From positions 186,001 through 250,000 of the forward strand of contig JABCZL010000009.1 of assembly GCA_013289685.1 (NCBI GenBank): 64,000 nucleotides of DNA. The letters are read 5' to 3'. Each line of letters opens with the position of its first letter. Positions within the stretch are counted from its first letter, which is position 1. Under the pieces are notes generated by a model that made no database searches, was not told the origin of the DNA, and was given only the letters and a program-made list of their open reading frames with translations. This document shows positions 1 to 64,000 of the stretch, piece after piece. Source of the stretch: Acidobacteriota bacterium. GTDB lineage: Bacteria > Acidobacteriota > Terriglobia > Terriglobales > Acidobacteriaceae. Position numbers and translations under genes: made by a program.

Positions 1-459
1 AAAAAAGATCGTGGAACGATTTCGGCCAGCATCAGCCGCGACCGGTTGCGGCGCATACGGATGACCACGCGGGGTACGGGCGGGCGCGACGCGATTTCGC
101 ATTACAGCGTCATGCAGCGGCTGGATACGGCATTTGGCAAGTTCGCGCTGGTCGAGGTGAAGATTGATACGGGGCGGACTCATCAGATTCGCGTCCACAT
201 GGCGTCGCTGGGGCATGCGGTTGTGGGCGATGCACTTTATGGCGCTCCGCGCGAGATGCGGGCGCGGCGCGGGCGCGCTACGGACGAGGGCGGCGCCATT
301 TCGTTGTCGCGAAATTTTCTGCATGCGGCGCAGCTGGAAGTGGCACATCCACGGACGGGGGAGCAGATTGCGCTGCGGAGCCCGCTGCCGGCGGAGCTGC
401 AGGCGTTTCTGGCGGCGGTCGAGAGAGACGTGGCAACCCACGTCCCTACGAAGGGCTGA
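1..459 (+). CDS. RluA-family pseudouridine synthase, C-terminal part (5' truncated by window)
   Basis: The frame is open from base 1 to the TGA at 457-459, so only the C-terminal ~150 residues are present. They contain GRTHQIRVHM and GHAVVGDALYG, which are characteristic of the RluA/RluC/RluD pseudouridine synthases that isomerise uridines in 23S rRNA or tRNA. The catalytic Asp motif (RLD) would lie upstream of the window and cannot be checked. The basic stretch near residues 10-25 is typical of the segment before the final strand of the catalytic domain. RluD is the best guess among the family, but the subfamily is not certain. The next gene starts 39 bases downstream in the same direction. 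Confidence 0.85.
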   Translation, partial: KKDRGTISASISRDRLRRIRMTTRGTGGRDAISHYSVMQRLDTAFGKFALVEVKIDTGRTHQIRVHMASLGHAVVGDALYGAPREMRARRGRATDEGGAISLSRNFLHAAQLEVAHPRTGEQIALRSPLPAELQAFLAAVERDVATHVPTKG

Positions 460-498
460 CCTTTTCAAGTTGAGAACCATGGCGGGCGGACAGATATA

Positions 499-1566
499 AT
501 GTCAAATCAGATGGAGACTCTGGGGATGAAATTGATTACCGGTTCTGGATTGGCTCTGCTGCTGGCTTTGGCAGCGAGCGCTACTGCACAGTCGACGGCT
601 CCAACGCCGGCCGCTCCGGCATCCGCGGCTGCGCCGCAGCAGGCGCAGCCTTCGAATACTCCGCCTGCTAGTAGTACACCGGCCGGGCAAGGGCAATCGC
701 CCGCCGATCCGAACGCGGACGACTCGGTCACGACCATCCGCACGAGGACCAACGAAGTGAATGTCGTGTTCACGGTGACCGACAAGCATGGGCGGCGTAT
801 TACCGACATGAAGCAGGCGGATTTCCGTGTGTTGGACGACAATAAGCCGCCGGAATTGATCCGCAGCTTCCACGCTGAAACCAACCTCCCGCTTCAGGTC
901 GGTCTGCTGATCGATGCCAGCAATTCCGTGCGCGACCGGTTTAAGTTCGAGCAGGAATCCGCCGTCGAGTTCCTGAACCAGACGATTCATCCGCGCTACG
1001 ATCAGGCGTTTGTGGTCGGTTTTGACGTGACCCCCGAGGTCACACAGGATTTCACCGACAACACCGAATTACTGGCGCATGGAGTGCACGAACTGCGTCC
1101 GGGCGGCGGTACGGCGCTCTACGATGCGCTTTATTTTGCCTGCCGCGACAAGTTGCTGAAAGCTCCGAAGTCGGTCACGGTGCGGCGCGCTATCATTTTG
1201 CTCAGTGACGGCGACGATAACCAGAGCCATGTCACCCGCGAAGAGGCGATCGAAATGGCGCAACGCGCCGAGGCCGTGGTCTACACGATCAGTACCAACG
1301 TGAGCGGGACCTCAGGGCCGGGCGACAAAGTGCTCGATCGCATTGCCGATGCCACCGGAGGACACCCGTTCCATCCGTTCCAGATTCGCGATGTGGCCAA
1401 CGCATTTGCCGAAATTCAGGACGAACTCCGCAGCCAGTACGCAATCTCCTATAAACCCGCGGATCTCAAATCAGACGGGCACTACCGGACGATCGAGATC
1501 GAGGCCAACGACCGGAAGAATTTCCGGGTGCGGTCGCGGCGCGGGTGGTACGCTCCGGTGCAGTAG
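499..1566 (+). CDS. VWFA-related secreted protein (acidobacterial family), copy 1
   Basis: A 355-residue protein with an N-terminal signal peptide, a Pro/Ala-rich linker (residues ~30-75) and a von Willebrand A domain. The MIDAS motif DASNS follows LLI at residue ~137, and the C-terminus has RSQYAISYKP, the typical end block of the acidobacterial VWFA-related family (TIGR03436-like). Function is unknown; it is presumably an exported metal-dependent adhesion or protein-interaction domain. The start at 499 is the longest option. ATG 526 gives a cleaner signal peptide (MKLITGSGLALLLALA) with GGAG 10 bases upstream and may be the true start. Two paralogues lie at 4540 and 5745. Confidence 0.85.
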   Translation: MSNQMETLGMKLITGSGLALLLALAASATAQSTAPTPAAPASAAAPQQAQPSNTPPASSTPAGQGQSPADPNADDSVTTIRTRTNEVNVVFTVTDKHGRRITDMKQADFRVLDDNKPPELIRSFHAETNLPLQVGLLIDASNSVRDRFKFEQESAVEFLNQTIHPRYDQAFVVGFDVTPEVTQDFTDNTELLAHGVHELRPGGGTALYDALYFACRDKLLKAPKSVTVRRAIILLSDGDDNQSHVTREEAIEMAQRAEAVVYTISTNVSGTSGPGDKVLDRIADATGGHPFHPFQIRDVANAFAEIQDELRSQYAISYKPADLKSDGHYRTIEIEANDRKNFRVRSRRGWYAPVQ

Positions 1567-1577
1567 CGAAGGGCATG

Positions 1578-1657
1578 AACCACGAAGGACACGAAGGTTC
1601 ACGAAGGAAGCCCTTGGTATTTGCCACCTTCGGGGACCTTCGCGCCCTTCGTGGTTA
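1578..1657. repeat. Inverted pair of short degenerate repeats (ACGAAGG type)
   Basis: The left arm holds three imperfect copies of a 9-10 nt unit (CACGAAGG-like). The right arm, from ~1624, holds the complementary CCTTCG copies. The outermost 11 bases, AACCACGAAGG and CCTTCGTGGTT, pair perfectly. It fills the spacer between two genes and could fold into a long hairpin. The same architecture with other units recurs through the window. Confidence 0.75.
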
Positions 1658-1680
1658 ACGGGTTCTGATCAACCCAAACT

Positions 1681-2085
1681 ATGCCGGGATATTCTGGAAC
1701 ACCTCTTCCGAAAAAGCTGGGCATCAAACCCGGATTCCGAGTGGCCCTGGATGGGATGCCCGCCGAGGTGAAAGCGGAATTGAAAGCGGCGCTGGCCGAG
1801 TGTGAGGTTGTTCGCGGTCTCAAAAAGCCGGTCGACTTCCTCATGGTGTTCACAAAATCAAAACAGGGCTTGGCTGAAGACTTCGAGCACCTCAGCAAGC
1901 AACTTACTCCGGCAGGAATGTTTTGGGTAAGCTGGCCGAAGAAGAGTTCCGGTGTGGCCACCGACCTGGATGAAAACATTGTCCGCGAGATTGGGCTGGC
2001 GGCGGGGCTGGTCGACGTGAAGGTCTGCGCGGTCACTGAGATCTGGTCGGGGTTGAAATTTGTGCGGCGCGTGAAGGACCGATAA
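1681..2085 (+). CDS. DUF3052 family protein
   Basis: A 134-residue soluble protein beginning MPGYSGTPLPKKLGIKPG, which matches the start of the DUF3052 family (PLxKKLGIKxG motif). The middle has VDFLMVFTKSK and the C-terminal part has LxxAAGLVDVKVCAV, also usual for the family. The function is unknown. There is no signal peptide or membrane segment. It stands alone between a repeat hairpin and a Gfo/Idh/MocA oxidoreductase that starts 56 bases downstream, so the two could be cotranscribed. Confidence 0.8.
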   Translation: MPGYSGTPLPKKLGIKPGFRVALDGMPAEVKAELKAALAECEVVRGLKKPVDFLMVFTKSKQGLAEDFEHLSKQLTPAGMFWVSWPKKSSGVATDLDENIVREIGLAAGLVDVKVCAVTEIWSGLKFVRRVKDR

Positions 2086-2141
2086 AAAAGAACCGCTGAA
2101 CGTGAAGACGGCTTAAAACGTTCGGCGCGGAGAAAGAAACT

Positions 2142-3200
2142 ATGGTGCGAGTGGGCTTGATCGGATTTGGGCTGGCGGGGCAGGCGTTTCATGCGCCCGT
2201 AATTCGGGGCGTGCCGGGGATGGAACTGGCCTGCATTCTAGAGCGGCACGGGTCGAATGCGAAAGCAAAGTATCCGGAAGTTCGAGTAGCGCGTACGCTC
2301 GACGAAATGCTCTCCGACAAAAGCATCGGCTTGTGCGTGGTGGCCACGCCTAACGATTCGCACTATTCGTATACAAAGGCCTGCCTCGAAGCGGGCCGCG
2401 ACGTGGTCGTGGACAAACCGTTCACGCCAACCATGGCGGAAGCGGAGCAACTGGTGCGACTCGCCGCCGATCGCGGCCGGCTGGTCACCGTGTATCAGGA
2501 CCGCCGTTGGGACGGCGCTTTCCTGACGGTGAAGAAGCTGGTGGGTTCGGGCGCACTGGGCACGGTCGCCGAGTATGAAGCACGCTTCGATCGGTTCCGG
2601 TTGGATACCAAGCCGAGCGCCTGGCGGGAGCAGGCGGAATTTCCTGCGGCCGGCGTGCTCTGGGATCTCGGTCCACACTTGATCGACGGAGCGCTGGTAT
2701 TGTTTGGCGAGCCGGAGACGATTTGTGCCTCGGCACTCCGTCAGCGCGAGGCGTCGAAGATCGACGATGCGTTCGACGTCATCATGCAGTATCCCAGGAC
2801 GCGGGCGACATTGCGGGCGCGGATTATCGCCTACGCGCCTGGCCATCACCTGCTGCTTCATGGGACGGAAGGATCGTTCATCAAGTTCGGGATGGATCCC
2901 CAGGAAGAAATCCTGCGCGGCCCCAATTGTCCGGACGGGCTGGACTGGGGCTCGAATTGGGGGCTGGAACCGGAGGAACGCTGGGGGATTTTGAGTCGGG
3001 TGAATGGAGAAACTCGCAAGGTGCAGACCGAGCGTGGAGACTATCGCGGGTTCTACGCCAACGTGCGAGATGCCATCGAGAAAGGAGCGCCGCTGGATGT
3101 GACACCGGAGCAGGCGTTGCGCACGATGCGCGCGCTCTTGCTGGCGCACAAGAGCAGCCGGGAAGGGCGGACAGTCCGGTGGACGGAAGCGCCGGAGTGA
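2142..3200 (+). CDS. Gfo/Idh/MocA family NAD(P)-dependent oxidoreductase
   Basis: A 352-residue cytoplasmic enzyme. The N-terminus VGLIGFGLAGQAFHAP is a Rossmann dinucleotide-binding motif (GxGxxG variant). VVDKPFTPTMAEA at residue ~90 is the family EKP-type motif carrying the catalytic Lys, and LWDLGPHLIDGALVLFG at ~175 is the conserved DxGxHxID segment. The C-terminal half is the Gfo/Idh/MocA C-domain. The substrate is probably a sugar or inositol-like compound but cannot be predicted. The length is normal for the family. The converging downstream gene is separated by a GC-rich hairpin. Confidence 0.9.
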   Translation: MVRVGLIGFGLAGQAFHAPVIRGVPGMELACILERHGSNAKAKYPEVRVARTLDEMLSDKSIGLCVVATPNDSHYSYTKACLEAGRDVVVDKPFTPTMAEAEQLVRLAADRGRLVTVYQDRRWDGAFLTVKKLVGSGALGTVAEYEARFDRFRLDTKPSAWREQAEFPAAGVLWDLGPHLIDGALVLFGEPETICASALRQREASKIDDAFDVIMQYPRTRATLRARIIAYAPGHHLLLHGTEGSFIKFGMDPQEEILRGPNCPDGLDWGSNWGLEPEERWGILSRVNGETRKVQTERGDYRGFYANVRDAIEKGAPLDVTPEQALRTMRALLLAHKSSREGRTVRWTEAPE

Positions 3201-3207
3201 ACGGCCT

Positions 3208-3253
3208 TCGCGGGCGAGCCGCCCCCGGGACAGCCGGCCAGAGGCCGGCGCTA
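3208..3253 (-). repeat. GC-rich palindromic repeat, GTAGCGCC family
   Basis: On the minus strand this reads GTAGCGCCGGCC-TCT-GGCCGGCTGTCC followed by a second C/G-rich palindrome. It begins two bases after the stop codon of the aminotransferase. The GTAGCGCCG...CGGCTGTC frame is shared with the elements at 32281 and 43254, with different stem sequences. It lies between two converging genes. Confidence 0.65.
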
Positions 3254-3254
3254 C

Positions 3255-4364
3255 TTAGGCCTTCATTACTTTCTGAAACGCGGCCTGGAACTTTTCCATT
3301 TCTTCCTGCGTGCCTACGGTAATGCGGACGTGGGTGGGCATGATTGGCCAGACACGGCCGATCAGAACGTTCTCCTTCGCCATGGCGTCGCGCACATCCT
3401 TGCCGGGGCGTTTGGTATCGAGCAGAAAACAGTTCGACTCCGAAGGAATGTAGGTATACCCGTTGCGATCCAGCCATTGAAACGTCTGCTGCCGAATGGT
3501 GGCATTGATGCGGCGGCGTTCGGAAACGAGTTGCGGATCCTTCAGGCTGGCAGTCGCTGCGACGATGGCGGTGACGGGCATAAAGTTCTGCCCGCCGCGG
3601 GCCACAACTTTTTCGAGCAAGTCGGGGCGGGCGATTACAAATCCACAGCGCAGACCGGCCATTCCGTAAACCTTGGAGAACGTCCGCAGCACGATGACAT
3701 CTTTTCCAGCTTTGACCATATCGAGCGCGGACGGCGTTTCGGTCAGATGGATGTAGGCTTCGTCAACCAGGACGATCGAGTCTTTGGGTTTGTTGGCGGC
3801 TAGATATTCGATATCCGAGTGCGGAGTAAGCGTGCCTGTGGGGTTGTTCGGATTGCACATGTAGAAGACCCCGGCGTCGGGAGCGGCCGCGAGCATGGCT
3901 TTGACGTCATGCGCATAGGTTTTCGTGAGCGGAACGTTGACCACGCGTGCTCCCGTTATGGCCGCCATGTGCATGCCCGCCTCGAAACACGGATCGGCAG
4001 TGACGTAACTTTTCTGTGGCGAGGTGAACGCCAGTACGCTGAGACCCAGGGGCGGAGTTGAACCGGCGGTGCAGTAAATCCAGTCGGGGCTCAGGCCTTC
4101 CTGCTGGGCAAAGATGCTGACCAGTTCGTCGGTCAGATTGTCGGAATAGCGCCCGCCCAGGGGAATGATGGCGGCGAGAGCGTCGCGCGCCGCCTGACAG
4201 GGGCCCAGCGGATTCTCGTTGGCATCGATCAGCACGGCGTCCTTCGAGTGCGGCCGGCGGCGAGCTGCGGCGGCCAGCATGGGCTCGGTCATACCACGAA
4301 AGGCAGCCACTGCCGAAGCGGCAGCCGACAGGTGCAGAAACGAACGCCGGGAGAAATGAGGCAT
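3255..4364 (-). CDS. Tat-signal PLP-dependent aminotransferase (histidinol-phosphate aminotransferase-like)
   Basis: A 369-residue fold-type I aminotransferase. NPNNPTG at ~170, DEAYIHL at ~200 and the Schiff-base region TFSKVYGMAGLRCGF at ~230 (Lys in FSK) are all present, as is a C-terminal RITVGTQEEM resembling HisC. The N-terminus carries SRRSFLHLSAAAS, a twin-arginine motif followed by a hydrophobic stretch, which predicts export of the folded, PLP-loaded enzyme. That is unusual for a HisC-like protein and argues against histidine biosynthesis as its role. No his genes are nearby. The substrate is unknown. Confidence 0.85.
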   Translation of the reverse strand: MPHFSRRSFLHLSAAASAVAAFRGMTEPMLAAAARRRPHSKDAVLIDANENPLGPCQAARDALAAIIPLGGRYSDNLTDELVSIFAQQEGLSPDWIYCTAGSTPPLGLSVLAFTSPQKSYVTADPCFEAGMHMAAITGARVVNVPLTKTYAHDVKAMLAAAPDAGVFYMCNPNNPTGTLTPHSDIEYLAANKPKDSIVLVDEAYIHLTETPSALDMVKAGKDVIVLRTFSKVYGMAGLRCGFVIARPDLLEKVVARGGQNFMPVTAIVAATASLKDPQLVSERRRINATIRQQTFQWLDRNGYTYIPSESNCFLLDTKRPGKDVRDAMAKENVLIGRVWPIMPTHVRITVGTQEEMEKFQAAFQKVMKA

Positions 4365-4404
4365 GGGACCCTCCGGAAGGGAGTGTATCAGTGTTCAGTG
4401 TAGA

Positions 4405-4516
4405 GCGGGCACTCCTGCCCGCTGCTCTTGATCTTGATTTTGAATTTGATTTCCGGAGATTCCAGAGAACTCAAAGTCAAAGTCAAAATCAAAAGCAGCG
4501 GGCAGGAGTGCCCGCC
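4405..4516. repeat. Long inverted repeat with 22-bp perfect arms and inner hexamer arrays
   Basis: Bases 4405-4426 and 4495-4516 are perfect reverse complements; each arm is itself a hairpin (GCGGGCA-CTCC-TGCCCGC). Inside lie facing arrays of ~6 nt units: CTTGAT/TTTGAT on the left, and AGTCAA/AATCAA on the right. The element fills the spacer between two minus-strand genes. Confidence 0.8.
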
Positions 4517-4539
4517 CCACATATGCTGGTCTTCACGAT

Positions 4540-5616
4540 CTAGTCTTCTTTCCGTCCGGCGTAATAGCCCGCCCGGGCCTGGATCTTGTAACCCTGCTTG
4601 TTCTTGATCTCCAGCTTGCGGTAGCCGCCGTCGAGCTTGGTATTGGTGGGGGTATAGCCGATGTTGTACTGGCTGCGCAGTTCGGCCGCGATCTGGTCGA
4701 AGGCTTCCCGGAGCTTATCGAACTTGTTGCCGACATTGATGACCCGGCCACCGGTCTGCTCCGTGAGTTTCTTCATTTCGCCCTCGCCACCGTAGCCGAT
4801 GCTCATACTTCCGTAGAATCCGCGATCGGCACAAAGCAGCACGTATACGATTGAATCCGCTTTCTGTGCCGCCTCGATCGCATCCCGTAGCTTCAAGCGG
4901 CTGCCTTCATCCTCGCCGTCAGTGAGCAGGATCATCGCCTTTCGTCCCACTTCTTTCGCCAGCATGTCGTGGGCGGAAAGATAAACAGCATCGTAGAGGA
5001 CCGTGCCCGGAGAAGCTGCGGTAGGGACCGGACCGCCGCCGGCGCCGGGGAGGGTCGGCATGGTGACACCGGAATTGATCTTCACCGAATTCAGGGCCTT
5101 CTGCAGGCGTTGAACATCACGAGTAAAATCCTGGATCAGACTGGCATCGACGTTGAAGTCGAGGACGTAAGCCAGATCTTTGTCGGTCAAGACCTGCTTC
5201 AGGAACGCCCCGCCGACCTCCTTTTCCATGTCGAGAACCCGCAGCTGGCTGCCGCTGGAGTCGATCAGGATCCCGAGCGTCAACGGTAGGTTGGTCTCAG
5301 GTGTGAAATACTTCACGGTCTGTTTTTGGCCGTCTTCAGCGATGTCGAAGTCGTCCTTGGTCAGGTTGGGGATGAGGGCACCGTGCTTGTCTTTGACATT
5401 AAAGAAAAGCTGCACGACGTTGACGTTGATCTTCAGGGTCTCGGTGGACTGCTGAGTGTCGTCGGATTTCTGGTCTTCTGGTTTCTGGCCAGCGGATTGG
5501 GAAGTCGCCGGCGGGCTGGTTGGCTGCTGCGCGATGGTGAATGGAACCCCAACCGAAAGGGCAGCCAGGGCCACTATGGCCATCATTCGACGCTTGGGGG
5601 TAAAAGGCATAGGCAT
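4540..5616 (-). CDS. VWFA-related secreted protein (acidobacterial family), copy 2
   Basis: A 358-residue exported protein. A signal peptide (residues ~1-30, ending around FTIAQQ) is followed by a Gln/Ser/Asp-rich linker and a VWA domain. The MIDAS motif DSSGS is present in GILIDSSGSQL at ~140 and ILLTDGEDEGS at ~235 supplies the later metal ligand region. The end LRSQYNIGYTPTN is the conserved C-terminal block. It diverges from the copy at 5745 with 128 bases between the starts, so the two may share a control region. The function is unknown. Confidence 0.87.
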   Translation of the reverse strand: MPMPFTPKRRMMAIVALAALSVGVPFTIAQQPTSPPATSQSAGQKPEDQKSDDTQQSTETLKINVNVVQLFFNVKDKHGALIPNLTKDDFDIAEDGQKQTVKYFTPETNLPLTLGILIDSSGSQLRVLDMEKEVGGAFLKQVLTDKDLAYVLDFNVDASLIQDFTRDVQRLQKALNSVKINSGVTMPTLPGAGGGPVPTAASPGTVLYDAVYLSAHDMLAKEVGRKAMILLTDGEDEGSRLKLRDAIEAAQKADSIVYVLLCADRGFYGSMSIGYGGEGEMKKLTEQTGGRVINVGNKFDKLREAFDQIAAELRSQYNIGYTPTNTKLDGGYRKLEIKNKQGYKIQARAGYYAGRKED

Positions 5617-5744
5617 TCTGGAACTCTCTCGCGTTTCTGGGTTAGTGTTAGTCTAGTCCTGTAGCTTTAGATGCACCAAATAGGGCGATTCGGGCATCTC
5701 ACTGATAAGGAAGTATATTTTTTCACGGGCGAGGATCGGAACCG

Positions 5745-7106
5745 GTGAGCGCAAGTAAGACAAGGTGGAGCTCGTTGGGAAGAACGCTGCTGGCGCTGGC
5801 GATGACGGTAGGCCTGGCGGCCTTGGCATTGCAGGCGCAGTCCAGCGACCAGCCTCAGACCCAGCAGCCGCCCGCCAAGCCCCAACCAGCGCAGGATATC
5901 CCGGATGCGCCCTCGGCGGTCCAGCCTCCGCCCAAGCCGGCCTTTCCCGAAGTGCCGACTGGCACGAAGAGGGGTGCAGAGCCGATTCCGTTCCCGGGGG
6001 ACAACCCGCAACCACCGGACCAGAATAAGCAGGATCAAGACCAGGATAAAGCGGCTCCGCCTCCCATGCCTCCGGTGGAAACCGTTCCCGCCGGCAGCAC
6101 GCCAAGAAACGAGATCAACGCCGCCGACGATCTCCCCAAGTTTGTAGTGAAGGTCAACTTCGTACAGGTCCCCGTGATGGTGAGAACTCCCGACGGGCGC
6201 CCGGTGGATGGCTTGCTCCCCAAAGATTTCACCGTCCTCGAAAACGGCAAGCCGCAGACCCTGACCTACTTCACCAGCGATCCGTTCGAGCTTTCAGTCG
6301 CGGTGGTGCTCGACATCGGCATGGCGGACGTCGCCCTGCAGAAGATAAATCAGACGTACACCGCTCTCGTGGGTGCCTTTAGCCCCTATGATGAAGTGGC
6401 TCTTTACACCTACAGCAGCACTGTGAGCCAGGTCTCCGACTTCACCGGCAAACCCGGGAAACTGACGGCCGTGCTGAACGAGATGAAGTTGGTCCGCGGG
6501 CATGCCAATGGCCCGCCGGTTCTGGGCGGACCGCTCGGGCCGGAAGGGCCTACGGTAAACGGGCTTCCCGTGGGGGGACCGCCGGTGCAGCCAGTCTATA
6601 CGCCACCCAGGGAGGCGCACGTTATGAATGACGCGATCCTGCGCGCGGCGCTGGATCTTAGCAAGCGCGAGCGCACCCGCCGAAAAGTAATCTTCGTCAT
6701 CAGTGATGGCCGGGAAATGGGCAGCCGAGCCAGTTACAGCGGCGTGCTGCACCTGCTCCAAACCCGCGACATCCAGGTGCGAGCCGTGGTTGTTGATAGC
6801 GGCGCTTTGCCCATTTTCAAGCAGCTTGACAAGTTCCATCTGCCGGACCAGGGCCGCACCAACAACCTTACGAGATATGTGAAGGCGACCTGCGGTGCAT
6901 TGCCTCTTCCTGAGCTTTCGCGCAATGCGATCGAAGAGGCGTATGCGCAAATCGCTTCCGAGGCCCGCAATCAGTACACTCTGGGATATTCCCCCAAGCC
7001 CGTCACCGGCGCCTCGGCTTACCGCGCCGTCGAAGTACAGGTGCACAGGAAGGGCCTGAAGGTCGCTGCCAAGGATGGGTACTATGCCATCCCGACGGCA
7101 CACTAA
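5745..7106 (+). CDS. VWFA-related secreted protein (acidobacterial family), copy 3, degenerate MIDAS
   Basis: A 453-residue protein starting with GTG. It has a signal peptide (residues ~1-30) and a long Pro/Gln-rich linker (~30-125). The FVQVPVMVRTPDGRPVDGL block opens the conserved part and RNQYTLGYSPKP closes it. At the position of the MIDAS the sequence is VVLDIGMADVA instead of DxSxS, so the metal site seems to be lost. A Pro/Gly-rich insertion (residues ~255-285) interrupts the domain. It is divergent from copy 2. Confidence 0.83.
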   Translation: MSASKTRWSSLGRTLLALAMTVGLAALALQAQSSDQPQTQQPPAKPQPAQDIPDAPSAVQPPPKPAFPEVPTGTKRGAEPIPFPGDNPQPPDQNKQDQDQDKAAPPPMPPVETVPAGSTPRNEINAADDLPKFVVKVNFVQVPVMVRTPDGRPVDGLLPKDFTVLENGKPQTLTYFTSDPFELSVAVVLDIGMADVALQKINQTYTALVGAFSPYDEVALYTYSSTVSQVSDFTGKPGKLTAVLNEMKLVRGHANGPPVLGGPLGPEGPTVNGLPVGGPPVQPVYTPPREAHVMNDAILRAALDLSKRERTRRKVIFVISDGREMGSRASYSGVLHLLQTRDIQVRAVVVDSGALPIFKQLDKFHLPDQGRTNNLTRYVKATCGALPLPELSRNAIEEAYAQIASEARNQYTLGYSPKPVTGASAYRAVEVQVHRKGLKVAAKDGYYAIPTAH

Positions 7107-7276
7107 TCGCTCGAAATTTCCCCGTTTTGGGGTACCCACCACTTCCGTGGGGCCCGGGGGGTCACGTGAGTAACCTGCGTGCGGTACGTCCCGTATGATA
7201 TAAAGACCCCGAGCCTCCATAAGGACAATGGTGTGCGCGGCAGCCCCTAAGGGTATGCCCGCATTTGAGGAAAGCC

Positions 7277-7864
7277 TTGAGTTTCATCAACTTCGCAGCG
7301 CGTGAGATCAATTGCAAGATCGTGTACTACGGCGCCGGACTCGGCGGCAAGACCACGAACCTGCAGGTGATCTATCAGAAAACTGCGGACCAGCAGAAGG
7401 GCAAGATGATCTCGCTGGCCACCGAGACCGAGCGTACGTTGTTCTTCGACTTCCTGCCGCTCGACCTGGGAAATGTACGCGGCTTCAAGACGCGCATTCA
7501 CCTCTACACCGTCCCCGGCCAGGTTTTCTACGATGCCAGCCGCAAGCTGATTCTGCGCGGCGTGGACGGCATCGTCTTTGTCGCCGACTCTCAGGAGCAG
7601 CGCATGGACGCAAACGTCGAAGCGCTCGAAAACTTGATGTCGAATCTGAAAGAACACGGCTACGACTTCAACAAGATTCCTTATGTGCTGCAGTTGAACA
7701 AGCGCGACCTGCCCAACATTCTGCCCGTCGATCTGCTGGCGACCGAACTGCGCAAGAAAAATGAAGCCATTGTCGAAGCAGTCGCCTTCCAGGGCGTCGG
7801 CGTGTTTGAAACCTTGAAGGAAATCGCGAAGCAAGTGCTCACCGAGTTGAAGGCGGGCGGCTAG
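7277..7864 (+). CDS. mglA: MglA-like small Ras-type GTPase
   Basis: A 195-residue GTPase. The start chosen is TTG 7277, which gives [19 protein letters not shown] as in MglA proteins and has GAGG at 7267-7270, six bases upstream. A TTG four codons earlier (7265) is the alternative. The P-loop is GAGLGGKTT and the NKRD motif is LNKRDLP at ~140. The Gly at P-loop position 3 and TVPGQVFY as the switch II region fit the MglA branch. In Myxococcus, MglA sets cell polarity together with the GAP MglB; no mglB is adjacent here. Role in this organism is inferred only from family. Confidence 0.9.
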
Positions 7865-7946
7865 GGAATTTCGGTGTGCAGCTGTCAGGTTTTCAAGCCA
7901 GCGCCCCCATTGGCACATCGGGTTTAGCTTCGGTGTCCAAGTCTAT

Positions 7947-9017
7947 ATGTCGTGCCTGCCCTGTATCCGATGTCTTGCGCTCACGATGGTGGTCTGCGCG
8001 CAGGTCGCGACCTGCCTATCCCGGCACAGTCCCGCCTTACCCAAAACAACTCCGCCGGGGGTGAGCATCGAACTCGCCACGCTGGACGGCCGCACGACTT
8101 ACCACCTGGGCGAAGAAATCGGATTGGTGACGCGCTATCGCAGCACGATTGTCAATCGATACTTGCTCGAGACTGCGATCTGCCCCAAATACCTGGCCAC
8201 CGCGGACACCTTCAATCGCCAACCGGGAAAGACCCAACCTGTCGGAGTCTCAATGGGCTGCTATCACTACCAGCCTCCGCGCAAAGGATGGGGGGAAGGC
8301 TCGGAGACATCGGTGCTCGCTGTCGACACCCGCCGCGTCACACTCGGCAATGACCCGGTCGAGCTTTGGTCGCCTGGTTATCTGAACTACAGCCAGCTCG
8401 GTGAGCACTCGGTAAACATCACCTCCCATCGCGTGTATCCGATGGATGCGCCACCTGTCACCGCAACCACCGTGCCGGAGAGCTCCTACGAACTCACTTC
8501 GAACACCGTCCATATCGTGATTATCCCTGCCGACGCAGATTGGCAGCGGCAGGCACTAGCCGAAATCATGCCTGCCTTGCGCGATCGCAAGAATAGCGAC
8601 CCTCACGCTTGCCAGCGATTGCGGGATCTGACCTCGCCCGAAGCGACTGCGGTGCGCACCTACCAACTTCGGACGGATGGCCCGTGTCGTGATCGACTCT
8701 GGTTTCGCACGCCTCTGGACATTCAGGAACTGCACCGGTTATTCCGAAACCCCAGGTTCCCAGTCTCCCCCGAAGTGCTCGACCAGTTGGCGGCTGGCTT
8801 CGCTCGCAGCGCTCATCCTGAGTTGGACGATTGGGACAATTCCGACCTCTCCTTCGAAGAATACCGGGTGCGGTTCGGCGATTCGTTCGAGAAGGGAAGA
8901 CGCCACTACACCGACGAACTGTTGGGCTTGCTGCCGACCAAGACCGGATTTGCCGCTCGCATCTCTGCCCAAACCGCGGACGTGATGAATCGGTCTCTGA
9001 GGCAGACGAGCCAGTGA
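7947..9017 (+). CDS. Hypothetical secreted protein
   Basis: A 356-residue protein that I do not recognise. The first ~25 residues (MSCLPCIRCLALTMVVCAQVA) are hydrophobic and Cys-rich and look like a signal sequence. The following ~170 residues have short beta-type segments (TYHLGEEIGLVTRYRS, LGEHSVNITSHRVYP) like a bacterial Ig-like or carbohydrate-binding fold. The C-terminal half is charged and helical. It follows the GTPase by 82 bases in the same direction. Codon usage resembles the neighbours. Confidence 0.6.
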   Translation: MSCLPCIRCLALTMVVCAQVATCLSRHSPALPKTTPPGVSIELATLDGRTTYHLGEEIGLVTRYRSTIVNRYLLETAICPKYLATADTFNRQPGKTQPVGVSMGCYHYQPPRKGWGEGSETSVLAVDTRRVTLGNDPVELWSPGYLNYSQLGEHSVNITSHRVYPMDAPPVTATTVPESSYELTSNTVHIVIIPADADWQRQALAEIMPALRDRKNSDPHACQRLRDLTSPEATAVRTYQLRTDGPCRDRLWFRTPLDIQELHRLFRNPRFPVSPEVLDQLAAGFARSAHPELDDWDNSDLSFEEYRVRFGDSFEKGRRHYTDELLGLLPTKTGFAARISAQTADVMNRSLRQTSQ

Positions 9018-9188
9018 TCCGCCGCCAGACGAACGCTGCGAAGTCGAGTAATCCGCCAAGGTTCGCACTTGGTAGGGCTCGCGCCCCCCTGATCCCGTTT
9101 TGCACTCGCATTACCAACGTAAGCGCATCCCGCCGTTTCCTGCTGCCCCATTCCTCCTCAATTCGCTAGCCTGACCGTAGCGAGGCGT

Positions 9189-10394
9189 GTGCTTGCCCGC
9201 CCGGCATGGGCTCTATCGGTGATCCTTTCTAGTCTGATCCATCGCTCGTCGGACCCCAGCACGCTGCTGATCTTCTGCGTGATCGGCTTCTGCGCCGGCA
9301 TCGGTCTCTTTTTCTACGGATTCCGCCTGCTGCAGCGCCGGCGCCTGATTCTCGATACGCCGTTCTCGAAGATTCGCAGCGCCTCCATGGGCATGGTGGA
9401 AGTGAGCGGCCAGGCTGTCGGACCTCACACCATGGTCGCGCCTGTCACCGCGCGCCCCTGCTACTACTACCGCACCCTGGTCTGGGAATGGAAACAGAGT
9501 GGCAAGAATAAAACCTGGGTCAAGGTGGCTGGCGAGTGCATGCATCTGCCCTTCTTCGTCGACGACAACACCGGGCGCCTCCTGATCGATCCGCGCGGCG
9601 CCGACCTCGACCTGCATCGCGACTTCGAACAGGAATTTTGTGACTCTTTCTTCACCTCGAAGGAACCTGTGCCCGGCAACGTGCGCAGCTTTCTGTCGCG
9701 CCACCGCATTGCCACTTACAACAAAATCAAGGTGGAAGAGTATTGCATTAAGCCCAAGAACTCGCTGTTCATCCTGGGAACGCTGGGGGAAAATCCCGGG
9801 CTCGAGGTCAGCCCGCGGCCGGTTCAGGACGTGGAACCACTCAACTCGATTTCAACTCATGGATTTTCGATGTCGCTCAATTCGCTTTCGTTTTCCTCGG
9901 GCAGCAGCGACGCGGACTTCCATATCGGCTCCATGGCCGAGCGGCTCGCGATACCATCCGACACTCGCGTGGAAGTCATTCGCCTTTCACCGGAATCTGG
10001 ACCCGCGAAGACTCCGGAGATGACTCAGCAACAAAAGGTGACTGCCGCACTGCTGAAGGCAGGGATTTCGAGCCCCGAGGCATGGGCGGCCGCAGGGGTG
10101 CAAACCGCGGGCGGCGTGCAGGTTCTCACCGACCCTGACGCGGCCACATCCGCCACAGTCGGCAACAGCTTGCCTTCGAATACGAGCTCCTCGACGCAAG
10201 CAAACGGCTTCGATCCACACCCGCCGGTAGTGTTGATGAAGGGCACGAACAACAAGACATTCCTGATCTCCTGGCGCAGCCAGCAGGAAGTCGCTCGTTC
10301 CCTGGGGTGGAAATGCGCGCTGATGATCTGGGGCGGCCCGGCACTTGCGCTGCTCAGCCTCTACTTCTTTCTGGGCATTAAGAGCCTGTTCTAG
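9189..10394 (+). CDS. GIDE-domain membrane protein
   Basis: A 401-residue protein starting at GTG. It has an N-terminal membrane segment (LLIFCVIGFCAGIGLFFYGF), and a region ~60-200 with VEVSGQAVGPHTMVAPVTARPCYYYRTL-type motifs, the signature of the GIDE domain known from mitochondrial E3 ligase MUL1 (PF12483-like). A Ser-rich low-complexity stretch follows and a second membrane segment (MIWGGPALALLSLYFFLGI) ends the protein. No RING finger is present, so ubiquitin-type ligase activity is not implied. The role of bacterial GIDE proteins is unknown. Confidence 0.75.
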   Translation: MLARPAWALSVILSSLIHRSSDPSTLLIFCVIGFCAGIGLFFYGFRLLQRRRLILDTPFSKIRSASMGMVEVSGQAVGPHTMVAPVTARPCYYYRTLVWEWKQSGKNKTWVKVAGECMHLPFFVDDNTGRLLIDPRGADLDLHRDFEQEFCDSFFTSKEPVPGNVRSFLSRHRIATYNKIKVEEYCIKPKNSLFILGTLGENPGLEVSPRPVQDVEPLNSISTHGFSMSLNSLSFSSGSSDADFHIGSMAERLAIPSDTRVEVIRLSPESGPAKTPEMTQQQKVTAALLKAGISSPEAWAAAGVQTAGGVQVLTDPDAATSATVGNSLPSNTSSSTQANGFDPHPPVVLMKGTNNKTFLISWRSQQEVARSLGWKCALMIWGGPALALLSLYFFLGIKSLF

Positions 10395-10403
10395 GTTCAT
10401 GTG

Positions 10404-10425
10404 GCGCGGGCGTCCTCGCCCGCGC
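10404..10425. repeat. GC-rich hairpin with TCCT loop
   Basis: GCGCGGGCG-TCCT-CGCCCGCGC, a perfect 9-bp stem ten bases after the stop of the preceding gene. Similar hairpins with a TCCT, AGGG or CCCT loop occur at 15673, 43281, 59204 and 59268. No T-run follows, so it is a repeat rather than a classical terminator. Confidence 0.6.
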
Positions 10426-10498
10426 TGGCACCACGCTTCTAACCCCGCACATGCCGCCGAGCGCTGGTCCGCAACGCCCCCTCTAGTACAATCAACCC

Positions 10499-11275
10499 GT
10501 GAGCGACGCCGTCCGCATCGGAATCCTGGGCGACTTTAACGCCGATTTCCGCTCGCACCACGCCACCAACGACGCCCTGCAGCACGCGGCCCGCAAGCTC
10601 GACATGAAGGTCGAATCCCAGTGGCTGCCCACCCCGTCGCTGACCGCGGCCACCGCCGAAAAGACGCTGGAGAGTTTCGATGGCCTGTGGGCTTCGCCCG
10701 GCAGCCCTTACAAGAGTTTTGACGGCATGCTCAAAGGCATTGAGTTCGCCCGCCGCCGCGATTGGCCCTTCCTGGGCACTTGTGGCGGATTCCAGTACGC
10801 TTTCCTTGAATTCGCCCGCAACGTTCTCAACATCAAAGACGCCGACAGCGCCGAGAATGACTCCGGCTCGAAGAACATCGTCATTTATCCCGTGGCCTGC
10901 GCCGTCCCCAACCGCAAGGGCGACGCTCCCAAGCTCTCCGGCAAGGTCCCCGAGATTCGCTTGCGCCCCGGCTCTTACCTGCAGTCTTTCTACGGCAAAA
11001 ACCAGGAGACCGCGACCGAAGAATTTTTCTGCAACTTTGAGATCAATCCGGACTTCGAATGGGCCGCCATGGAAGCCGGGTTTCCCGTGGTCGCCCGCGG
11101 CTCCGAAGGCGAGATCCGCGCCATCGAATCTCCCACGCACAGGTTTTACCTGGCCACACTCTTCCAGCCGCAACTGTCGTCCACGGAAAAGAAGCCGCAC
11201 CCCATCGTGCTGGCTTTTGTGCAAGCGGCGGCGGACTGGGGCAAGAAGAAGCTGGACGACAGCGTGTTGGAGTAG
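10499..11275 (+). CDS. Class I glutamine amidotransferase-like protein related to the CTP synthase GATase domain
   Basis: A 258-residue stand-alone domain starting at GTG. FLGTCGGFQYAFLEFARNVL (Cys95) is almost identical to the nucleophile region of CTP synthase glutaminase domains, and GLWASPGSPY at ~63 is the oxyanion-side loop. Where CTP synthases have FHPE, carrying the catalytic His, this protein reads FQPQ (Gln223), so the normal Cys-His-Glu triad is incomplete. There is no synthetase domain. It could be a regulatory or repurposed amidotransferase; substrate unknown. Confidence 0.8.
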   Translation: MSDAVRIGILGDFNADFRSHHATNDALQHAARKLDMKVESQWLPTPSLTAATAEKTLESFDGLWASPGSPYKSFDGMLKGIEFARRRDWPFLGTCGGFQYAFLEFARNVLNIKDADSAENDSGSKNIVIYPVACAVPNRKGDAPKLSGKVPEIRLRPGSYLQSFYGKNQETATEEFFCNFEINPDFEWAAMEAGFPVVARGSEGEIRAIESPTHRFYLATLFQPQLSSTEKKPHPIVLAFVQAAADWGKKKLDDSVLE

Positions 11276-11281
11276 CGGGGG

Positions 11282-11420
11282 CAGACTTCAGACCTCGGAC
11301 TTGGCAACAGAGCTAACCTGAACAATTGCAAAGCCCTCCTAGCGATCCCCCCGGCTTCGTGACCGTCCAGGTTCGCCGACGTCTGAGGTCTGAGGTCCGA
11401 CGTCAGGTTACCAAAGTCCA
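11282..11420. repeat. Inverted pair of GGTCTGA-type heptamer arrays
   Basis: The left arm has CAGACTTCAGACCTCGGACT; the right arm (11381-11404) has ~7 nt units GTCTGAG-GTCTGAG-GTCCGAC. Outside and inside them AGCTAACCTG and CAGGTTACC also pair. The same heptamer unit recurs at 58591 inside tgt and at 59808. The rest of the spacer to 11541 shows no gene. Confidence 0.75.
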
Positions 11421-11541
11421 AGCCCCGCGCGCGTTACCGCCACGGTACCATGCGCATCTGGAGCCCCCACCCCTTGCCCGTTATTCTCGTCGAGATCGCT
11501 AGCTGTTCGCGAAGCCGCGTCCGCAGGAGCCACTCGTCTCT

Positions 11542-12210
11542 ATGCACATGCAGTTAATCGACTCGTACCGCATCCCGTTCAGCACGCTGATGAGCTACAT
11601 CCCGGTCATCGCCACGCTCGTGACCACATTCTTCAGCGTAATTCTGGCCCGCGCCACGCTGCGCTACGTTGAAGCGACCGATAAAGGACTGGCCCTGGCC
11701 CGCGAAGAATTCGAGCGCGAGTGGTCGCCCGACCTGCACATCAAGATGGAACGCGTCTCCGCGACCGAAGCCAAGATCATCGTCACCAATTTGGCGAAAA
11801 CCTCCGTCCTGCTGCAACTCCTGCAACTGCGCAAGATTTCGCATGCCACCCCCTTCGAGCGCTGCCGCCTGAACGATCCCCTGGTCGGCGGTATGACCTG
11901 GACGCAGGAGATGGGCAAGCGCATCATGGCCTGCACCGGAAATGAATTCGAAGGCCCCATCGCGGCGTCGATGACGTTCTACGCCGCCGGCCGCATGTTC
12001 CGCACTGACTGGTTCCGGTCGCAGATTGTGGTGCGCGACGGCCGCATCGTCAGCCTCGAGCCCAGCAACATGCCGGCCCGGCGCGTGCGCGTCCTCGAAC
12101 GTAAAGGCCCGGAACGCCGCCGCGAGTTTGTGCAGGACGTAACCGCCCAAGTCGCCGCCGAAAAAATAAACACCAAGCCCGACGAAAGCTTCTTCGTCAC
12201 CGGAGCGTAA
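11542..12210 (+). CDS. Hypothetical membrane-anchored protein
   Basis: A 222-residue protein I cannot assign. One transmembrane segment lies near the N-terminus (TLMSYIPVIATLVTTFFSVILA). A short coiled-coil-like charged helix (ATDKGLALAREEFEREW) follows, then a soluble domain with alternating beta strands (LHIKMERVSATEAKIIVTNL) ending in a basic tail. This plan resembles small bacterial membrane proteins with one anchor and a cytoplasmic domain. No partner is evident in the neighbourhood. Confidence 0.6.
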   Translation: MHMQLIDSYRIPFSTLMSYIPVIATLVTTFFSVILARATLRYVEATDKGLALAREEFEREWSPDLHIKMERVSATEAKIIVTNLAKTSVLLQLLQLRKISHATPFERCRLNDPLVGGMTWTQEMGKRIMACTGNEFEGPIAASMTFYAAGRMFRTDWFRSQIVVRDGRIVSLEPSNMPARRVRVLERKGPERRREFVQDVTAQVAAEKINTKPDESFFVTGA

Positions 12211-12336
12211 ACGGAATCTGACAGCAGGGTATGCACCCCCCAGGTTCTTCGTTAATTGGTACTCGCAGGCACCCGGATGAACTTCCGTGGTGCTCCAACT
12301 TCCTGCCGGGCTGCTATCCTGCTGCTATCTTCTCGA

Positions 12337-12369
12337 AAACTTGAGATCACACTTTGTGATCTCAAGTTT
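12337..12369. promoter_or_regulatory. 33-bp near-upstream palindrome, candidate operator of the ORF6N gene
   Basis: Perfect 15-bp arms, AAACTTGAGATCACA and TGTGATCTCAAGTTT, around CTT. It ends 16 bases before the ATG at 12386. The inner 12 bases of each arm recur exactly inside the coding region at 12589-12615. An operator or an RNA hairpin over the leader are both possible; neither is demonstrated. Confidence 0.5.
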
Positions 12370-12385
12370 GAAACGAGCTCTACCT

Positions 12386-12952
12386 ATGGCCAAGTCAGCG
12401 ATTGCAGTCGCAAGGAAGAAAGTGGATCCGAAAATCCTGGTTCTGCGTGGACAGAGAGTCATACTTGATACCGATCTCGCCGAACTGTATGGAGTAAAAG
12501 TGCGGCACCTGAACCAGCAGGTCAAGCGCAACGCGAAACGATTTCCTCTCGCCTTTCAGTTTCAACTCTCCCCGCACGAATTGAAAATCTTGAGATCACA
12601 AAATGTGATCTCAAGTGAAGGACACGGCGGCGCGCGTTATCGTCCCTACGCCTTCACCGAACACGGCGCCATCATGGCGGCCACGGTACTGAACTCCGAA
12701 CGCGCCATCGAAATGAGCGTCTTTGTTGTCCTTGCATTTGTGCGGATGCGCCGCGCCATCGCCGGGAACCGCCATATCCTGACCAAGCTGGCGGAACTCG
12801 AACACCGTCTGAAGAGTCATGACACCGATATCCGGGACCTGATGGACGCGATCCGCGAACTGATGACTCCCGCCGAGCCCAGCCGCAGCCGCATCGGCTT
12901 CGAAGCGCCTTCAGAGGCAAGTGGTAAAGCTCTGAAAGGGCGCAGAGTTTAG
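12386..12952 (+). CDS. ORF6N-domain DNA-binding protein
   Basis: A 188-residue protein. ILVLRGQRVILDTDLAELYGV, a Phe/Pro-rich RFPLAFQFQLS and YRPYAFTEHGAIMAATVLNS are the conserved blocks of the ORF6N domain, a KilA-N-associated DNA-binding module common in phages and widespread in bacterial chromosomes. The C-terminal third is helical and probably a coiled coil (residues ~125-160). ATG 12386 is chosen because the family begins shortly before the LRGQ block. The LRSQNVIS motif is encoded by a palindrome identical in its core to one just upstream of the gene. No other phage genes are adjacent. Confidence 0.88.
   Translation: MAKSAIAVARKKVDPKILVLRGQRVILDTDLAELYGVKVRHLNQQVKRNAKRFPLAFQFQLSPHELKILRSQNVISSEGHGGARYRPYAFTEHGAIMAATVLNSERAIEMSVFVVLAFVRMRRAIAGNRHILTKLAELEHRLKSHDTDIRDLMDAIRELMTPAEPSRSRIGFEAPSEASGKALKGRRV
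12589..12615. repeat. 27-bp palindrome inside the ORF6N coding sequence
   Basis: CTTGAGATCACA-AAA-TGTGATCTCAAG, the same 12-bp arms as the leader palindrome 249 bases upstream with a different 3-base centre. It encodes the protein motif LRSQNVIS. Confidence 0.85.
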
Positions 12953-13100
12953 TTCCGCGAGAACAAGTGAATCTTGACGCTTATTCATCGTAATCTCTCT
13001 GCACCGTAAGAAGGTAACCCTTACTAAAGATCACCGATCCCGCCACGATTCACTAAAGACTCCCGTCCCCGTGTCGATCCTATTCCTTAGGAGACCAAAT

Positions 13101-13283
13101 ATGATCACGCCAATCAGCAGCGTACATACGGCCGATGTTCACCAAGTCGCGCAGCCGCCTGCGGAACCGAAAGCCGATCCTCGAGCCGAGACTCCGCCGG
13201 TGCCAAAGAGCGGCGCCCTCTCCAACGACCAGGTCACGCTGAAAAGCGCGGGACAGGTCGACCACGACAGCGATGGCAAGTAG
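13101..13283 (+). CDS. Small protein, tandem paralogue 1 (C-terminal VxLKSxGxVDHDxDxK)
   Basis: A 60-residue protein of unknown function starting at ATG 13101 with TAGGAG eight bases upstream. An earlier ATG-like start at 13071 lacks a ribosome site. Its N-terminus is MITPISSVH, the middle is Pro/Ala/Glu-rich and disordered, and it ends VTLKSAGQVDHDSDGK. The next small frame shares both ends, so the pair arose by duplication. The acidic Asp-rich tail could bind a cation. The D/N-x-V-x-L-x-S motif resembles that in small motility-linked proteins, but this is not enough to assign it. Confidence 0.65.
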   Translation: MITPISSVHTADVHQVAQPPAEPKADPRAETPPVPKSGALSNDQVTLKSAGQVDHDSDGK

Positions 13284-13391
13284 GCTGCGTGTCGTGTCGA
13301 GCCAATTAACTCTTTTTAACGGTGCCCCATCTAACGTTGCCCCATCCCGGCCACGATTCGCTAACGTTCTGCGCCTCAAGTGCCGATGATA

Positions 13392-13556
13392 ATGTCTATG
13401 ATCAATCCAGTGAGCAGCAGTTCCGCCACCCACGCCAGCCAAGTCTCGCAACCGGCAGTTCGTCAGCCCCAACCCCAGCAGAGCAACACCCGGCCGCCGG
13501 ACACCGTTTCTTTGAAAAGCACCGGCGACGTCGACCACGACGGCGACAGCAAGTAA
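13392..13556 (+). CDS. Small protein, tandem paralogue 2 (C-terminal VxLKSxGxVDHDxDxK)
   Basis: A 54-residue frame: ATG 13392 (or ATG 13398), N-terminus MSMINPVSSSS, a Gln/Pro-rich middle and the C-terminus VSLKSTGDVDHDGDSK, ending with TAA at 13554-13556. It aligns with the preceding small protein at both ends. The upstream DNA is also related (CCACGATTC-RCTAA-type block near 13054 and 13352), suggesting that gene plus promoter were duplicated. Conservation of the ends with a variable middle supports a real, expressed gene. Function unknown. Confidence 0.6.
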   Translation: MSMINPVSSSSATHASQVSQPAVRQPQPQQSNTRPPDTVSLKSTGDVDHDGDSK

Positions 13557-13646
13557 CCGCTCGTAAAGTTGATTCACCCCGGACCAAAACGGGTGCCCCA
13601 TCTTTGCCGCGGTTTTTAATATTTTTGCGAGCGGCGTGGGGCGGAT

Positions 13647-14093
13647 TCAATTTGCAAGAAGTTCGAATGCGGGGTAACTCGATGTCAGTTCCGCAAACGC
13701 TTCCGGCAGTGAGCCCGCAGGAATCGGAAAGTAGCGCTGCACTTCGCGCTTGAACGAATCGAGGTACGCTTTGAGGATAGGCGGCTTTTCGGCTTCGGGA
13801 ATTGGACGCAGGCGGAATTTCTGACGCGTGCTCCCCTTCTTCAACGTAACTTCTCCGGCGGCTTCGGCATTACGCACCCACTGGGTTCGTCCGCGCGGGG
13901 CGACGAGATAGGTCTTGCCGTTCAGTTTCAGTAGATCGATGGGTGTGGAGTAGAGCTTGCCGGATTTTCGTCCGCGAACTTCGACCAGGTAGTTGTAGGA
14001 GAAGCCCAGACCGAGGCCAACGAGAAATCCGAAAATGCGGTTGAAGATTTTTTCGCCGGTGCTGGGCTCGCGGAAAACGGGCAACGAATTCAT
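13647..14093 (-). CDS. Deazaflavin-dependent nitroreductase-family protein (DUF385)
   Basis: A 148-residue protein with VEVRGRKSGKLYSTPIDLL near residue 40 and YLVAPRGRTQWVRNAEAAG near 65. These are the signature blocks of the F420/flavin-binding split-barrel family that includes mycobacterial Ddn-type proteins. F420 dependence cannot be inferred from the sequence alone. No signal peptide; the N-terminal hydrophobic stretch IFGFLVGLGLGFSY is part of the normal family start. It is 25 bases downstream of msrB on the same strand and may share its transcript. Confidence 0.8.
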   Translation of the reverse strand: MNSLPVFREPSTGEKIFNRIFGFLVGLGLGFSYNYLVEVRGRKSGKLYSTPIDLLKLNGKTYLVAPRGRTQWVRNAEAAGEVTLKKGSTRQKFRLRPIPEAEKPPILKAYLDSFKREVQRYFPIPAGSLPEAFAELTSSYPAFELLAN

Positions 14094-14118
14094 GACCCGA
14101 TTCTAATCCCTTCTACGT

Positions 14119-14721
14119 CTACTTCACGAAGCGCAGCGAGGCGGAGTTCATGCAGTAGCGGAGATGAGTGGGATCGGGGCCGTCGTCGAATACGTGGCCG
14201 AGGTGCGCGTCGCACTTGGTGCAGGCGACGGCGGTGCGGACCATGCCGAAGGTTGTGTCGCGGATTTCGGTTACGTTTTCCGCGGCGATTGGCGCCCAGA
14301 AGCTGGGCCATCCCGTGCCGGACTCGAATTTGGTGGAGGAATCGAAGAGCGCGTTGTCACAGCCGATGCAGCGATAGATGCCCTTATCGTGCAGGTTCCA
14401 GTATTTTCCGGAGTATGCGATTTCGGTGTCGGCGTGGCGCGTGATGTCGAACGCGTTGCCTGAGAGTTGCTTGCGCCACTCGTCTTCGGTCTTCACAATC
14501 TTCGGGATGCGTTCTATTTTCAGGCGTTGGCCGGCGTCGGAGAATAGAACGATGGTCACTTCTTTGGGCTCGCCGGATGCGGCGGGGGCAGCTTGCATCA
14601 CGATGGGCTTTCTCCATTGCCACAGGGCCAGGCCTGCGACGGTGGCTGCTGCGGTCGCGAGGAAGACGCGGCGTCGCACATCCGTGGAGCCTTCGTTCTT
14701 GTCACGATTGGAATCGAACAT
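14119..14721 (-). CDS. msrB: Peptide-methionine (R)-S-oxide reductase MsrB, membrane-anchored or exported
   Basis: A 200-residue MsrB. Two zinc Cys pairs (CIGC and CTKC), GTGWPSFW and the catalytic Cys in RYCMNSASLRF at the C-terminus are all present. The N-terminus DVRRRVFLATAAATVAGLALW is an RR-containing signal or anchor, so repair of oxidised methionines probably occurs outside the cytoplasm. The msrA gene lies 124 bases upstream on the same strand, so both stereoisomers of Met sulfoxide are covered by one locus. The extra ~50 residues at the N-terminus compared with cytosolic MsrB are the export region and a linker. Confidence 0.92.
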   Translation of the reverse strand: MFDSNRDKNEGSTDVRRRVFLATAAATVAGLALWQWRKPIVMQAAPAASGEPKEVTIVLFSDAGQRLKIERIPKIVKTEDEWRKQLSGNAFDITRHADTEIAYSGKYWNLHDKGIYRCIGCDNALFDSSTKFESGTGWPSFWAPIAAENVTEIRDTTFGMVRTAVACTKCDAHLGHVFDDGPDPTHLRYCMNSASLRFVK

Positions 14722-14845
14722 CGTAGTCTCTTTCGTGTTGCGCCGGATTGTTTCTTTCGCCCCTCCGGGGCTTGTTGATTCTTAGTTCTTCCCACCCACG
14801 GCTTGCGCCGTCGACTGCATTCTTGCGCCGCTTCGCGGCTGATCT

Positions 14846-15520
14846 CTACTTTCCGGTGTAGAGGTCGGGGAACTCCTGGCGCAGATGCTCGACCTTGGGG
14901 GCGTCGTTGAACATTATGTACGGCTGATCGGGATGCAGCGCGGCGTAGTTCTGGTGATAGGCCTCGGCCGGGTAGAAGGCCTGCAGCGGCACGACCTTGG
15001 TTACGACTGGACGCGAAAACACTTTCGCCTTGTCGAGTTGGACGATGTAGGCGTCGGCGATGCGCTTCTGTTCGTCGTTGTTGTAGAAAATCGAGGAGCG
15101 ATATTGTGTGCCCTCGTCGGGGCCCTGGCGATTGAGTTGCGTCGGGTCGTGCGCCACGGAGAAGAACACGCGCAACAGCTCGCCGTAGGTGATCTGCGAG
15201 GGATCGTAGACGATCTGCACCGATTCGGCGTGGCCAGTTTCCCCGGTGCTGACGATTTCGTATTCTGCGGTTTTGGCGGAGCCTCCGGAGTAGCCGGAGG
15301 TCGCGCTGATCACGCCCTTTACGTGCTGGAATACAGCCTGAATGCCCCAGAAACATCCTCCGGAGACGACTGCGGTTTGCCGGCCGGGAGTCGCGGCACG
15401 GGTAGCGTCTTGCACCGGCGCGGGCACGGGACCAGCGGCGGGGCTGGCTTTGGCGTTGCAGGCGAGAGTGCTGGCGAGCATGGCAACAAGAATCAGTATG
15501 CGAGCAGAAAAAGTGTGCAT
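14846..15520 (-). CDS. msrA: Peptide-methionine (S)-S-oxide reductase MsrA, exported
   Basis: A 224-residue MsrA. The active-site motif GCFWG occurs at ~55, followed by the family blocks GVISATSGYSGG and YDPSQITYGELLRVFF and the DEGTQYRSSIFY segment. The first ~28 residues form a signal sequence (ILILVAMLASTLACNA). Cleavage before or near Cys21 is possible, although the lipobox is weak. Together with the exported MsrB downstream it forms an envelope methionine sulfoxide repair pair. Confidence 0.93.
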   Translation of the reverse strand: MHTFSARILILVAMLASTLACNAKASPAAGPVPAPVQDATRAATPGRQTAVVSGGCFWGIQAVFQHVKGVISATSGYSGGSAKTAEYEIVSTGETGHAESVQIVYDPSQITYGELLRVFFSVAHDPTQLNRQGPDEGTQYRSSIFYNNDEQKRIADAYIVQLDKAKVFSRPVVTKVVPLQAFYPAEAYHQNYAALHPDQPYIMFNDAPKVEHLRQEFPDLYTGK

Positions 15521-15672
15521 GGTGGATTTCCTTGTCTTATGTACGAATGAGAAGTACTGGTGGATTGGAGTCGCGGACGAGAGAAAAGTTTCAAAGGGGG
15601 ATTCGCGGATCTGACAAGCGTAGCGATAATGGTGAGACTAAGGTAGCTGCGGCCCGATGCCCCTGGGCCGCC

Positions 15673-15696
15673 TGGACGGGCGAGGGCGCCCGTCCA
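15673..15696. repeat. GC-rich hairpin with AGGG loop
   Basis: TGGACGGGCG-AGGG-CGCCCGTCCA, a perfect 10-bp stem in the 267-base spacer between msrA and lexA. It belongs to the hairpin type found at 10404 and 59204. The rest of this spacer shows no gene. Confidence 0.6.
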
Positions 15697-15787
15697 CATA
15701 GGCCGTCCCCACATGGGCGGTGATGATCCGCGTGCGACCCGCACTTCTTGCTTGCTTTTTCGCCTTCTGTTCGCCAATAATGGCGCT

Positions 15788-16408
15788 ATGGCCATCACAC
15801 GCAGGCAACGGGAAGTGTACGACTTTATTTCTCGATTCGTCGCCGAGCACCAATACTCTCCGTCGTTTGAGGAGATTGGCAAGGGGTTGGAGCTGACCTC
15901 TCTGGCGACGGTGCACAAGCACGTCACGAACCTGGAAAAGAAGGGATTGCTGACGCGCGACTACAATCGCAGCCGCTCGATTGATCTGCTGCCTCCTAAG
16001 GGTCGGCTGAAACAGGCGATGAGCGTGAACACGGGCCTGGTGCTGCCGCTGCTGGGGCGCATCGCGGCCGGGCAGCCGATCGAAGCGGTGCAGAACAACG
16101 AAACGATTTCGCTGGCGGATTTTGTGCGCTCGAAAGAAGTGTTTGTGCTCGAAGTGCGCGGCGACTCGATGCAGGACGAGGCCATCCTCAACGGCGATTA
16201 TGTGCTGGTGGAAAAGGCCCGCACGGCGCACAACGGTGACATTGTTGTGGCTCTCGTAGATCAGAGCGACGCCACGCTGAAGCGCTTTTACCGGGAAGGC
16301 GACAACATACGGTTGCAGCCTTCGAATGTGGCCATGAAGCCGATCATTGTGCCGGCGGCGTCGGTGGACGTGCAGGGGCGGGTGATTGGGGTGCTGCGGA
16401 AGTACTAG
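15788..16408 (+). CDS. lexA: LexA repressor, SOS regulator
   Basis: A 206-residue LexA. The N-terminal winged HTH (MAITRRQREVYDFISRF, TSLATVHKHVTNLEKKGL) is followed by the self-cleavage site Ala-Gly in RIAAGQPIEA at ~95. The catalytic Ser is in VRGDSMQDEAI and the Lys in ATLKRFYREGD. It represses SOS genes until RecA-ssDNA triggers cleavage. ATG 15788 is chosen by homology; the frame is open further upstream. A small palindrome, CGCCA-ATAA-TGGCG (15772-15785), lies just before the start and may be involved in autoregulation, but I do not know the LexA box of this group. Confidence 0.93.
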   Translation: MAITRRQREVYDFISRFVAEHQYSPSFEEIGKGLELTSLATVHKHVTNLEKKGLLTRDYNRSRSIDLLPPKGRLKQAMSVNTGLVLPLLGRIAAGQPIEAVQNNETISLADFVRSKEVFVLEVRGDSMQDEAILNGDYVLVEKARTAHNGDIVVALVDQSDATLKRFYREGDNIRLQPSNVAMKPIIVPAASVDVQGRVIGVLRKY

Positions 16409-16443
16409 CACTTCTCAGGTTTCGATCTCGCGATTTCTTCTCT

Positions 16444-17376
16444 TCAGTACAGGTGGAAGTCGACTTCCACCGCAATGTCGACATCCACTGGCACGCCGTC
16501 TCTTTCCGCGGGGGCAAACTTCCAATTCCTAACAGCCTGAACCGCTTTCTCATCCAGGCCACATCCTATGGGTTGTGAGATCCTTAGGTTCGTCGGAGTG
16601 CCTTCTTTGTTCACCACCAACATGAGAATAACCGTGCCCTGATACTTCGCCGCTCGCGCACTCTCGCTGAATTCCGGTTCCTGGTGATAAGTCATATGCG
16701 GTGGGCTCATGCCGTTTCGCACGTGCGACATTCGATTGCGCGAGTCGTCGCCCGCGTCGGCGGTCTCGGAGCTAGCTTTCGAGGTTGGACCCTCGATCCC
16801 GGGAACGAACAGAATCTCCGCTGCAAAGGAACAGTTCGCACTGTCCCGCTTGATTCCCTGGCGCACACAAGGCTTCCAGTAGTCGGGCACCAGGTCATCC
16901 AGGCTGTCTTGCGGAGTAAGGAAAATTTTGGCCGCGATGGCGACGACCTGATCGAGGGACGGATTGTGTCCCGTTACCGCTTTTATTTCGACCTGCACGG
17001 TCTCTGTACCCCTCCTGTCCGGAGCCCCTCGCAGTCTTGGAGAGAGTTCGAGCTCTTTTCTGTCGGGCCGGACTACTGTCAGCCGCTGCGCCTTGATGAC
17101 CAGTCGGTCGCCGGAAAGATGAATGTCGTTTATCCGCACAAATCCGTCGGTTGTCCAGTCTCCGGTGGCGGCGCCGTCGGATGCGCCGGAAGAGCCATAG
17201 CGAAGGACATCCCCAACAGGAAAACCGCGAAGCACAAAGGTCTTGCCTTGGTATTGATTCCGGAGATATTGCTGAACGTCTTGTCCTTGAGCTCGGGGCG
17301 GGATTGACAGAGAGACGAAAGAGAGTATTCCTGCGCTAAGAGCCGCTGGCAAAACGCGACGCGTCATGGCCGACAT
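16444..17376 (-). CDS. Exported protein with C-terminal TonB domain
   Basis: A 310-residue protein. The N-terminus has an RR pair and a hydrophobic segment (TRRVLPAALSAGILSFVSLS) consistent with a signal sequence. The C-terminal ~95 residues (EFSESARAAKYQGTVILMLVV, AVRNWKFAPA) form a TonB C-terminal fold as in TonB-family energy transducers. The central part is not recognised. A GGAGG lies eight bases before ATG on the minus strand. The periplasmic TonB-like fold without a conventional TonB Pro-rich spacer is common in acidobacteria. It is separated from trxA by a terminator. Confidence 0.75.
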   Translation of the reverse strand: MSAMTRRVLPAALSAGILSFVSLSIPPRAQGQDVQQYLRNQYQGKTFVLRGFPVGDVLRYGSSGASDGAATGDWTTDGFVRINDIHLSGDRLVIKAQRLTVVRPDRKELELSPRLRGAPDRRGTETVQVEIKAVTGHNPSLDQVVAIAAKIFLTPQDSLDDLVPDYWKPCVRQGIKRDSANCSFAAEILFVPGIEGPTSKASSETADAGDDSRNRMSHVRNGMSPPHMTYHQEPEFSESARAAKYQGTVILMLVVNKEGTPTNLRISQPIGCGLDEKAVQAVRNWKFAPAERDGVPVDVDIAVEVDFHLY

Positions 17377-17411
17377 TGTAGTCCTCCCTGCAATGCTCGC
17401 CGATAGAACGC

Positions 17412-17440
17412 AAAAACGCCCGGGACTTGCCCGGGCGTTT
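17412..17440 (-). terminator. Rho-independent terminator of trxA
   Basis: On the minus strand an 11-bp stem AAACGCCCGGG/CCCGGGCGTTT with loop CAAGT is followed by GTTTTTGCG-type T-rich sequence. It lies 39 bases after the trxA stop. Confidence 0.8.
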
Positions 17441-17441
17441 G

Positions 17442-17475
17442 TCGCTGATAGCTGATAGCTGACGGCTGAAAACTG
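17442..17475. repeat. Single array of GCTGATA heptamers
   Basis: Four consecutive ~7 nt units: GCTGATA, GCTGATA, GCTGACG, GCTGAAA. This is one arm only, without a complementary partner nearby. It lies between the trxA terminator and the trxA stop codon. Confidence 0.6.
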
Positions 17476-17478
17476 CGT

Positions 17479-17811
17479 TTACCCGAGGTGCTTGTTCAGG
17501 GCCTGGGCAATGGCGTCCTTGGGCTTGTAGCCGACGAGTTGCTCGACGACCTGGCCGCCTTTGAAGACCAGCAGCGTCGGGATGCCAGTGACTTTGTAGC
17601 GCATGGGAGTCGCGCTGTTGGAGTCGACATCCATCTTGCCGATTTTAATCTTGCCCTGAAACTCGGTGGCCAGTTCTTCGACAATGGGCGCGATAGCGCG
17701 GCAGGGGCCGCACCAGGTTGCCCAGAAGTCTACGAGAACGGGCTTGTCCGATTTCAAAACATCCTGGTCGAAGTTTGCATCGGTGACTTCGACGATTCCG
17801 TTACCTGCCAT
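17479..17811 (-). CDS. trxA: Thioredoxin
   Basis: A 110-residue classical thioredoxin with the WCGPC redox motif at ~33 (FWATWCGPCRAIAP), the cis-Pro in VTGIPTLLVFKGG at ~75 and normal family length. It is cytoplasmic with no signal peptide. It reduces protein disulfides, including the disulfide of methionine sulfoxide reductases such as those encoded 2-3 kb away. Monocistronic arrangement: its own terminator lies downstream, and upstream is a decayed pseudogene. Confidence 0.96.
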   Translation of the reverse strand: MAGNGIVEVTDANFDQDVLKSDKPVLVDFWATWCGPCRAIAPIVEELATEFQGKIKIGKMDVDSNSATPMRYKVTGIPTLLVFKGGQVVEQLVGYKPKDAIAQALNKHLG

Positions 17812-17998
17812 TTTCTTTCTCCTCGTTATGTGTCGTGCCTGTCGGCAGGATTCATCGATCTGCGCTGCCAGGCGATGTGTCGGTATAAGTGCGTCCCGTG
17901 TAGGGAACCGGACCTACTATCGTAACACCGCTATTGGATGCCTGGGGAGGTGCGAAAGTCGCAACACCTGGGATGCTCCTAGGATGGTCCTAGGACGT

Positions 17999-18300
17999 TC
18001 ACGGCTGGGGCGTTTCTTGCCGATAGGGTTTGGACTGAGGCGCCGGAGTCAGGGACTCGATGAAGCTAACCAGTTGCCAGCGCTGGGGTTCAGGCAGCTT
18101 GGACCATACGGGCATGCCGCGGCGGACCATGCCGTTGGTCAACAGCCAGAACAGCGCTCCGGGAGGTTGCACCTTGTCGGTGTTCCAGACTTGAGATTGG
18201 CGGATATTGTCTGTCCTGCCGGGGATCGCGGGGTAATCGTTGCCGCTCAGGGCAGGACAAAAGAAAAAGCGCCCTCGACTTTTTCAAGTCCAGGACGCCT
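17999..18300 (-). pseudogene. Decayed c-type cytochrome (haem motif lost)
   Basis: Reading the minus strand from ~18270 to the TGA at 18001-17999 gives a mono-haem cytochrome c C-terminal half: GALFWLLTNGMVRRGMPVWS and LPEPQRWQLVSFIESL are typical of such domains. Where the haem-binding CxxCH-G-N/D would be, the frame reads CPALSGND, so both the second Cys and the His are gone. Upstream the frame is closed by a TGA after ~AAEASWT and no start or signal peptide is found. The region looks like a disabled gene remnant. No intact cytochrome is adjacent. Confidence 0.6.
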
Positions 18301-18452
18301 CGGCAGCCCTCCCCCAGAACTGCCAAACCACGAGATGGATATTAGAATTCCCTTCATTTTGTGTAAAGTCACTTTGGTAACTCAGTTAGCAGAAAGCTAA
18401 GTTGAGGGCTGACCGAAGTAACTTAGCGTGAGAAGGGGCGCGGAGGAAGGCA

Positions 18453-20168
18453 CTACTGTTTCTGCCAGGTTTGGCCGCCGTCGCCGGTGGTCCAGACTTC
18501 GGGGGTCGATGTCGAGACTGTTCCGTGCTGCATATCCGCGAAGTCCAGGCTGATGATGTCGCCGGTGAGGCTGGCGCCCGCAGCGGCTGGAAGAACGCGC
18601 AGCCAATGGTTGCCGGCATCGGCCGAGTGATAGAGTGCCCCGCCGGAACCACCGGCCCAGACGTCTGAGCCAGTCGCGGCCACGGCGCGGAAGGTGGGAG
18701 TGGCAAGCTCCCGCTTCAGGGCCTTGTCGGCTTCTTTGACCTTTGCCCGGGGAGCCGCAGCGGCAGCGGAGAAATTCGCTCCGACGAGGGCATTCGCGTA
18801 GACATTTACCGTCTGCCAGGATTTCCCCTGGTCGATGGAACGCTGCAGGGCGCCAGACGCGCTGATGGTCCAGCGGGGCGGCGAAACGGTAGCCAATTGG
18901 CTGATGTTACGCCCGCTTACCGGTACTTGGCTGCCCTTGAGCGTCGGAATGGGGCCGCCGACCGTTGCAGTCTCCGTCTGCATTTGCGCATTTTGCCCAG
19001 ATGAAACCTCGACCGTTTCGGCGACGCTGCCGGGACTCAGGGTGAAACGGTACATCGAGGGCTGATTGGCATTAGCATCGTAGTTCACATCGAGGACGGT
19101 GGTCTTGAACCCCGGCGCTTCCGCCTGTGCTTTGTAGCGTCCCGTGGGAAGGCCGGCAATCAGCCATGCGCCTTGAGAATTGGTTACCGCGGTCGCGGAA
19201 CTTCCGGTCGTGGTGGGAGTGACGGTTATCCACGCATCGGGCACCACGGCCCCGGACGAGTCGACAACTAAGCCGCCGATCTGCCCAAGAGCCGCCGGCT
19301 TGGCCCTGGTGACATCAGCGTGGGCATTTGCCGATGGCGGCGCCGGAGCCTGATCTTGAGCTAGACGCGCTTCCCCGCTCGCAGATTCCGTTGCCATCGC
19401 GGGCGCTTCGGCTGATACCTGAACGGTTTGATTGACCGTGGGAACCTGCGCACCCCCGGACATGCCACGCCCAGCGGCCTGCTGCTTCGCGAACGGACTC
19501 GGTGCCGGGGGCGCAGCAGCTTGATTCTGGATCATGTTCTGCTGCGGCCATTGATTCGCCACGCTGGGCCCACCATGGCGTAACGAATTACTCGCGTTCC
19601 CGTGAAAAGGTCCGGCTGACGGCACCGCACGCGCCACCACCGCGTCGGCACGAGCCCCGCTCTTCCCGCCGCTGACGGCCGGACTCGGAGCGTCGAAAGA
19701 ATCGAAAGCCGGGACAGAGGGAGACTGGAGCTTTTCTTTGCCCTCCGTTGGGGAGGTGGACACCAATTGAGTCGACTTCTTGGGCTCGTTAGCTGCAACT
19801 TCAACGCTTTGGGACCGCTGGTTCGCCGCCATCGTTGCTGGCCGCCGCTGATATTGCAGCAGCCCCAACGCTGCGATGGCGATGACGCCCGCAGCCACAA
19901 ATCCCCAGCGCAGAGTCGGCCAGGTCAACCATCCGCTGCGGGACGGACGGATGACGGCTTCGACTGCCTCGGTCGCCGGCACCGGCAACGCCAGCGCTAC
20001 GATATCGCGGCAATCGCCGCAGTGGGCGAGGTGCTCGAGTACGCCGGCTCGCTCTCGCTCGGGCAAAGACTGTTCCGCGAAAGCCGTCAGCACATCCGCA
20101 TCGGGATGATTGACGGCGGGCGCTACCGCCTTTAAGCGCTGGCGCACGATTTTGGGGACGTTTTGCAT
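18453..20168 (-). CDS. Membrane anti-sigma-type protein: zinc finger, TM, carboxypeptidase-regulatory-like and YCF48/BNR-like domains
   Basis: A 571-residue protein. Residues ~20-55 (HPDADVLTAFAEQ, LEHLAHCGDCRDIV) form an anti-sigma zf-HC2 finger with H...CxxC. A transmembrane helix follows at ~95-112 (WGFVAAGVIAIAALGLLQY). Then comes a long low-complexity Ala/Pro/Gln region, then a carboxypeptidase regulatory-like beta domain (GGLVVDSSGAVVPDAWITV). The C-terminus carries three SxDxGxxW-type repeats (QGKSWQ, AGNHWLR, GGQTWQK) as in YCF48/BNR propellers. It is directly downstream of the sigma factor gene, so it is probably its membrane antagonist with an external sensor part. Confidence 0.8.
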   Translation of the reverse strand: MQNVPKIVRQRLKAVAPAVNHPDADVLTAFAEQSLPERERAGVLEHLAHCGDCRDIVALALPVPATEAVEAVIRPSRSGWLTWPTLRWGFVAAGVIAIAALGLLQYQRRPATMAANQRSQSVEVAANEPKKSTQLVSTSPTEGKEKLQSPSVPAFDSFDAPSPAVSGGKSGARADAVVARAVPSAGPFHGNASNSLRHGGPSVANQWPQQNMIQNQAAAPPAPSPFAKQQAAGRGMSGGAQVPTVNQTVQVSAEAPAMATESASGEARLAQDQAPAPPSANAHADVTRAKPAALGQIGGLVVDSSGAVVPDAWITVTPTTTGSSATAVTNSQGAWLIAGLPTGRYKAQAEAPGFKTTVLDVNYDANANQPSMYRFTLSPGSVAETVEVSSGQNAQMQTETATVGGPIPTLKGSQVPVSGRNISQLATVSPPRWTISASGALQRSIDQGKSWQTVNVYANALVGANFSAAAAAPRAKVKEADKALKRELATPTFRAVAATGSDVWAGGSGGALYHSADAGNHWLRVLPAAAGASLTGDIISLDFADMQHGTVSTSTPEVWTTGDGGQTWQKQ

Positions 20169-20171
20169 TGC

Positions 20172-20202
20172 AGCTTCTAGCCTGTAGCTCCTGGCTTCTA
20201 GT
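20172..20202. repeat. Single array of AGCTTCT heptamers
   Basis: Four ~7 nt units AGCTTCT, AGCCTGT, AGCTCCT, GGCTTCT. It begins three bases upstream of the ATG of the anti-sigma gene, so on the minus strand it overlaps the place of the ribosome-binding site. Confidence 0.55.
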
Positions 20203-20262
20203 TCGTTCGGGCGCTCCCTAGCTGGTTTGCTCTAAGGCGCGGGTTTACTCTATCGTTAACCC

Positions 20263-21186
20263 TCATCCTGGGCCTTCCCTTACCCGAGCTTCCACTCTCT
20301 TCTCAGAGAACGCGGGCGGGGACGATTCTTGCGCCAAACTCCGGCGAATATCCAACTGCAGGTCGCGGACGTCCACTTCCAGGGCTTCTTCGGCCTGGCG
20401 GCGGGACATGCCGCGGCGCACCAGGGCCGCCACAATCTGCTTCCGCAGGGCCTTAGCCAGCTTGTCGAGCTTGCGGCTGATGGTCGACTCGTGCACGCCC
20501 AGAATGCGGGCGATCTCGGCCAAAGTGCGGCCATCCAGATAATACGCGCCCAGAACCACCCGGTCTTCGGCGGGGAGCGAGGCCAAGGCCTCGTCTGTGG
20601 CCTGCACCAGTCGCTGGTCGGCGGGCGGAATCGGGTCGGGCTCGGGAGCCTGAAACTGCACACCTTCCTCGGATTCTTCGTCGAGACTTACCAGGCGCTT
20701 GGTGCGGCGGTAACGATTGACGTATTCCTGGGCCAGCACCGTGCGCAGCCAGCCTTCCAGCGATCCGCGGCCGGTGTAGGAAGCGAGTTTCGAGACGCGC
20801 TGGCCGTCGCGGGTGTTGGTGCCATAAAGATCGGCGTAGAGAGTGTCGGCCAGTTCGCGGGCGGCAGAGTCTACGCGCGCGATGCGGAGCGCCGAGAGAT
20901 ACAGCTTTTCACGGAAGCGCGTGAGGAAGATTTCCCAGGCGGAATTCACGCCGGCGGCGCAGGCGCGGGCGAGGGCGAGTTCGTCGATTCGCAGGCTCAG
21001 AAAGAACGTGCGGATTTCAGTTTCGGAAGTCGTTGCCGTTGCGTGTTTCGAGCCGACCTCGCAGAGGATCACGGAGAAGGATTCGCGGGTGAGTCCGATT
21101 TTCTCGCAGCCGCTTTTGGCGTGAAGATCCGCCAGCAGTTCGTTGACGACGGATTGCACGGCGGAATTTTGTTTGGTCGAACTCAT
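20263..21186 (-). CDS. Sigma-70 family RNA polymerase sigma factor
   Basis: A 307-residue sigma factor from ATG 21186. An in-frame start at 21282 would overlap the upstream gene by 50 bases and adds no conserved sequence. Region 2 is around residues 70-155 (ELADTLYADLYG, GSLEGWLRTVLAQEYVNRYRR) and region 4 is LPAEDRVVLGAYYLDGRTLAEIARILGVHESTISRKLDKL at ~220-260, with a clear HTH. The N-terminal ~70 residues are an extension not found in typical ECF factors. It probably pairs with the zinc-finger anti-sigma protein encoded 94 bases downstream. Target promoters unknown. Confidence 0.85.
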   Translation of the reverse strand: MSSTKQNSAVQSVVNELLADLHAKSGCEKIGLTRESFSVILCEVGSKHATATTSETEIRTFFLSLRIDELALARACAAGVNSAWEIFLTRFREKLYLSALRIARVDSAARELADTLYADLYGTNTRDGQRVSKLASYTGRGSLEGWLRTVLAQEYVNRYRRTKRLVSLDEESEEGVQFQAPEPDPIPPADQRLVQATDEALASLPAEDRVVLGAYYLDGRTLAEIARILGVHESTISRKLDKLAKALRKQIVAALVRRGMSRRQAEEALEVDVRDLQLDIRRSLAQESSPPAFSEKRVEARVREGPG

Positions 21187-21232
21187 GTTTGGTCGAACAT
21201 GCCAGGCCGAACCCAAAACGCGGCGCCCGTCG

Positions 21233-21643
21233 CTAGCCCGCTGCCCGCGCCGCTTTGCAGTCGGCGCATGGGCAGATTTCACGCAGGAACTTCCACGAAT
21301 AGAGTCCCAGATCGTGGTTGTCGTTCCAGGAAAACTTGATGGCGTACTTGCCCACGCCTTCCGCGGATAAGGGCTTGGCGTTGGGCTTGAAAATCAAGAG
21401 CGCGCCTGGTGCGGCGGCGACCGGATCGCCCGGCCGGCGGCCAGCTTTGCCGCGCTCGTCCTCGCACATGGCACACGGGCAGGCGTCGCGCAGATAAACG
21501 AAGTTGTAGTGCGAAACGTGGCCGTCGTTCCACTCGATGTCGACACCGGTGCCCGTCGTAAGGTTCACCTTCACCGACTTGGGATCGGTGGCCGCAGAGG
21601 CGGCTTGGAGAGGGGACTGCATGGAGTAAGTATCGCACAGCAC
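21233..21643 (-). CDS. DUF971 / GBBH-like N-terminal domain protein
   Basis: A 136-residue protein made of the domain that also forms the N-terminus of gamma-butyrobetaine hydroxylases. YLRDACPCAMCEDE (CxxC) near 55 and FLREICPCADCKAAR (CxxC) at the C-terminus supply metal-binding Cys pairs. VDIEWNDGHVSHYNF is the family start block. The domain occurs as a stand-alone protein in many bacteria, sometimes linked to Fe-S or Mrp proteins. ATG 21622 (MQSPLQ) is an alternative start. It precedes the sigma factor gene on the same strand by 46 bases. Confidence 0.82.
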   Translation of the reverse strand: MLCDTYSMQSPLQAASAATDPKSVKVNLTTGTGVDIEWNDGHVSHYNFVYLRDACPCAMCEDERGKAGRRPGDPVAAAPGALLIFKPNAKPLSAEGVGKYAIKFSWNDNHDLGLYSWKFLREICPCADCKAARAAG

Positions 21644-21702
21644 CCCGGCGGCGGATTAGAGAGGTTCACGCGGATGCCCAAGCCGGGTTAGCGGCGGCAT
21701 GT

Positions 21703-21773
21703 GAAAGCCCGGCACGGACAGTGCCGGGTCGCGGATATGGCCTAGAACCGAGTCCCGTCAGGGACGGCACCTG
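21703..21773. repeat. Left REP palindromes of the RAYT unit
   Basis: Two hairpins: CCCGGCAC-GGACA-GTGCCGGG at 21708-21728 and GTCCC-GTCA-GGGAC at 21752-21765. Both recur in inverted order on the other side of the transposase gene. Confidence 0.8.
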
Positions 21774-21781
21774 AGCGAAAA

Positions 21782-22225
21782 TCATCCGAACACGAATTGC
21801 GGATCGTACTCAACCTTCGACTTGCGCAATAGCGAGACGAACTCCTCCTCGAACGAATGTTTCGCGTGGTGCTCCGCCTGATGTTCGATGTAGTGTCTCA
21901 CCGCTTCCCGGTTCGACGCACTCACGCTGAATGCGCCATAGCCCTCTTGCCATGCGAAATCAAACCCGTGCTCGCCTAGCCAGCGGGAGGAATTGGCTTT
22001 CAGGACCTGGATCGCCTTCGCCAGCGGCATGGTTGCGGGCAACGCAATCAACAGATGAGCGTGATTGGCGGTGCCTCCGGCACAGAGCACGGGGATGTCG
22101 TAGCCCTTGCCGATTCCGACGAAATACATGGAAAGCTTTTCGTGCAGGTCGTCGGGGATGGAAGCACGACGTTGTTTAGTGCTGAAGACGCAATGAATCA
22201 GAACGTTCGGATAGGCATGAGCCAT
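21782..22225 (-). CDS. REP-associated tyrosine transposase (IS200-like Y1 family)
   Basis: A 147-residue Y1 transposase from ATG 22225 (MAHAYPNVLIHCVFSTK). The HUH motif is the HAH of GGTANHAHLLI at ~60 and the catalytic Tyr is in WQEGYGAFSVS at ~110, followed by YIEHQAEHHAKHSFEEEF, typical for RAYT-type IS200 relatives. Such proteins cleave and rejoin single strands at REP hairpins. An upstream in-frame extension to 22264 runs through the right palindrome and is unlikely to be used. Hairpins of two types flank the gene symmetrically, so this is a complete REP/RAYT unit of about 600 bases. Confidence 0.9.
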   Translation of the reverse strand: MAHAYPNVLIHCVFSTKQRRASIPDDLHEKLSMYFVGIGKGYDIPVLCAGGTANHAHLLIALPATMPLAKAIQVLKANSSRWLGEHGFDFAWQEGYGAFSVSASNREAVRHYIEHQAEHHAKHSFEEEFVSLLRKSKVEYDPQFVFG

Positions 22226-22226
22226 G

Positions 22227-22291
22227 AGGTGCCGTCCCTTCGGGACTCGATTCGTTTTCGTCACCCACCCGGCACTTCCGTGCCGGGCTTT
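22227..22291. repeat. Right REP palindromes of the RAYT unit
   Basis: GTCCC-TTC-GGGAC at 22234-22246 and CCCGGCAC-TTCC-GTGCCGGG at 22268-22287, mirror images of the left pair with altered loops. The sequence between here and the rpmB promoter (22292-22460) shows no gene. Confidence 0.8.
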
Positions 22292-22460
22292 CCCATCGTG
22301 TGCCTACGGCACTGGGGTTGTGCTGTAAACAAGACAGGTACCCTTGTCTACCGGGAATTGACTAGGGCGCAGTGTCCCGTCGAGTTTCCCGCAAAAATGG
22401 TGCCGAAGTCTGTGATGGATGAACCGGAAAATCCACAGGAACGACCGACTCGACCTCGGT

Positions 22461-22490
22461 TTGCCGAATCTGGCCAAGTTCCTGTAAAAT
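22461..22490 (+). promoter_or_regulatory. Probable sigma-70 promoter of rpmB
   Basis: TTGCCG (22461-22466), an 18-base spacer and TAAAAT (22485-22490), 42 bases before the rpmB start. A TGGGAG ribosome site follows at 22521. Confidence 0.55.
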
Positions 22491-22531
22491 CTAGGTTTGC
22501 CCTACAAGTATTGAATTTTCTGGGAGTCGTC

Positions 22532-22720
22532 ATGGCACAACAATGCGATATCTGCGGCAAGAAGCCGCAAGCGGGAAACCGCATCAGCCACGCGCACAAC
22601 GTCACCAAGCGGCGCTGGAACGTCAACCTGCGTCCGGTGCACGCCCGCGTGGGCGCGACCACTAAGCATATGCGCGTCTGCACGTCCTGCCTGCGCAGCG
22701 GCAAAGTCGTTAAGGCGTAA
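22532..22720 (+). CDS. rpmB: 50S ribosomal protein L28
   Basis: A 62-residue L28. MAQQCDICGKKPQ and the C-terminal CTSCLRSGKV provide the two Cys pairs of the zinc-binding C+ form of L28. The central HNVTKRRWNVNLRPV is the classical rRNA-binding block. It has a strong ribosome site and its own promoter, and is followed by a repeat hairpin, so it is monocistronic. The frame is open far upstream (through the RAYT region) but that part has no homology to L28. Confidence 0.96.
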   Translation: MAQQCDICGKKPQAGNRISHAHNVTKRRWNVNLRPVHARVGATTKHMRVCTSCLRSGKVVKA

Positions 22721-22726
22721 ATCACT

Positions 22727-22800
22727 TCACCACAGAGGACACAGAGTTCACCGAGGATTTCATGCCTCGGCGTTCGCCTGTGTGCTTTTCTTGTGTGCGT
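22727..22800. repeat. Inverted repeat, ACCACAGAGGACACAGAG family
   Basis: The left arm CACCACAGAGGACACAGAG, followed by TTCACCGAGG, pairs imperfectly with CCTCGG...CCTGTGTGC...TTGTGTGC on the right. The same family occurs at 23308 (complete) and at 62922 (right arm only, inside mnmG). It lies right after rpmB. Confidence 0.7.
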
Positions 22801-22811
22801 TCTGATGTTGG

Positions 22812-23285
22812 CTACTTGATCGCCACCAACTGCACGTCGAAAATCAGCGTGGCATTCTGCGGGATCTGCGGCGGATGACCGGCTTCGCCGTAGGCCAGTT
22901 CGGGCGGGATGCGCAGCTGGCGCTTGCCGCCTACCTTCATGCCAGCGACACCTTCATCCCATCCTTTGATGACTTCGCCTTGCCCCAGCGTGAATTCGTA
23001 GGGCCCGTTCGTGCCGACGGAACTGTCGAACTTCTTACCGGTGGTGAGCCATCCGGTGTAATGGACCTTTACCTGGTCGCCCGCTTTGGCGAGCGGTCCG
23101 AGGCCAACTTTAATGTCCCAGTACTGAAGGCCGGAGTCAGTTTTCACGCCGTCGCCGGTGACTTTGGCGGGAGTGTTGGTATTGGGGCGAACCACCTGAA
23201 TGGGCTTGTGGGCTGGCGTTTGGGCAAGAGCTGCAATTACAAGTGCGAGAGCGACTACCAACCCTGCGATTACAGTCTTCATCAT
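22812..23285 (-). CDS. FKBP-type peptidyl-prolyl cis-trans isomerase, exported
   Basis: A 157-residue protein with a signal peptide ([21 protein letters not shown]) and a single FKBP domain. [18 protein letters not shown] at ~75, [20 protein letters not shown] and the C-terminal [15 protein letters not shown] are all typical. It accelerates proline isomerisation during folding of envelope proteins. The length matches periplasmic FKBPs with a short N-terminal linker. It is followed by a minus-strand free spacer and preceded by a repeat hairpin separating it from ridA. Confidence 0.93.
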
Positions 23286-23307
23286 GCTGGGCCCCCTCCA
23301 AGTAAAT

Positions 23308-23381
23308 CTTAACCACAGAGGGCACAGAGGAACACAGGGTCTTCGCGTTTCCTCTGTTTCTCTGTGTCCCCTGTGGTTAAG
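23308..23381. repeat. Complete inverted repeat, ACCACAGAGGACACAGAG family
   Basis: CTTAACCACAG (23308-23318) pairs perfectly with CTGTGGTTAAG (23371-23381), with further CACAGAGG/CCTCTGTG units inside. On the plus strand it is followed by a T-rich stretch. It separates the FKBP gene from ridA. Confidence 0.8.
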
Positions 23382-23391
23382 AGTTTTTCTT

Positions 23392-23769
23392 TTATTCCAG
23401 GGCGATCACGTCAATTTCTACTAACACATCCTTGGGCAGCCGGGCGACCTCGACGGTGGAGCGTGCGGGTGGCGCCGTGCTGAAGTACTTACCGTAGACG
23501 GCGTTCATGGCGGCGAAGTCGCTCATGTTCTTCAGGAATACGGTCGAGCGAACCACCTTCCCCAAGCCGCTGCCAGCGGCTTCCAATATCTCCGACAGAT
23601 TGCGCAGGACGCGGTCCGTCTGGGCTGCTACGTCTCCCGCGATCACTTGCTGGGTCGCGGGGTCGATCGCGATTTGTCCCGAAGTAAAAATGAACCCGTT
23701 GGCCTTGATGGCTTGCGAATAAGGGCCGATGGCTTGCGGGGCGTCTTTGGTGGAGATGACTTCGCGCAT
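23392..23769 (-). CDS. ridA: RidA family enamine/imine deaminase
   Basis: A 125-residue RidA/YjgF protein. [20 protein letters not shown] at ~14, the catalytic Arg in [17 protein letters not shown] and the end block [22 protein letters not shown] are all conserved. RidA hydrolyses reactive 2-aminoacrylate-type enamines/imines released by PLP enzymes. Cytoplasmic, normal length, monocistronic between a repeat and a 164-base spacer that contains a tandem 15-base duplication (ACTTGTCGCAATCTA) near 23887. Confidence 0.93.
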
Positions 23770-23933
23770 GGAAATCTTCCGCCGATTGATTAACGCAGAT
23801 GCGCGCCACGAAAGTCAATGCGGGAAGAACTGGCGGCGCACAGCGCTGTGTGTTGCTCCACGAGAGCAACTCCATGGCCGACTCATACTTGTCGCAATCT
23901 AACTTGTCGCAATCTTAGAAGCAACCCTCTAAT

Positions 23934-25871
23934 ATGCCAAGTGCACGCGTTGCGTGCAACACGATGTGCGCGCTTATCGATTCGAATCAAACGGGCGCTA
24001 CGGAAACAGACGGCGGCCGGACAAGCAGGCTTTTCCCGGCGGCCAGACTTTTCCCGGCTGCCAGTCCAGCAGTGACCCTCGCCGGAGCCTTCGTCATTTT
24101 GTCATTCAGCCTTGCCTTCATGTTGCCATGGTGGAACCGTTACCTGGGCCTGACCTACCAAGGCTGGCTCCAGTTCTATGGGTTGCGGATACAGCAGGGC
24201 CTGGTGCCTTACCGCGATTTCTATTTGCCCGTCCCGCCCGGTCAGGTGCTGACCATGGCCGCTCTCACTTCGGTATTTGGCAATCGAGTGGTGGTGGGCG
24301 AGATGTTTGGCCTGATTATAGCCCTGGCCCTTTTCTTGGGCCTGTATCTGTGGCTGGCTCGCATCCTTCCCGCTTTCTGGTCGGCGGTCGCCGTTACTGG
24401 CGGCGTGGCATTTTATCTTGGGACTTCCGCCGAGTCGCTGAGTGGCGTGCACCTGGTGTGCGTCGCGTATCCAGTGCTGGCATGTCTGGCTGCCAGTTTT
24501 GCTCTCGATCCAAACGGCGGCGGCCTGCTGTCGCTCTCCCTCGTCGGAGTCCTGGCCGGCGTGTCACTGATGACCAAGCAAACCGCCGGTGTCGCCATCA
24601 CGGTTTCGTTAGGAGCGGCCTTACCCGCGATCATTGCAGCGCGGGGGCGTCGGTGGTATGGCTTGCGTGCGGCGATCATGTTTGCAATCGGTTGGCTGAT
24701 CCCGGTCGGGTCGATCTGCGGCTGGCTTGCGGCCCATGGTGCTGTGCGCAGCTTTTTATCGGACGTGTTTCTGCATGGCGCGTCCAGCAAAGGCTCACTG
24801 GCATCGTTGCTCGGGCGGCAAGCAGTGGGCATCGCAGGCGATCCCTACTTGAGGATCGGTGGCGCTCTCGCACTCGGGACCATAGTCCTGCTGGCCTTCG
24901 TGTACCAGCGCCCCGGAACAGCGAACCGGGCGTGGACGCCGCGATCTGCCTTATGGCTCATTTTCGGGTTTGGAGCGATCGCAATCGGCGTGCTTGTCGC
25001 CGTTGACTACCTGAATGCTCTGCCTTTTGGGCTACAGTGGGCCCGCATCGCATTCCGTAACGGGCCACTTTTTTTTGGTGAACTAGGAGCTCTGATTCTG
25101 CTGGTTCGCTACGGACGACGATTCCTTACTCGCCGATTGAGCTGGCTTGAGGAACAATACCTCCTGGCCTCCACAGCTTCGTTCGTCTACGTGTTTCTCT
25201 CCTCATTCTCATGGGCCTCTGCCGCCACCATGATCATCCCCGCTTTTCCCTTCGTATTTGCCTTCGCTCTGTCGCATGTGCGCAATGACAGGACTGGCCG
25301 GGTTGTGCAAGCAGGGGCCGTGGCTCTCGTGCTATTTGGTGTGGCCACCATGTCTGCGCTGAAAATGCAATCGCCCTTCGCTTGGGCAGACTGGCGCGAA
25401 GGCGAAGTGAAAAGAGCAACCGTGGAGCCAAACTTCCCGGAGCTTCGCGGCCTCAGGGTCACGCCTGAGACGAACCGTTTTCTCGAACGCGTCGTCGCGG
25501 ACATCGAAAGCCACTCCCGGCCTGATGAACCAGTGGCGGAGTTCTGTTGCATGCCCATGCTGTATCAGCTCGCCCACCGAGCACCGGCAACATTTGCCTA
25601 CGTCCACTACATTGACGTGACTCCCGACGACATTTACCGCGCCGACTTGGAAAGACTACAGATGAATCCGCCAGCCGTGGTGGTCATTCTAGAACGATCC
25701 GACGCACAGCTACGAGAAGGGGAGATCATCTTCCGCGGCGGTAAACCAAGCGGCGAGAGAGACCTATGGACCGTGTTGCGGAACCTGGGCCCGGGGTATC
25801 GGCTGGCAGATACTCTGACTACCCCAAACACGAACAAGCCGGTGGATGTGTGGGTCAGGCAAGACCGCTAG
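23934..25871 (+). CDS. Polytopic membrane protein, GT39/PMT-like glycosyltransferase candidate
   Basis: A 645-residue protein with about ten transmembrane segments between residues ~45 and ~480 and a soluble C-terminal ~150 residues. The loop YRDFYLPVPPGQVLTM after the first membrane span resembles the acidic first loop of lipid-linked-sugar glycosyltransferases (GT39/ArnT-like), but the catalytic residues cannot be verified. ATG 23964 (MCALIDSNQ) is an alternative start. It stands apart from the glycosyltransferase cluster at 45-50 kb. Function is not certain. Confidence 0.65.
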   Translation: MPSARVACNTMCALIDSNQTGATETDGGRTSRLFPAARLFPAASPAVTLAGAFVILSFSLAFMLPWWNRYLGLTYQGWLQFYGLRIQQGLVPYRDFYLPVPPGQVLTMAALTSVFGNRVVVGEMFGLIIALALFLGLYLWLARILPAFWSAVAVTGGVAFYLGTSAESLSGVHLVCVAYPVLACLAASFALDPNGGGLLSLSLVGVLAGVSLMTKQTAGVAITVSLGAALPAIIAARGRRWYGLRAAIMFAIGWLIPVGSICGWLAAHGAVRSFLSDVFLHGASSKGSLASLLGRQAVGIAGDPYLRIGGALALGTIVLLAFVYQRPGTANRAWTPRSALWLIFGFGAIAIGVLVAVDYLNALPFGLQWARIAFRNGPLFFGELGALILLVRYGRRFLTRRLSWLEEQYLLASTASFVYVFLSSFSWASAATMIIPAFPFVFAFALSHVRNDRTGRVVQAGAVALVLFGVATMSALKMQSPFAWADWREGEVKRATVEPNFPELRGLRVTPETNRFLERVVADIESHSRPDEPVAEFCCMPMLYQLAHRAPATFAYVHYIDVTPDDIYRADLERLQMNPPAVVVILERSDAQLREGEIIFRGGKPSGERDLWTVLRNLGPGYRLADTLTTPNTNKPVDVWVRQDR

Positions 25872-25950
25872 AGACACCCAGAAATCGGACGACGAAATGC
25901 CCCGCCGGGTCTCGGCCCTGTTTTTTGACTTAGTTACGTTGCTGCTAACC

Positions 25951-28170
25951 CTAGATCTTCTGCAGTCTCTGCACTTCATGCACGCCGGGAATTTTGCGCA
26001 GGCCGGCGATGATCTGCTCGAGGTGCTTGAGGTCCGCGATGTCGAGGACGACTTCAACGCTGGCCTGGCTGTTGGAAGTGTGCGCGGTGATGTTGCGGAT
26101 GTTGCTCTTTGCGTCGCCGATCACTCCCGTGATGCTTTTCAGCATGCCGAAGCGGTCGTCGCAGAAAACGGTCAGCTTCACGGGATAAGCGGTCGGCGTG
26201 CTCTCATCGCGGGCCCACTCAACATCGATCTTACGTTCGGGCTCGTACATCAGATTTGTCACGTTGGGGCAGTGGATGGAGTGCACGGCCACGCCTTTGC
26301 CGCGGGTGATGTAGCCGACGATGCTTTCACCGCGGATGGGATTACAACAGCGGGCGCGGTAGACCATCATGTCGCCCTGACCGCGGACCGTGATGGCGTT
26401 GTGATCGCCGAAGACGCGGCGCACTACGCTGGAGATCCCTCCGGGCTGCGACGTCAGGCCCTCAGATTCGATGTCGCCGGCGATGGAGTGCGTCGCGCCC
26501 GCCGGAAGCAAACGCGCCAGAATCTGCCGCGCGGAATACTTTCCATAACCGATGCCGGACATCAGGTCGTCGGTCTTGCCCAGGCCGTAGGCGGAGGCAA
26601 CTTTCTGCAGTTCTTCGTCCTTGATTTCTTTGAGCGCGATGCGGTACTTGCGTGCCTCTTTTTCGATCAGCTTGCGCCCAATTTCAATCGCGCGCTCGCG
26701 CTGGTGCACGTTGAGCCAGTGCTTAATCTTGTTTCGCGAGCGGGACGACTTGACCAGCCCCAGCCAGTCCCGGCTGGGCTTGTGGCCGGGTTGGGTCAGG
26801 ATCTCGACGATGTCGCCTGAGTGCAGTTTGTGGCGCAGCGGCACCATGCGTCCGTTGACCTTGGCGCCAATGCAGGTGTGGCCGACCTCGGTATGAACGC
26901 TATAGGCAAAGTCGACCGGCGTCGCGTCGCGCGGCAGAACCACGACTTTGCCCTTGGGCGTGAACGTGTAGACCTCCTCGGGATAGAGATCGACCTTCAG
27001 CGTGGAAAGAAATTCGTTGGGATCGCTGACGTCGCGCTGCCACTCGACCACCTGGCGCAACCAGGCAAGACGCTGTTCGTCCTGTGCAGACACCGGGCCG
27101 TCTTTGTATTTCCAGTGGGCGGCGATGCCTTCTTCCGCCATCTTGTGCATTTCCTCGGTGCGGATCTGGATTTCAAACGGCGTGCCGTCTTCCGTGATCA
27201 CCGAAGTATGCAGCGACTGGTAAAAATTCGGCCGGGGCATTGCGATGAAATCCTTGATGCGCCCCGGAACCGGCCGCCACAGGTTGTGAATGATCCCTAG
27301 CACGGCGTAACAATCCTGCAGCGAACGTGTGATCACGCGCATGGCGCAAAGGTCGTAGACCTGATCCACGGAAATGCGCTGGCGCTGGAGTTTTTTGTGG
27401 ATGCTATATAGGCGCTTGATGCGGCTTTCGACGCGCGCCTGAATGCCAGCCTCCTTCAGCTTGTCGGTAATGGTCTGCTGCATTTTGGCGATGAAGGCTT
27501 CGCCTTGCTTGCGACGAGCATTGACCGATTTCTCCACCTGTTCGTAACCGAGGGGATCGAGAAAGCGGAAGCCCAGGTCTTCGAGCTCGCCGCGAATCTT
27601 GCCCATGCCGAGGCGGTGAGCGATAGGCGCATAGATCTCCAGCGTTTCTTCGGCGATCTTGTGCTGGCGGTCGGGCTGCAGGTGCTCGAGCGTGCGCATG
27701 TTGTGCAGGCGGTCGGCCAGTTTAATCAGCACCACGCGAATGTCGTCGACCATGGCCAGCATCATCTTGCGCAGGTTTTCAGCTTGCTGTTCTTCCCGTG
27801 TGGCGAAATCAATCTTGCTGATCTTGGTGACGCCTTCGACGATGTGCGCCACTTGCTCGCCGAACTCCTTGCGTATGTCGACGATCGTGACGGATGTGTC
27901 TTCGACCGAGTCGTGCAGCAGCCCGGCGGCGATCGCGACCGGGTCCATTTTCATCTCGGCGAGAACCAGCGCAACTTCCAGCGGATGGACCAGGTAAGGT
28001 TCGCCGGAGGCGCGAGTCTGACCTTCGTGGTGTTTCAGGGAGTAGTCGTAGGCTTTCTTGACGATGGTGAGATCGTCCTGAGGACGGTTCTCCTGCATCC
28101 GCTTCATCAAGTCGCGGAACTTGGTGAGCGTAAGGGCAGTGGTAGCGATCTGTTGGCGCAAGCTCGCCAT
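25951..28170 (-). CDS. Bifunctional (p)ppGpp synthetase/hydrolase, RelA/SpoT family
   Basis: A 739-residue Rsh protein. The HD hydrolase domain includes YLVHPLEVALVLAEM and GLLHDSVEDT (His-Asp at residues 86-87), so hydrolysis is probably retained. The synthetase domain has RPGRIKDFIAMPRPNFYQSL and FEIQIRTEEMHKMAEEGIAAHW. A TGS domain follows at ~390-450 (VYTFTPKGKVVVLP) and an ACT domain forms the C-terminus (DIADLKHLEQIIAGLRKI). It makes and degrades the stringent-response alarmone. A TATAAT at 28233-28238 on the minus strand is a candidate -10 box 63 bases upstream. It is the only Rsh in the window. Confidence 0.95.
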   Translation of the reverse strand: MASLRQQIATTALTLTKFRDLMKRMQENRPQDDLTIVKKAYDYSLKHHEGQTRASGEPYLVHPLEVALVLAEMKMDPVAIAAGLLHDSVEDTSVTIVDIRKEFGEQVAHIVEGVTKISKIDFATREEQQAENLRKMMLAMVDDIRVVLIKLADRLHNMRTLEHLQPDRQHKIAEETLEIYAPIAHRLGMGKIRGELEDLGFRFLDPLGYEQVEKSVNARRKQGEAFIAKMQQTITDKLKEAGIQARVESRIKRLYSIHKKLQRQRISVDQVYDLCAMRVITRSLQDCYAVLGIIHNLWRPVPGRIKDFIAMPRPNFYQSLHTSVITEDGTPFEIQIRTEEMHKMAEEGIAAHWKYKDGPVSAQDEQRLAWLRQVVEWQRDVSDPNEFLSTLKVDLYPEEVYTFTPKGKVVVLPRDATPVDFAYSVHTEVGHTCIGAKVNGRMVPLRHKLHSGDIVEILTQPGHKPSRDWLGLVKSSRSRNKIKHWLNVHQRERAIEIGRKLIEKEARKYRIALKEIKDEELQKVASAYGLGKTDDLMSGIGYGKYSARQILARLLPAGATHSIAGDIESEGLTSQPGGISSVVRRVFGDHNAITVRGQGDMMVYRARCCNPIRGESIVGYITRGKGVAVHSIHCPNVTNLMYEPERKIDVEWARDESTPTAYPVKLTVFCDDRFGMLKSITGVIGDAKSNIRNITAHTSNSQASVEVVLDIADLKHLEQIIAGLRKIPGVHEVQRLQKI

Positions 28171-28414
28171 GATGGATTATACCCGCGAGGAAAGGGGGCT
28201 CCGGGCAGAGGGCACAACGGGACGCTGCACCAATTATACCTTGCGGTGCTAAGCCTCGCCCCTGCAGTGAGGCACGGACGCAGGGGGAACTCTAGGGCAG
28301 AGTGGAAACCGAAGTCCGGATCGCATTTTGTGTTTCGGTCGTTTTGAAACCTTCGAATTCGCCGCGAGTTTGTTCCGTCGCCCGGCAAGCTGATACAGTG
28401 GCAAGCGGTCAGCC

Positions 28415-29314
28415 ATGATTTCTCGCATTCTTGTCAGTGGCGTTTCCGGGCTCATCGGCGGCGCGCTTCTTCCTACCCTTAAAACCCGCGGATATGAAAT
28501 CACACGCCTGGTGCGAGGCGCGGCCAGCGGCGGAGATCAGATTTCGTGGGACCCCGGAAAGCCGATTGCACCCGACGCTGTTTCCGGCTTCGACGCGGTC
28601 GTCCATCTGGCGGGCGAGAGCATTGTCGGACGCTGGACGAACGAAAAGAAACTGAAGATCCGCGACAGCCGCGTCGCGGGCACGACCGCTCTCGCCGAAG
28701 CGCTGGCACAGGCCAAAGACAAGCCACAGGTATTCGCCTGCAGTTCGGCGATTGGCTACTACGGCGACCGGGGCAATGAGGTGTTGAACGAGGAGAGTGC
28801 ACCCGGCACTGGGTTCCTTCCTGAAGTTTGCCGCGAGTGGGAAGCGGCGACCCAGGCTGCAGTTGACGCCGGCATTCGGACCGTCCAGATGCGCACCGGC
28901 ATTGTACTTACTGCGACCGGCGGCGCGCTGGGGAAGATGCTCACGCCGTTCAAGATGGGCGTGGGCGGAAAGATCGGCGACGGGCAGCAGTGGATGAGTT
29001 GGATTGATATGCAGGATATGGTGGGCGCGATTCATCACATTCTGAAGAGCGATCTGCTACAGGGGCCGGTGAACATGGTCGCGCCCAAGCCGGTGACGAA
29101 CACGGAATTCACTCAGACATTGGCTGGCGTGTTGTCGCGCCCCGCGATCTTTCCCATGCCAGCGTTCGTGGTGAAGCTGGCCTTTGGCGAAATGGGAGAG
29201 ACTGTTCTGTTGGGCAGCCAGCGCGTTGAACCGGCGCAACTGGTGATGAGTGGCTATCCGTTTCGCTTCAACAGCCTGCGCGCGTCGCTGGAGAACATCC
29301 TAAAGACCAAGTAG
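28415..29314 (+). CDS. TIGR01777 family NAD-dependent epimerase/dehydratase-like protein
   Basis: A 299-residue SDR-extended protein. The NAD motif is ILVSGVSGLIGGALLP, followed by VVHLAGESIVGRWT (AGE block typical of this family) and the active-site region SSAIGYYGDRG. The C-terminal ~50 residues (LGSQRVEPAQLVMSGYPFRF) form the DUF1731 tail that defines the TIGR01777/YfcH group. The substrate is unknown. The stop codon TAG lies within a GTAGCGCCGCC repeat. It diverges from the relA/spoT gene. Confidence 0.9.
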   Translation: MISRILVSGVSGLIGGALLPTLKTRGYEITRLVRGAASGGDQISWDPGKPIAPDAVSGFDAVVHLAGESIVGRWTNEKKLKIRDSRVAGTTALAEALAQAKDKPQVFACSSAIGYYGDRGNEVLNEESAPGTGFLPEVCREWEAATQAAVDAGIRTVQMRTGIVLTATGGALGKMLTPFKMGVGGKIGDGQQWMSWIDMQDMVGAIHHILKSDLLQGPVNMVAPKPVTNTEFTQTLAGVLSRPAIFPMPAFVVKLAFGEMGETVLLGSQRVEPAQLVMSGYPFRFNSLRASLENILKTK

Positions 29315-29345
29315 CGCCGCCGTCTCGGCGGGACGCCGCCGCTAC
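29311..29345 (+). repeat. GC-rich palindrome of the GTAGCGCCGCC family
   Basis: GTAGCGCCGCCGTC-TCGGCGG followed by GACGCCGCCGCTAC; the TAG in its first bases is the stop codon of the upstream gene. Close relatives are at 32281 and 43254. It lies between converging genes. Confidence 0.7.
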
Positions 29346-29349
29346 CACC

Positions 29350-29925
29350 CTACCGAACCGGCAAGGCGCAGACTGCGCCATCGGTAAAATTCTCCGCCTC
29401 GATTCCGAAGGCGTGATCGAAGCGGGCGCGATAATTCTCCCAGGCAATCGCGGACGTAAGCTCTACGAGTCCGGCCTCGGTGAAATTCTCCCGCAGGCGG
29501 GCAAACAGCGCGTCGGAAACTTCCACTGGAGTGCGGGTCATGGAGTCGGCATACTCGAGGACGAGCCTCTCTAGTTCCGAAAAATTGAAATCTGTTCGAT
29601 AGTTGCTGAGATTCGCGATTTGCGCCGTCGTGATGCCGCTCGCCCTGCCCACGGCAGAGCCGATGTCGATTCAAAACGGACATCCGATAAGAGTTGCGAC
29701 GCGGAGTTCAGCGAGTCCCTTGAGTTTGTGGTCGACGAGCTTGCTGCTGGCCTGGGATTGCTCCATCTGAGCGTATCCCCAAAGGATTTTGGGATGATGC
29801 GCGGTCACCTGGATCGGCATGATGACGTGGCCGAGTCTGCGTTCGGTCAGGGAATAGACAATCCCCACAAACATGCGCCGGATCAAGCCGCCCTGACTGA
29901 GGGGAGCGCCGGGAATGCGCGCCAT
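29350..29925 (-). CDS. AhpD-like / carboxymuconolactone decarboxylase-family selenoprotein (in-frame UGA)
   Basis: The gene starts at ATG 29925 with AAGGAGG six bases upstream and ends with the TAG near 29350, giving 191 residues if the in-frame TGA at 29673-29671 is read as selenocysteine (residue 85). The reading around it is VATLIGCPF-U-IDIGSAVG, where ordinary relatives have CPFC; thus the redox motif is CxxU (Cys82, Sec85). The frame continues with ordinary family sequence for over 100 codons after the UGA, so a pseudogene is unlikely. A SECIS-like hairpin follows the UGA at the right distance. AhpD-like proteins are a known bacterial selenoprotein family. It probably reduces peroxides or other thiol substrates. 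Confidence 0.85.
29642..29660 (-). promoter_or_regulatory. Putative bacterial SECIS element
   Basis: On the minus strand GCUCUGCC-GUG-GGCAGGGC forms an 8-bp stem (one U-G pair) with a 3-nt loop starting with G. The loop begins 18 bases after the UGA, within the usual bacterial SECIS distance, and lies inside the coding sequence. Confidence 0.7.
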
Positions 29926-29935
29926 GGGAACCTCC

Positions 29936-32191
29936 TTACGAATCTGGCTTGTTTTCACTGCAGGTTGAGGGGTTCATTTCGTCCTGGAGCTTTTTCAGGA
30001 GCTGTGCGCGTTGCTCGGTACTCAACTCACGCTTCAATTCTTCCAGCGCGAGGGCCACGATATGGTAGTGGTGGGCGCCGGCGAACTTGGGATCGGCGGT
30101 GATATTCAGCCACAGCTGGTGCATGAGTTCGACATCTTGCGGGCGCATGCGGGGCGTATGCGGCCCGAGGGCAAATTCGCGAATCGTTCCGTCGGGGGCG
30201 CAAACTTCCAGCGTCAGACGCGGACGCGGCTCCGGCAGGCGCTCCCACGCGTCACCCGTGAGCTTGGCCTGCTCGTCGGCGGTGAGTTTATTCGAAAGCC
30301 CGCACACGACGCGACTGGAATCGAGCCGCTGCGCTGTCACCATGATGGCTTCAAACACATCGGTCGCGGGGACGACCAGCAGCGAGATGGGCTTGCCTTC
30401 CTTTTCGGCCACAGCCACGGCGGCGGTAAAAAGCTCCTGTTCGTAGTGGTCAAAAACCTGGCTGGCCTCGAAAACCGTGCTGCCACTGAAACTGTGTTCG
30501 CGATGATACAGACGGGCGCTCATGACTACCACATCCTGCTTGCCGGTATGAGTGTGGCCAAGCACGTGCCGCAGGTAGTAAAGATTGCGCGGGTCGCGCA
30601 CCGCCACCAGGACGTTGCCCGCCCGCACGCCCATGGCGCCGCTACCGAGTTCCTGATTGCCATAAACGCGGAACTGGTCAAGCTGCTCGGGCTTGCCGTG
30701 GCGCTCTTTGGCGACATGGTGCTCGGAGATGGTGAAGATGGTGAAGAAGACCACACTGAAAACAATGCCGGCGATCGTCGCCTCATACTTGGTGAACAGA
30801 TTCACAATTGCGGTCATGAAGAGCACTGCAGAAATGACGATCAGGCCAAAGGGAAGTTCCGTCTTTCCAATGTGCAAATTCCCCGGAACCTTCCACTCGC
30901 GGTTGCCCGGTTCGGTGAAGCGCAACACCAGCACCGCCAGCGACTTCATGGTGAAACTCCAGATCACCCCAAAGGCGTAAAGCGCGGCCAACTGGTAGAC
31001 GTCTCCCCGGCTCAGCACGATGGTCAGCAACTGCAGGCAGACGATCAGGTTGATGATGCGGTAACTCGTGCCGTAGCGGTGGTGCGGCTTCTGAAACCAG
31101 CTGGTGAGCACGCCATCTTCCGCCACTCGGTTTAGGACGCCATTGGCACCAACGATGGAAGTGTTCTGCGCCCCGGCCAGGATCAGCACCCCAACCAGTA
31201 CGACGAAGCCATGGAACAGGAGTTTCAGGCTGGTCGGCCCCACCAGGTACATGGCGATGCCGCCGATAAGGTTGGCGAAGTAATCGGGGCGCACCTTGTC
31301 CGGGATGATCATCACCGCGAAGAACGAAACCAGCGATGTGAAAAGCAGGCTGTAGAGAAAAATCACCAGCCCGGTCTTCTCCAGATTCTTCAGCTTGGGG
31401 TGTTCGATCTCGCGGTTGACCTGAGCCAGCGTTTCTTCCCCGCTCATGGCCAGCACGGAGTGCCCGAAGCCAACGAACGCAATGATCCAGATCCAGTGGC
31501 TGAACCAGGTTCCATTGAGCCAGCCCAGCGATTCTTTGTTCAGCGGAATCACGCCCGCATGCAGCGGGTTGGGCGGCAACTGAACCGGAGCCCGCAAAAC
31601 CGTAATCGTGCACCAGATGATCAGAATCACCACCATCACGGTCGTAATGGCCATGATCTGCAGCGCCTTCTGGCTGGATTCGTGAATGCCCTGCGTGTTC
31701 TTCCACCAGAAGTAAACCACGATGATGATGGCCAATCCGGCGGCGAAATGGTCGTCGGAAAAACTCAGCGTACGGTGAAAGAAGTACGCGCCAATGTCCT
31801 TGATGAAGCCCGCCAGGTATTGCCCGGCAGAGACCGCACTGATTGGGCCGGTAAGCACATAATCGAACAGCAAAGCCGAGACGGAGAACTTGGCCAGAGT
31901 TCCGCCCATCGCTTCTTTGACGACGCGATAGACGCCGCCACGTACGAACATGCTGCTGGACTCGATGTACAGCGCCCGGACGCAGTAGCTGAACAACATG
32001 ACCGCCAGAATGAACCAGGGTGCGCTTTTGCCAATGACCTTTTCGGCATCACCGCCCGCGTAATATGCGGAGGATGCCAGGTCGGAGAGAACGATCGCAG
32101 AGGCGCGCCAGAACGAGATGAAGGTCAGCATCACCGTAGTGGCGACGAAGACCTTTACTGCCGGTTTTGTACCCTCAGGGGCGGTAGCCAT
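29936..32191 (-). CDS. APC-family amino acid/polyamine permease with soluble C-terminal domain
   Basis: A 751-residue protein. Residues ~10-490 contain about twelve transmembrane helices with APC features (SSAYYAGG..., RGGVYRVVKEAMGG, FVGFGHSVLAMSGEETLAQVN). After the last helix (FSVVFFTIFTI) a ~240-residue cytoplasmic domain follows, with NVLVAVRDPRNLYYLRHVL and ISLLVVPATDVFEAIMVTA resembling universal-stress-type folds. Substrate unknown. The permease gene ends 10 bases before the start of the selenoprotein gene on the same strand, so the two may be cotranscribed. Confidence 0.85.
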   Translation of the reverse strand: MATAPEGTKPAVKVFVATTVMLTFISFWRASAIVLSDLASSAYYAGGDAEKVIGKSAPWFILAVMLFSYCVRALYIESSSMFVRGGVYRVVKEAMGGTLAKFSVSALLFDYVLTGPISAVSAGQYLAGFIKDIGAYFFHRTLSFSDDHFAAGLAIIIVVYFWWKNTQGIHESSQKALQIMAITTVMVVILIIWCTITVLRAPVQLPPNPLHAGVIPLNKESLGWLNGTWFSHWIWIIAFVGFGHSVLAMSGEETLAQVNREIEHPKLKNLEKTGLVIFLYSLLFTSLVSFFAVMIIPDKVRPDYFANLIGGIAMYLVGPTSLKLLFHGFVVLVGVLILAGAQNTSIVGANGVLNRVAEDGVLTSWFQKPHHRYGTSYRIINLIVCLQLLTIVLSRGDVYQLAALYAFGVIWSFTMKSLAVLVLRFTEPGNREWKVPGNLHIGKTELPFGLIVISAVLFMTAIVNLFTKYEATIAGIVFSVVFFTIFTISEHHVAKERHGKPEQLDQFRVYGNQELGSGAMGVRAGNVLVAVRDPRNLYYLRHVLGHTHTGKQDVVVMSARLYHREHSFSGSTVFEASQVFDHYEQELFTAAVAVAEKEGKPISLLVVPATDVFEAIMVTAQRLDSSRVVCGLSNKLTADEQAKLTGDAWERLPEPRPRLTLEVCAPDGTIREFALGPHTPRMRPQDVELMHQLWLNITADPKFAGAHHYHIVALALEELKRELSTEQRAQLLKKLQDEMNPSTCSENKPDS

Positions 32192-32280
32192 GCTTCAGCG
32201 GGAACTTCCGTAAAGGCTAAACCATTGAAGATAGCACAGGGAGGGTCGGGACGTTCGCCTGCACCTTGTCAATCGCAAAC

Positions 32281-32357
32281 GTAGCGCCGCCGTCCCGGCG
32301 GCTGTCGTGGCAGCGTCCTCGCTGCCACTGCGTAAGAGAGCCAAGCCTGGCGAGCCG
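32281..32357. repeat. Compound GC-rich hairpin repeats (GTAGCGCCGCC and GTGGCAGCG types)
   Basis: GTAGCGCCGCC-GTCC-CGGCGGCTGTC is followed by GTGGCAGCG-TCCT-CGCTGCCAC and then by a GGCGAGCCGGCGAGACGCC segment. The order GTAGCGCCGCC hairpin then a TCCT-loop hairpin is the same as at 43254. It lies between the permease start and the DUF885 gene end. Confidence 0.7.
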
Positions 32358-32382
32358 GCGAGACGCCAGCGCCACGAACCGA

Positions 32383-34134
32383 TCACTTCGCTTTCTGTTG
32401 CGCGATCCATTTGTCGGTTCGGGCTTCGAGCAGATCGAGGGGCAGCGTACCGCCGTCGAGCATTTCGTCGTGGAATTTGCGGAGATCGAACTTCGGGCCC
32501 AGCTCTTTCTGGGCGCGTTCGCGCAGCTCGCGGAACTTGAGTTGGCCCAGCTTGTAACTGAGCGCCTGCGCCGGCCACGAGATGTAGCGGTCGGTCTCGG
32601 ACTGAATCGTTGGCTCATCGACCGCGCCAGCTTTGCGCATGAACTCCACAACCTGATCGCGGCTCCATCCTTTGGCGTGAATGCCGGTGTCGACGACTAA
32701 ACGCACGGCCCGGAAAAGCTCGGAGGAAAGCCGCCCATAATCCGAGACCGGATCCTGATAGAAGCCGACCTCCTTGCCCAGTTGCTCGGCGTAGAGTGCC
32801 CAGCCTTCGATATACGCGTTAAAGCCCAGACCGTGCAGGCGGAATTTCGGTAAACCCTCCAGCTGCTGCTGCACGGAAAGCTGCATGTGATGTCCGGGGA
32901 CACCTTCGTGGTAAGCGACCGCCTCGTCATCGATTAGCGAGCGGTCGGCGAACTTGGACGTGGCGACAACCACCCGGCCCGGCCGTTTGCCATCCGGCGT
33001 TCCCGTCATGTAGTGGGTCGCAGCGGCCGCCTGGAATTCCGGAATCGCTTCCACGGTAACCGGCGACTTGGGAAGCAGTGTGAACAGTTCAGGAAGCTTC
33101 GGCTGCATCTGCGCGATGTAATGGCGAAAGTCGTCGAGGATCTGCTCGGCGGATGTGGGAATGTACTTGGGGTTCGTCTTCAGCGAGGCTCGGAACGACG
33201 CCAGGTCGGCGAAGCCCTCTTTCCTGGCGATCGCGGTCATCTCGGCTTCGATGCGATCGATCTCGCGCAGGCCGAGCTGGTGTATCTCGTCCGCCGTCAT
33301 GCGAGTCGTGGTGCGGGCGTAAATGTCGTTTTCGTAGCGCTTCTTGCCATCTGGAAGCGACGTGACGGAAAGGCTGGTACGGCCCTGGGGAGCATATTCG
33401 GTCTGGATGAAGGCGGCGAAGGTCTTGTACGCCGGGAGCACGTCGGCGTTGACGGCGTCGGTGATCTGCTGAGTCAGGCGCTTCTGATCCTCCGGCGAAA
33501 TACTTGCCGGATACTTCTTGGTCGGCAGCAGGAAGGGATCGGCATCGATAATGCCCTGGCACTGCGCCGGAATCTTTTCCGCCAGGAATCGCACGGGCAT
33601 GAGCTTGTCTTTCATGCCTGCACGGAGAACTTCGGTGACCTGGCTGAGCGCGCGCGGAATCTGGTGCAGGCGCGCGATGTAGTCTTCGTAGTGCTTCACG
33701 GAGAAGAACGGAACCGACAGTGGCAGGTCGGCGAGATTGGTGTGGATGCCGCCCTGCTGGTTGATCGGCATTTCATATTCCTTCAGGCCAAAATCGGCGA
33801 TGCGCTGCTGCATGACGCGGATCAACAGATCGTGCGAGAGCTGGTCCTGGTCGGAGAAATCCGCGGTATCGATCGCCTTCAGACGCTGCAGGAAGCCTTC
33901 GTCGGTCTGATGGCGCTTTTGGATGGCGTCGAGAGAGTAGTCGGCGAGCCGGTCGTTGTAGCGGTAGTCGCCGAACGCGGTGGCGCGCTCCGGGAAGTTG
34001 CGGAGATCGGTTTCATACTGCTCGTCGAAAAGAGCGTTCTGCGCAGCCAGGCGGTCGGCAACGGGCTTGGGTCTTTGGGCAAAAGTGAAAGCAGCTGTGG
34101 TGAACAGAAGCAGGAAGGCTATGGAAGGGCGCAT
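32383..34134 (-). CDS. DUF885 family predicted metallopeptidase, exported
   Basis: A 583-residue protein from ATG 34134 (MRPSIAFLLLFTTAAFTFAQ), which is a clear signal peptide; an upstream ATG at 34188 adds 18 residues before it. The C-terminal third has AYHEGVPGHHMQLSVQQQL, the HExxxH-like zinc motif of the DUF885 family, and YIEGWALYAEQLGKEVGFY with the downstream Glu ligand. The family is widely predicted to be Zn peptidases acting outside the cytoplasm; substrates are unknown. Monocistronic, flanked by repeats. Confidence 0.88.
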   Translation of the reverse strand: MRPSIAFLLLFTTAAFTFAQRPKPVADRLAAQNALFDEQYETDLRNFPERATAFGDYRYNDRLADYSLDAIQKRHQTDEGFLQRLKAIDTADFSDQDQLSHDLLIRVMQQRIADFGLKEYEMPINQQGGIHTNLADLPLSVPFFSVKHYEDYIARLHQIPRALSQVTEVLRAGMKDKLMPVRFLAEKIPAQCQGIIDADPFLLPTKKYPASISPEDQKRLTQQITDAVNADVLPAYKTFAAFIQTEYAPQGRTSLSVTSLPDGKKRYENDIYARTTTRMTADEIHQLGLREIDRIEAEMTAIARKEGFADLASFRASLKTNPKYIPTSAEQILDDFRHYIAQMQPKLPELFTLLPKSPVTVEAIPEFQAAAATHYMTGTPDGKRPGRVVVATSKFADRSLIDDEAVAYHEGVPGHHMQLSVQQQLEGLPKFRLHGLGFNAYIEGWALYAEQLGKEVGFYQDPVSDYGRLSSELFRAVRLVVDTGIHAKGWSRDQVVEFMRKAGAVDEPTIQSETDRYISWPAQALSYKLGQLKFRELRERAQKELGPKFDLRKFHDEMLDGGTLPLDLLEARTDKWIAQQKAK

Positions 34135-34255
34135 AGGAGGATTAGCGTACCAGACTAAACCGGCATGATCCAACCTGGGGCAGGTCAATACCTGTGACGG
34201 CTGATTTCAACAGCCATGATGGAACTGCACACCGATTCTGGCGTAAAGTGCTCAA

Positions 34256-34666
34256 ATGGAAGCACAATTGGACACCAAACGACCTAGAAGCAGGGTGTTC
34301 TTGTATACCGCGCTTGGAACAGTCTTCGTCATTGCAACGGCGATTGCTTGGAATTCTCACACGATCCGCAGCGATGCTCGGTGGTTCGCATCATCGCGTC
34401 GATATAAAGCTGAGGTTCTCGCACAATCCAGCGTTAGCGGACAATTGAAGCACATTGAGTGGGACGGTTGGGGCGGCGCTCCTGTGGGCGACTGGACGGT
34501 TTACCTCGTCTTCGACCCAACGAATTCACTTTCGGCGGCAGCTCGCAGCCGAGCATCCGGAAAGTTCGGCGGAATCCCATGTGACGTAGATGAAGTGCAT
34601 CGCTTGGAAAGCAATTGGTACTCGGTCACATTGGCGATGAATGAATGGTGGGAACGGTGCAAGTGA
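34256..34666 (+). CDS. Hypothetical membrane-anchored protein
   Basis: A 136-residue protein with one N-terminal transmembrane segment (RVFLYTALGTVFVIATAIAW at ~14-33) and an external soluble part containing HIEWDGWGGAPVGDWTVYLVFDP, two Cys and a charged end. I do not recognise it. The codon use has less GC bias than the neighbours (many A/T third positions), which may indicate a recent arrival. It stands between divergent DUF885 and converging RDD genes. Confidence 0.6.
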   Translation: MEAQLDTKRPRSRVFLYTALGTVFVIATAIAWNSHTIRSDARWFASSRRYKAEVLAQSSVSGQLKHIEWDGWGGAPVGDWTVYLVFDPTNSLSAAARSRASGKFGGIPCDVDEVHRLESNWYSVTLAMNEWWERCK

Positions 34667-34696
34667 CACGACTGCGGATAAATCCGATAAGGCTCA

Positions 34697-35905
34697 TTAG
34701 TGTTCGAACCCGTTCGCTGGACTCGCGGTTGGCCGACGGGTTACGTCTTCGGGAGTCCGTCGGACTTGGGCTGGGACTTCTCTAGGCGCAAGGTAGGTAT
34801 GGGTGATCCGGTCGTGCCAGCACAACGCATCTTCGTCGAGAAAGACCCACGCGTAGCCCATCCCTAGCGACAGGCCGGACAGGCAGGCTGCCAGCACGCG
34901 CCAGCGGCGCAGGGAACGGGTCGTCGACGTACCGTCGAAACGGGCCAGTTGGAGGCCAGCGACGCGCAATCCCGGAGTGCTGGCGGCGTAGACGATCAGA
35001 AGATACTGATACGCCCACCAAAACAGGCAGGGGATTGCTGCCCCGAGCCCCAGAATCTGAACCAGCGGCGGCCGGACCGCAGCCACCTTCCAGAAAATGA
35101 AGCCGAACAGGGCCGACGCCGCCGCCACGATCGTTCCATCGACCAACGTCGCCAGGAAGCGCCGGCCAAGCGGCGCACTCTGCAGTGGGATGTCGATGCC
35201 GGGGCGCTTTTCGGCTGCCGGTCGCTCAACTGCTTCGATGCTAATTCCGCCGAGCGCGGGAAGCGGCGGCGCAACCTCAGGGACTTCGAGGATTCGCGGC
35301 CTCTCGCTGACCGGTTCGGCAAGTTGATCCGATGGAGGCGGAGGCGGTCCCCAGGCAAACCTCGGAAACTCGATAATCTTCGCGGTGGAATGTCCCGCCG
35401 CACGTACCTGCTGCGGCGCGGTCTCTGCGGCGGGCGCCTGCTGAAATTGCCCCTCGTTCTCGCCAGAGGGCCCGCGCCTCATGCCATCGAGTGCGAGCGC
35501 GTGGTCGGAGACGGGCTCGAAGTCCGGCGGCGAAAATGCGTTTTGAGCGCTAGTGCTCGCAGGCACTTCCGCGGCCTCAAACCGCAGGCTGAGAGACGGG
35601 TAGCGCGGTGGACGCACCTTGCGGCGCGCGCGATAACGGTTGAGCCGGGCGGAGAGTTCTCCGCGCCAGGCATCTCCGCCCTCAGGCTCGACCTCGGCCG
35701 GCGCGTGGGAGGTGGCGGACTCCCCATGCGAATGCAGGTCCGAACCTGCGCCAGCAACCGCTTCCGCGACGTCCGGCTTCGACTCCAGAGCGGCAACGGA
35801 CGACGAGCCAGAGGCAGGCTCGCAGTCGGGCCTCCACTGCGACGAGGCAGCGGGAAGGGGCTCCAATGGACAACGGCAAACTTCTCCACACAGCGGACAA
35901 TTCAT
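34697..35905 (-). CDS. RDD family membrane protein with N-terminal Cys motif
   Basis: From ATG 35905 the protein has 402 residues. It starts MNCPLCGEVCRCPLEP, a Cys cluster like a small zinc ribbon, followed by ~230 residues of low-complexity Pro/Ala/Glu sequence. The C-terminal ~160 residues form an RDD domain: RRFLATLVDGTIVAAASALF with the Arg and Asp that name the family, three hydrophobic segments and ALCWHDRITHTYL. RDD proteins are often linked to transport; the function here is unknown. An in-frame ATG at 35944 would add 13 residues before the Cys motif. Confidence 0.8.
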   Translation of the reverse strand: MNCPLCGEVCRCPLEPLPAASSQWRPDCEPASGSSSVAALESKPDVAEAVAGAGSDLHSHGESATSHAPAEVEPEGGDAWRGELSARLNRYRARRKVRPPRYPSLSLRFEAAEVPASTSAQNAFSPPDFEPVSDHALALDGMRRGPSGENEGQFQQAPAAETAPQQVRAAGHSTAKIIEFPRFAWGPPPPPSDQLAEPVSERPRILEVPEVAPPLPALGGISIEAVERPAAEKRPGIDIPLQSAPLGRRFLATLVDGTIVAAASALFGFIFWKVAAVRPPLVQILGLGAAIPCLFWWAYQYLLIVYAASTPGLRVAGLQLARFDGTSTTRSLRRWRVLAACLSGLSLGMGYAWVFLDEDALCWHDRITHTYLAPREVPAQVRRTPEDVTRRPTASPANGFEH

Positions 35906-36095
35906 GAAAGCCAGTCTTCCGAAATCGTATGAGTTCGCGCTCAACGTACAACCGCAAGTAATGCAACGGGAATCCTAGCCTTTTTCGCCACTTTGCCGCA
36001 CGGCCAGCGGCGTGCTAAGTTCACGATGCCGCGGCAAATAGCGGAAAAGGGGCAGGTATGCCTGCGATGGATCTTCTTCCGTTGATTTTCTTCCG

Positions 36096-38633
36096 ATGAC
36101 TCTTCGCACTAGATTCCTTATCACGGCGCTGTTTCTTTGTCATCAGCTTCCCGCCACGGCGCTAGTAACCAGCCAGTTGCTTTCCGGAAATTCCGGCCTG
36201 GCAGAGGGTTCTTCCACAGCAGCGGATCCTCAGAAAGCAGACACTCCAGCACCCGCTGCCACCACGCCGTGCGCCCGTCAGGCCGCAGGCCAGGACTCCG
36301 ACTCGGCTACCATCTGCGCCCTGCAACAGGAAAAAGTCGGCGAGGTTTACAAATTACACGGCAACGCCGAAATTCACTATCGCACCTACATCCTGCGGGC
36401 CGATGAAGTCACCTACGACTCCGACAGCGGCGAGGCCACAGCCTCCGGACATTTCACCCTCGACGGTGGTCCCAACGACGACCACATTAAGGCCAGTCAT
36501 GGAACCTACAATCTGACGGCCGAAACCGGACGCTTCTACGACGTGACCGCAACCACCGGGCTCCGCTTTCAAGGCAGCCGCGTGGTGCTGACCTCGACCG
36601 CTCCGTTTGCCTTTACCGGCAAAATCGTCGAGAAAACCAGCCCCGACCACTACATGGTCTACGACGGCACCATTACCACCTGCGAACTTCCGCATCCCAA
36701 CTGGAAGTTCCGCGCCCGCACCGTGGTGGTGGATGTGGGCGGGAATGCCCAGATTTATCACAGCAGTTTCTGGCTGCATGGGCTGCCGGTTTTCTACTTT
36801 CCTTACGCGACTCATCCGGTGGACCGTTTGGCAAGGGACAGTGGATTTCTAGTGCCTACGGCCGGTCATTCGTCCACTAACGGCAATGAGGTCGGCGACT
36901 CTTTCTACTGGGCGATCAACCGCAGCATGGACGGCATCGTCGGCGCTGAATACCTCTCCAAGAGAGGATGGTCCCAAAGAGGAGAATTTCGCATGCGCCC
37001 CAGCGACAGCTCCTACCTGGACCTGAATTACTTTGGCGTGATCGACCGCGGCATCGGCGAGCCGGCAGTGTGCAGTGGGACGCCCCCAGTGTGCGTCCCC
37101 CAGCCCCCGCTGAAAGAAGGCGGCCAGGAGGTTCGACTGACGGCGGAAGACAACTTCTACGGCTTCCGCGGCGTCTCCAATATCGACTATCTGAGTTCGT
37201 TTCTGTTCCGGCTCGCGTTTAACGAAGTGTTCACCCAGGCGGTGAACTCAGAGGTAAAGTCGCAGGTTTTTCTGTCGAAGACCGTCCAAGGGTTCTCTTT
37301 CGGTGGCATGGTGGAGCGCTATCAGAACTTTTTTCAGACCCTGAACTCCCAAGGCGCGCTCTCCAATCCGCCAACGTTTGATTCGATCCGGATCCTGCAC
37401 ACCCCAAGCGTGGACGCATCCAGCGCAGACCGGGCCCTTGGCCATTCGCCGCTATTCTGGTCGTTCGACGTCTCGCTGGCTGGCCTTTCACGCAGCGAGC
37501 CCGGCTTTCAAACGTCACTGCTGGGGCGATTCGACTTCAGCCCTGAGATTTCTCTGCCCTTGCAGTTCCGTGGCTGGTCCCTGCGCCCAGGGCTCACTTT
37601 GCATGAGACGTATTACAGCGAACGGTTCGTCGGGGGAGTGTCGGTCCCGGATCCTACCAACCGCCAGGCTCTGGGAGCGTCGGTGGAAGTCCGTCCGCCG
37701 GTGCTGGAGAAAGTATTCGACAAGGAGTTTCTGGGGAAGAAGTGGAAGCACGTCATTGAACCAAGGGTCGTCTACCGTTTTGTGACGCGGGTTAACGATT
37801 TCGCGAATGTGCTGCATTTCGACGAGCGCGACATTCTCAGCGACACACACGAGGTTGAATATGGCTTTGTGACCCGCCTCTACGCGAAAAAGTCGGCGGC
37901 CCAAGCGCAGGAGTGTGAGACGCCCATGACCGGCATTGCGGTGGGTGCCGCGGCACCGGAGCAGATCGTTCCCTGGCAGCGCGTCAGCAATCTGGACGGG
38001 CAGCCCTGCACCACCGGTCCTGACGTGAGGGAAGTGGTCACCTGGGAAGTTGTCCAAAAGTATTTTCTCGACCCGACCTTTGGCGGGGCGCTGGTCGCCG
38101 GACAACGCAACGTCTTTACCACCACGGAAGCCCTGACCGGTATTGCGTTCGTCACCGAACCGCGGCATCTTTCCCCCATCGTGTCGCGCTTGCGGGCTGC
38201 GACCAGCAGCCGTACCGACACCGAGTGGGACTTCGACTACGACTTCCAGCAGGGCCGTGTTAATGAGAGCACGCTCCTGCTCAATTACAATCTGGGGTCT
38301 TTCACCGTAGCCGGCGGGGATGCCTTTCTACAGATTCCGCAGCCCAACACAATCCCGGTCAAGTATCAGCAATTCCGCGTGGCGCTGGGCTACGGAGGGC
38401 TTACCCATCGCGGATTCAGTGCCGCCGGCAGCCTTGGCTTCGATTCGGTAGCTCACCAATTGCAGTTCGCAACCGGGCAGACTACCTACAACTGGGACTG
38501 TTGCGGGGTGACGGTCGAATACCGCCGCTATGCCATCGCCAACGTGCGCAATGAAAATCTATTTCGCTTCACCTTCAGCCTGGCGAACATCGGCTCGTTC
38601 GGCAATCTGCGGCGGCAGGAACGGCTGTATTAG
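36096..38633 (+). CDS. lptD: LPS-assembly protein LptD
   Basis: An 845-residue outer-membrane protein. It has a signal peptide (residues ~1-24) and a periplasmic OstA/LptA-like beta-jellyroll (LHGNAEIHYRTYILRADEVTYDSDSGEATASG at ~85-120). Then comes a long C-terminal beta barrel, with FYFPYATHPVDRLARDSGFLVP as the entry and GYGGLTHRGFSAAGSLGFD among the final strands. It inserts lipopolysaccharide in the outer membrane. It confirms a diderm envelope. The plus-strand genes that follow include envelope disulfide and folding factors. Size fits acidobacterial LptD. Confidence 0.9.
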   Translation: MTLRTRFLITALFLCHQLPATALVTSQLLSGNSGLAEGSSTAADPQKADTPAPAATTPCARQAAGQDSDSATICALQQEKVGEVYKLHGNAEIHYRTYILRADEVTYDSDSGEATASGHFTLDGGPNDDHIKASHGTYNLTAETGRFYDVTATTGLRFQGSRVVLTSTAPFAFTGKIVEKTSPDHYMVYDGTITTCELPHPNWKFRARTVVVDVGGNAQIYHSSFWLHGLPVFYFPYATHPVDRLARDSGFLVPTAGHSSTNGNEVGDSFYWAINRSMDGIVGAEYLSKRGWSQRGEFRMRPSDSSYLDLNYFGVIDRGIGEPAVCSGTPPVCVPQPPLKEGGQEVRLTAEDNFYGFRGVSNIDYLSSFLFRLAFNEVFTQAVNSEVKSQVFLSKTVQGFSFGGMVERYQNFFQTLNSQGALSNPPTFDSIRILHTPSVDASSADRALGHSPLFWSFDVSLAGLSRSEPGFQTSLLGRFDFSPEISLPLQFRGWSLRPGLTLHETYYSERFVGGVSVPDPTNRQALGASVEVRPPVLEKVFDKEFLGKKWKHVIEPRVVYRFVTRVNDFANVLHFDERDILSDTHEVEYGFVTRLYAKKSAAQAQECETPMTGIAVGAAAPEQIVPWQRVSNLDGQPCTTGPDVREVVTWEVVQKYFLDPTFGGALVAGQRNVFTTTEALTGIAFVTEPRHLSPIVSRLRAATSSRTDTEWDFDYDFQQGRVNESTLLLNYNLGSFTVAGGDAFLQIPQPNTIPVKYQQFRVALGYGGLTHRGFSAAGSLGFDSVAHQLQFATGQTTYNWDCCGVTVEYRRYAIANVRNENLFRFTFSLANIGSFGNLRRQERLY

Positions 38634-38697
38634 CCATGCGGAGCTTCACCCAAAATCCTCGCCTGAAGCCGGGCGTCGGGCTGATACCATAGGAGCG

Positions 38698-39543
38698 ATG
38701 CGGCCTCCCGAAACTGCCACCGGCGCGAAGGATGCTCAACTGCAGGCCGACCTGCGCCGGCTAGGCCGTGTACTCGTGGCCTATTCGGGCGGCGTCGATT
38801 CCGCATATCTCGCATGGGCGGCTCACCGCGCGCTGGGCAGTGACATGCTGGCGGTGATCGCCGATTCGCCCAGCCTGGCCCGCACTCATCTGGCCGACGC
38901 GATCGCCTTTGCCAACGAGCAGGGGATTTCTATCGAAGTCATCTCCACCGCGGAGCTCGACCGTCCTGAATATGTGCGCAACGATGGGCAGCGCTGCTTT
39001 CAGTGCAAAGACGAACTCTTTGCGGTGATGGAAACTCTCCGCGCGGCGCGCGGGTTCGACGCGATTGCCTACGGCGTGAACCTGGACGATCAGGGCGACT
39101 TCCGCCCGGGACAGCAGGCCGCCCAGCAGCACCACGTTGCCGCTCCGTTGTTGAAGGCAGGGCTCACCAAGCAGGAGATTCGCGAACTGGCGCGCCAGGC
39201 TGGGCTGCGCATCTGGGACAAGCCCGCATCCGCCTGTCTCTCGTCGCGCATCGAGTACGGCCGTCCGGTCACGCGCGAAGCGCTCGACATGGTCGAGCGG
39301 GGCGAGGACGCGATTCGAGCCCTCGGCTTCCGGCAGCTCCGGGTGCGTCATCACGGCGACATCGTCCGCATTGAGATCGCCCGCGAGGAACTGGGACGCG
39401 CTCTGAATCCCGCGATGGCAGCCCAGTTCACTGCCATCTTCAAAGAACTGGGATTCAAGTTCGTCACTCTCGACCTGGAAGGATTCCGCTCCGGATCGAT
39501 GAATTCTTTGCTGCCCGCGGAGCAACTGCGCCGCACCGGCTAG
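38698..39543 (+). CDS. larE: ATP-dependent sacrificial sulfur transferase LarE
   Basis: A 281-residue PP-loop enzyme from ATG 38698 with AGGAG five bases upstream. The PP-loop is VAYSGGVDSAYLAWAA at ~26, and three conserved Cys occur in RCFQCKDELF and PASACLSSRIEYG. LarE supplies sulfur to the nickel-pincer cofactor of lactate racemase and related LarA enzymes. Some LarE proteins use one sacrificial Cys; those with three such Cys are reported to hold an Fe-S cluster, which would be the case here by analogy. larA, larB and larC are not in the window, so its acceptor is unknown. Confidence 0.9.
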   Translation: MRPPETATGAKDAQLQADLRRLGRVLVAYSGGVDSAYLAWAAHRALGSDMLAVIADSPSLARTHLADAIAFANEQGISIEVISTAELDRPEYVRNDGQRCFQCKDELFAVMETLRAARGFDAIAYGVNLDDQGDFRPGQQAAQQHHVAAPLLKAGLTKQEIRELARQAGLRIWDKPASACLSSRIEYGRPVTREALDMVERGEDAIRALGFRQLRVRHHGDIVRIEIAREELGRALNPAMAAQFTAIFKELGFKFVTLDLEGFRSGSMNSLLPAEQLRRTG

Positions 39544-39931
39544 AAGAGCCGTCCGCCCGCGGTAGTGGGCCAGTTTCCGATTAGCCAACGATTCCGAAGC
39601 TGATCCGATGGTCGCCTCGTGCAAACTGACAGTCGAGTTGTGGAGAACCCGACATGCTGTCCTGAGAAGAAAACACACCCAAGCACGGATGTCTGCCCCT
39701 AGGCAATGCGCGCGCCCGTCTCGCCCATCGTCGCCCGGCCTGGATCTCGTGGCATACTGCCGTCACGCGACCATGTTGGCGATAACGGCCTCCTAGTAGA
39801 ACAGTAGGCAATGGGACAAAAGGTTTGCCAGTAGCAGAACGCCGGAGATAAACTCTACGCCAAAGACAAGGGCCCGAAGGGAGCGGTGGCGCAAGAACCC
39901 TAACAGGACCTTCGGGTGGGGGTACCGGGCA
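39544..39931. other. 388-base intergenic stretch, left part of a TIR-bounded unit
   Basis: No convincing gene is seen on either strand. It holds the left 21-base inverted repeat at 39562-39582 and then sequence without recognisable structure until the GTG/ATG region of the PSD-like gene. Confidence 0.6.
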
Positions 39932-41100
39932 GTGAGCGTGCTCCTGGGCAACACGTGGCGGGCAGCCGTGCTGGGTGTCGTTCTCTCTCTTGTCGTCCTG
40001 CCGTCCGGCGCTGGCGATCAGACACCTAAGCAAGCGACTCGGCATGTCCCGGTCGTCGAGGACTTGGTCCAACTGCTACAGGCGCGACCGGACTTGCGGG
40101 CGGCGCTCGAAGGCGCGATTCGGACCGCCGACCTCAAGGGCCTTCCGGACATGGACTCGTTCCTGGTCTATCTGGATGGTTTCGTCACGTTCGTCCCCAC
40201 CGAACACGAGGTTCCCACGGCGCTGAGGCTCTACTACATCGTCAACCAGTCGACGGGGGATCAACTGAACCGCGATAAGAGCTTCAGCGGCTGGATGAAA
40301 AAGTTTATCGAAGCCTGGGGCCAGTTTCTGGATACGCCCGCGTCCGCGTCGGGCATCCCTTCGTTTGTGGCACGACCCAACTACAACGTCGGCGATTACT
40401 TCGTGGAACCGAGCGGCTGGCTCACCTTCAACCAGTTCTTTGCGCGGGAGGTGAAGCCCGGCAAGCGGCCCATCGCAGAGCCCGGCAACAACAGGGTGAT
40501 CGTGTCGCCGGCCGATGCAACATTCGCAGGCAAGTGGGACATCGACAAGAACTCGAAGGTCACGGTCAAAGGCATCAGCTGGCCGATCGCTCAGCTGCTG
40601 GACGGCAGCCCGTACCAGAATTCGTTCGAGAACGGCATCTTCGCGCACATGTTCCTGCACCCCGACGACTACCACCGTTACCACGTACCCGTCGCCGGTG
40701 AGATCAAGGAAGTACGCAACATCCATGGCCGAGTGTACATGGACGTGGCTCGGCGACCAGACGGCACGCTCTATGGGATCGACGGTGAGACCTACCAGAT
40801 CGACCAGGAACGAGGATTGATCATCATCGACTCACCCGAGATGGGGCTTGTGGCCGTGCTACCGGTCGGGATGTGCTTCGTTTCCTCGGTCAACCTGACG
40901 CCCGAGGTTGGCGCCAAGCTGCAGAAGGGCGACGAGTTCGGCTTCTTTCTCTTCGGCGGCTCTGACATGGTGATGCTGTTCCAGAACAAGAAGGTCGTGA
41001 TCGACGCTGAGGTTGGGAGGAAGTATCTGCAAGGGCAGCGCATCGGCGAAATCCGCTAACTTCCGAGGCCCACAGCAGCAACCGGAAACTGACCCACTAC
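39562..41100. mobile_element. 1.54-kb unit bounded by 21-bp inverted repeats, carrying a PSD-like gene and no transposase
   Basis: The left end GTAGTGGGCCAGTTTCCGATT (39562-39582, one base more than 20 is avoided here by noting that C8 and A19 differ) matches the reverse complement of 41080-41100 at 19 of 21 positions. Only one cargo gene, the PSD-like CDS, lies within. No transposase is present, so it would have to be moved in trans. CGCCCGCG flanks both sides, adjacent on the left and three bases away on the right, a possible remnant of a target duplication. Confidence 0.5.
39932..41059 (+). CDS. Phosphatidylserine decarboxylase-like protein, exported
   Basis: A 375-residue protein starting at GTG 39932. 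It has an N-terminal hydrophobic signal region (WRAAVLGVVLSLVVLPSGAG), then an alpha-helical PSDC-like region (residues ~60-125), then the PSD catalytic fold: LTFNQFFAREVKPGKRPI, FLHPDDYHRYHVPVAGEI with the His/Asp residues and FFLFGGSDMVMLF near the C-terminus. The GGS in place of the usual LGST is the self-cleavage site that would create the pyruvoyl group. Cellular PSD is normally a membrane enzyme without a cleavable signal. It is the only gene in a TIR-bounded unit. Confidence 0.8.
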   Translation: MSVLLGNTWRAAVLGVVLSLVVLPSGAGDQTPKQATRHVPVVEDLVQLLQARPDLRAALEGAIRTADLKGLPDMDSFLVYLDGFVTFVPTEHEVPTALRLYYIVNQSTGDQLNRDKSFSGWMKKFIEAWGQFLDTPASASGIPSFVARPNYNVGDYFVEPSGWLTFNQFFAREVKPGKRPIAEPGNNRVIVSPADATFAGKWDIDKNSKVTVKGISWPIAQLLDGSPYQNSFENGIFAHMFLHPDDYHRYHVPVAGEIKEVRNIHGRVYMDVARRPDGTLYGIDGETYQIDQERGLIIIDSPEMGLVAVLPVGMCFVSSVNLTPEVGAKLQKGDEFGFFLFGGSDMVMLFQNKKVVIDAEVGRKYLQGQRIGEIR

Positions 41101-41160
41101 GCACGCCCGCGCCTTCCGGAGCCGGCTCAGATACGCTGTGAGATAATCGAGAAGATAAAA

Positions 41161-42111
41161 GTGACGCTGAGGCGGTTTCTGGTGATCCTAATTCGACGTT
41201 CGCTGCTCATTCTGCTTGTGGTTTGCCTGGGCTGTGTTGCCCAGTCCGCGCCCCCGGACGTCGCTCGCAAAATCGAGCACCAGGTGCGCTCTTTCTACAC
41301 CATCCCCGTCGACGTGAAAGTGACCGTCGGCGCCATCACTCCCAGTACCGAAATACCTGGGTATGACGCGGTATCGGTGACCATTGGTGGTGGCGACAGC
41401 AAGCAGAAAGACTACAAGTTTCTGCTTTCCAAGGACCGCGCTACCCTGCTGCGCTTGACCAAGTTCGACTTAACCAAAGATCCATTCGTCGAGCTCATGA
41501 GCAAGATCGACGTCAACGGCCGGCCTACGCGCGGATCCAAGTCCGCCAAGGTCGTGGTGGTCAATTTCGACGACTTCGAATGCCCCTATTGCTCCAGCAT
41601 GCACCAGACGCTGTTTCCCGAGATCTTCAGCGAGTATGGCGACCGGGTCACCTTCATCTACAAAGACGATCCGCTGGCGGAAATTCATCCCTGGGCGATC
41701 CATGCCGCTGTGGATGCAAATTGCCTGGCAGCGCAGAGTGGCGACGCCTTTTGGGATTTCGCGGACTACATCCATGCCAATAAGCGCGAAGTCGACGCTG
41801 AGAAAACTCCGGCGGCGCGCTTCGCAGCGGTTGACAAGATCACGATGCTGCAAGGGCAGAAACACAACCTGGACGTGGCGAAGCTGCAATCCTGTGTCAA
41901 GGCGCAGAATGAAGATGCCGTAAGAGCGTCTATGAAAGAAGCCGAGGGACTTGGCGTGAACGGAACGCCGGCTCTGTTCATCAATGGGCAGAAAATTGAC
42001 GGTGCGGTTCCTATCGCCGAGGTTCGCGCCGCACTGGACGCCGCTTTGAGAGACGCAGGAGAATCCGTGCCGCAGCACGTTCCATCAGTCCTGGCGCCTG
42101 CATCCAAATAG
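41161..42111 (+). CDS. DsbA-family thiol-disulfide oxidoreductase (thioredoxin-fold), exported
   Basis: A 316-residue protein starting at GTG with GAGAAG upstream. An N-terminal signal region (LLILLVVCLGCVAQS) is followed by a ~95-residue N-terminal domain and a DsbA/DsbG-like thioredoxin fold. The redox motif is CPYC in FDDFECPYCSSMHQ at ~141 and the cis-Pro lies in VNGTPALFINGQ at ~270. It probably forms or isomerises disulfides in the periplasm or acts as a reductant partner. It abuts the PpiC gene, whose possible TTG start at 42112 directly follows its stop. Confidence 0.88.
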   Translation: MTLRRFLVILIRRSLLILLVVCLGCVAQSAPPDVARKIEHQVRSFYTIPVDVKVTVGAITPSTEIPGYDAVSVTIGGGDSKQKDYKFLLSKDRATLLRLTKFDLTKDPFVELMSKIDVNGRPTRGSKSAKVVVVNFDDFECPYCSSMHQTLFPEIFSEYGDRVTFIYKDDPLAEIHPWAIHAAVDANCLAAQSGDAFWDFADYIHANKREVDAEKTPAARFAAVDKITMLQGQKHNLDVAKLQSCVKAQNEDAVRASMKEAEGLGVNGTPALFINGQKIDGAVPIAEVRAALDAALRDAGESVPQHVPSVLAPASK

Positions 42112-42192
42112 TTGGTCGTGAAGGAACGCAGCAGTGCCGCTCCGCTCGGTCGGATTTTCGTTTGGTTTGCAGTCAGGAACGGAGAAACACCC

Positions 42193-43257
42193 TTGAGAAG
42201 AAACTCTTTCTTTGCCGAGTGCACCGCGGCACTCTCCGCCGCCATGCTGCTGGCAGCCCTGGCCGCCTGCAACTCGCAGGCTGGCGGCGACGTGATGGCT
42301 ACCGTGGATGGCCGCAAAATTTTCCGAACCGACGTCGACAAGGTTTACGACAACAACGTCGCCGCAGCCCCGCAGGCCCCGACCGGCGAGCAGGCCACTG
42401 CGCTGCGCCTGAACATCCTGCAACAGATGATCGAAGACGAAATCCTGATGCGCCGCGCCGAAAAACTCGGCCTGCTGGCCACCGACGAAGAAGTCGACCG
42501 CAAGTACAACGACATCAAGTCTCCTTTTTCGCAGGAAGAATTCGACAAACGCCTCAAGGATAAGAAGATCACGCTGGCCGATTTCAAGCGTGACATCCGG
42601 CGCTCGATTACTCTCGACAAGGTGATGAACAAGGAAGTTTCGACCAAGATCAACATCACCGACCAGGACATTACCGACTACTACAACTCGCACAAAGGCG
42701 AGTTCAACCTGATCGAGACCCGATATCATCTGGCCCAGATCATGGTGACGCCGGAACCGAACCCGCAGGCTCAAAATCAGAACGAGAAAGCGCAAAACGA
42801 AGCCGATGCCCGAAAGAAGGTCCAGATGATCGCTAATCGCCTGGACAGTGGCGACGATTTTGCCACCCTGGCCATGAAGTACTCCGAAGACCCGGAAACG
42901 TCCGGGAACGGCGGCGATCTCGGCACTGTCCCCGAGTCTGGCCTGAAGGGAACCGATCCGGCAACGCGCGACGCCGTCATGAAACTCAAGCCAGGCCAGT
43001 ACAGCCCCATCATCGGCGTGGTGAATCCCGCGACCAGGCAGGCTGTGGGGTTCCGCATTGTAAAGCTCGTCTCGAAAGAACCGGCGGGACAGCGCGAACT
43101 GTCCGATCCGCGGGTGCAGCAAGCCATCCGCTCGCAGCTGCACGACCGTCGCGACCAATTGCTGAAAGCCGCGTATTACGAGGTGCTGCGGGATTCCGCG
43201 AAGGTCGAGAATTTTTACGCAAAGAAGGTGCTCGACAGCAACGGGATGGAGAAGTAG
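42193..43257 (+). CDS. PpiC/SurA-type peptidyl-prolyl isomerase lipoprotein
   Basis: A 354-residue protein from TTG 42193, chosen because GGAG lies eight bases upstream and the resulting signal peptide ends in the lipobox LAAC (Cys ~23). Residues ~45-180 form a SurA-like helical N-domain, and the PPIC rotamase follows (ARKKVQMIANRLDSGDDFATLAMKYSED, GGDLGTVPESGLKG). It is probably an outer-membrane-protein chaperone anchored by lipid. It is downstream of the DsbA-like gene, so both serve envelope protein folding. The frame is open back to 42112. Its TAG stop lies in a GTAGCGCCGCC repeat. Confidence 0.85.
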   Translation: MRRNSFFAECTAALSAAMLLAALAACNSQAGGDVMATVDGRKIFRTDVDKVYDNNVAAAPQAPTGEQATALRLNILQQMIEDEILMRRAEKLGLLATDEEVDRKYNDIKSPFSQEEFDKRLKDKKITLADFKRDIRRSITLDKVMNKEVSTKINITDQDITDYYNSHKGEFNLIETRYHLAQIMVTPEPNPQAQNQNEKAQNEADARKKVQMIANRLDSGDDFATLAMKYSEDPETSGNGGDLGTVPESGLKGTDPATRDAVMKLKPGQYSPIIGVVNPATRQAVGFRIVKLVSKEPAGQRELSDPRVQQAIRSQLHDRRDQLLKAAYYEVLRDSAKVENFYAKKVLDSNGMEK

Positions 43258-43303
43258 CGCCGCCGTCCCGGCGGCTGTCCGGCGGGCGTCCTCGCCCACC
43301 GCG
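43254..43303 (+). repeat. Compound GC-rich hairpins (GTAGCGCCGCC then TCCT-loop type)
   Basis: GTAGCGCCGCC-GTCC-CGGCGGCTGTCC followed by GGCGGGCG-TCCT-CGCCCACC. The TAG is the stop codon of the preceding gene, as in the copy at 29311. Confidence 0.7.
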
Positions 43304-43358
43304 CCGATAGCATAAACGCCTCTCGAGGGTTTTGCTGGCAGTTTCTAATTCGTGCGTT

Positions 43359-43853
43359 CTACTCCACGATCGCCAGCACGTCGCCCGCATTCACCGCCGC
43401 GCCTTCGCTGACCAGAATCTTCTGAATCGTGCCCTTTTTCGGCGACTTGATTTCGTTCTGCATCTTCATCGCCTCGACCACGAGCACACCGGTGCCCGCC
43501 TCGACCCCGGCGCCCTGGCTCACCAGCACGCGCACAATCTTGCCGGGCATGGGGGCCGTGAGTTTCCTGGGTCCCTGATCATCGACCGCCCGGACGCGGC
43601 CGCGCAACGACCGTGGGTCGCGGACCACCGCGGCAAAGCGGGAGCTGCCCACCCAAAGATGCATGTCGCCCGCCACGCGCTCGCACTTCACTTCGTACGC
43701 CAGGTTGCCGAGGCGGAGAGAAAGCACATCGGGTCGCGCCAGCACCGCATCCACTTCGACCTCGCGCCCATCCAGCCGGCACGACCAGCGGCCCTCCGCT
43801 CGATTGAGATCCAGCCGGTACTGCTTGCCGTCGATGGTGATGTCGTACGTCAT
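43359..43853 (-). CDS. Biotin carboxyl carrier domain protein of an acyl-CoA carboxylase
   Basis: A 164-residue protein ending in a biotinyl domain: VVEAMKMQNEIKSPKKG at ~125 carries the biotinylated Lys (EAMKM) and the last ~70 residues form the flattened beta barrel. The N-terminal ~85 residues are a linker domain found in the carrier parts of propionyl- or acetyl-CoA carboxylases. It probably works with the biotin carboxylase encoded just upstream on the same strand; the carboxyltransferase is not in the window. The two genes are separated by 49 bases holding a heptamer array. Confidence 0.85.
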   Translation of the reverse strand: MTYDITIDGKQYRLDLNRAEGRWSCRLDGREVEVDAVLARPDVLSLRLGNLAYEVKCERVAGDMHLWVGSSRFAAVVRDPRSLRGRVRAVDDQGPRKLTAPMPGKIVRVLVSQGAGVEAGTGVLVVEAMKMQNEIKSPKKGTIQKILVSEGAAVNAGDVLAIVE

Positions 43854-43856
43854 TTA

Positions 43857-43891
43857 AAGCAGTTGCCAGCGGCCAGTTGCCAGTTGCCAGT
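43857..43891. repeat. Single array of CAGTTGC heptamers
   Basis: Consecutive ~7 nt units CAGTTGC, CAGCGGC, CAGTTGC, CAGTTGC, CAGTAAC. One arm only. It fills the spacer between the carrier and biotin carboxylase genes, next to the ATG of the carrier gene. Confidence 0.6.
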
Positions 43892-43902
43892 AACTCCGTT
43901 GG

Positions 43903-45429
43903 TCATCGCGTCGCCTCTTTGTGCGCTGCGATCTTCCAGTTCGAAGCTGGACTCGGCCCGCTATTCGCGGAGCCGTTGGCAGCAAGCTCGCCCGCTCCAG
44001 CAGCGGCGGCGCCGAGCGTGGCAAATATTCCGGCGGCAATCACTGCAACCTCGATCGCCTTTGGATCCGCCGGAGCCTCAGCCCGCTTCTGCTTCAGGAG
44101 ACGGTCCAGAAATCCAGTGTCCAGCCTCGCGGCGCGAAAATCCGGATCGCTCAAGATTCGCCGGAACAGCGAAATATTCGTCTTGATGCCGCCCACAAAA
44201 TATTCATTCAGAGCACGCGTCAGGCGGCTGATGGCCTGATCGCGGTCTGTGCCGTAGCCAATCAGCTTGGCCAGCAACGGATCGTAATCCATGGGCACGG
44301 TCCAGCCTTCGTACATGCCGCTGTCGCGCCGGATCCCCGGCCCTGAAGGTGCCAGCAGCAGCGTGATCTTGCCCGGGCTGGGAAAATAATTGTTGTCAGG
44401 ATCTTCGGCGTAGATGCGGCACTCGATAGCGTGCCCGCGAATCACGACATCGTCCTGCGTGAAGGGCAGCCGTTCGCCCGAAGCGATGCGGATCTGCAGA
44501 TGAACCAGGTCAAGTCCAGTGACCAATTCGGTCACCGGATGCTCCACCTGCAGCCGCGTGTTCATCTCGAGGAAATAAAACTTCTTCTGCTGATCAACCA
44601 GGAATTCAACCGTGCCGGCATTCGTGTATCCGGCGGCCTGGGCCACGCGAACGGCAACCTCGCCCATCCTGCGCCGCATGTCGGGATCCACGATGGGAGA
44701 AGGCGCTTCCTCGACAACTTTCTGATGGCGGCGCTGCAGCGAGCACTCGCGTTCGCCGAGGTACACGGTATTCCCGTGCTCGTCGGCGAGCACCTGCATC
44801 TCGATGTGGCGCGGATTGAGGATCGCTTTCTCGATATAGACTTCGCTATCGCCGAACGACCGCTCGGCCTCGCTGCGCGCAGCTTCGAGTGACGACTTGA
44901 GTTCCTCCGGCCCATGCACCAGACGCATTCCCTTGCCGCCGCCTCCCGCCGCCGCCTTCAGCATCACGGGGTAGCCAATGCGCCCAGCTACCTCCTCGGC
45001 CTGCTCGAACGATTCGAGGCCACGAGAAGTACCCGGCACGAACGGAACGCCGGCGCGCTCCACCGCTTGTCGCGCTCGCGTCTTCGATCCCATGGCATCC
45101 ATGGCAGCAGCCGTTGGGCCGATGAACTTTATTCCCGCGTCAGCGCAGGCTCTGGCAAACTTCGCATTCTCGGAGAGAAACCCGTAGCCGGGATGAACCG
45201 CGTCTGCCCCCGACCGCGCGGCGACGTCGAGAATCTTCTGGATATTGAGATAAGACTCGGACGCGGCCGCCGCGCCAATAGGGTAAGCCTCGTCAGCTTT
45301 GCGGACGTGTAGTGCGGGGCGATCTACGTCAGAATAAACGGCAACCGCGGCAATTCCCATTTCGTGACAAGCGCGGATGACGCGCACCGCAATCTCGCCG
45401 CGGTTCGCGATGAGAATCTTCTTGAACAT
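43903..45429 (-). CDS. accC: Biotin carboxylase subunit of acetyl/propionyl-CoA carboxylase
   Basis: A 508-residue protein from ATG 45429: MFKKILIANRGEIAVRVIRA is the classical start. VHPGYGFLSENAKFA, the ATP-grasp KAAAGGGGKGMRLV, ERECSLQRRHQKVVEEAPSP and EMNTRLQVEHPVTE are all present and conserved. It carboxylates biotin on the carrier. A C-terminal extension of ~55 residues (Ala/Gly-rich) exceeds the usual ~450-residue AccC, suggesting an acyl-CoA carboxylase alpha-like architecture that has been split from its carrier. An upstream in-frame extension to 45879 has no homology. Confidence 0.93.
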   Translation of the reverse strand: MFKKILIANRGEIAVRVIRACHEMGIAAVAVYSDVDRPALHVRKADEAYPIGAAAASESYLNIQKILDVAARSGADAVHPGYGFLSENAKFARACADAGIKFIGPTAAAMDAMGSKTRARQAVERAGVPFVPGTSRGLESFEQAEEVAGRIGYPVMLKAAAGGGGKGMRLVHGPEELKSSLEAARSEAERSFGDSEVYIEKAILNPRHIEMQVLADEHGNTVYLGERECSLQRRHQKVVEEAPSPIVDPDMRRRMGEVAVRVAQAAGYTNAGTVEFLVDQQKKFYFLEMNTRLQVEHPVTELVTGLDLVHLQIRIASGERLPFTQDDVVIRGHAIECRIYAEDPDNNYFPSPGKITLLLAPSGPGIRRDSGMYEGWTVPMDYDPLLAKLIGYGTDRDQAISRLTRALNEYFVGGIKTNISLFRRILSDPDFRAARLDTGFLDRLLKQKRAEAPADPKAIEVAVIAAGIFATLGAAAAGAGELAANGSANSGPSPASNWKIAAHKEATR

Positions 45430-45506
45430 AGAAGAACGCCGGCCGCACAGATTGCCTGGAGTCCTCAGCCGGACTGGATATTCTACTGGAGGCGCGAGCA
45501 GAGCGG

Positions 45507-46793
45507 TTAGCCCTTGTCTGCCAGTGGCTGCACACGGCGGACAGTTTCTGAGAGCACGAAGACGCCCAAGATGAACAATTCCGGCTCGATCACGTGGCGG
45601 TATCGCGCGTAAGGAAACACAAAGTAGTAGATCGTGGGATAGGTCAAAAGCAGCCCCGCGAAAAGCCAGGCGGCAGGACGTTTCTGGCGAAGCGCGCGTA
45701 TCGCCCCCCAGATCCCGAGCACGGACGTGGCGAAGAACGGAGGATTGCGGAAATCCACGGGAGCCCGGCTGTCGGTCTCGCGTGGAACGCCATCCCAGAA
45801 GTAGATGAAGCGCTTCAGGCTGACGATGGCGAAGCGTCGGGGATCCTCGCGAATCCACTCCAGCGCCAGCCGCTTGCAATCCTCGGCATAAGCGAATTCT
45901 CCCATGCGCTGAAATTTGTCGAACTCCAGTTGGTTTTTGCTGGGCGCCAGGTAGAACAGATAAATGCCGTCGGCGCCCTTCCAGTTGCCCAGTCGCAACT
46001 GAAGTCCGAAATCATCCCGCACCAGGACGAAGCGTCCGAAGACTTCGTAATTGCGGATCACCCACGGCGAAAGTACGACAAAGAAAACCGCTGAAGACAG
46101 CGCGACTCCAGCCAGCGAAGGCAAGCCTGCCTTGTACCTCTGCCACCAGACCCACAAGCCGCAGAAGGGAAGAAACGAAAGCATCGAGGGGTTGGTCAGG
46201 GCGCCGATGCCCCACAATCCTCCGAAAACGATCCAGCCCCGCAGGCCGGGCCACTGCTTCATTTCGAGAGTAACCAGAAAAATCAGGCTCAGGATCAGCG
46301 GCGAGAGGGTCGTATCCCAGGGCCAGTGGATCGACCAGTACCAGACGTAGGGCAGCAGGGCCCAGACTCGTGCCGACCACAACGCAACGCGAGCGCCGAA
46401 CGTTCGCTCCGCAATCAGGTACACCGGAATACAAGTCAGCGCCGACAGCACGCTGTTGAAGATGAGCAGCACCCAGGCCGACGCAACCGTGTAAATGCCA
46501 AGAACCTTAAAGACGCCGCCCATCAGGTAGGGGTACGGCGGCGGCTCCCAGGCCGTGGGTCCGGTGTTGCCTCCGTAGGGATTGCTGAAGCCTTGCCCCA
46601 GCGCGATGGAGCGGGCGATGCGGCCCATCTCCCAGCCAAAACCGAAATGATCGTCTTCCGTGCGGGTCTTGTACTGACGAAAAATCCCGATGCACGCTAC
46701 CTGCAGGACGAACGAAAGCAGCATGAGTCGCAGAAGAGTTTTGCGGACTGCGGGGGACAGAGCGAACCTGCTCCCGGCCGAGGAGCTGGTCAT
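45507..46793 (-). CDS. GT39/PMT-like polytopic glycosyltransferase
   Basis: A 428-residue membrane protein with ~10 predicted transmembrane segments. The first periplasmic loop, EDDHFGFGWEMGRIARS, carries the acidic residues (DDH/E) characteristic of GT39/ArnT-like enzymes using polyprenyl-phosphate sugars. ATG 46793 overlaps the stop of the upstream radical SAM gene by one base (TGATG), showing translational coupling. Acceptor and donor are unknown; it belongs to a glycan-type cluster with the radical SAM, GT2 and second GT39 genes. Confidence 0.78.
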   Translation of the reverse strand: MTSSSAGSRFALSPAVRKTLLRLMLLSFVLQVACIGIFRQYKTRTEDDHFGFGWEMGRIARSIALGQGFSNPYGGNTGPTAWEPPPYPYLMGGVFKVLGIYTVASAWVLLIFNSVLSALTCIPVYLIAERTFGARVALWSARVWALLPYVWYWSIHWPWDTTLSPLILSLIFLVTLEMKQWPGLRGWIVFGGLWGIGALTNPSMLSFLPFCGLWVWWQRYKAGLPSLAGVALSSAVFFVVLSPWVIRNYEVFGRFVLVRDDFGLQLRLGNWKGADGIYLFYLAPSKNQLEFDKFQRMGEFAYAEDCKRLALEWIREDPRRFAIVSLKRFIYFWDGVPRETDSRAPVDFRNPPFFATSVLGIWGAIRALRQKRPAAWLFAGLLLTYPTIYYFVFPYARYRHVIEPELFILGVFVLSETVRRVQPLADKG

Positions 46794-47689
46794 CACCTGA
46801 CTTTGAACCAGTTCCACAGGGCGATTCTCCGGAAGGCCTTGGTGCGGTCAATGCTCTCGCTGATGCTGTGCCGGGCCCAGGTTTCGTCCTGTATCTCAGT
46901 TTTGCTGAGTTGCCGGTGCTGCACTCTCTTGCCCACGCTGCCCAGGCAGTATGAACAGGATTTCAGCGGCGTTGTGCGGTTGAAGTACTCCTGCGCTCGT
47001 GCCCCGAAATCGTCAGTGTCCTCGAGTTTCAGGCCGTCTTCCTTGCTGAAGTCTTGCGGAATCAGGTTCAGCTTGTGCAGTTTGTACGCGATGAAGGGAG
47101 CCCGCGAGCAGCGGTACACGTAGCCGTCGTGAAGCGCGTAGCAGCGCTGCGTCCAGGCCACAGTACAGGTGTTGAAAATACCGTTGACCAGGCGGTCATC
47201 TTCGTTCTTGATGCCCACAATGCTCATACTGAACTTGGGCTGGTCAAAGATTTGCAGTTCGACTGAATGTTCCCGGCACCGCTCTCGCGCCTTCTCGATG
47301 GCTTCTTTCTTCAGCGGCTGCGAAGGATAAAAACTGATCGTAATTTTGTCCACCAACCGGAACAGTTCGTCATCCTGACTGCCAAGCAGGAAACCGTTGG
47401 TGACCAGGACAGATTTCTCGCAGATCTGGCTGGCTTTCACGAGCCTCAAAAAGTCGAGGACGTTCTTATGCAGGAGGGGCTCTCCTCCCAGGATCAGGAA
47501 TTCTTCCGAGTGCAGGTGCCGGCTTAAGATGCCAATCTGCTTCTCAAATGCGGCCAGGGAGATGGAACTATTGAAATCATTATCCTTGGGGCCGAAAAAT
47601 GGAGAGAGGTGGTCGCAGTGATCGCACTTCAAGTTGCAGTGATGGGTGACGTTGTACTCTAGCTTGTGAACCAAGCATTTTTGACCCAT
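46793..47689 (-). CDS. Radical SAM protein
   Basis: A 298-residue protein. The [4Fe-4S] motif is CNLKCDHC (CxxxCxxC) in VTHHCNLKCDHCDHLSPFF at ~16, followed by the EEFLILGGEPLLH SAM-binding block. The C-terminal part has additional Cys (NTCTVAWTQRCYALHDGYVYRCSR, SCSYCLG) reminiscent of a SPASM/twitch auxiliary cluster domain. It could modify a peptide or a sugar in the surrounding glycan cluster. It is coupled to the downstream GT39 gene through a TGATG overlap. Substrate unknown. Confidence 0.85.
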   Translation of the reverse strand: MGQKCLVHKLEYNVTHHCNLKCDHCDHLSPFFGPKDNDFNSSISLAAFEKQIGILSRHLHSEEFLILGGEPLLHKNVLDFLRLVKASQICEKSVLVTNGFLLGSQDDELFRLVDKITISFYPSQPLKKEAIEKARERCREHSVELQIFDQPKFSMSIVGIKNEDDRLVNGIFNTCTVAWTQRCYALHDGYVYRCSRAPFIAYKLHKLNLIPQDFSKEDGLKLEDTDDFGARAQEYFNRTTPLKSCSYCLGSVGKRVQHRQLSKTEIQDETWARHSISESIDRTKAFRRIALWNWFKVR

Positions 47690-47755
47690 TCATGCTCCCC
47701 AGCGCGCCCAAATTGAACCGACCGCGTAGAAGCAATTATAACGCGCAGGAAATTC

Positions 47756-48586
47756 CTATGACGGCGGCAGGCGCACGAAACTCACCGCGAACGGTGCATC
47801 GGAATGGTCCGGAGCGGAGGCCAGCTCCGGCTTCGGCTTCATCCACCGGGCCCGTGGCAGGAAACGGTAACGGATCAGAGTCCAGATCGCCATCCATCCA
47901 TCGGCATGCCGGATTTTCTTTCCTTCCACCGCGGAGCGGGGCTGGTAGGAGATTGGCACTTCTTCGATCTTCTCGCCCATCCGGCAGAGCTTCGCCGTGA
48001 CCTCCGGGCAGAACTCGAAACGGTGACATTCCAGTTGCACCTGTGACAACAGCGAACGGCGAAAGACCTTATAGCACGTCGCTTCGTCGTGAATGCCAGC
48101 GCCATAAAGAAGATTGGTCAGGTGAGTCAGCAACTTGGCTCCAAGAAAGAAGCGCAGGCCGCGCTCCGGACGATCGGGGCGAACTCCGTATACAACGTTC
48201 GCTTTGCCTTGTTCGAGCGGACGGAGCAAGCCGGGATAATCCTGCGGATCATATTCCAAATCGGAGTCCTGAATCAGCACGTACTCGCCTCGGGCATGGG
48301 CAAGAGCGGTGCGAATCGCCGCGCCCTTGCCGCAGTTTTTTTCGTGGAAGACAACGGTGACGTCGTCCATGGGCGGCAGCGCCTGCAGTCTTTCACGGGT
48401 GCCGTCGGTCGAGCCGTCGTCGACCAGGATAATTTCCTTTTTCACCGGAGACGCTTGGATCGCCTGCAGCAGTTCGTCCAGGTGCGCAGCCTCGTTGTAA
48501 ACCGGCACGATGACCGACACGTATCCCTTCCAGCGGGTATCGGTTGCTGGCGTCGGTTGCGCCACGATGGGGGCGGTCGCGCTCAT
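47756..48586 (-). CDS. Family 2 glycosyltransferase, DPM1/polyprenyl-phosphate sugar synthase-like
   Basis: A 276-residue soluble GT-A enzyme. VSVIVPVYNEAAHLDELL at ~25, the nucleotide-binding VDDGSTDGT and the metal motif QDSDLEYDP at ~105 are present. YKVFRRSLL at ~170 and the lack of C-terminal membrane helices put it with DPM1-like enzymes that charge polyprenyl phosphate with a sugar. That product is the usual donor for GT39 enzymes, which are encoded on both sides, so it may feed them. ATG 48586 is the first in-frame start. Confidence 0.9.
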   Translation of the reverse strand: MSATAPIVAQPTPATDTRWKGYVSVIVPVYNEAAHLDELLQAIQASPVKKEIILVDDGSTDGTRERLQALPPMDDVTVVFHEKNCGKGAAIRTALAHARGEYVLIQDSDLEYDPQDYPGLLRPLEQGKANVVYGVRPDRPERGLRFFLGAKLLTHLTNLLYGAGIHDEATCYKVFRRSLLSQVQLECHRFEFCPEVTAKLCRMGEKIEEVPISYQPRSAVEGKKIRHADGWMAIWTLIRYRFLPRARWMKPKPELASAPDHSDAPFAVSFVRLPPS

Positions 48587-48697
48587 CAGGATCGGTTAAG
48601 CAAAAAGCTGTGAATTCAGGATAGCACTTTCGGCCTTAAGTTCGGTCTGGGTCTGGGCATAGTATCATTTGCGCATTGCAGGATTTCAATTGAACGC

Positions 48698-50341
48698 ATG
48701 ACGTCATCCTCCGCTGCAGGATCAGGCCCGTCAGGAATCCAGAACCCGGAGCATCGCGGGACGTTTTTCTCGCTTGAGGGCGTACTGCCTGCAATTGTCT
48801 TAACCGCCGGATTTGTCGCCAGGCTGGTCCCCGCGAGCCGCCTGTTTCTCGATCCCGATGAAGCCCTGCACAATCTGTTGGCCAGCCAGTCGACGGTCGC
48901 GGGTGCCTGGGCCGCGGCCCTCACGAATGCTCACCCTCCGCTATTGATTTTGCTGCTCTACTTTTGGCGCTGGCTGGGTCAATCGGCGTTGTGGTTGCGT
49001 ATGCCTTCCGTTCTCGCGGGCACCGCCGCGTGCTGGCTCTTCTATCGCTGGCTCAGGCTGGTGACCGACCGGTCAACGGCGTTCATGGGACTGCTGCTGA
49101 TTTCCTTCGCTCCTTCTCTCATTCTGCTGTCAGCTCAGGTCCGGCAATACGCCCTGCTGCTGTTTTTCATGGCAGCTTGTCTTTACCTTTCGGAGCGGGC
49201 GGTTCAGAGGAACTCACCCGCGACGATGATCCTGTTCTCGCTGTCGTTATACGGAGCGCTTCTCGCCCACTATTCCGCACTGCTTTTCTCGTTCTCGATC
49301 GGCGTCTATCTACTGGTGCGCCTTTATCCATATCGCAATCGTCTTGCTCTAGCGGCGGTGTGGGGTGCGGGCCAGATCGGCGGCATCGCCCTTGCCGCTT
49401 ATTTTCTGCTCACGCACGTCCCGCGATTGAAGCAGTCGGGAATGGTACGGGCGGACCTGGAGACATACCTCCGGAAATCCACCTTTCATCCCGGCGAACG
49501 GAACGTGGTGGAATTTATCGCGGCTCAGACTCTGCGCGTCTTCACTTACATATTCAGCCACGGACTGGTCGGTACTCTGGCACTGTTGACGTTTCTGGCA
49601 GGCTTGTTGTGGTTGCTGAAACGTAATACGTGGTTGAATCGCGAGCCGCAATCGCAAGGGCCCTCGCCGCGCGAACTGGCGCTGCTGCTTGGTCTTCCCT
49701 TTCTGGTGAACTGGGGCGTGGCTCTAGCCGGGCTCTATCCGCTTGGCGCTACGCGGCACAGTTCGTTCCTCGGGCCGTTCGCGATCGCGGGAATCTGCTT
49801 TGGAATCGGCGCCTGCCTTCCGGCTCGAAATTCAATCAAGTATGCCGGAATCGTGCTTTGTCTGGCCGTCTGTAACCTGTTCCCGGCCCCTCCGCCGCCC
49901 ATACACACCAGGGACCAGCTGAATGCGCGGATGACGGATGCGGTCACATATTTGAACGCGTCGGTTCCTCCTGGGTCTGTCTTCCTTACGGATTACGAGA
50001 GCGGACTGCTGCTGGGCTATTACTTTTGCGGCCATGGCGTCGTGCAGATTTTTTCACCCCAACAACCGCTAGCCAAGACCGGCTGTGGCCAATATTCCGT
50101 GCTGGCCACATCGTTTCACGATTGGAAGTTTCTCGCCGAGACATTTCCCAGCCAATTCGCGAACGCCAGCAAAGATATTGCCCCGGGAACGGAGGTTTGG
50201 CTTTTTTACGCCGGATGGATCAACGATTCGGCTCCAGCCCTGAAGAAAGAACTGACTGGATTCGGCTGCCCGGCGCCGGCGAACTTCGGGGAGAACATCC
50301 TGATTTGCCGTGTAGAGACCGCAGGAGACAGGCAGCAATAG
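48698..50341 (+). CDS. GT39/PMT-like polytopic glycosyltransferase
   Basis: A 547-residue membrane protein with ~11 transmembrane segments and a ~130-residue C-terminal domain. The first loop LFLDPDEALHNLLASQ carries the D-x-D-E acidic motif typical of lipid-sugar-dependent GT39-type enzymes. It is divergent from the GT2 gene by 111 bases. Together with the minus-strand GT39 it suggests protein or lipid glycosylation. Donor/acceptor cannot be predicted. Confidence 0.78.
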   Translation: MTSSSAAGSGPSGIQNPEHRGTFFSLEGVLPAIVLTAGFVARLVPASRLFLDPDEALHNLLASQSTVAGAWAAALTNAHPPLLILLLYFWRWLGQSALWLRMPSVLAGTAACWLFYRWLRLVTDRSTAFMGLLLISFAPSLILLSAQVRQYALLLFFMAACLYLSERAVQRNSPATMILFSLSLYGALLAHYSALLFSFSIGVYLLVRLYPYRNRLALAAVWGAGQIGGIALAAYFLLTHVPRLKQSGMVRADLETYLRKSTFHPGERNVVEFIAAQTLRVFTYIFSHGLVGTLALLTFLAGLLWLLKRNTWLNREPQSQGPSPRELALLLGLPFLVNWGVALAGLYPLGATRHSSFLGPFAIAGICFGIGACLPARNSIKYAGIVLCLAVCNLFPAPPPPIHTRDQLNARMTDAVTYLNASVPPGSVFLTDYESGLLLGYYFCGHGVVQIFSPQQPLAKTGCGQYSVLATSFHDWKFLAETFPSQFANASKDIAPGTEVWLFYAGWINDSAPALKKELTGFGCPAPANFGENILICRVETAGDRQQ

Positions 50342-50344
50342 AAA

Positions 50345-50377
50345 AGCCTCTTTCGCGCCCGGCGGGCAAAGGAGGCT
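50345..50377 (-). terminator. Terminator of the TPR lipoprotein gene
   Basis: On the minus strand AGCCTCCTTTGCCC...GCGAAAGAGGCT forms a long imperfect stem, followed by TTTTCTATT. It lies 29 bases after the stop of the gene at 50406. Confidence 0.65.
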
Positions 50378-50405
50378 CTGGTTCCCGAAAACCCGAAAAA
50401 CTCGA

Positions 50406-51251
50406 CTATTGCTTCGGCTGGTCGATCGTAATGCCGCCGCCCTGGCTTTGCGCGGCCTTTTCTGCCTTCGCTTTTTTCACGCGCAGGGTTTCGTCAACCC
50501 AGTGGTCGGCGGTTTTCAGGTCTTCCGCGCGGGCGGCAAGATCGTCGCACTCAACGTCGCCTTTTTCGCGGTACATCAGGTTCAGATACGCCATGGCGTC
50601 GTCATAATCAGGACGAAGCTGGATGGCTTTGCTCAGGGTATCGATGCCTTCCTGGATGGAGGGCGCATTCTTAACCTTCAACTCGGCGCAGGCTTTCGCC
50701 TGATCCTTGTTCTTCGGATTCAGATTCTCCTCGGGCTTCATCCCCAAGATGGCGCGTGCTTCCATGCGCGGCTGGTAGCAGGCGGTCCAGTCAATCACGC
50801 CGATCGAGTAGTACGGCTCCGGATCGTTTGGATCCAGGTCCGACGCCATGCGGTAGTACTTCTTAGCGTCATCCCATTTCTTCTCATTCAGGTACAGGTA
50901 AGCGATGCCCTTCGCACTGTTCACTTTCTGATCGCGAGACGGGTTGGCGTCGATCACCTTCTGATATTCGTCGATGGCCTGCTGGGCCGTGCGCAGATTG
51001 TCCGGGGAGTCCACGCCGGGAATGTATTGCGACACAAATGCGGTAGCCAGATACATGCGAGCGTTGATGAGAGTCGGATCCAGTTGAACCGCCTGCTGGA
51101 AATGATCGATCGCCTGCTCGTAGTGGTTGTTCTTGTAAGACTCCACGCCCTTGTTGAGCTGGTCGCGTGCCCGCAGCTTGTTGCATCCCACGGAGGAGAA
51201 GAGCGCCAGCGCCACGGCTGCCAGCGAGATCAATTTCAGGTTCTTATTCAT
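50406..51251 (-). CDS. TPR-repeat lipoprotein
   Basis: A 281-residue protein. The N-terminus MNKNLKLISLAAVALALFSSVGC is a lipoprotein signal with lipobox SVGC. Three to four tetratricopeptide repeats follow (e.g. YKNNHYEQAIDHFQQAVQLDP, EKKWDDAKKYYRMASDLDPNDP). It is the last gene of the ExbD/ExbB/TonB operon on the minus strand, with a terminator downstream. It is likely an envelope scaffold protein associated with the energy-transducing complex, as in other acidobacterial or delta-proteobacterial loci; no enzymatic motif is seen. Confidence 0.85.
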   Translation of the reverse strand: MNKNLKLISLAAVALALFSSVGCNKLRARDQLNKGVESYKNNHYEQAIDHFQQAVQLDPTLINARMYLATAFVSQYIPGVDSPDNLRTAQQAIDEYQKVIDANPSRDQKVNSAKGIAYLYLNEKKWDDAKKYYRMASDLDPNDPEPYYSIGVIDWTACYQPRMEARAILGMKPEENLNPKNKDQAKACAELKVKNAPSIQEGIDTLSKAIQLRPDYDDAMAYLNLMYREKGDVECDDLAARAEDLKTADHWVDETLRVKKAKAEKAAQSQGGGITIDQPKQ

Positions 51252-51419
51252 TGCGGTATAAGTCTCCCTCGACAGAGCATCCTAGGCCCAGAGACATCGG
51301 TTTGACAAGCACGGTTTGACAAGCACGACAAGTGCGGTCCGCGGCAGCACGGAAGCGTCGCGCTCCCGTGCTGTGGGCCGAGTACGAAATACAGACTCCG
51401 GGCTTGCCGGACCGGCAGT

Positions 51420-51860
51420 TCAGTTGCCCGCTTCGATCTTCGCGGTGATGACGCCGACTTTGTCCACGCCCGATGCGTGGGCAATATCAATCACGTTGGC
51501 GGCGTTCTGGAAAGGGATGGCATCATCCCCTTTTATAAACATCACCTTTTCCGCGCGCTGCTTGTAAATGTCGGTCAGACGCCCCTGCAAGTTGTCCCAG
51601 GTCGCGTCTTCGTTGTTGATTTTCAGGCCCGGCTCCGAACCGGGGCCACGGTCGAGCAACTGCACGACGATGGTGCGGTCGGGATTCACATTCTTGGGCG
51701 CGTTGGGCGGAGGCGGCTGGGGAACCAGCGCATCCAGTCCTTTGGGCGTCACCGGCGAGATCACCATGAAGATGATCAGCAATACCAGCAACACATCGAT
51801 GAGGGGCGTGACGTTGATGTTTGCACTCTGGCCGCCGCCCGTACTAACTCCCATTCCCAT
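51420..51860 (-). CDS. ExbD/TolR family protein (second copy)
   Basis: A 146-residue protein. INVTPLIDVLLVLLIIFMV, with the conserved Asp in the N-terminal membrane helix, is the ExbD/TolR signature. The periplasmic C-terminal domain (KVMFIKGDDAIPFQNAANVIDIAHASG) follows. It works with ExbB to harvest the proton gradient for TonB-type transducers. It lies 26 bases downstream of another ExbD gene. Confidence 0.9.
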   Translation of the reverse strand: MGMGVSTGGGQSANINVTPLIDVLLVLLIIFMVISPVTPKGLDALVPQPPPPNAPKNVNPDRTIVVQLLDRGPGSEPGLKINNEDATWDNLQGRLTDIYKQRAEKVMFIKGDDAIPFQNAANVIDIAHASGVDKVGVITAKIEAGN

Positions 51861-51885
51861 GATCGTTCTCCTCTATTTCGCCGAA

Positions 51886-52347
51886 CTACTGCCCGGGCGC
51901 AGCCGGAGCTGGCGGGGCGTTTGGCGCAGTTTTCCTCTGTTCCGTGAGCAAGCCAAGGTCGTCGACTCCAGCCGCACGAACGCCATCCACGACTTGTACG
52001 AATTCACCAAAGCGGGTCCGCATGTCCGCCTTCACGTACACGCGCTTGTCCTGCTTGTTGGCCAGGCGATCCTTCACCTTCTGGGTCAAGTTGTCGATCT
52101 GAATCTGCTCGCTACCGAAATAGACTTTGTTGTCGCGGGTAATGGAGACCAGCAATGCATCTTCCTTGTCCGCGTCCGGCATCTGCTCCGGGTTGTTGAC
52201 CTTGGCGTAGTCCACGCTGACGCCTTTTTGCAGCATGGGCGTGACCACCATGAAGATGATCAGCAGAACCAGCATCACGTCCACCATGGGCGTGACGTTG
52301 ATCTCGGAGCTGATCTTCGCTCCTTCGTTGCGTTTCGCTAATGCCAT
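51886..52347 (-). CDS. ExbD/TolR family protein (first copy)
   Basis: A 153-residue protein from ATG 52347 with GGGAG seven bases upstream. The membrane segment is INVTPMVDVMLVLLIIFMVV with the key Asp. The periplasmic domain has KRVYVKADMRTRFGEFVQVVDGVRAAG, which is close to the second ExbD but with a different C-terminus. Two ExbD genes in a row after one ExbB are common in TonB systems of this phylum. In-frame sequence to 52467 is not part of the family. Confidence 0.9.
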   Translation of the reverse strand: MALAKRNEGAKISSEINVTPMVDVMLVLLIIFMVVTPMLQKGVSVDYAKVNNPEQMPDADKEDALLVSITRDNKVYFGSEQIQIDNLTQKVKDRLANKQDKRVYVKADMRTRFGEFVQVVDGVRAAGVDDLGLLTEQRKTAPNAPPAPAAPGQ

Positions 52348-52483
52348 AGCTATCTCCCGTACTTCCGCCGCAATCCGGGGCTCAAGAGCCAAGAGCTGAG
52401 AGCGCTCCGCCAGTAAGTTGGGAAGGTCCGGCGGCCAGAATACTCCAGCGCCGGACAAGCAACTCAAGCTGAGACCGCGGGTG

Positions 52484-52515
52484 CCCCATTTCTCGCGCGC
52501 ATGCGAGAAGTGGGG
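52484..52515. repeat. GGGTGCCCCA-type hairpin between exbD and exbB
   Basis: CCCCATTTCTCGCG-CGCA-TGCGAGAAGTGGGG, an almost perfect 14-bp stem preceded by GCGGGTG. GGTGCCCCAT also appears near 13321 and 13590. It lies eight bases before the exbB stop on the minus strand. Confidence 0.65.
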
Positions 52516-52522
52516 AATTTTC

Positions 52523-53287
52523 TTACCGTCGAACGTCGCCGCGTTTCTTCAGGAAGTAGTCGATCAGTTCGCTCGACGAGTTGTCCATCTCCACGTCGAA
52601 CGCTTCCACGCGGCCGGTCAGGTAGTTGAACATCATGACGGCCGGAATGGCGACGAGCAGCCCGATGGCCGTCGTAACCAGCGCTTCCGCGATACCGCCG
52701 GCGACTGCAGCCAGACCGGTGGCTTTCGAGCTGCTGATGCCGATGAAGGCGTGCAGAATGCCCATCACCGTTCCGAACAGTCCCACGAAGGGAGCCGTCG
52801 ATCCGATGGTGGCGAGCCCGCCCAAACCGCGCTTCAACTCAGCGTGGACAATGGCTTCGGTGCGCTCCAGAGCGCGCTTCGAGGCTTCAATGGTTTCGCC
52901 AGGGATTGCTCCCGGAGAATCCTGGTGAGCCTTGAACTCCATCAGGCCAGCGGTGACCACCTTGGCCAGATGGCTCTTCTTGTTGCGCTCGGCAACCTTG
53001 ATGGCTTCATCGATGCGGCCGTCGCGCAGAGCTCCAGCCACTGCGGGAGCAAAGGCGCGAGACTGTTTGCGGGCGGCGCTGTAGGCCATCCAGCGATCGA
53101 TCATCACGCCGATGGACCATCCCGACATGATGAACAGGATGATGACCACGCCTTGGGCCACCCAGTTCATGGTTTTCCACATACCAATTGCGTCAGTGGG
53201 TACGCCACCACCGCCTTCCTGGACGACCCAGGTGGCTGCGACGTGAACGTGACTGAGAAGTGCTGCTGCTACGTGAGTTGCGAACAT
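52523..53287 (-). CDS. exbB: ExbB/TolQ/MotA-type proton channel protein
   Basis: A 254-residue protein with three transmembrane helices. It has an N-terminal periplasmic segment, the first helix QGVVIILFIMSGWSIGVMID, and, after a large cytoplasmic loop, helices two and three with GLGGLATIGSTAPFVGLFGTVMGILHAF and AEALVTTAIGLLVAIPAVMMFNY. The conserved Thr/Gly-rich motifs are typical. With ExbD it forms the stator that energises TonB. It sits between tonB and two exbD genes on the minus strand. Confidence 0.92.
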   Translation of the reverse strand: MFATHVAAALLSHVHVAATWVVQEGGGGVPTDAIGMWKTMNWVAQGVVIILFIMSGWSIGVMIDRWMAYSAARKQSRAFAPAVAGALRDGRIDEAIKVAERNKKSHLAKVVTAGLMEFKAHQDSPGAIPGETIEASKRALERTEAIVHAELKRGLGGLATIGSTAPFVGLFGTVMGILHAFIGISSSKATGLAAVAGGIAEALVTTAIGLLVAIPAVMMFNYLTGRVEAFDVEMDNSSSELIDYFLKKRGDVRR

Positions 53288-53560
53288 GAGTTGCTTTTCC
53301 CTCCTCGGAACTCTTTACTTTACTTGGACACTTTGATGCGCTCTAATGTGCCAACCGCCGGATAAGAATTTCGATTACCGGCGAGAACGCGACGTTTCTC
53401 CGCACACGCAACGAAACCCGCCTGGCCATTCCGGATGCAAAAAGGGATCCGGCGGCCGTCCCCGGGCTCTGAAGCCCCTCCCGGCCACCGAAATTTAGGT
53501 GGGAAGGGGAGGGCATGCACACTTCTAGGGCAATTCCGAAACCGCGCCACGCTAGGGAGT

Positions 53561-54301
53561 CTAGCCCCCGGCGAGCGTGAAGTTCACCTGCACCTGCGTG
53601 TCGACCTCGACCGGTTCTCCGTTCAGCAGGTACGGCTTGTACTTCCACTGCTTCACGGCTTCAATCGCGGCCGGAGCCAGCATCGGGTGCCCGCTGATCA
53701 ACTGCAGGTTCTGGATGCTGCCATCCTTGCTGATCTGGGCCTGCAGGACCACCACGCCCTGGATACGCGCCTGGCGCGCCAGCGGCGGATAGGTCGGGTT
53801 GACCTTGCGGATCAGAAGTCCAGACGATACGCCCGACGACACGCGCACGCGCGTCGGAGTGGCAATCTTCGGCACGGCAACCGGCGTACTGCTGAGCACG
53901 CTGCCGATCACGCCGCCCATCGATCCGCCCGGAACGCCGCCCGGAACGCCGCCCACCACACCGGCCGAAGCCATCGACGGCGGAGGCGCCTCGTCTTCCT
54001 GAATCATTTTGATCTGTTTCGGAATCTTGGTGGGTGTACGTAATTCACCGTTGACGATGTCGGTCTGAATCACCTTCACGTGCTGCACGACTGCGGCTGC
54101 GGGCGGTGGAGGCGGTGGAGGTGGCGGGGGGGCCACCAGAAGGAACATCATTTGTCCCTTGGGCAAGGCTTGCGTGAAAATCAACGGGATCAGGACCATC
54201 ACGCCGATGATCATGCCCTCTATCACAAACGCGACCGCCGACGTGCGGCCCCGCTTCGTCTTCAACTTGCCGCCGGATTCGATAAGACTGTCTTCAAACA
54301 T
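53561..54301 (-). CDS. tonB: TonB family protein
   Basis: A 246-residue TonB. One N-terminal transmembrane anchor (VAFVIEGMIIGVMVLIPLIF) follows a short cytoplasmic start. Then comes a proline-rich region (PPPPPPPPPAAA, residues ~78-90) and a Gly/Pro/Ser/Val-rich linker. The C-terminal ~90 residues form the TonB fold with YPPLARQARIQGVVVLQAQI and AVKQWKYKPYLLNGEPV. It is the first gene of the ExbB-ExbD-ExbD operon. It energises outer-membrane receptors. Confidence 0.93.
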   Translation of the reverse strand: MFEDSLIESGGKLKTKRGRTSAVAFVIEGMIIGVMVLIPLIFTQALPKGQMMFLLVAPPPPPPPPPPAAAVVQHVKVIQTDIVNGELRTPTKIPKQIKMIQEDEAPPPSMASAGVVGGVPGGVPGGSMGGVIGSVLSSTPVAVPKIATPTRVRVSSGVSSGLLIRKVNPTYPPLARQARIQGVVVLQAQISKDGSIQNLQLISGHPMLAPAAIEAVKQWKYKPYLLNGEPVEVDTQVQVNFTLAGG

Positions 54302-54474
54302 GGTGGTTCTCCCCTAGCTGCTTTTCAGACCCCTGGGATCTTTCAGACCCCTAGGAATACTTAGACACCAGCCGCTTCCCCTTTGCTCCCGGTTTCTCGA
54401 TCCGGAGCAAATCCTTCTAACTCCTTACGTAAGAAGGCCTACCACAATCGTTACCTCCGCCGCCACTGGGTAAT

Positions 54475-55677
54475 CTACCGGGCTTTACCCGGCATGGCGA
54501 CCGGACGCTTGCCTTTTTCAATCCGCCAGTCCTGGTAGGCCACCAGGATCGGCGCGGCAATCGCAATCGACGAATACGTCCCGATTAAGATGCCAATCAC
54601 CAGCGCGAGGCTGAATCCACGAAGCACCTCGCCGCCGAATAAAAAGAGTGCGAGTACGGTAAGGAAGGTAAGGCCCGCTGTCAAGATCGTTCTGCTCAGG
54701 GTCTGATTAATGCTCCGGTTGACGATATCCGACAGTTTCTCGCGCCGCATCAGTTTAATGTTTTCCCGGATGCGGTCAAATACCACGATCGTGTCGTTAT
54801 TAGAGTAACCAATCAGGGTCAAAATGGCCGCAATCACGGTCAAAGTGATTTCCTGATTCTTAAGAGAGAAAAACCCTACTGTGATCAGCGTATCGTGAAA
54901 CACGGTTATAACCGCGGCAACCCCGTAAATCCATTCAAACCGGAAACCCAGGTATACCAGCATCCCCAACAACGAATAAAGGGTTGCCAACCCGGCCTGG
55001 GTGCGCAACTGGCTGCCGACCTGGGGCCCGATGATCTCGACATTGCGTACGCCAAAGTCGGAAAGGTAGAAACCATCGGAAATCGACGCCGCAACCGCAG
55101 GATCCACTCCGGCCGCGCTTTTCAACTGGTCCAGCGAGCTCAAAACCCCGCCCAGAACCTTGTCCCGATAATCGACCACTGCCTTGGCCTGTGCCGCGTA
55201 TTTCTGATCGGCATCGGCACCCAAGTGCAGCGGATCTTTTTCCATCAGGGAATTCTTGATAGTCAAAAAGCTGGCGTTATTCAGGTCGCATTCTGTGCCA
55301 GTCGGGCAGACTTTGCCCGCCGGAGCCTTAGTCTCGAGCGCCTGGATAATCTTCGACTTGCCTTCATCAAGCGCCTTCTCGCTGGTCTCGCGCACGTCCA
55401 GATCGATCAACTCCTCGTTGTCCGAAACCGCGCCCAACCGCTGAATCTTAAAATTCCGCAGGCCCGCGCGATCAATCTCGGAGCGGATCGCCTCTTCGTC
55501 GGGTGTATGTGAGAACCTCACATATACCAGCGTTCCTCCACGGAAGTCGACGCCCCACGGGATGTGGTGCCAGAACAACATGGAAAATACGCCCGCAACG
55601 CTAAAGATCAGCGAAAAGGCGAGAAAATACCACTTCTTGCCCAGAAAATCTATATTGGTATTGCGAAAGAACTCCAC
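54475..55677 (-). CDS. secF: Protein translocase subunit SecF
   Basis: A 400-residue membrane protein with six transmembrane segments. HIPWGVDFRGGTLVYVRF (family DFxGG) precedes a periplasmic domain enlarged to ~180 residues. The C-terminal half has IGYSNNDTIVVFDRIRENIK, NQTLSRTILTAGLTFLTVLAL and GFSLALVIGILIGTYSSI. It pulls proteins through SecYEG using the proton motive force. The periplasmic domain is larger than in E. coli. It is downstream of secD with a repeat-filled spacer of 144 bases. Confidence 0.95.
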   Translation of the reverse strand: MEFFRNTNIDFLGKKWYFLAFSLIFSVAGVFSMLFWHHIPWGVDFRGGTLVYVRFSHTPDEEAIRSEIDRAGLRNFKIQRLGAVSDNEELIDLDVRETSEKALDEGKSKIIQALETKAPAGKVCPTGTECDLNNASFLTIKNSLMEKDPLHLGADADQKYAAQAKAVVDYRDKVLGGVLSSLDQLKSAAGVDPAVAASISDGFYLSDFGVRNVEIIGPQVGSQLRTQAGLATLYSLLGMLVYLGFRFEWIYGVAAVITVFHDTLITVGFFSLKNQEITLTVIAAILTLIGYSNNDTIVVFDRIRENIKLMRREKLSDIVNRSINQTLSRTILTAGLTFLTVLALFLFGGEVLRGFSLALVIGILIGTYSSIAIAAPILVAYQDWRIEKGKRPVAMPGKAR

Positions 55678-55722
55678 CGGTTTGTCTAGCCCCTTATCTA
55701 TCTATGACTTAGCAAAGATTTA

Positions 55723-55823
55723 GCAATTGAGTAATTTGGTAATTGTGTAATTGAAGCTTGGGCGCGCCCCGATCTCGCGGTTTCAATTTCCCAATTACCA
55801 AATTCCCCAATTTCTCAATTCTT
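55723..55823. repeat. Inverted pair of AT-rich ~7 nt arrays between secD and secF
   Basis: The left arm repeats AATTGAG, TAATTTG, GTAATTG, TGTAATTG. The right arm (from ~55781) is complementary: CAATTTCCCAATTACCAAAT and more CCAATTT units. The right arm runs into the secD TAA stop. Its A/T-richness contrasts with the region. Confidence 0.75.
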
Positions 55824-57450
55824 AAATGCTGAGCGCTTCTCCGCGTTGCTTCCGGCTAAGCACCCAATCGAAAATGAACCGCGACACGAACACCGCGGTA
55901 AACAGGTTCGCCAGCAAGCCAAACGTGAGCGTCGTGGCGAATCCCTTTACCGGGCCTGTACCAAAGAGGAACAAAATCAGGGCCGAAACGATAGTCGTGA
56001 CGTGGGTATCCACGATCGTAATCCAGGCATGGCTGAAGCCCTGATCCACCGCCGAGGGCGGCGTTTTGCCGTTGCGCAACTCTTCGCGAATGCGTTCGAA
56101 GATCAGCACATTGGAATCCACGCCCATGCCGACCGTCAAAATCACGCCTGCGATTCCGGGTAAGGTAAGAGCGACGTTGACGCCCGCGATAGTGGACCAT
56201 CCCAAGAACCCTAGCAAAATAATGAGGTTCATGATCAGCGCCAGGTCGGCATTGATGCCTGCGCCGCGATAGTAGACCAGCATGAAAATCAGTACCGCCA
56301 CCATGCCGATGATAGTCGCCGTCACGCCCGAGCGAATCGACTCCGCACCCAGCGACGGACCCACGGTTTGCTCTTCAAGATACTTAATGCTGGCGGGCAG
56401 AGCGCCAGAGCGCAGGACCATCGATTGATCCTTCACTTCCTGCTCCGTGAAGCGGCCCTTGATGATCCCCGAGTCACCGATGGCCTCGTCGATGGTGGCG
56501 ACGCTTTGAACTTTGTTGTCCAGAACTATGGCAAGCGGCTCCTTCACGTGTGCGGACGTGAAGGCGTAAAACTTACGTCCACCATCTCCGGTCAAGGTGA
56601 AGCTGACGTCGGGCTGACCATTTTGATCGGTGCTCGGCCGGGCGTCGCGCAGATCCTTACCGCTGACCGCAGAAACTCTTGACAGCAGGTACCACTGCGG
56701 CCCTTCCCCTTGCGGCCCAGATCCGGCTTTACCGGGCCTCAATATCGCATCTTGGGGAAGAACGCCGCCTTTGTCCTGCAGCGCGGCTTGCTCACTAGGA
56801 TAGGGCCCACCCAGCACCAGCTTGATCTCCAGCATCGCGGTGTTCTGCATGATGTCCTTCACGCGCGCAGGATCATCCACGCCCGGCAGCTGCACCAGAA
56901 TCTGGTAATCCCCGAGCCCATGTTCTTCAATGGTGGGCTCGCTTACACCCAATGCGTCAATACGGCCGCGGATGGTCTCAATCGCCTGCGTGACTGCCTT
57001 TCTCTTCATGTCGGCGAGCATGGCCGGCTTGATCGACAAGTTCCAGGAGTTGTCCGCGCCGCTGGTGATGTCGTATTCCGGCAGCTTCTCCTGCACAATG
57101 CTCAGCAAGTCCAAGCGTGCTGCCGGCTGCACACCTTTCAGCACCAGGCGCTCAGGATTGTTCTGGGAGTCTGGTTGCGAAATGTCGGCATAGTCAATCT
57201 TCTGTTTGCGCAGCTGCTCTTTGAGAACTTCCATGGAGTCCTGCGCTACCACGTTGACCGCGTCGTTGACCTGAACCTGCAGAATCAGGTGGGTTCCGCC
57301 GCTCAAGTCGAGGCCCAGGTGAATGTGATCGCTCACCGCCGCGATCAGTCCCTGGCGGCTGAAACTCTTCGGAACTCCAAAGATCCCGAACAGAAAGAAC
57401 AGCACCGTGGCCACGATGAATGCGAGCTTGTAGAGAAAATTCTTGTTCAT
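55822..57450 (-). CDS. secD: Protein translocase subunit SecD
   Basis: A 542-residue protein with six transmembrane segments. HIHLGLDLSGGTHLILQV is the SecD N-terminal signature; a large periplasmic domain follows (residues ~60-370), ending in EEQTVGPSLGAESIRSGV. IAGVILTVGMGVDSNVLIFERIREELRNGK is the conserved 4th-5th helix block. It works with SecF and YajC. On the minus strand the order is tgt-yajC-secD-secF, as in many bacteria. The stop codon lies at the border of a repeat. Confidence 0.96.
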   Translation of the reverse strand: MNKNFLYKLAFIVATVLFFLFGIFGVPKSFSRQGLIAAVSDHIHLGLDLSGGTHLILQVQVNDAVNVVAQDSMEVLKEQLRKQKIDYADISQPDSQNNPERLVLKGVQPAARLDLLSIVQEKLPEYDITSGADNSWNLSIKPAMLADMKRKAVTQAIETIRGRIDALGVSEPTIEEHGLGDYQILVQLPGVDDPARVKDIMQNTAMLEIKLVLGGPYPSEQAALQDKGGVLPQDAILRPGKAGSGPQGEGPQWYLLSRVSAVSGKDLRDARPSTDQNGQPDVSFTLTGDGGRKFYAFTSAHVKEPLAIVLDNKVQSVATIDEAIGDSGIIKGRFTEQEVKDQSMVLRSGALPASIKYLEEQTVGPSLGAESIRSGVTATIIGMVAVLIFMLVYYRGAGINADLALIMNLIILLGFLGWSTIAGVNVALTLPGIAGVILTVGMGVDSNVLIFERIREELRNGKTPPSAVDQGFSHAWITIVDTHVTTIVSALILFLFGTGPVKGFATTLTFGLLANLFTAVFVSRFIFDWVLSRKQRGEALSI

Positions 57451-57494
57451 GATGAAGACAATTTCCGTGCGAGCTATATTGTTATGTTGTGCTT

Positions 57495-57818
57495 CTACTT
57501 GGTCTTCGGGGTCTCTTCCTCGGGGGTGGTCACTATCGACACCGAGGCCTTGGTGACTTCCACCCGCAGATTGTCCGGCGGCACGCGCAGATGAATCGCG
57601 TCATCCTTCAGGGCAATCACCGTGCCTCGCAGGCCTCCGCTGGTCGTGACCTTGTCGCCGGTCTTGAGCTGATCGAGCATGGCCTGCCATTTTTTCTGGC
57701 GGCGCTGCTGCGGCAAAATCAGAAGAAAATAAAAAATGGCGATCATGGGCACAAACATGATCAGCAACGACAGACCGCCACCGCCCGGTGCTTGCTGCAA
57801 TATGAGTAGAGCTTGCAT
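57495..57818 (-). CDS. yajC: Preprotein translocase accessory subunit YajC
   Basis: A 107-residue protein with one membrane helix (LSLLIMFVPMIAIFYFLLILP) followed directly by RRQKKWQAMLDQLKTGDKVTT, the classic YajC block. The last ~40 residues form the small cytoplasmic beta domain. It associates with SecDF. It lies 44 bases upstream of secD and 147 bases downstream of tgt on the minus strand. Confidence 0.94.
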   Translation of the reverse strand: MQALLILQQAPGGGGLSLLIMFVPMIAIFYFLLILPQQRRQKKWQAMLDQLKTGDKVTTSGGLRGTVIALKDDAIHLRVPPDNLRVEVTKASVSIVTTPEEETPKTK

Positions 57819-57965
57819 TTTATAAATGTCTGCGCGGATGTACCCGCGAAAATCCGCCCGCGCCCATTAGCGCCGCGGGAGCTGTTATTTCACCACGGGG
57901 TTTGGATCGACTTCGGCCGGGTTCCTGCTGTTTCAGGCTGAATCCGGGGAGGGTATCCGTGGAGG

Positions 57966-59171
57966 TCATGGCTTTGGTCGAGACCAGAGACCAGAAAGAA
58001 AACGGGACTCTTCCCCAAGTGAAATAGAATGCCGCACCCGCCGCATAGTGTCAAGGTAGAAACTCAGGTTGTGGATCGTATTCAAGACCTGCGCCAGCAC
58101 TTCGTTGGATGCATAAAGGTGACGTAAATAGGCCCGCGAGTAGCGAAAACACACCCGGCACGAGCAGTTTGGGTCCAGCGGACCTGCATCCTGGGCATAG
58201 CGCGCCTGCTTGATCGACACCTTGCCTTCCGAGGTAAACAGCAGCCCGTGGCGGGCGGCCCGCGTGGGGAGGACGCAATCCATCATGTCCACGCCCAGGT
58301 TGGCGTACTCCACAATCTCCTCGGGCGTGCCCACCCCCATCAGGTAGCGTGGCTGGCCTTTAGGGAGATGTTCCAGCGTTGATTCGACAATCTCGCGGGT
58401 CAGTTCTCGCGGTTCCCCCACGCTGAGCCCGCCAATGGCGTAGCCGGGAAACCCGATTTCGATGGTCCGCTCCGCCGATTCTTTTCTCAGCTCCCGATCC
58501 ATCCCCCCCTGCACGATGCCGAAGAGGGTTTGTGTGGCACTTTCCTCGTTTTTGTCATTCCTCGCAAAGCGAGGAATCTGCTTTCGCTGGGGTCCGAGGT
58601 CCGAGGTCTGAGGTCCGCCCCATGGAAGCTCGTTCTTATGCGCCTCAAAATATCCCTTGCTGCGCGCCGCCCAGCGTGCCGTCATCTCCATCGACGCGCG
58701 CGCGCGGGCGCGATCCGCCGGATACTCCGTGCACTCGTCAAACGCCATGATAATGTCGGCGCCCAGCCCGATCTGCGCCTCCATCGCGCTTTCCGGGCTG
58801 AAAAAATGAGAAGAGCCGTCCAGGTGCGAGCGAAACGTCACGCCTTCCTCGGTAACCTTGCGCAGTTCGTTCAGGCTGAAAACCTGAAACCCGCCCGAAT
58901 CGGTGAGGATCGCCCGTTTCCAAGCCATGAACCCATGCAGCCCGCCGAGCTTTCTTACGGTGTCGACGCCGGGTCGCAGGTAAAGATGGTACGTATTAGC
59001 GAGAATGATGTGCGCGCCCAGTTCCTCGAGAATGTCCTGGGAAATGCCTTTCACCGACGCCACGGTTCCCACCGGCATAAACACCGGCGTCTGAATCTCG
59101 CCGTGCGGTGTGAGCAGCCGCCCAAGGCGCGCGGTGCCAGCGGTCTTTTCTATATGGAATTGCAGTGCCAT
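57966..59171 (-). CDS. tgt: Queuine tRNA-ribosyltransferase Tgt, with repeat-derived insert
   Basis: A 401-residue Tgt from ATG 59171 (MALQFHIEKTAGTARLGRL). DSGGFQVFSLNEL, IMAFDECTEYP, GGLSVGEPREL, the nucleophile region MDCVLPTRAARHG and the zinc ligands CSCRVCFRYSRAYLRHL are all intact. It exchanges guanine for a queuine precursor at tRNA position 34. Typical Tgt has ~375 residues; about 25 extra residues (~183-211, GPQTSDLGPQRKQIPRFARND) lie between the ARWAARSKGYFEAH and LFGIVQGG blocks. They are encoded by two intergenic-type repeat elements. The reading frame is kept. The frame is also open to 59189. Confidence 0.95.
   Translation of the reverse strand: MALQFHIEKTAGTARLGRLLTPHGEIQTPVFMPVGTVASVKGISQDILEELGAHIILANTYHLYLRPGVDTVRKLGGLHGFMAWKRAILTDSGGFQVFSLNELRKVTEEGVTFRSHLDGSSHFFSPESAMEAQIGLGADIIMAFDECTEYPADRARARASMEMTARWAARSKGYFEAHKNELPWGGPQTSDLGPQRKQIPRFARNDKNEESATQTLFGIVQGGMDRELRKESAERTIEIGFPGYAIGGLSVGEPRELTREIVESTLEHLPKGQPRYLMGVGTPEEIVEYANLGVDMMDCVLPTRAARHGLLFTSEGKVSIKQARYAQDAGPLDPNCSCRVCFRYSRAYLRHLYASNEVLAQVLNTIHNLSFYLDTMRRVRHSISLGEESRFLSGLWSRPKP
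58554..58617 (-). repeat. Two intergenic-type repeats in frame inside tgt
   Basis: GTCATTCCTCGCAAAGCGAG followed by GAATCTGC (58554-58581) is a hairpin repeat of the GTCATTC...GAGGAATCTGCT type, also found in mnmG at 62737. At 58591-58617 three to four GGTCCGA/GGTCTGA heptamers follow, the unit also seen at 11381 and 59808. Together they encode residues ~185-206 of Tgt. Confidence 0.85.
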
Positions 59172-59760
59172 CGATTGCGATTGTAGCAATCACTGCTGGT
59201 GGAGGGGCGGACGCCCTCGTCCGCCCCGGCAGTGGCACACCCGCGTGCGGAGAATTGTGGCGATGCTCCCCGGACGAGGGCGTCCGGGGCTCTACGAAAA
59301 ATCTGTCACCCGGGTAGGTTAGGATTTCAGCCGCGATCTTCCCGCCGCGAATCGTGATCCGTGCCACGCTCACCGGCAACTTGAACCGCCGCGGCCCCGC
59401 GCTGCCGGGATTGAGATACAGCACTCCGTTCTTTGTCTCTTGCTTCGGGACGTGGCTGTGGCCGGAGATCACGACCTTAAATCCCGCCGCCTCAGGTTTC
59501 AGATCGAGCGCGGCCAGATCGTGCAGCACGTAGATGGAAATGGCGGCGAGTTCAACAACTTCGGTCTCCGCTAGCTTGCGGGCCCACGCTGCCCTGTCGA
59601 CATTGCCGCGAATGGCAGTGACCGGCGCGACAGTTGTAAGTTTCTCGAGAATCTCCGGTCCGCCGATGTCGCCGGCGTGAATAATGTGGTCCGACCCGCG
59701 CAGCGCATCGAGCGCTTCGGGCCGAAGCAAGCCGTGAGTGTCGGAAATAACGCCGATCAG
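58996..59760 (-). CDS. YfcE/MJ0936-type metallophosphoesterase, no canonical start, C-terminus extended into tgt
   Basis: The conserved body runs from GVISDTHGLLRPEA (metal ligands D and H) through HAGDIGGPEILE, IRGNVD and VISGHSHVPKQE to LNPGSAGPRRF, all intact for a small MPE phosphodiesterase. Typical length is ~155-165 residues. Upstream of LIGVISDTHG the frame has no ATG, GTG or TTG before a TGA; only ATC (59763) or CTG (59760) are available, so I place the start at the CTG with doubt. The normal end near 59310 has no stop: the frame passes through a GC-rich repeat and overlaps tgt by 176 bases, adding ~95 foreign residues. Confidence 0.7.
   Translation of the reverse strand: MIGVISDTHGLLRPEALDALRGSDHIIHAGDIGGPEILEKLTTVAPVTAIRGNVDRAAWARKLAETEVVELAAISIYVLHDLAALDLKPEAAGFKVVISGHSHVPKQETKNGVLYLNPGSAGPRRFKLPVSVARITIRGGKIAAEILTYPGDRFFVEPRTPSSGEHRHNSPHAGVPLPGRTRASAPPPAVIATIAIDGTAIPYRKDRWHRAPWAAAHTARRDSDAGVYAGGNRGVGERHFPGHSRGTGRAHHSR
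59204..59289. repeat. Pair of GC-rich hairpins between phosphoesterase body and tgt
   Basis: GGGGCGGACG-CCCT-CGTCCGCCCC at 59204-59227 and CCCCGGACG-AGGG-CGTCCGGGG at 59268-59289. They are hairpins of the type at 10404 and 15673 and encode part of the unusual C-terminus of the phosphoesterase frame. Confidence 0.75.
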
Positions 59761-59767
59761 GATGGGG

Positions 59768-59844
59768 CTCTCAGTTCTCAGTTCTCAGTTCTCAGTTCTC
59801 AGTCTTGGGTCCGAGGTCTGCGGTCTGAAGTCCGAGGTCCGACT
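59768..59844. repeat. Two adjacent heptamer arrays (CTCAGTT and GGTCTGA)
   Basis: Five CTCAGTT units occupy 59768-59804. Directly after, at 59808-59844, come GGTCCGA, GGTCTGC, GGTCTGA, AGTCCGA, GGTCCGA. They fill the whole space between the phosphoesterase body and the thioesterase stop codon, and the first array begins five bases from the place where a start codon should be. Confidence 0.8.
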
Positions 59845-60234
59845 TCACTTCCCCTTCATTTTTTCAACAAACTTGCCGATGCTGACCACCGCCCGACCCA
59901 CGGTTCCCCGACCAATCTCCTGCGCATCATCGCGGGCCGCAACACGCAGAATATAAAAGCGCCCGTCGAACGATTCGAGTTCGGCCTCCGCCATGATGCG
60001 CGCGCCGATGCCGCTGGCGGCGCGATGTTCAACGTTGATCGACGTCCCCACCGTAATCTCGTCGCCTTCACAATAAGGCTGCAGCGCATGGAATGCGGCG
60101 GTCTCCATCAGCCGGATCATGTCCGGAGTCGAATACACCGGCGGCAGTTCCGGATGGTGCGACGTGAGCGTGTGCCTGAACTCCACCGTCTCCTTCGCCT
60201 CGCCACGCGCCCCGATTGGAATGTCTTTAGCCAA
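59845..60234 (-). CDS. Thioesterase family protein (FlK-like hotdog fold)
   Basis: A 129-residue hotdog protein. YSTPDMIRLMETAAFHALQPY is the block with the conserved Thr/Glu-type active residues of the fluoroacetyl-CoA thioesterase FlK subfamily, and GTSINVEHRAASGIG provides the His. The length is normal. The actual acyl-CoA substrate cannot be inferred; in most bacteria these are general acyl-CoA thioesterases. It lies downstream of a terminator separating it from the CADD-like gene. Confidence 0.85.
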   Translation of the reverse strand: MAKDIPIGARGEAKETVEFRHTLTSHHPELPPVYSTPDMIRLMETAAFHALQPYCEGDEITVGTSINVEHRAASGIGARIMAEAELESFDGRFYILRVAARDDAQEIGRGTVGRAVVSIGKFVEKMKGK

Positions 60235-60249
60235 AACCGCTGCCTTCCA

Positions 60250-60287
60250 AAAAAGAAATGAGCCAATGATTTTATCGAATCACTGGC
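60250..60287 (-). terminator. Terminator of the CADD-like gene
   Basis: On the minus strand GCCAGTGATT-CGATAA-AATCATTGGC (10-bp stem with one G-U) is followed by TCATTTCTTTTTTGG. It ends 16 bases before the thioesterase start. Confidence 0.75.
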
Positions 60288-60311
60288 CCTTCGTCTTCGA
60301 CACTCCGCTGA

Positions 60312-61016
60312 TTACGCCACGGCCATCGCCGTCCGGCGCGCCTCGATCCCATCCAGCGCCTGCCACAGCATGCGCGCCGCGATCTCAGCCGCGTCCAGAG
60401 CGGCTTCCGCGGTCTCGGGATGAGCAGCGATCCGCTTTTCCAGCTGATTGCGCCACACGCGCGAATGGTAAACATCGGCCGTCGCATGCAGAGAGAAATA
60501 GCCGCAGGTCTTGTCGTCAGCCCCGTACATCGCGCGCAGGCCGAGCTCTTTTTCCTTGGCAATGCGAGGCACCTGCGACTCGTACGTGTAGAAAGTGGCG
60601 AGCGCGTCTTCCGGCGAGCCTTCGCTGGCTACCTGATGAAAATGCTTGATCAACTGCCGAATCTCCGGCACTGGACGATGCCACTCCAGATTGCGGCTCG
60701 ATCCCATGCCCTCGGCGAAGTCGAGCCAAAGGTCAGAATGCGGAACCCCGTCCCGGCCCGGACGCCCGTCCACACCCTTCTCGTCGCACATGTTGGCGAG
60801 CACCGCCCGCCGCAGATCGCCCTCCTCCAGGCGCATCCCCAGAGCCGCCAGGTAAGACGGAAACGCCTCCACGTGATGGTAGTAGTCCTGTGCGTACTCG
60901 CGCAGATCGTCGCGCGTCAACTGGCCCGCCGACCACGCCTTGTAAAACGGATGGCAGAGCAGGTCATACTTTCCGATGCGCGCGTCCAGTTGCTCAAAAA
61001 ATTCCGCAGTATTCAT
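60312..61016 (-). CDS. CADD-like / TenA-PqqC-type iron oxidase-fold protein
   Basis: A 234-residue helical protein from ATG 61016 with AGGGGG upstream. FFEQLDARIGKYDLLCHPFYKAW, YAQDYYHHVEAFPSYLAALG and GYFSLHATADVYHSRVW carry the His/Glu metal ligands of the haem-oxygenase-like fold. It resembles CADD (Chlamydia protein associated with death domains), a self-sacrificing enzyme that makes p-aminobenzoate in folate synthesis. Whether this protein makes pABA is unproven; no folate genes are nearby. A minus-strand terminator lies downstream. Confidence 0.85.
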   Translation of the reverse strand: MNTAEFFEQLDARIGKYDLLCHPFYKAWSAGQLTRDDLREYAQDYYHHVEAFPSYLAALGMRLEEGDLRRAVLANMCDEKGVDGRPGRDGVPHSDLWLDFAEGMGSSRNLEWHRPVPEIRQLIKHFHQVASEGSPEDALATFYTYESQVPRIAKEKELGLRAMYGADDKTCGYFSLHATADVYHSRVWRNQLEKRIAAHPETAEAALDAAEIAARMLWQALDGIEARRTAMAVA

Positions 61017-61168
61017 GATGCCCCCTGGGAGTTTTATCGGACAGCCCAATATACGGGCGAAAAGGCCAGATCAGCAAGTGATGGAGATCACATGGCCCGC
61101 CAAGTTGCTAGAATAAAAGAGGAAACGAGCACAAGGATTTTCCGGGGTTCGCTTTCAGCCGCTTTGCA

Positions 61169-63247
61169 ATGCAGTTCACCGAACAATTCGATGTCGTAGT
61201 CGTCGGCGCCGGCCATGCCGGCTGCGAAGCCGCGATGGCCGCCGCGCGCATGGGCCTGAAGACTGCGCTCTACACGCTCAACGTGGACCTGATCGCGCAG
61301 ATGTCGTGCAACCCCGCCGTGGGCGGCATCGCCAAGGGACACCTGGTGCGCGAAGTCGACGCCCTCGGCGGCATCATGGGCGAAATCACCGACGCGGTGG
61401 GCATCCAGTTCCGCCTGCTGAATACTTCTCGCGGCCCGGCTGTGTGGTCACCCCGAGCGCAATGCGACAAGCAAGCCTACCGCCTGAAGATGCGCGAGCT
61501 GCTGGAATCGCAGTCGAATCTCAAGATCAAGCAGGCTGAAGTCGCGGATCTGATCTTAGAACCGTCGTTGGTCGTTAGTCGTTGGTCGTTGGCCAACCCA
61601 ACCGAGCCGGGCGATCTGGCTAACGACCAACGACTAACGACCAACGACCGTCGCCGGGTCCTAGGCATTCGCCTCCGTGACGGCCGCACCGTCGGCGCCC
61701 CCGCGGTCATCATCACCACGGGAACATTCCTCAACGGCCTGATTCACTGCGGAGAACAGCAATATCCTGCCGGACGTTCGGGCGAACCCAACGCGGTTTT
61801 GCTCGGTGAAGCGCTGAAGAAACTGGGCCTGCGCGGATGCCGCCTCAAGACCGGCACTCCGCCGCGCCTCGATGGACGCACCATCGACTGGTCGCGCTTT
61901 CCGGCTCAACCGGGCGACGTTGACCCTACGCCGTTCAGTTTCCGCACCAAGCGCGTCGCCCACCACGATTCGCAAGTCCCCTGTTACATTGCCTACACCA
62001 CGGCCGAAACGCACCGCATCATCCGCGAAAACGTGCACCGCTCGCCCATGTACAGCGGGCAGATCCAGTCGATCGGCCCGCGCTACTGCCCGTCGATCGA
62101 AGACAAGATCGTAAAGTTTCCCGACAAGGAGACGCACCAACTCTTTCTCGAACCGGAAGGATTGAACACGCACGAGATTTACGTGAACGGCATGAGCACT
62201 TCTCTGCCGGTCGAAGTGCAGATGCAGATTCTGAAGTCGATCCCCGGCCTCGAAAACGCGGAGATGCTGCGCCCCGGTTACGCCATCGAGTACGACTCCA
62301 TCGATCCCACCGAACTGGAGCGCACGCTCGAAACCCGCAAGATTGCCGGCCTGTTCCTGGGGGGCCAGATCAACGGCACCTCCGGCTACGAGGAAGCGGC
62401 ATGCCAGGGACTGATGGCCGGCATCAACGCCGGGTTGCAGGTGAAGGGGCAGCCGCCGCTGATTCTCGACCGCACCGAGGCCTACACTGCGATCCTGATC
62501 GACGACCTGATTTCCAAGGGCACGAACGAGCCTTACCGCATGTTCACTTCGCGCGCCGAGTTCCGCCTGCACCTGCGCATCGACAACGCCGACCGCCGCC
62601 TCACCCCTCACGGCCGCCGCGTAGGCCTGATCTCGGACGAAGCGTGGGCCGATTTTCAAGCGAAGCAGCAGCGCCTGCAGAAGCTGAAGAAGCTGCTGGA
62701 AAGCACGCGGATTACCGCAGATATGCTGGAGCGTTGTCATTCCGAGGCGCGAAGCGACGAGGAATCTGCTGTCGCCGACAGCTCACCGGGTGCCGTCTCA
62801 TGGGGATCTGGAACAGGCCAGACGCTGGCGCAACTCATGAAGCGTCCGGAAGTCACGGTCGAGCAACTCGTCCCAGTGCTGAAGGAACTCACGCCGGAGT
62901 TTTTCGCAAGAAATTCCTCTGTGTCCCCTGTGGTGAAGATTTCTTCGGAGGTAAGAAACGAACTCAAGTCCGTCGAGACCGAGATCAAGTACGAAGGCTA
63001 CCTGCTGCAGCAACAGCGAGCCATGGAGCGCCTGAAGAAGGCCGAGCAGCACTCGATTCCCGACTGGTTCGACTACCGCTCCGTGAGCGGCCTCTCGCGT
63101 GAGATGCAGGAAAAACTGACCCACGTCCGCCCGCGCACCATCGGCCAGGCCTCGCGCATTCCTGGAGTGACGCCCGCGGCCGTGTCGCTGGTCAACGTCT
63201 TCATCGAGATTCAGGCACGCCGCCGCGACCAGGCCGCCGCGCTCTAG
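61169..63247 (+). CDS. mnmG: tRNA uridine-5-carboxymethylaminomethyl modification enzyme MnmG (GidA), with three repeat-derived inserts
   Basis: A 692-residue MnmG; the usual length is ~620-630. The FAD motif [20 protein letters not shown] starts at residue ~11. [27 protein letters not shown] and the C-terminal [19 protein letters not shown] are well conserved. With MnmE it modifies U34 of tRNAs. The extra length comes from three segments: residues ~132-162 (from a heptamer inverted repeat), ~523-552 (GTCATTCCGAG type repeat plus linker) and ~582-593 (CTGTGTCCCCTGTGG arm). All keep frame and lie outside the FAD motif. Confidence 0.95.
61562..61652 (+). repeat. Inverted pair of CGTTGGT heptamer arrays inside mnmG
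   Basis: The left arm repeats CGTTGGT, CGTTAGT, CGTTGGT, CGTTGG; the right arm repeats ACGACCA, ACGACTA, ACGACCA, ACGACC. It lies in frame inside mnmG and encodes ~30 residues that relatives lack. Confidence 0.85.
62737..62771 (+). repeat. GTCATTCCGAG-type hairpin repeat inside mnmG
   Basis: GTCATTCCGAGGCGCGAAGC followed by GACGAGGAATCTGCT, the same family as the element in tgt at 58554. In frame in mnmG. Confidence 0.8.
62912..62946 (+). repeat. Right arm of the ACCACAGAGG repeat inside mnmG
   Basis: CTCTGTGTCCCCTGTGGT (62918-62935 approx.) is identical to the right arm of the intergenic element at 23308-23381. Here it encodes SSVSPVV in the third MnmG insert. Confidence 0.8.
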
Positions 63248-63906
63248 CCGGCTCGCTTCGCCCGTTCATCGTCTCCCGTTTGCAGCTCCGGTGAGGAAGT
63301 GCTCGTCCGCCTCCGAAAACGCGGAAACAGAAATCCCGTGCTTTGCCGGTAAGCGGCATACTCCTCCCCGAACTCCGCGGTCATCAACTTTTCCTCCCGC
63401 AGGGCCTTATGGGAATGCGCCGCCAATATCACTAACACGGCCAGGACTCCGCGCCACTCGCCCATCACCAGCGCCGTCCCCATGGCTGCCAGCAGCATCC
63501 CGGTGTAGATCGGATGCCGCACAAACGCATAGGGACCGGACTGGATCAAGCGATGCCCCTCTTTGAGAGTGACTCGCGCACTCCAGTACTGGCCGATGCA
63601 ATACCGCGCCCAGATCGCGACCACGACGCCCGCACTCGTCAAAGCAATTCCGCTCCAGGCAATCCATTCTTCAGCGGGAAGAAACCGCAGCCGCAGCGGC
63701 CAGATTCGCAGCGAACGAGAAAAGAGAAGCAGAAAAGCCAGCAACATCGGCCCCAGCGTGGTTAAGCGGTCCACCAGAGGTTCGGCAGTCTTGGTGCGCT
63801 TCACCCGCAACCAGGTGATCGCCCAGTAGGCCCCGAAGAAATACCAGGGAATCAACTCGATCTGCCACAGCGTCAGCGGGTTTTTCACGACATCCACTCT
63901 AATCAA
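63244..63906 (-). CDS. Isoprenylcysteine carboxyl methyltransferase-family membrane protein
   Basis: A 220-residue protein with five hydrophobic segments. [22 protein letters not shown] and [20 protein letters not shown] are the SAM-binding ICMT/PEMT-type motifs. In bacteria such proteins methylate small lipids or are of unknown use; prenylated proteins are not expected. It converges with mnmG and shares four bases with its end. It is transcribed away from ruvA. Confidence 0.85.
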
Positions 63907-63955
63907 GAAAGCACGTCAAGAGGAAGTTCTATGTGGGCGCTACAATGGCGTGAGC

Positions 63956-64000
63956 ATGATTGCCCACTTGCGCGGAAAGCTGCTGGCCAAGCATCCCAAC
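63956..64000 (+). CDS. ruvA: Holliday junction branch migration protein RuvA, N-terminus (cut by window)
   Basis: ATG 63956 begins MIAHLRGKLLAKHPN, the typical RuvA start (MIxxLRGxLLxKxPN). Only 15 residues are visible. A TACAAT ten bases upstream could be a -10 box, which would give a very short leader. RuvA with RuvB migrates Holliday junctions in recombinational repair. Confidence 0.8.
   Translation, partial: MIAHLRGKLLAKHPN

Follow-up and report, generated by a model that had tools for sequence, protein, structure and literature searches.

Selenoproteins that carry a CxxU motif on an AhpD-like or carboxymuconolactone decarboxylase (CMD) domain have been in print since 2005, when a Sargasso Sea study named 27 AhpD-like and 4 CMD domain-containing proteins of this kind (PMC1088965). 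Two CxxU families, AhpD-like (TIGR01926) and CMD-like (PF02627), appear in a review of 2026 (PMC13188914), in keeping with the earlier note's statement that AhpD-like proteins are a known bacterial selenoprotein family. For AhpD itself, the mechanism has been described as a five-residue proton relay composed of Glu, Cys, His/Tyr, Cys, and His (PMC3141380). CMD proteins are also found as partners of ECF41 sigma factors; according to a 2012 survey, all ECF41-linked CMD proteins carry CxxC and the ECF41 promoter is TGTCACA-n16-CGTC, with SigJ being named in a figure legend of the same paper (PMC3426412).

The window (the whole stretch of 64,000 nucleotides analysed here) contains a gene whose product is probably a new member, as a probably separate subfamily, of this CxxU kind. 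Like the CMD-like CxxU selenoproteins of the Sargasso Sea set, the window protein has a PF02627 domain and a predicted Sec in the second position of its motif, a likeness to proteins from marine data at the level of domain and motif (PMC1088965, PMC13188914). With the AhpD-like selenoprotein (COG2128/TIGR01926; PMC1088965, PMC9312934, PMC13188914) it shares the AhpD-like fold, the CxxU motif, and a hairpin past the UGA, but it falls below the TIGR01926 cut-off and has G70, F84, and G89 at positions of the AhpD/PA0269 relay. Likewise, it has in common with Mycobacterium tuberculosis AhpD and Pseudomonas aeruginosa PA0269 (PMC3141380) an all-helical fold and a CxxC-type redox pair, whereas Sec is predicted in place of the second Cys, the relay residues are gone, and D87, E155, E163, R166, and R168 are invariant instead. 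Our literature search found no paper on the pair of selenoprotein and Sulfotelmatobacter, returned only PMC9312934 among the matches listed for selenoprotein paired with YciW, and found no tested function for the window's subfamily.

We read the gene as encoding a 191-residue CMD/AhpD-fold selenoprotein in which the UGA at codon 85 specifies Sec and Cys82 and Sec85 form a redox pair for the reduction of oxidants or disulfides, and we assign this reading a probability of about 0.93. The features of the locus are:

29350..29925, minus strand: predicted CMD/AhpD-fold selenoprotein gene, 191 codons plus TAG, with the UGA read through as Sec
29671..29673, minus strand: in-frame UGA, putative Sec85 of GCPFU, identified from the frame and aligned with Cys in six homologs
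29642..29660, minus strand: candidate bacterial SECIS hairpin of 8 bp, covarying, with loop GUG at 29652-29650 and its firmest pairs within 29659-29643
29931..29937, minus strand: Shine-Dalgarno-like AAGGAGG, 5 nt upstream of the ATG by direct reading
29936..32191, minus strand: APC-family permease gene (PF13520), upstream, its stop 10 nt before the selenoprotein ATG
28415..29314, plus strand: TIGR01777/YfcH-type oxidoreductase gene, a convergent neighbour

On the minus strand, the frame runs from an ATG at 29925-29923 to a TAG at 29352-29350 and is open throughout except for the TGA at 29673-29671, with 84 codons before it and 106 after. The TGA directly follows TGT-CCG-TTT (C82-P83-F84), that is, it occupies the second position of the CxxC/CxxU motif. 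Standard ORF calling cuts the gene into pieces of 95 aa and 100 aa, and the ORF list also holds a 113-aa ORF that competes with it in a different frame. These results bear out three statements of the earlier note, namely that two adjacent minus-strand frames are one gene, that the TGA lies at the second redox position of a CPFC-type motif (the sequence reads GCPF-U), and that standard annotation splits the gene. Ordinary gene calling cuts it precisely at the catalytic residue, and annotation of these soil bacteria likely misses it. Elsewhere in the window, the 22 candidates for genes split by one TGA that least overlapped long ORFs were inspected by eye, and only the gene at 29350-29925 was convincing.

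Orthologs are present in 12 of 44 other genomes of the genus, several of which are incomplete, and are 71-86% identical to the window protein. Each of the 12 has exactly one in-frame TGA in the matched stretch, at the same codon, and no other in-frame stop. Over all pairs of the 13 sequences, differences 3' of the TGA fall at third (3895), first (1316), and second (762) codon positions; the third-position excess is much as it is 5' of the TGA (2937, 1194, and 756, respectively), which shows that coding constraint acts on the downstream half in the same manner. A GGAG run lies 5' of the ATG in all 12 orthologs, and the ATG is in frame in 11 of them. In the exception, L023, from a genome (G016) with 7% contamination, a short deletion immediately downstream of the ATG leaves the start out of frame; it may be real or an assembly error.

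Were the TGA a true stop, the gene would be a recent pseudogene or would yield a truncated product. Decay may well occur at this locus, as the L023 deletion and a second case suggest: in genome G006, the locus L041 (about 1420-1946) holds a broken syntenic copy of the selenoprotein gene, with two TAGs and frame shifts, that adjoins the same YfcH-type oxidoreductase gene as the window gene. However, neither chance nor decay yields a TGA that is kept in homologs of several phyla and that is the only in-frame stop in 12 of 12 same-genus orthologs with coding-type substitution beyond it, and we regard a pseudogene or truncated product as very improbable. Decay past the stop in close relatives, which the earlier note had proposed to look for, was seen in 0 of the 12 same-genus orthologs, to be read alongside the L023 start deletion and the one further syntenic copy that is broken. 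The restriction of the gene to 12 of 44 genomes, together with these two cases, indicates that it is dispensable; its loss in some members of the genus is an argument against essentiality and not against the Sec reading.

Beyond the genus, family loci are named as Acidobacteriota, Planctomycetota, Actinomycetota, Chloroflexota, Myxococcota, Gemmatimonadota, and others, and homologs from several phyla carry a TGA at the same site. The number of family carriers is a lower bound, as two of the searches matched more sites than the loci inspected. One record, a Sec homolog (L122), is named Pseudonocardia acaciae DSM 45401, and the row nearest to the window in our tree is a Candidatus Sulfotelmatobacter MAG. 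The alignments comprise 23 and 54 sequences, picked by hand from the collected sites. As the earlier note had anticipated, Cys and Sec alternate at residue 85, which is Cys in 6 of the 77 located sites of an 80-locus set. On the tree of 55 rows, the distribution of Cys requires 4 changes, of which starred branches force 2 or more; this count includes one outgroup Cys row, the selB-adjacent Cys paralog added on a very long branch, and deep support is poor (21 of 52 inner branches are open).

The same column bears on whether the UGA could be read as another residue, through Trp insertion, near-cognate readthrough, or a changed genetic code. An open frame under an altered code alone is no proof of Sec, which is why such a reading deserves consideration. 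Yet the six family members that lack the TGA have Cys, not Trp, in this column; a neighbouring gene at 32383-34188 ends in TGA, as do 3 of 12 orthologs; and both a covarying hairpin and a complete Sec machinery are present. We give this explanation very little probability.

The genome from which the window comes (6.85 Mb, 98.9% complete) contains all four genes whose presence the earlier note had suggested checking: selA (548.9 bits with a neighbouring segment; cut-off 268), selB (348.8 bits; cut-off 242), selD (363.4 bits; cut-off 125), and the tRNA-Sec gene selC (64.9 bits). Because two other tRNAs (Arg and Ser) pass the tRNA-Sec family cut-off too, this score alone is insufficient; ARAGORN names only the 64.9-bit one Sec, with anticodon tca. 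Among the 27 genomes with an inspected GC(P/V)FU locus, own genome included, selB scores above cut-off in 26 (a hand tally that may be off by one), and among all 150 genomes it does so in 123 by tool, leaving 27 below (28 by hand count). The co-occurrence of carriers and selB (Fisher one-sided p 0.022) lends weak support, since selB is common overall. The exception, G103, is a carrier without selB above cut-off in a genome that is 54% complete.

Several further observations concern the machinery genes. In G072, a 96% complete genome, AhpD-like TGA matches (C89:33037, C73:49739) occur without selB above cut-off among the matches listed, possibly reflecting a fragmentary selB or decay. The selD of the window's own genome (G000:C13:22161-23099, L051) is itself split by one in-frame TGA in a GUASK context and is probably a selenoprotein gene. 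Also in this genome, a CMD paralog with GCHYC (G000:C9:132243-132653; ORF 7965-8675 of L020) lies convergent to selB (C9:132771-134675), about 85 nt apart, and by coordinates the pair recurs in many genus members. In three other genera of the same bacterial family (G047, G048, G054), the selB-adjacent CMD match contains a TGA; on this basis, the selB-linked CMD paralog may itself alternate between Cys and Sec.

The hairpin that follows the UGA reads GCUCUGCC-GUG-GGCAGGGC, with the stem starting 10 nt after the UGA and the loop G reached after 18 nt. Its folding energy is unremarkable, both for 47 nt alone (z -1.51; 16 of 200 shuffles fold equally well) and for 121 nt (z -1.63; 10 of 200), such that from a single sequence the hairpin is indistinguishable from chance. 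An Rfam search at a permissive threshold gave no match at the hairpin and one chance match elsewhere (E 5.2). The hairpin alone thus folds only slightly better than its shuffles, and the case for it rests on comparison and not on energy. Accordingly, we compared 108 Sec sites (27, 71, and 10 from three locus sets), which reduce to 94 distinct sequences of 42 nt, plus 6 Cys sites. Left out of this set were L041 (broken), L047, and L048 (both of the CEYC type) from the 30-locus search; L102, L112, and L115 (motif not located) from the 80-locus search; and, from the third search, L133 (the window itself) plus L144-L162 (which belong to other AhpD-like subfamilies or have no located motif).

The sites align gap-free. 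At a fixed distance from the UGA, all six inner pairs form in 60 of the 94 distinct Sec sites and five in the remaining 34, 30 of which lack the innermost pair only. The mean number of inner pairs formed is 5.64, against 3.08 (sd 0.12, maximum 3.52) in 1000 synonymous recodings that kept the proteins and used the family's own codon usage; the recodings thus control for constraint on the protein. In the 8-bp form, pairing holds in 85.4% of cells, and sliding the partner by 1-3 columns lowers this to 36-47%. Cells with compensatory changes on both sides number 70 (18.1 when shuffled) and the covariation score is 0.278 (0.090 when shuffled), neither value being reached in 500 shuffles; these shuffles ignore relatedness, which the slid-column controls retain. 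Counted pair by pair from the outside, formation is seen in 28 of 94 sites for pair 1, in 84 for pair 2, in 92-94 for pairs 3 to 7, and in 64 for the innermost pair, so that the firm part consists of the five to six middle pairs. The earlier note had described an 8-bp stem with a 3-nt loop starting with G, 18 bases after the UGA, at 29660-29642; this hairpin is present and covaries, with the refinement that its middle five to six pairs are the firm ones. In the six Cys homologs, 5, 3, 1, 3, 2, and 3 of the six inner pairs form, and the Cys homolog with five (L099) is the weak point of the contrast between Sec and Cys sites.

The loop also contains a GTG (29652-29650) that begins a 100-aa ORF just past the TGA, which raises the prospect of two polypeptides, with a stop at the UGA, a restart at the GTG, and the hairpin serving translation coupling. 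However, although the loop begins with G in 90 of the 94 sites, its codon varies (GTG in 52, GTC in 20, GGG in 5, and others), and a start codon is thus not conserved. Furthermore, the split would come right after the first catalytic Cys and inside the modelled fold, and the six Cys homologs are one continuous chain, most of them with a weak hairpin. A restart is therefore, in our judgment, extremely improbable. The earlier note's proposal that the UGA is read as Sec is instead supported by the conserved frame, the covarying hairpin, the full machinery, and the alternation with Cys, and on this comparative evidence Sec insertion is very likely.

The same permease gene lies just upstream in 8 of the 12 same-genus orthologs, making cotranscription of the permease and selenoprotein genes plausible; the YfcH-type oxidoreductase gene is in the available flank of 8 of the 12 as well, in two only partly. 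Clustering of neighbours around 77 of the 80 loci gave several clusters that looked by eye like wrong-frame ORFs of high-GC contigs. From the same clustering, ECF41-type sigma genes recur beyond the genus. A tblastn search with three ECF41-type sigma proteins (E up to 1e-15) matched the flanks of 10 of 138 loci, nine of them Sec loci (L046, L094, L097, L109, L110, L113, L118, L123, and L130) and one a Cys locus (L099); the L046 match is only 30% identical. Of the four sigma proteins scored among these ten, three exceed the cut-offs of both TIGR02957 and SigJ, whereas the one at L118, taken from a broken frame, stays below. The ECF41 promoter, searched for as TGTCAC-n14-18-CGTC, is present in 6 of 100 loci at 200-420 nt 5' of the UGA, against 0.18 expected from its rate elsewhere in the same loci. 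All six (L045, L046, L094, L097, L123, and L130) have TGTCACA and n16, and as some are close kin (L094 and L097) they do not represent six independent events.

Hence, some distant Sec relatives adjoin ECF41-type sigma genes, with six loci having the promoter, and they are CxxU proteins, whereas the CMD partners of the published survey are all CxxC (PMC3426412). The string 'selen' is absent from that survey, a search of the open-licence literature for ECF41 together with selenocysteine gave one paper, off topic judging by its title, and we know of no paper there that links ECF41 and Sec. The link in relatives makes it possible to test whether a selenium-dependent redox task is under ECF41 control. 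The window gene differs in having no ECF41 neighbour: no factor in its genome scores above the TIGR02957 cut-off (best 67.4 bits; cut-off 323.25), and the promoter pattern has no match in the window. The ECF41 link thus does not explain the control of the window gene.

The window protein matches the Pfam CMD family (PF02627) with 29.4 bits, above the gathering cut-off of 23. An AlphaFold2 model, built from 54 sequences with Cys replacing Sec, has a mean pLDDT of 94.8, and the best solved match to this predicted fold is Deinococcus radiodurans AhpD (6k40; Z 22.0, rmsd 2.1 over 180 residues). Other solved matches include further peroxidase-related proteins, the debrominase Bmp8 (Z 19.5, rmsd 3.0), PA0269 (2o4d; Z 18.9), and M. 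tuberculosis AhpD (1gu9; Z 10.8). In profile comparison, the closest solved sequences are Atu0492 (1.7e-19), PA0269, and Bmp8 (2.2e-18). At the AhpD relay positions the window protein has G70, C82, F84, U85, and G89. The complete relay is found in 0 of 54 aligned rows, a minority of which have Glu or Asp at 70 or His at 89; invariant in all 54 are C82, residue 85, D87, E155, E163, R166, A167, and R168. Judged from the alignment and the model, the protein resembles AhpD in its predicted fold and redox pair and not in the proton relay.

Among curated families (NCBIfam release 20.0), every model that the window protein matches scores it below cut-off. The best is NF053654, a YciW-related (seleno)protein model also labelled GroundWater_YciW (129.3 bits; cut-off 310); the others include TIGR01926, a peroxidase-related enzyme (25.3 bits; cut-off 81.8), and TIGR00778 (21 bits; cut-off 27.8). 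Each of the 54 rows has a match to NF053654 (E 3.3e-40 at best), which places the window subfamily next to this curated family and outside its cut-off. A sister set in Acidobacteriota (L138, NGCLFUQDINAA) scores 300.8 bits, just under the cut-off, and seems to be the core of NF053654. The earlier note's assignment to the AhpD/CMD family on both sides of the TGA therefore stands as regards PF02627 and the AhpD-like fold, and does not extend to the AhpD relay or to the cut-offs of the curated AhpD-like models. Given that no NCBIfam model accepts the window protein above its cut-off, a dedicated model could be added at once for this broad family with its own, strongly conserved hairpin.

We propose that SelB with Sec-tRNA(Sec) would read the UGA of codon 85 as selenocysteine, the hairpin from 10 nt downstream presenting its G-starting loop such that the UGA is decoded and translation continues to the TAG. 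The product would have a Cys82-Pro-Phe-Sec85 redox pair at a helix start, where Sec85 would attack a substrate in oxidised form, whether a peroxide or other oxidant or a disulfide, and then form a selenenylsulfide with Cys82, to be reduced again by a cellular dithiol system. CxxU pairs in general cycle through the formation of a selenenylsulfide and its subsequent reduction, and a Sec85-Cys82 selenenylsulfide cycle is likely here. The protein is most likely a selenol/thiol oxidoreductase, and a role in reducing oxidants or disulfides, for which we infer the catalytic direction, is plausible. A selenol has a low pKa, which might make the Glu/His relay of AhpD less needed. This idea is weakened by the Cys homologs, which likewise lack the full relay; relay loss is thus not tied to Sec. 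The missing relay offers a case for testing which functions a selenol can take over.

The loss of the AhpD relay residues (G70, F84, and G89 stand at their positions), together with the place of Bmp8 among the nearest solved structures by both profile and fold, could also suit a selenoprotein with a different chemistry, be it Bmp8-like reductive dehalogenation or some other reduction outside peroxidase activity. On the other hand, Atu0492 and PA0269 match slightly better by profile and D. radiodurans AhpD better by fold, Bmp8 itself retains a His after its CMYC motif, and the neighbours looked at (permease, YfcH-type oxidoreductase, RelA/SpoT) give no hint of halogen chemistry. We consider such a chemistry unlikely, and Bmp8-like dehalogenation less likely than the reduction of oxidants or disulfides.

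Two aspects may surprise specialists, namely the relay loss and the association of some Sec relatives with ECF41. Perhaps the window gene represents a single branch within a wide and largely uncurated selenoprotein family in which Sec replaces the Glu/His relay on an AhpD fold, distant branches being selenium-using ECF41 targets and the window branch having left ECF41 control and joined a permease operon. This scenario is speculative and, as a whole, somewhat unlikely; if true, ECF41 would gain a selenium-dependent redox output.

Among the AhpD-like loci left out of the hairpin set, L144 has a WCAFC Cys pair. Six others (L147, L150, L153, L157, L159, and L162) form a second TGA-containing AhpD-like group in Acidobacteriota, with a C-x-Y-U motif and a His four residues past the U. 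Several of them have a different hairpin-like stretch (about CACTGCTTYGGCRAAGCAG), and by eye this group seems to retain the AhpD relay residues.
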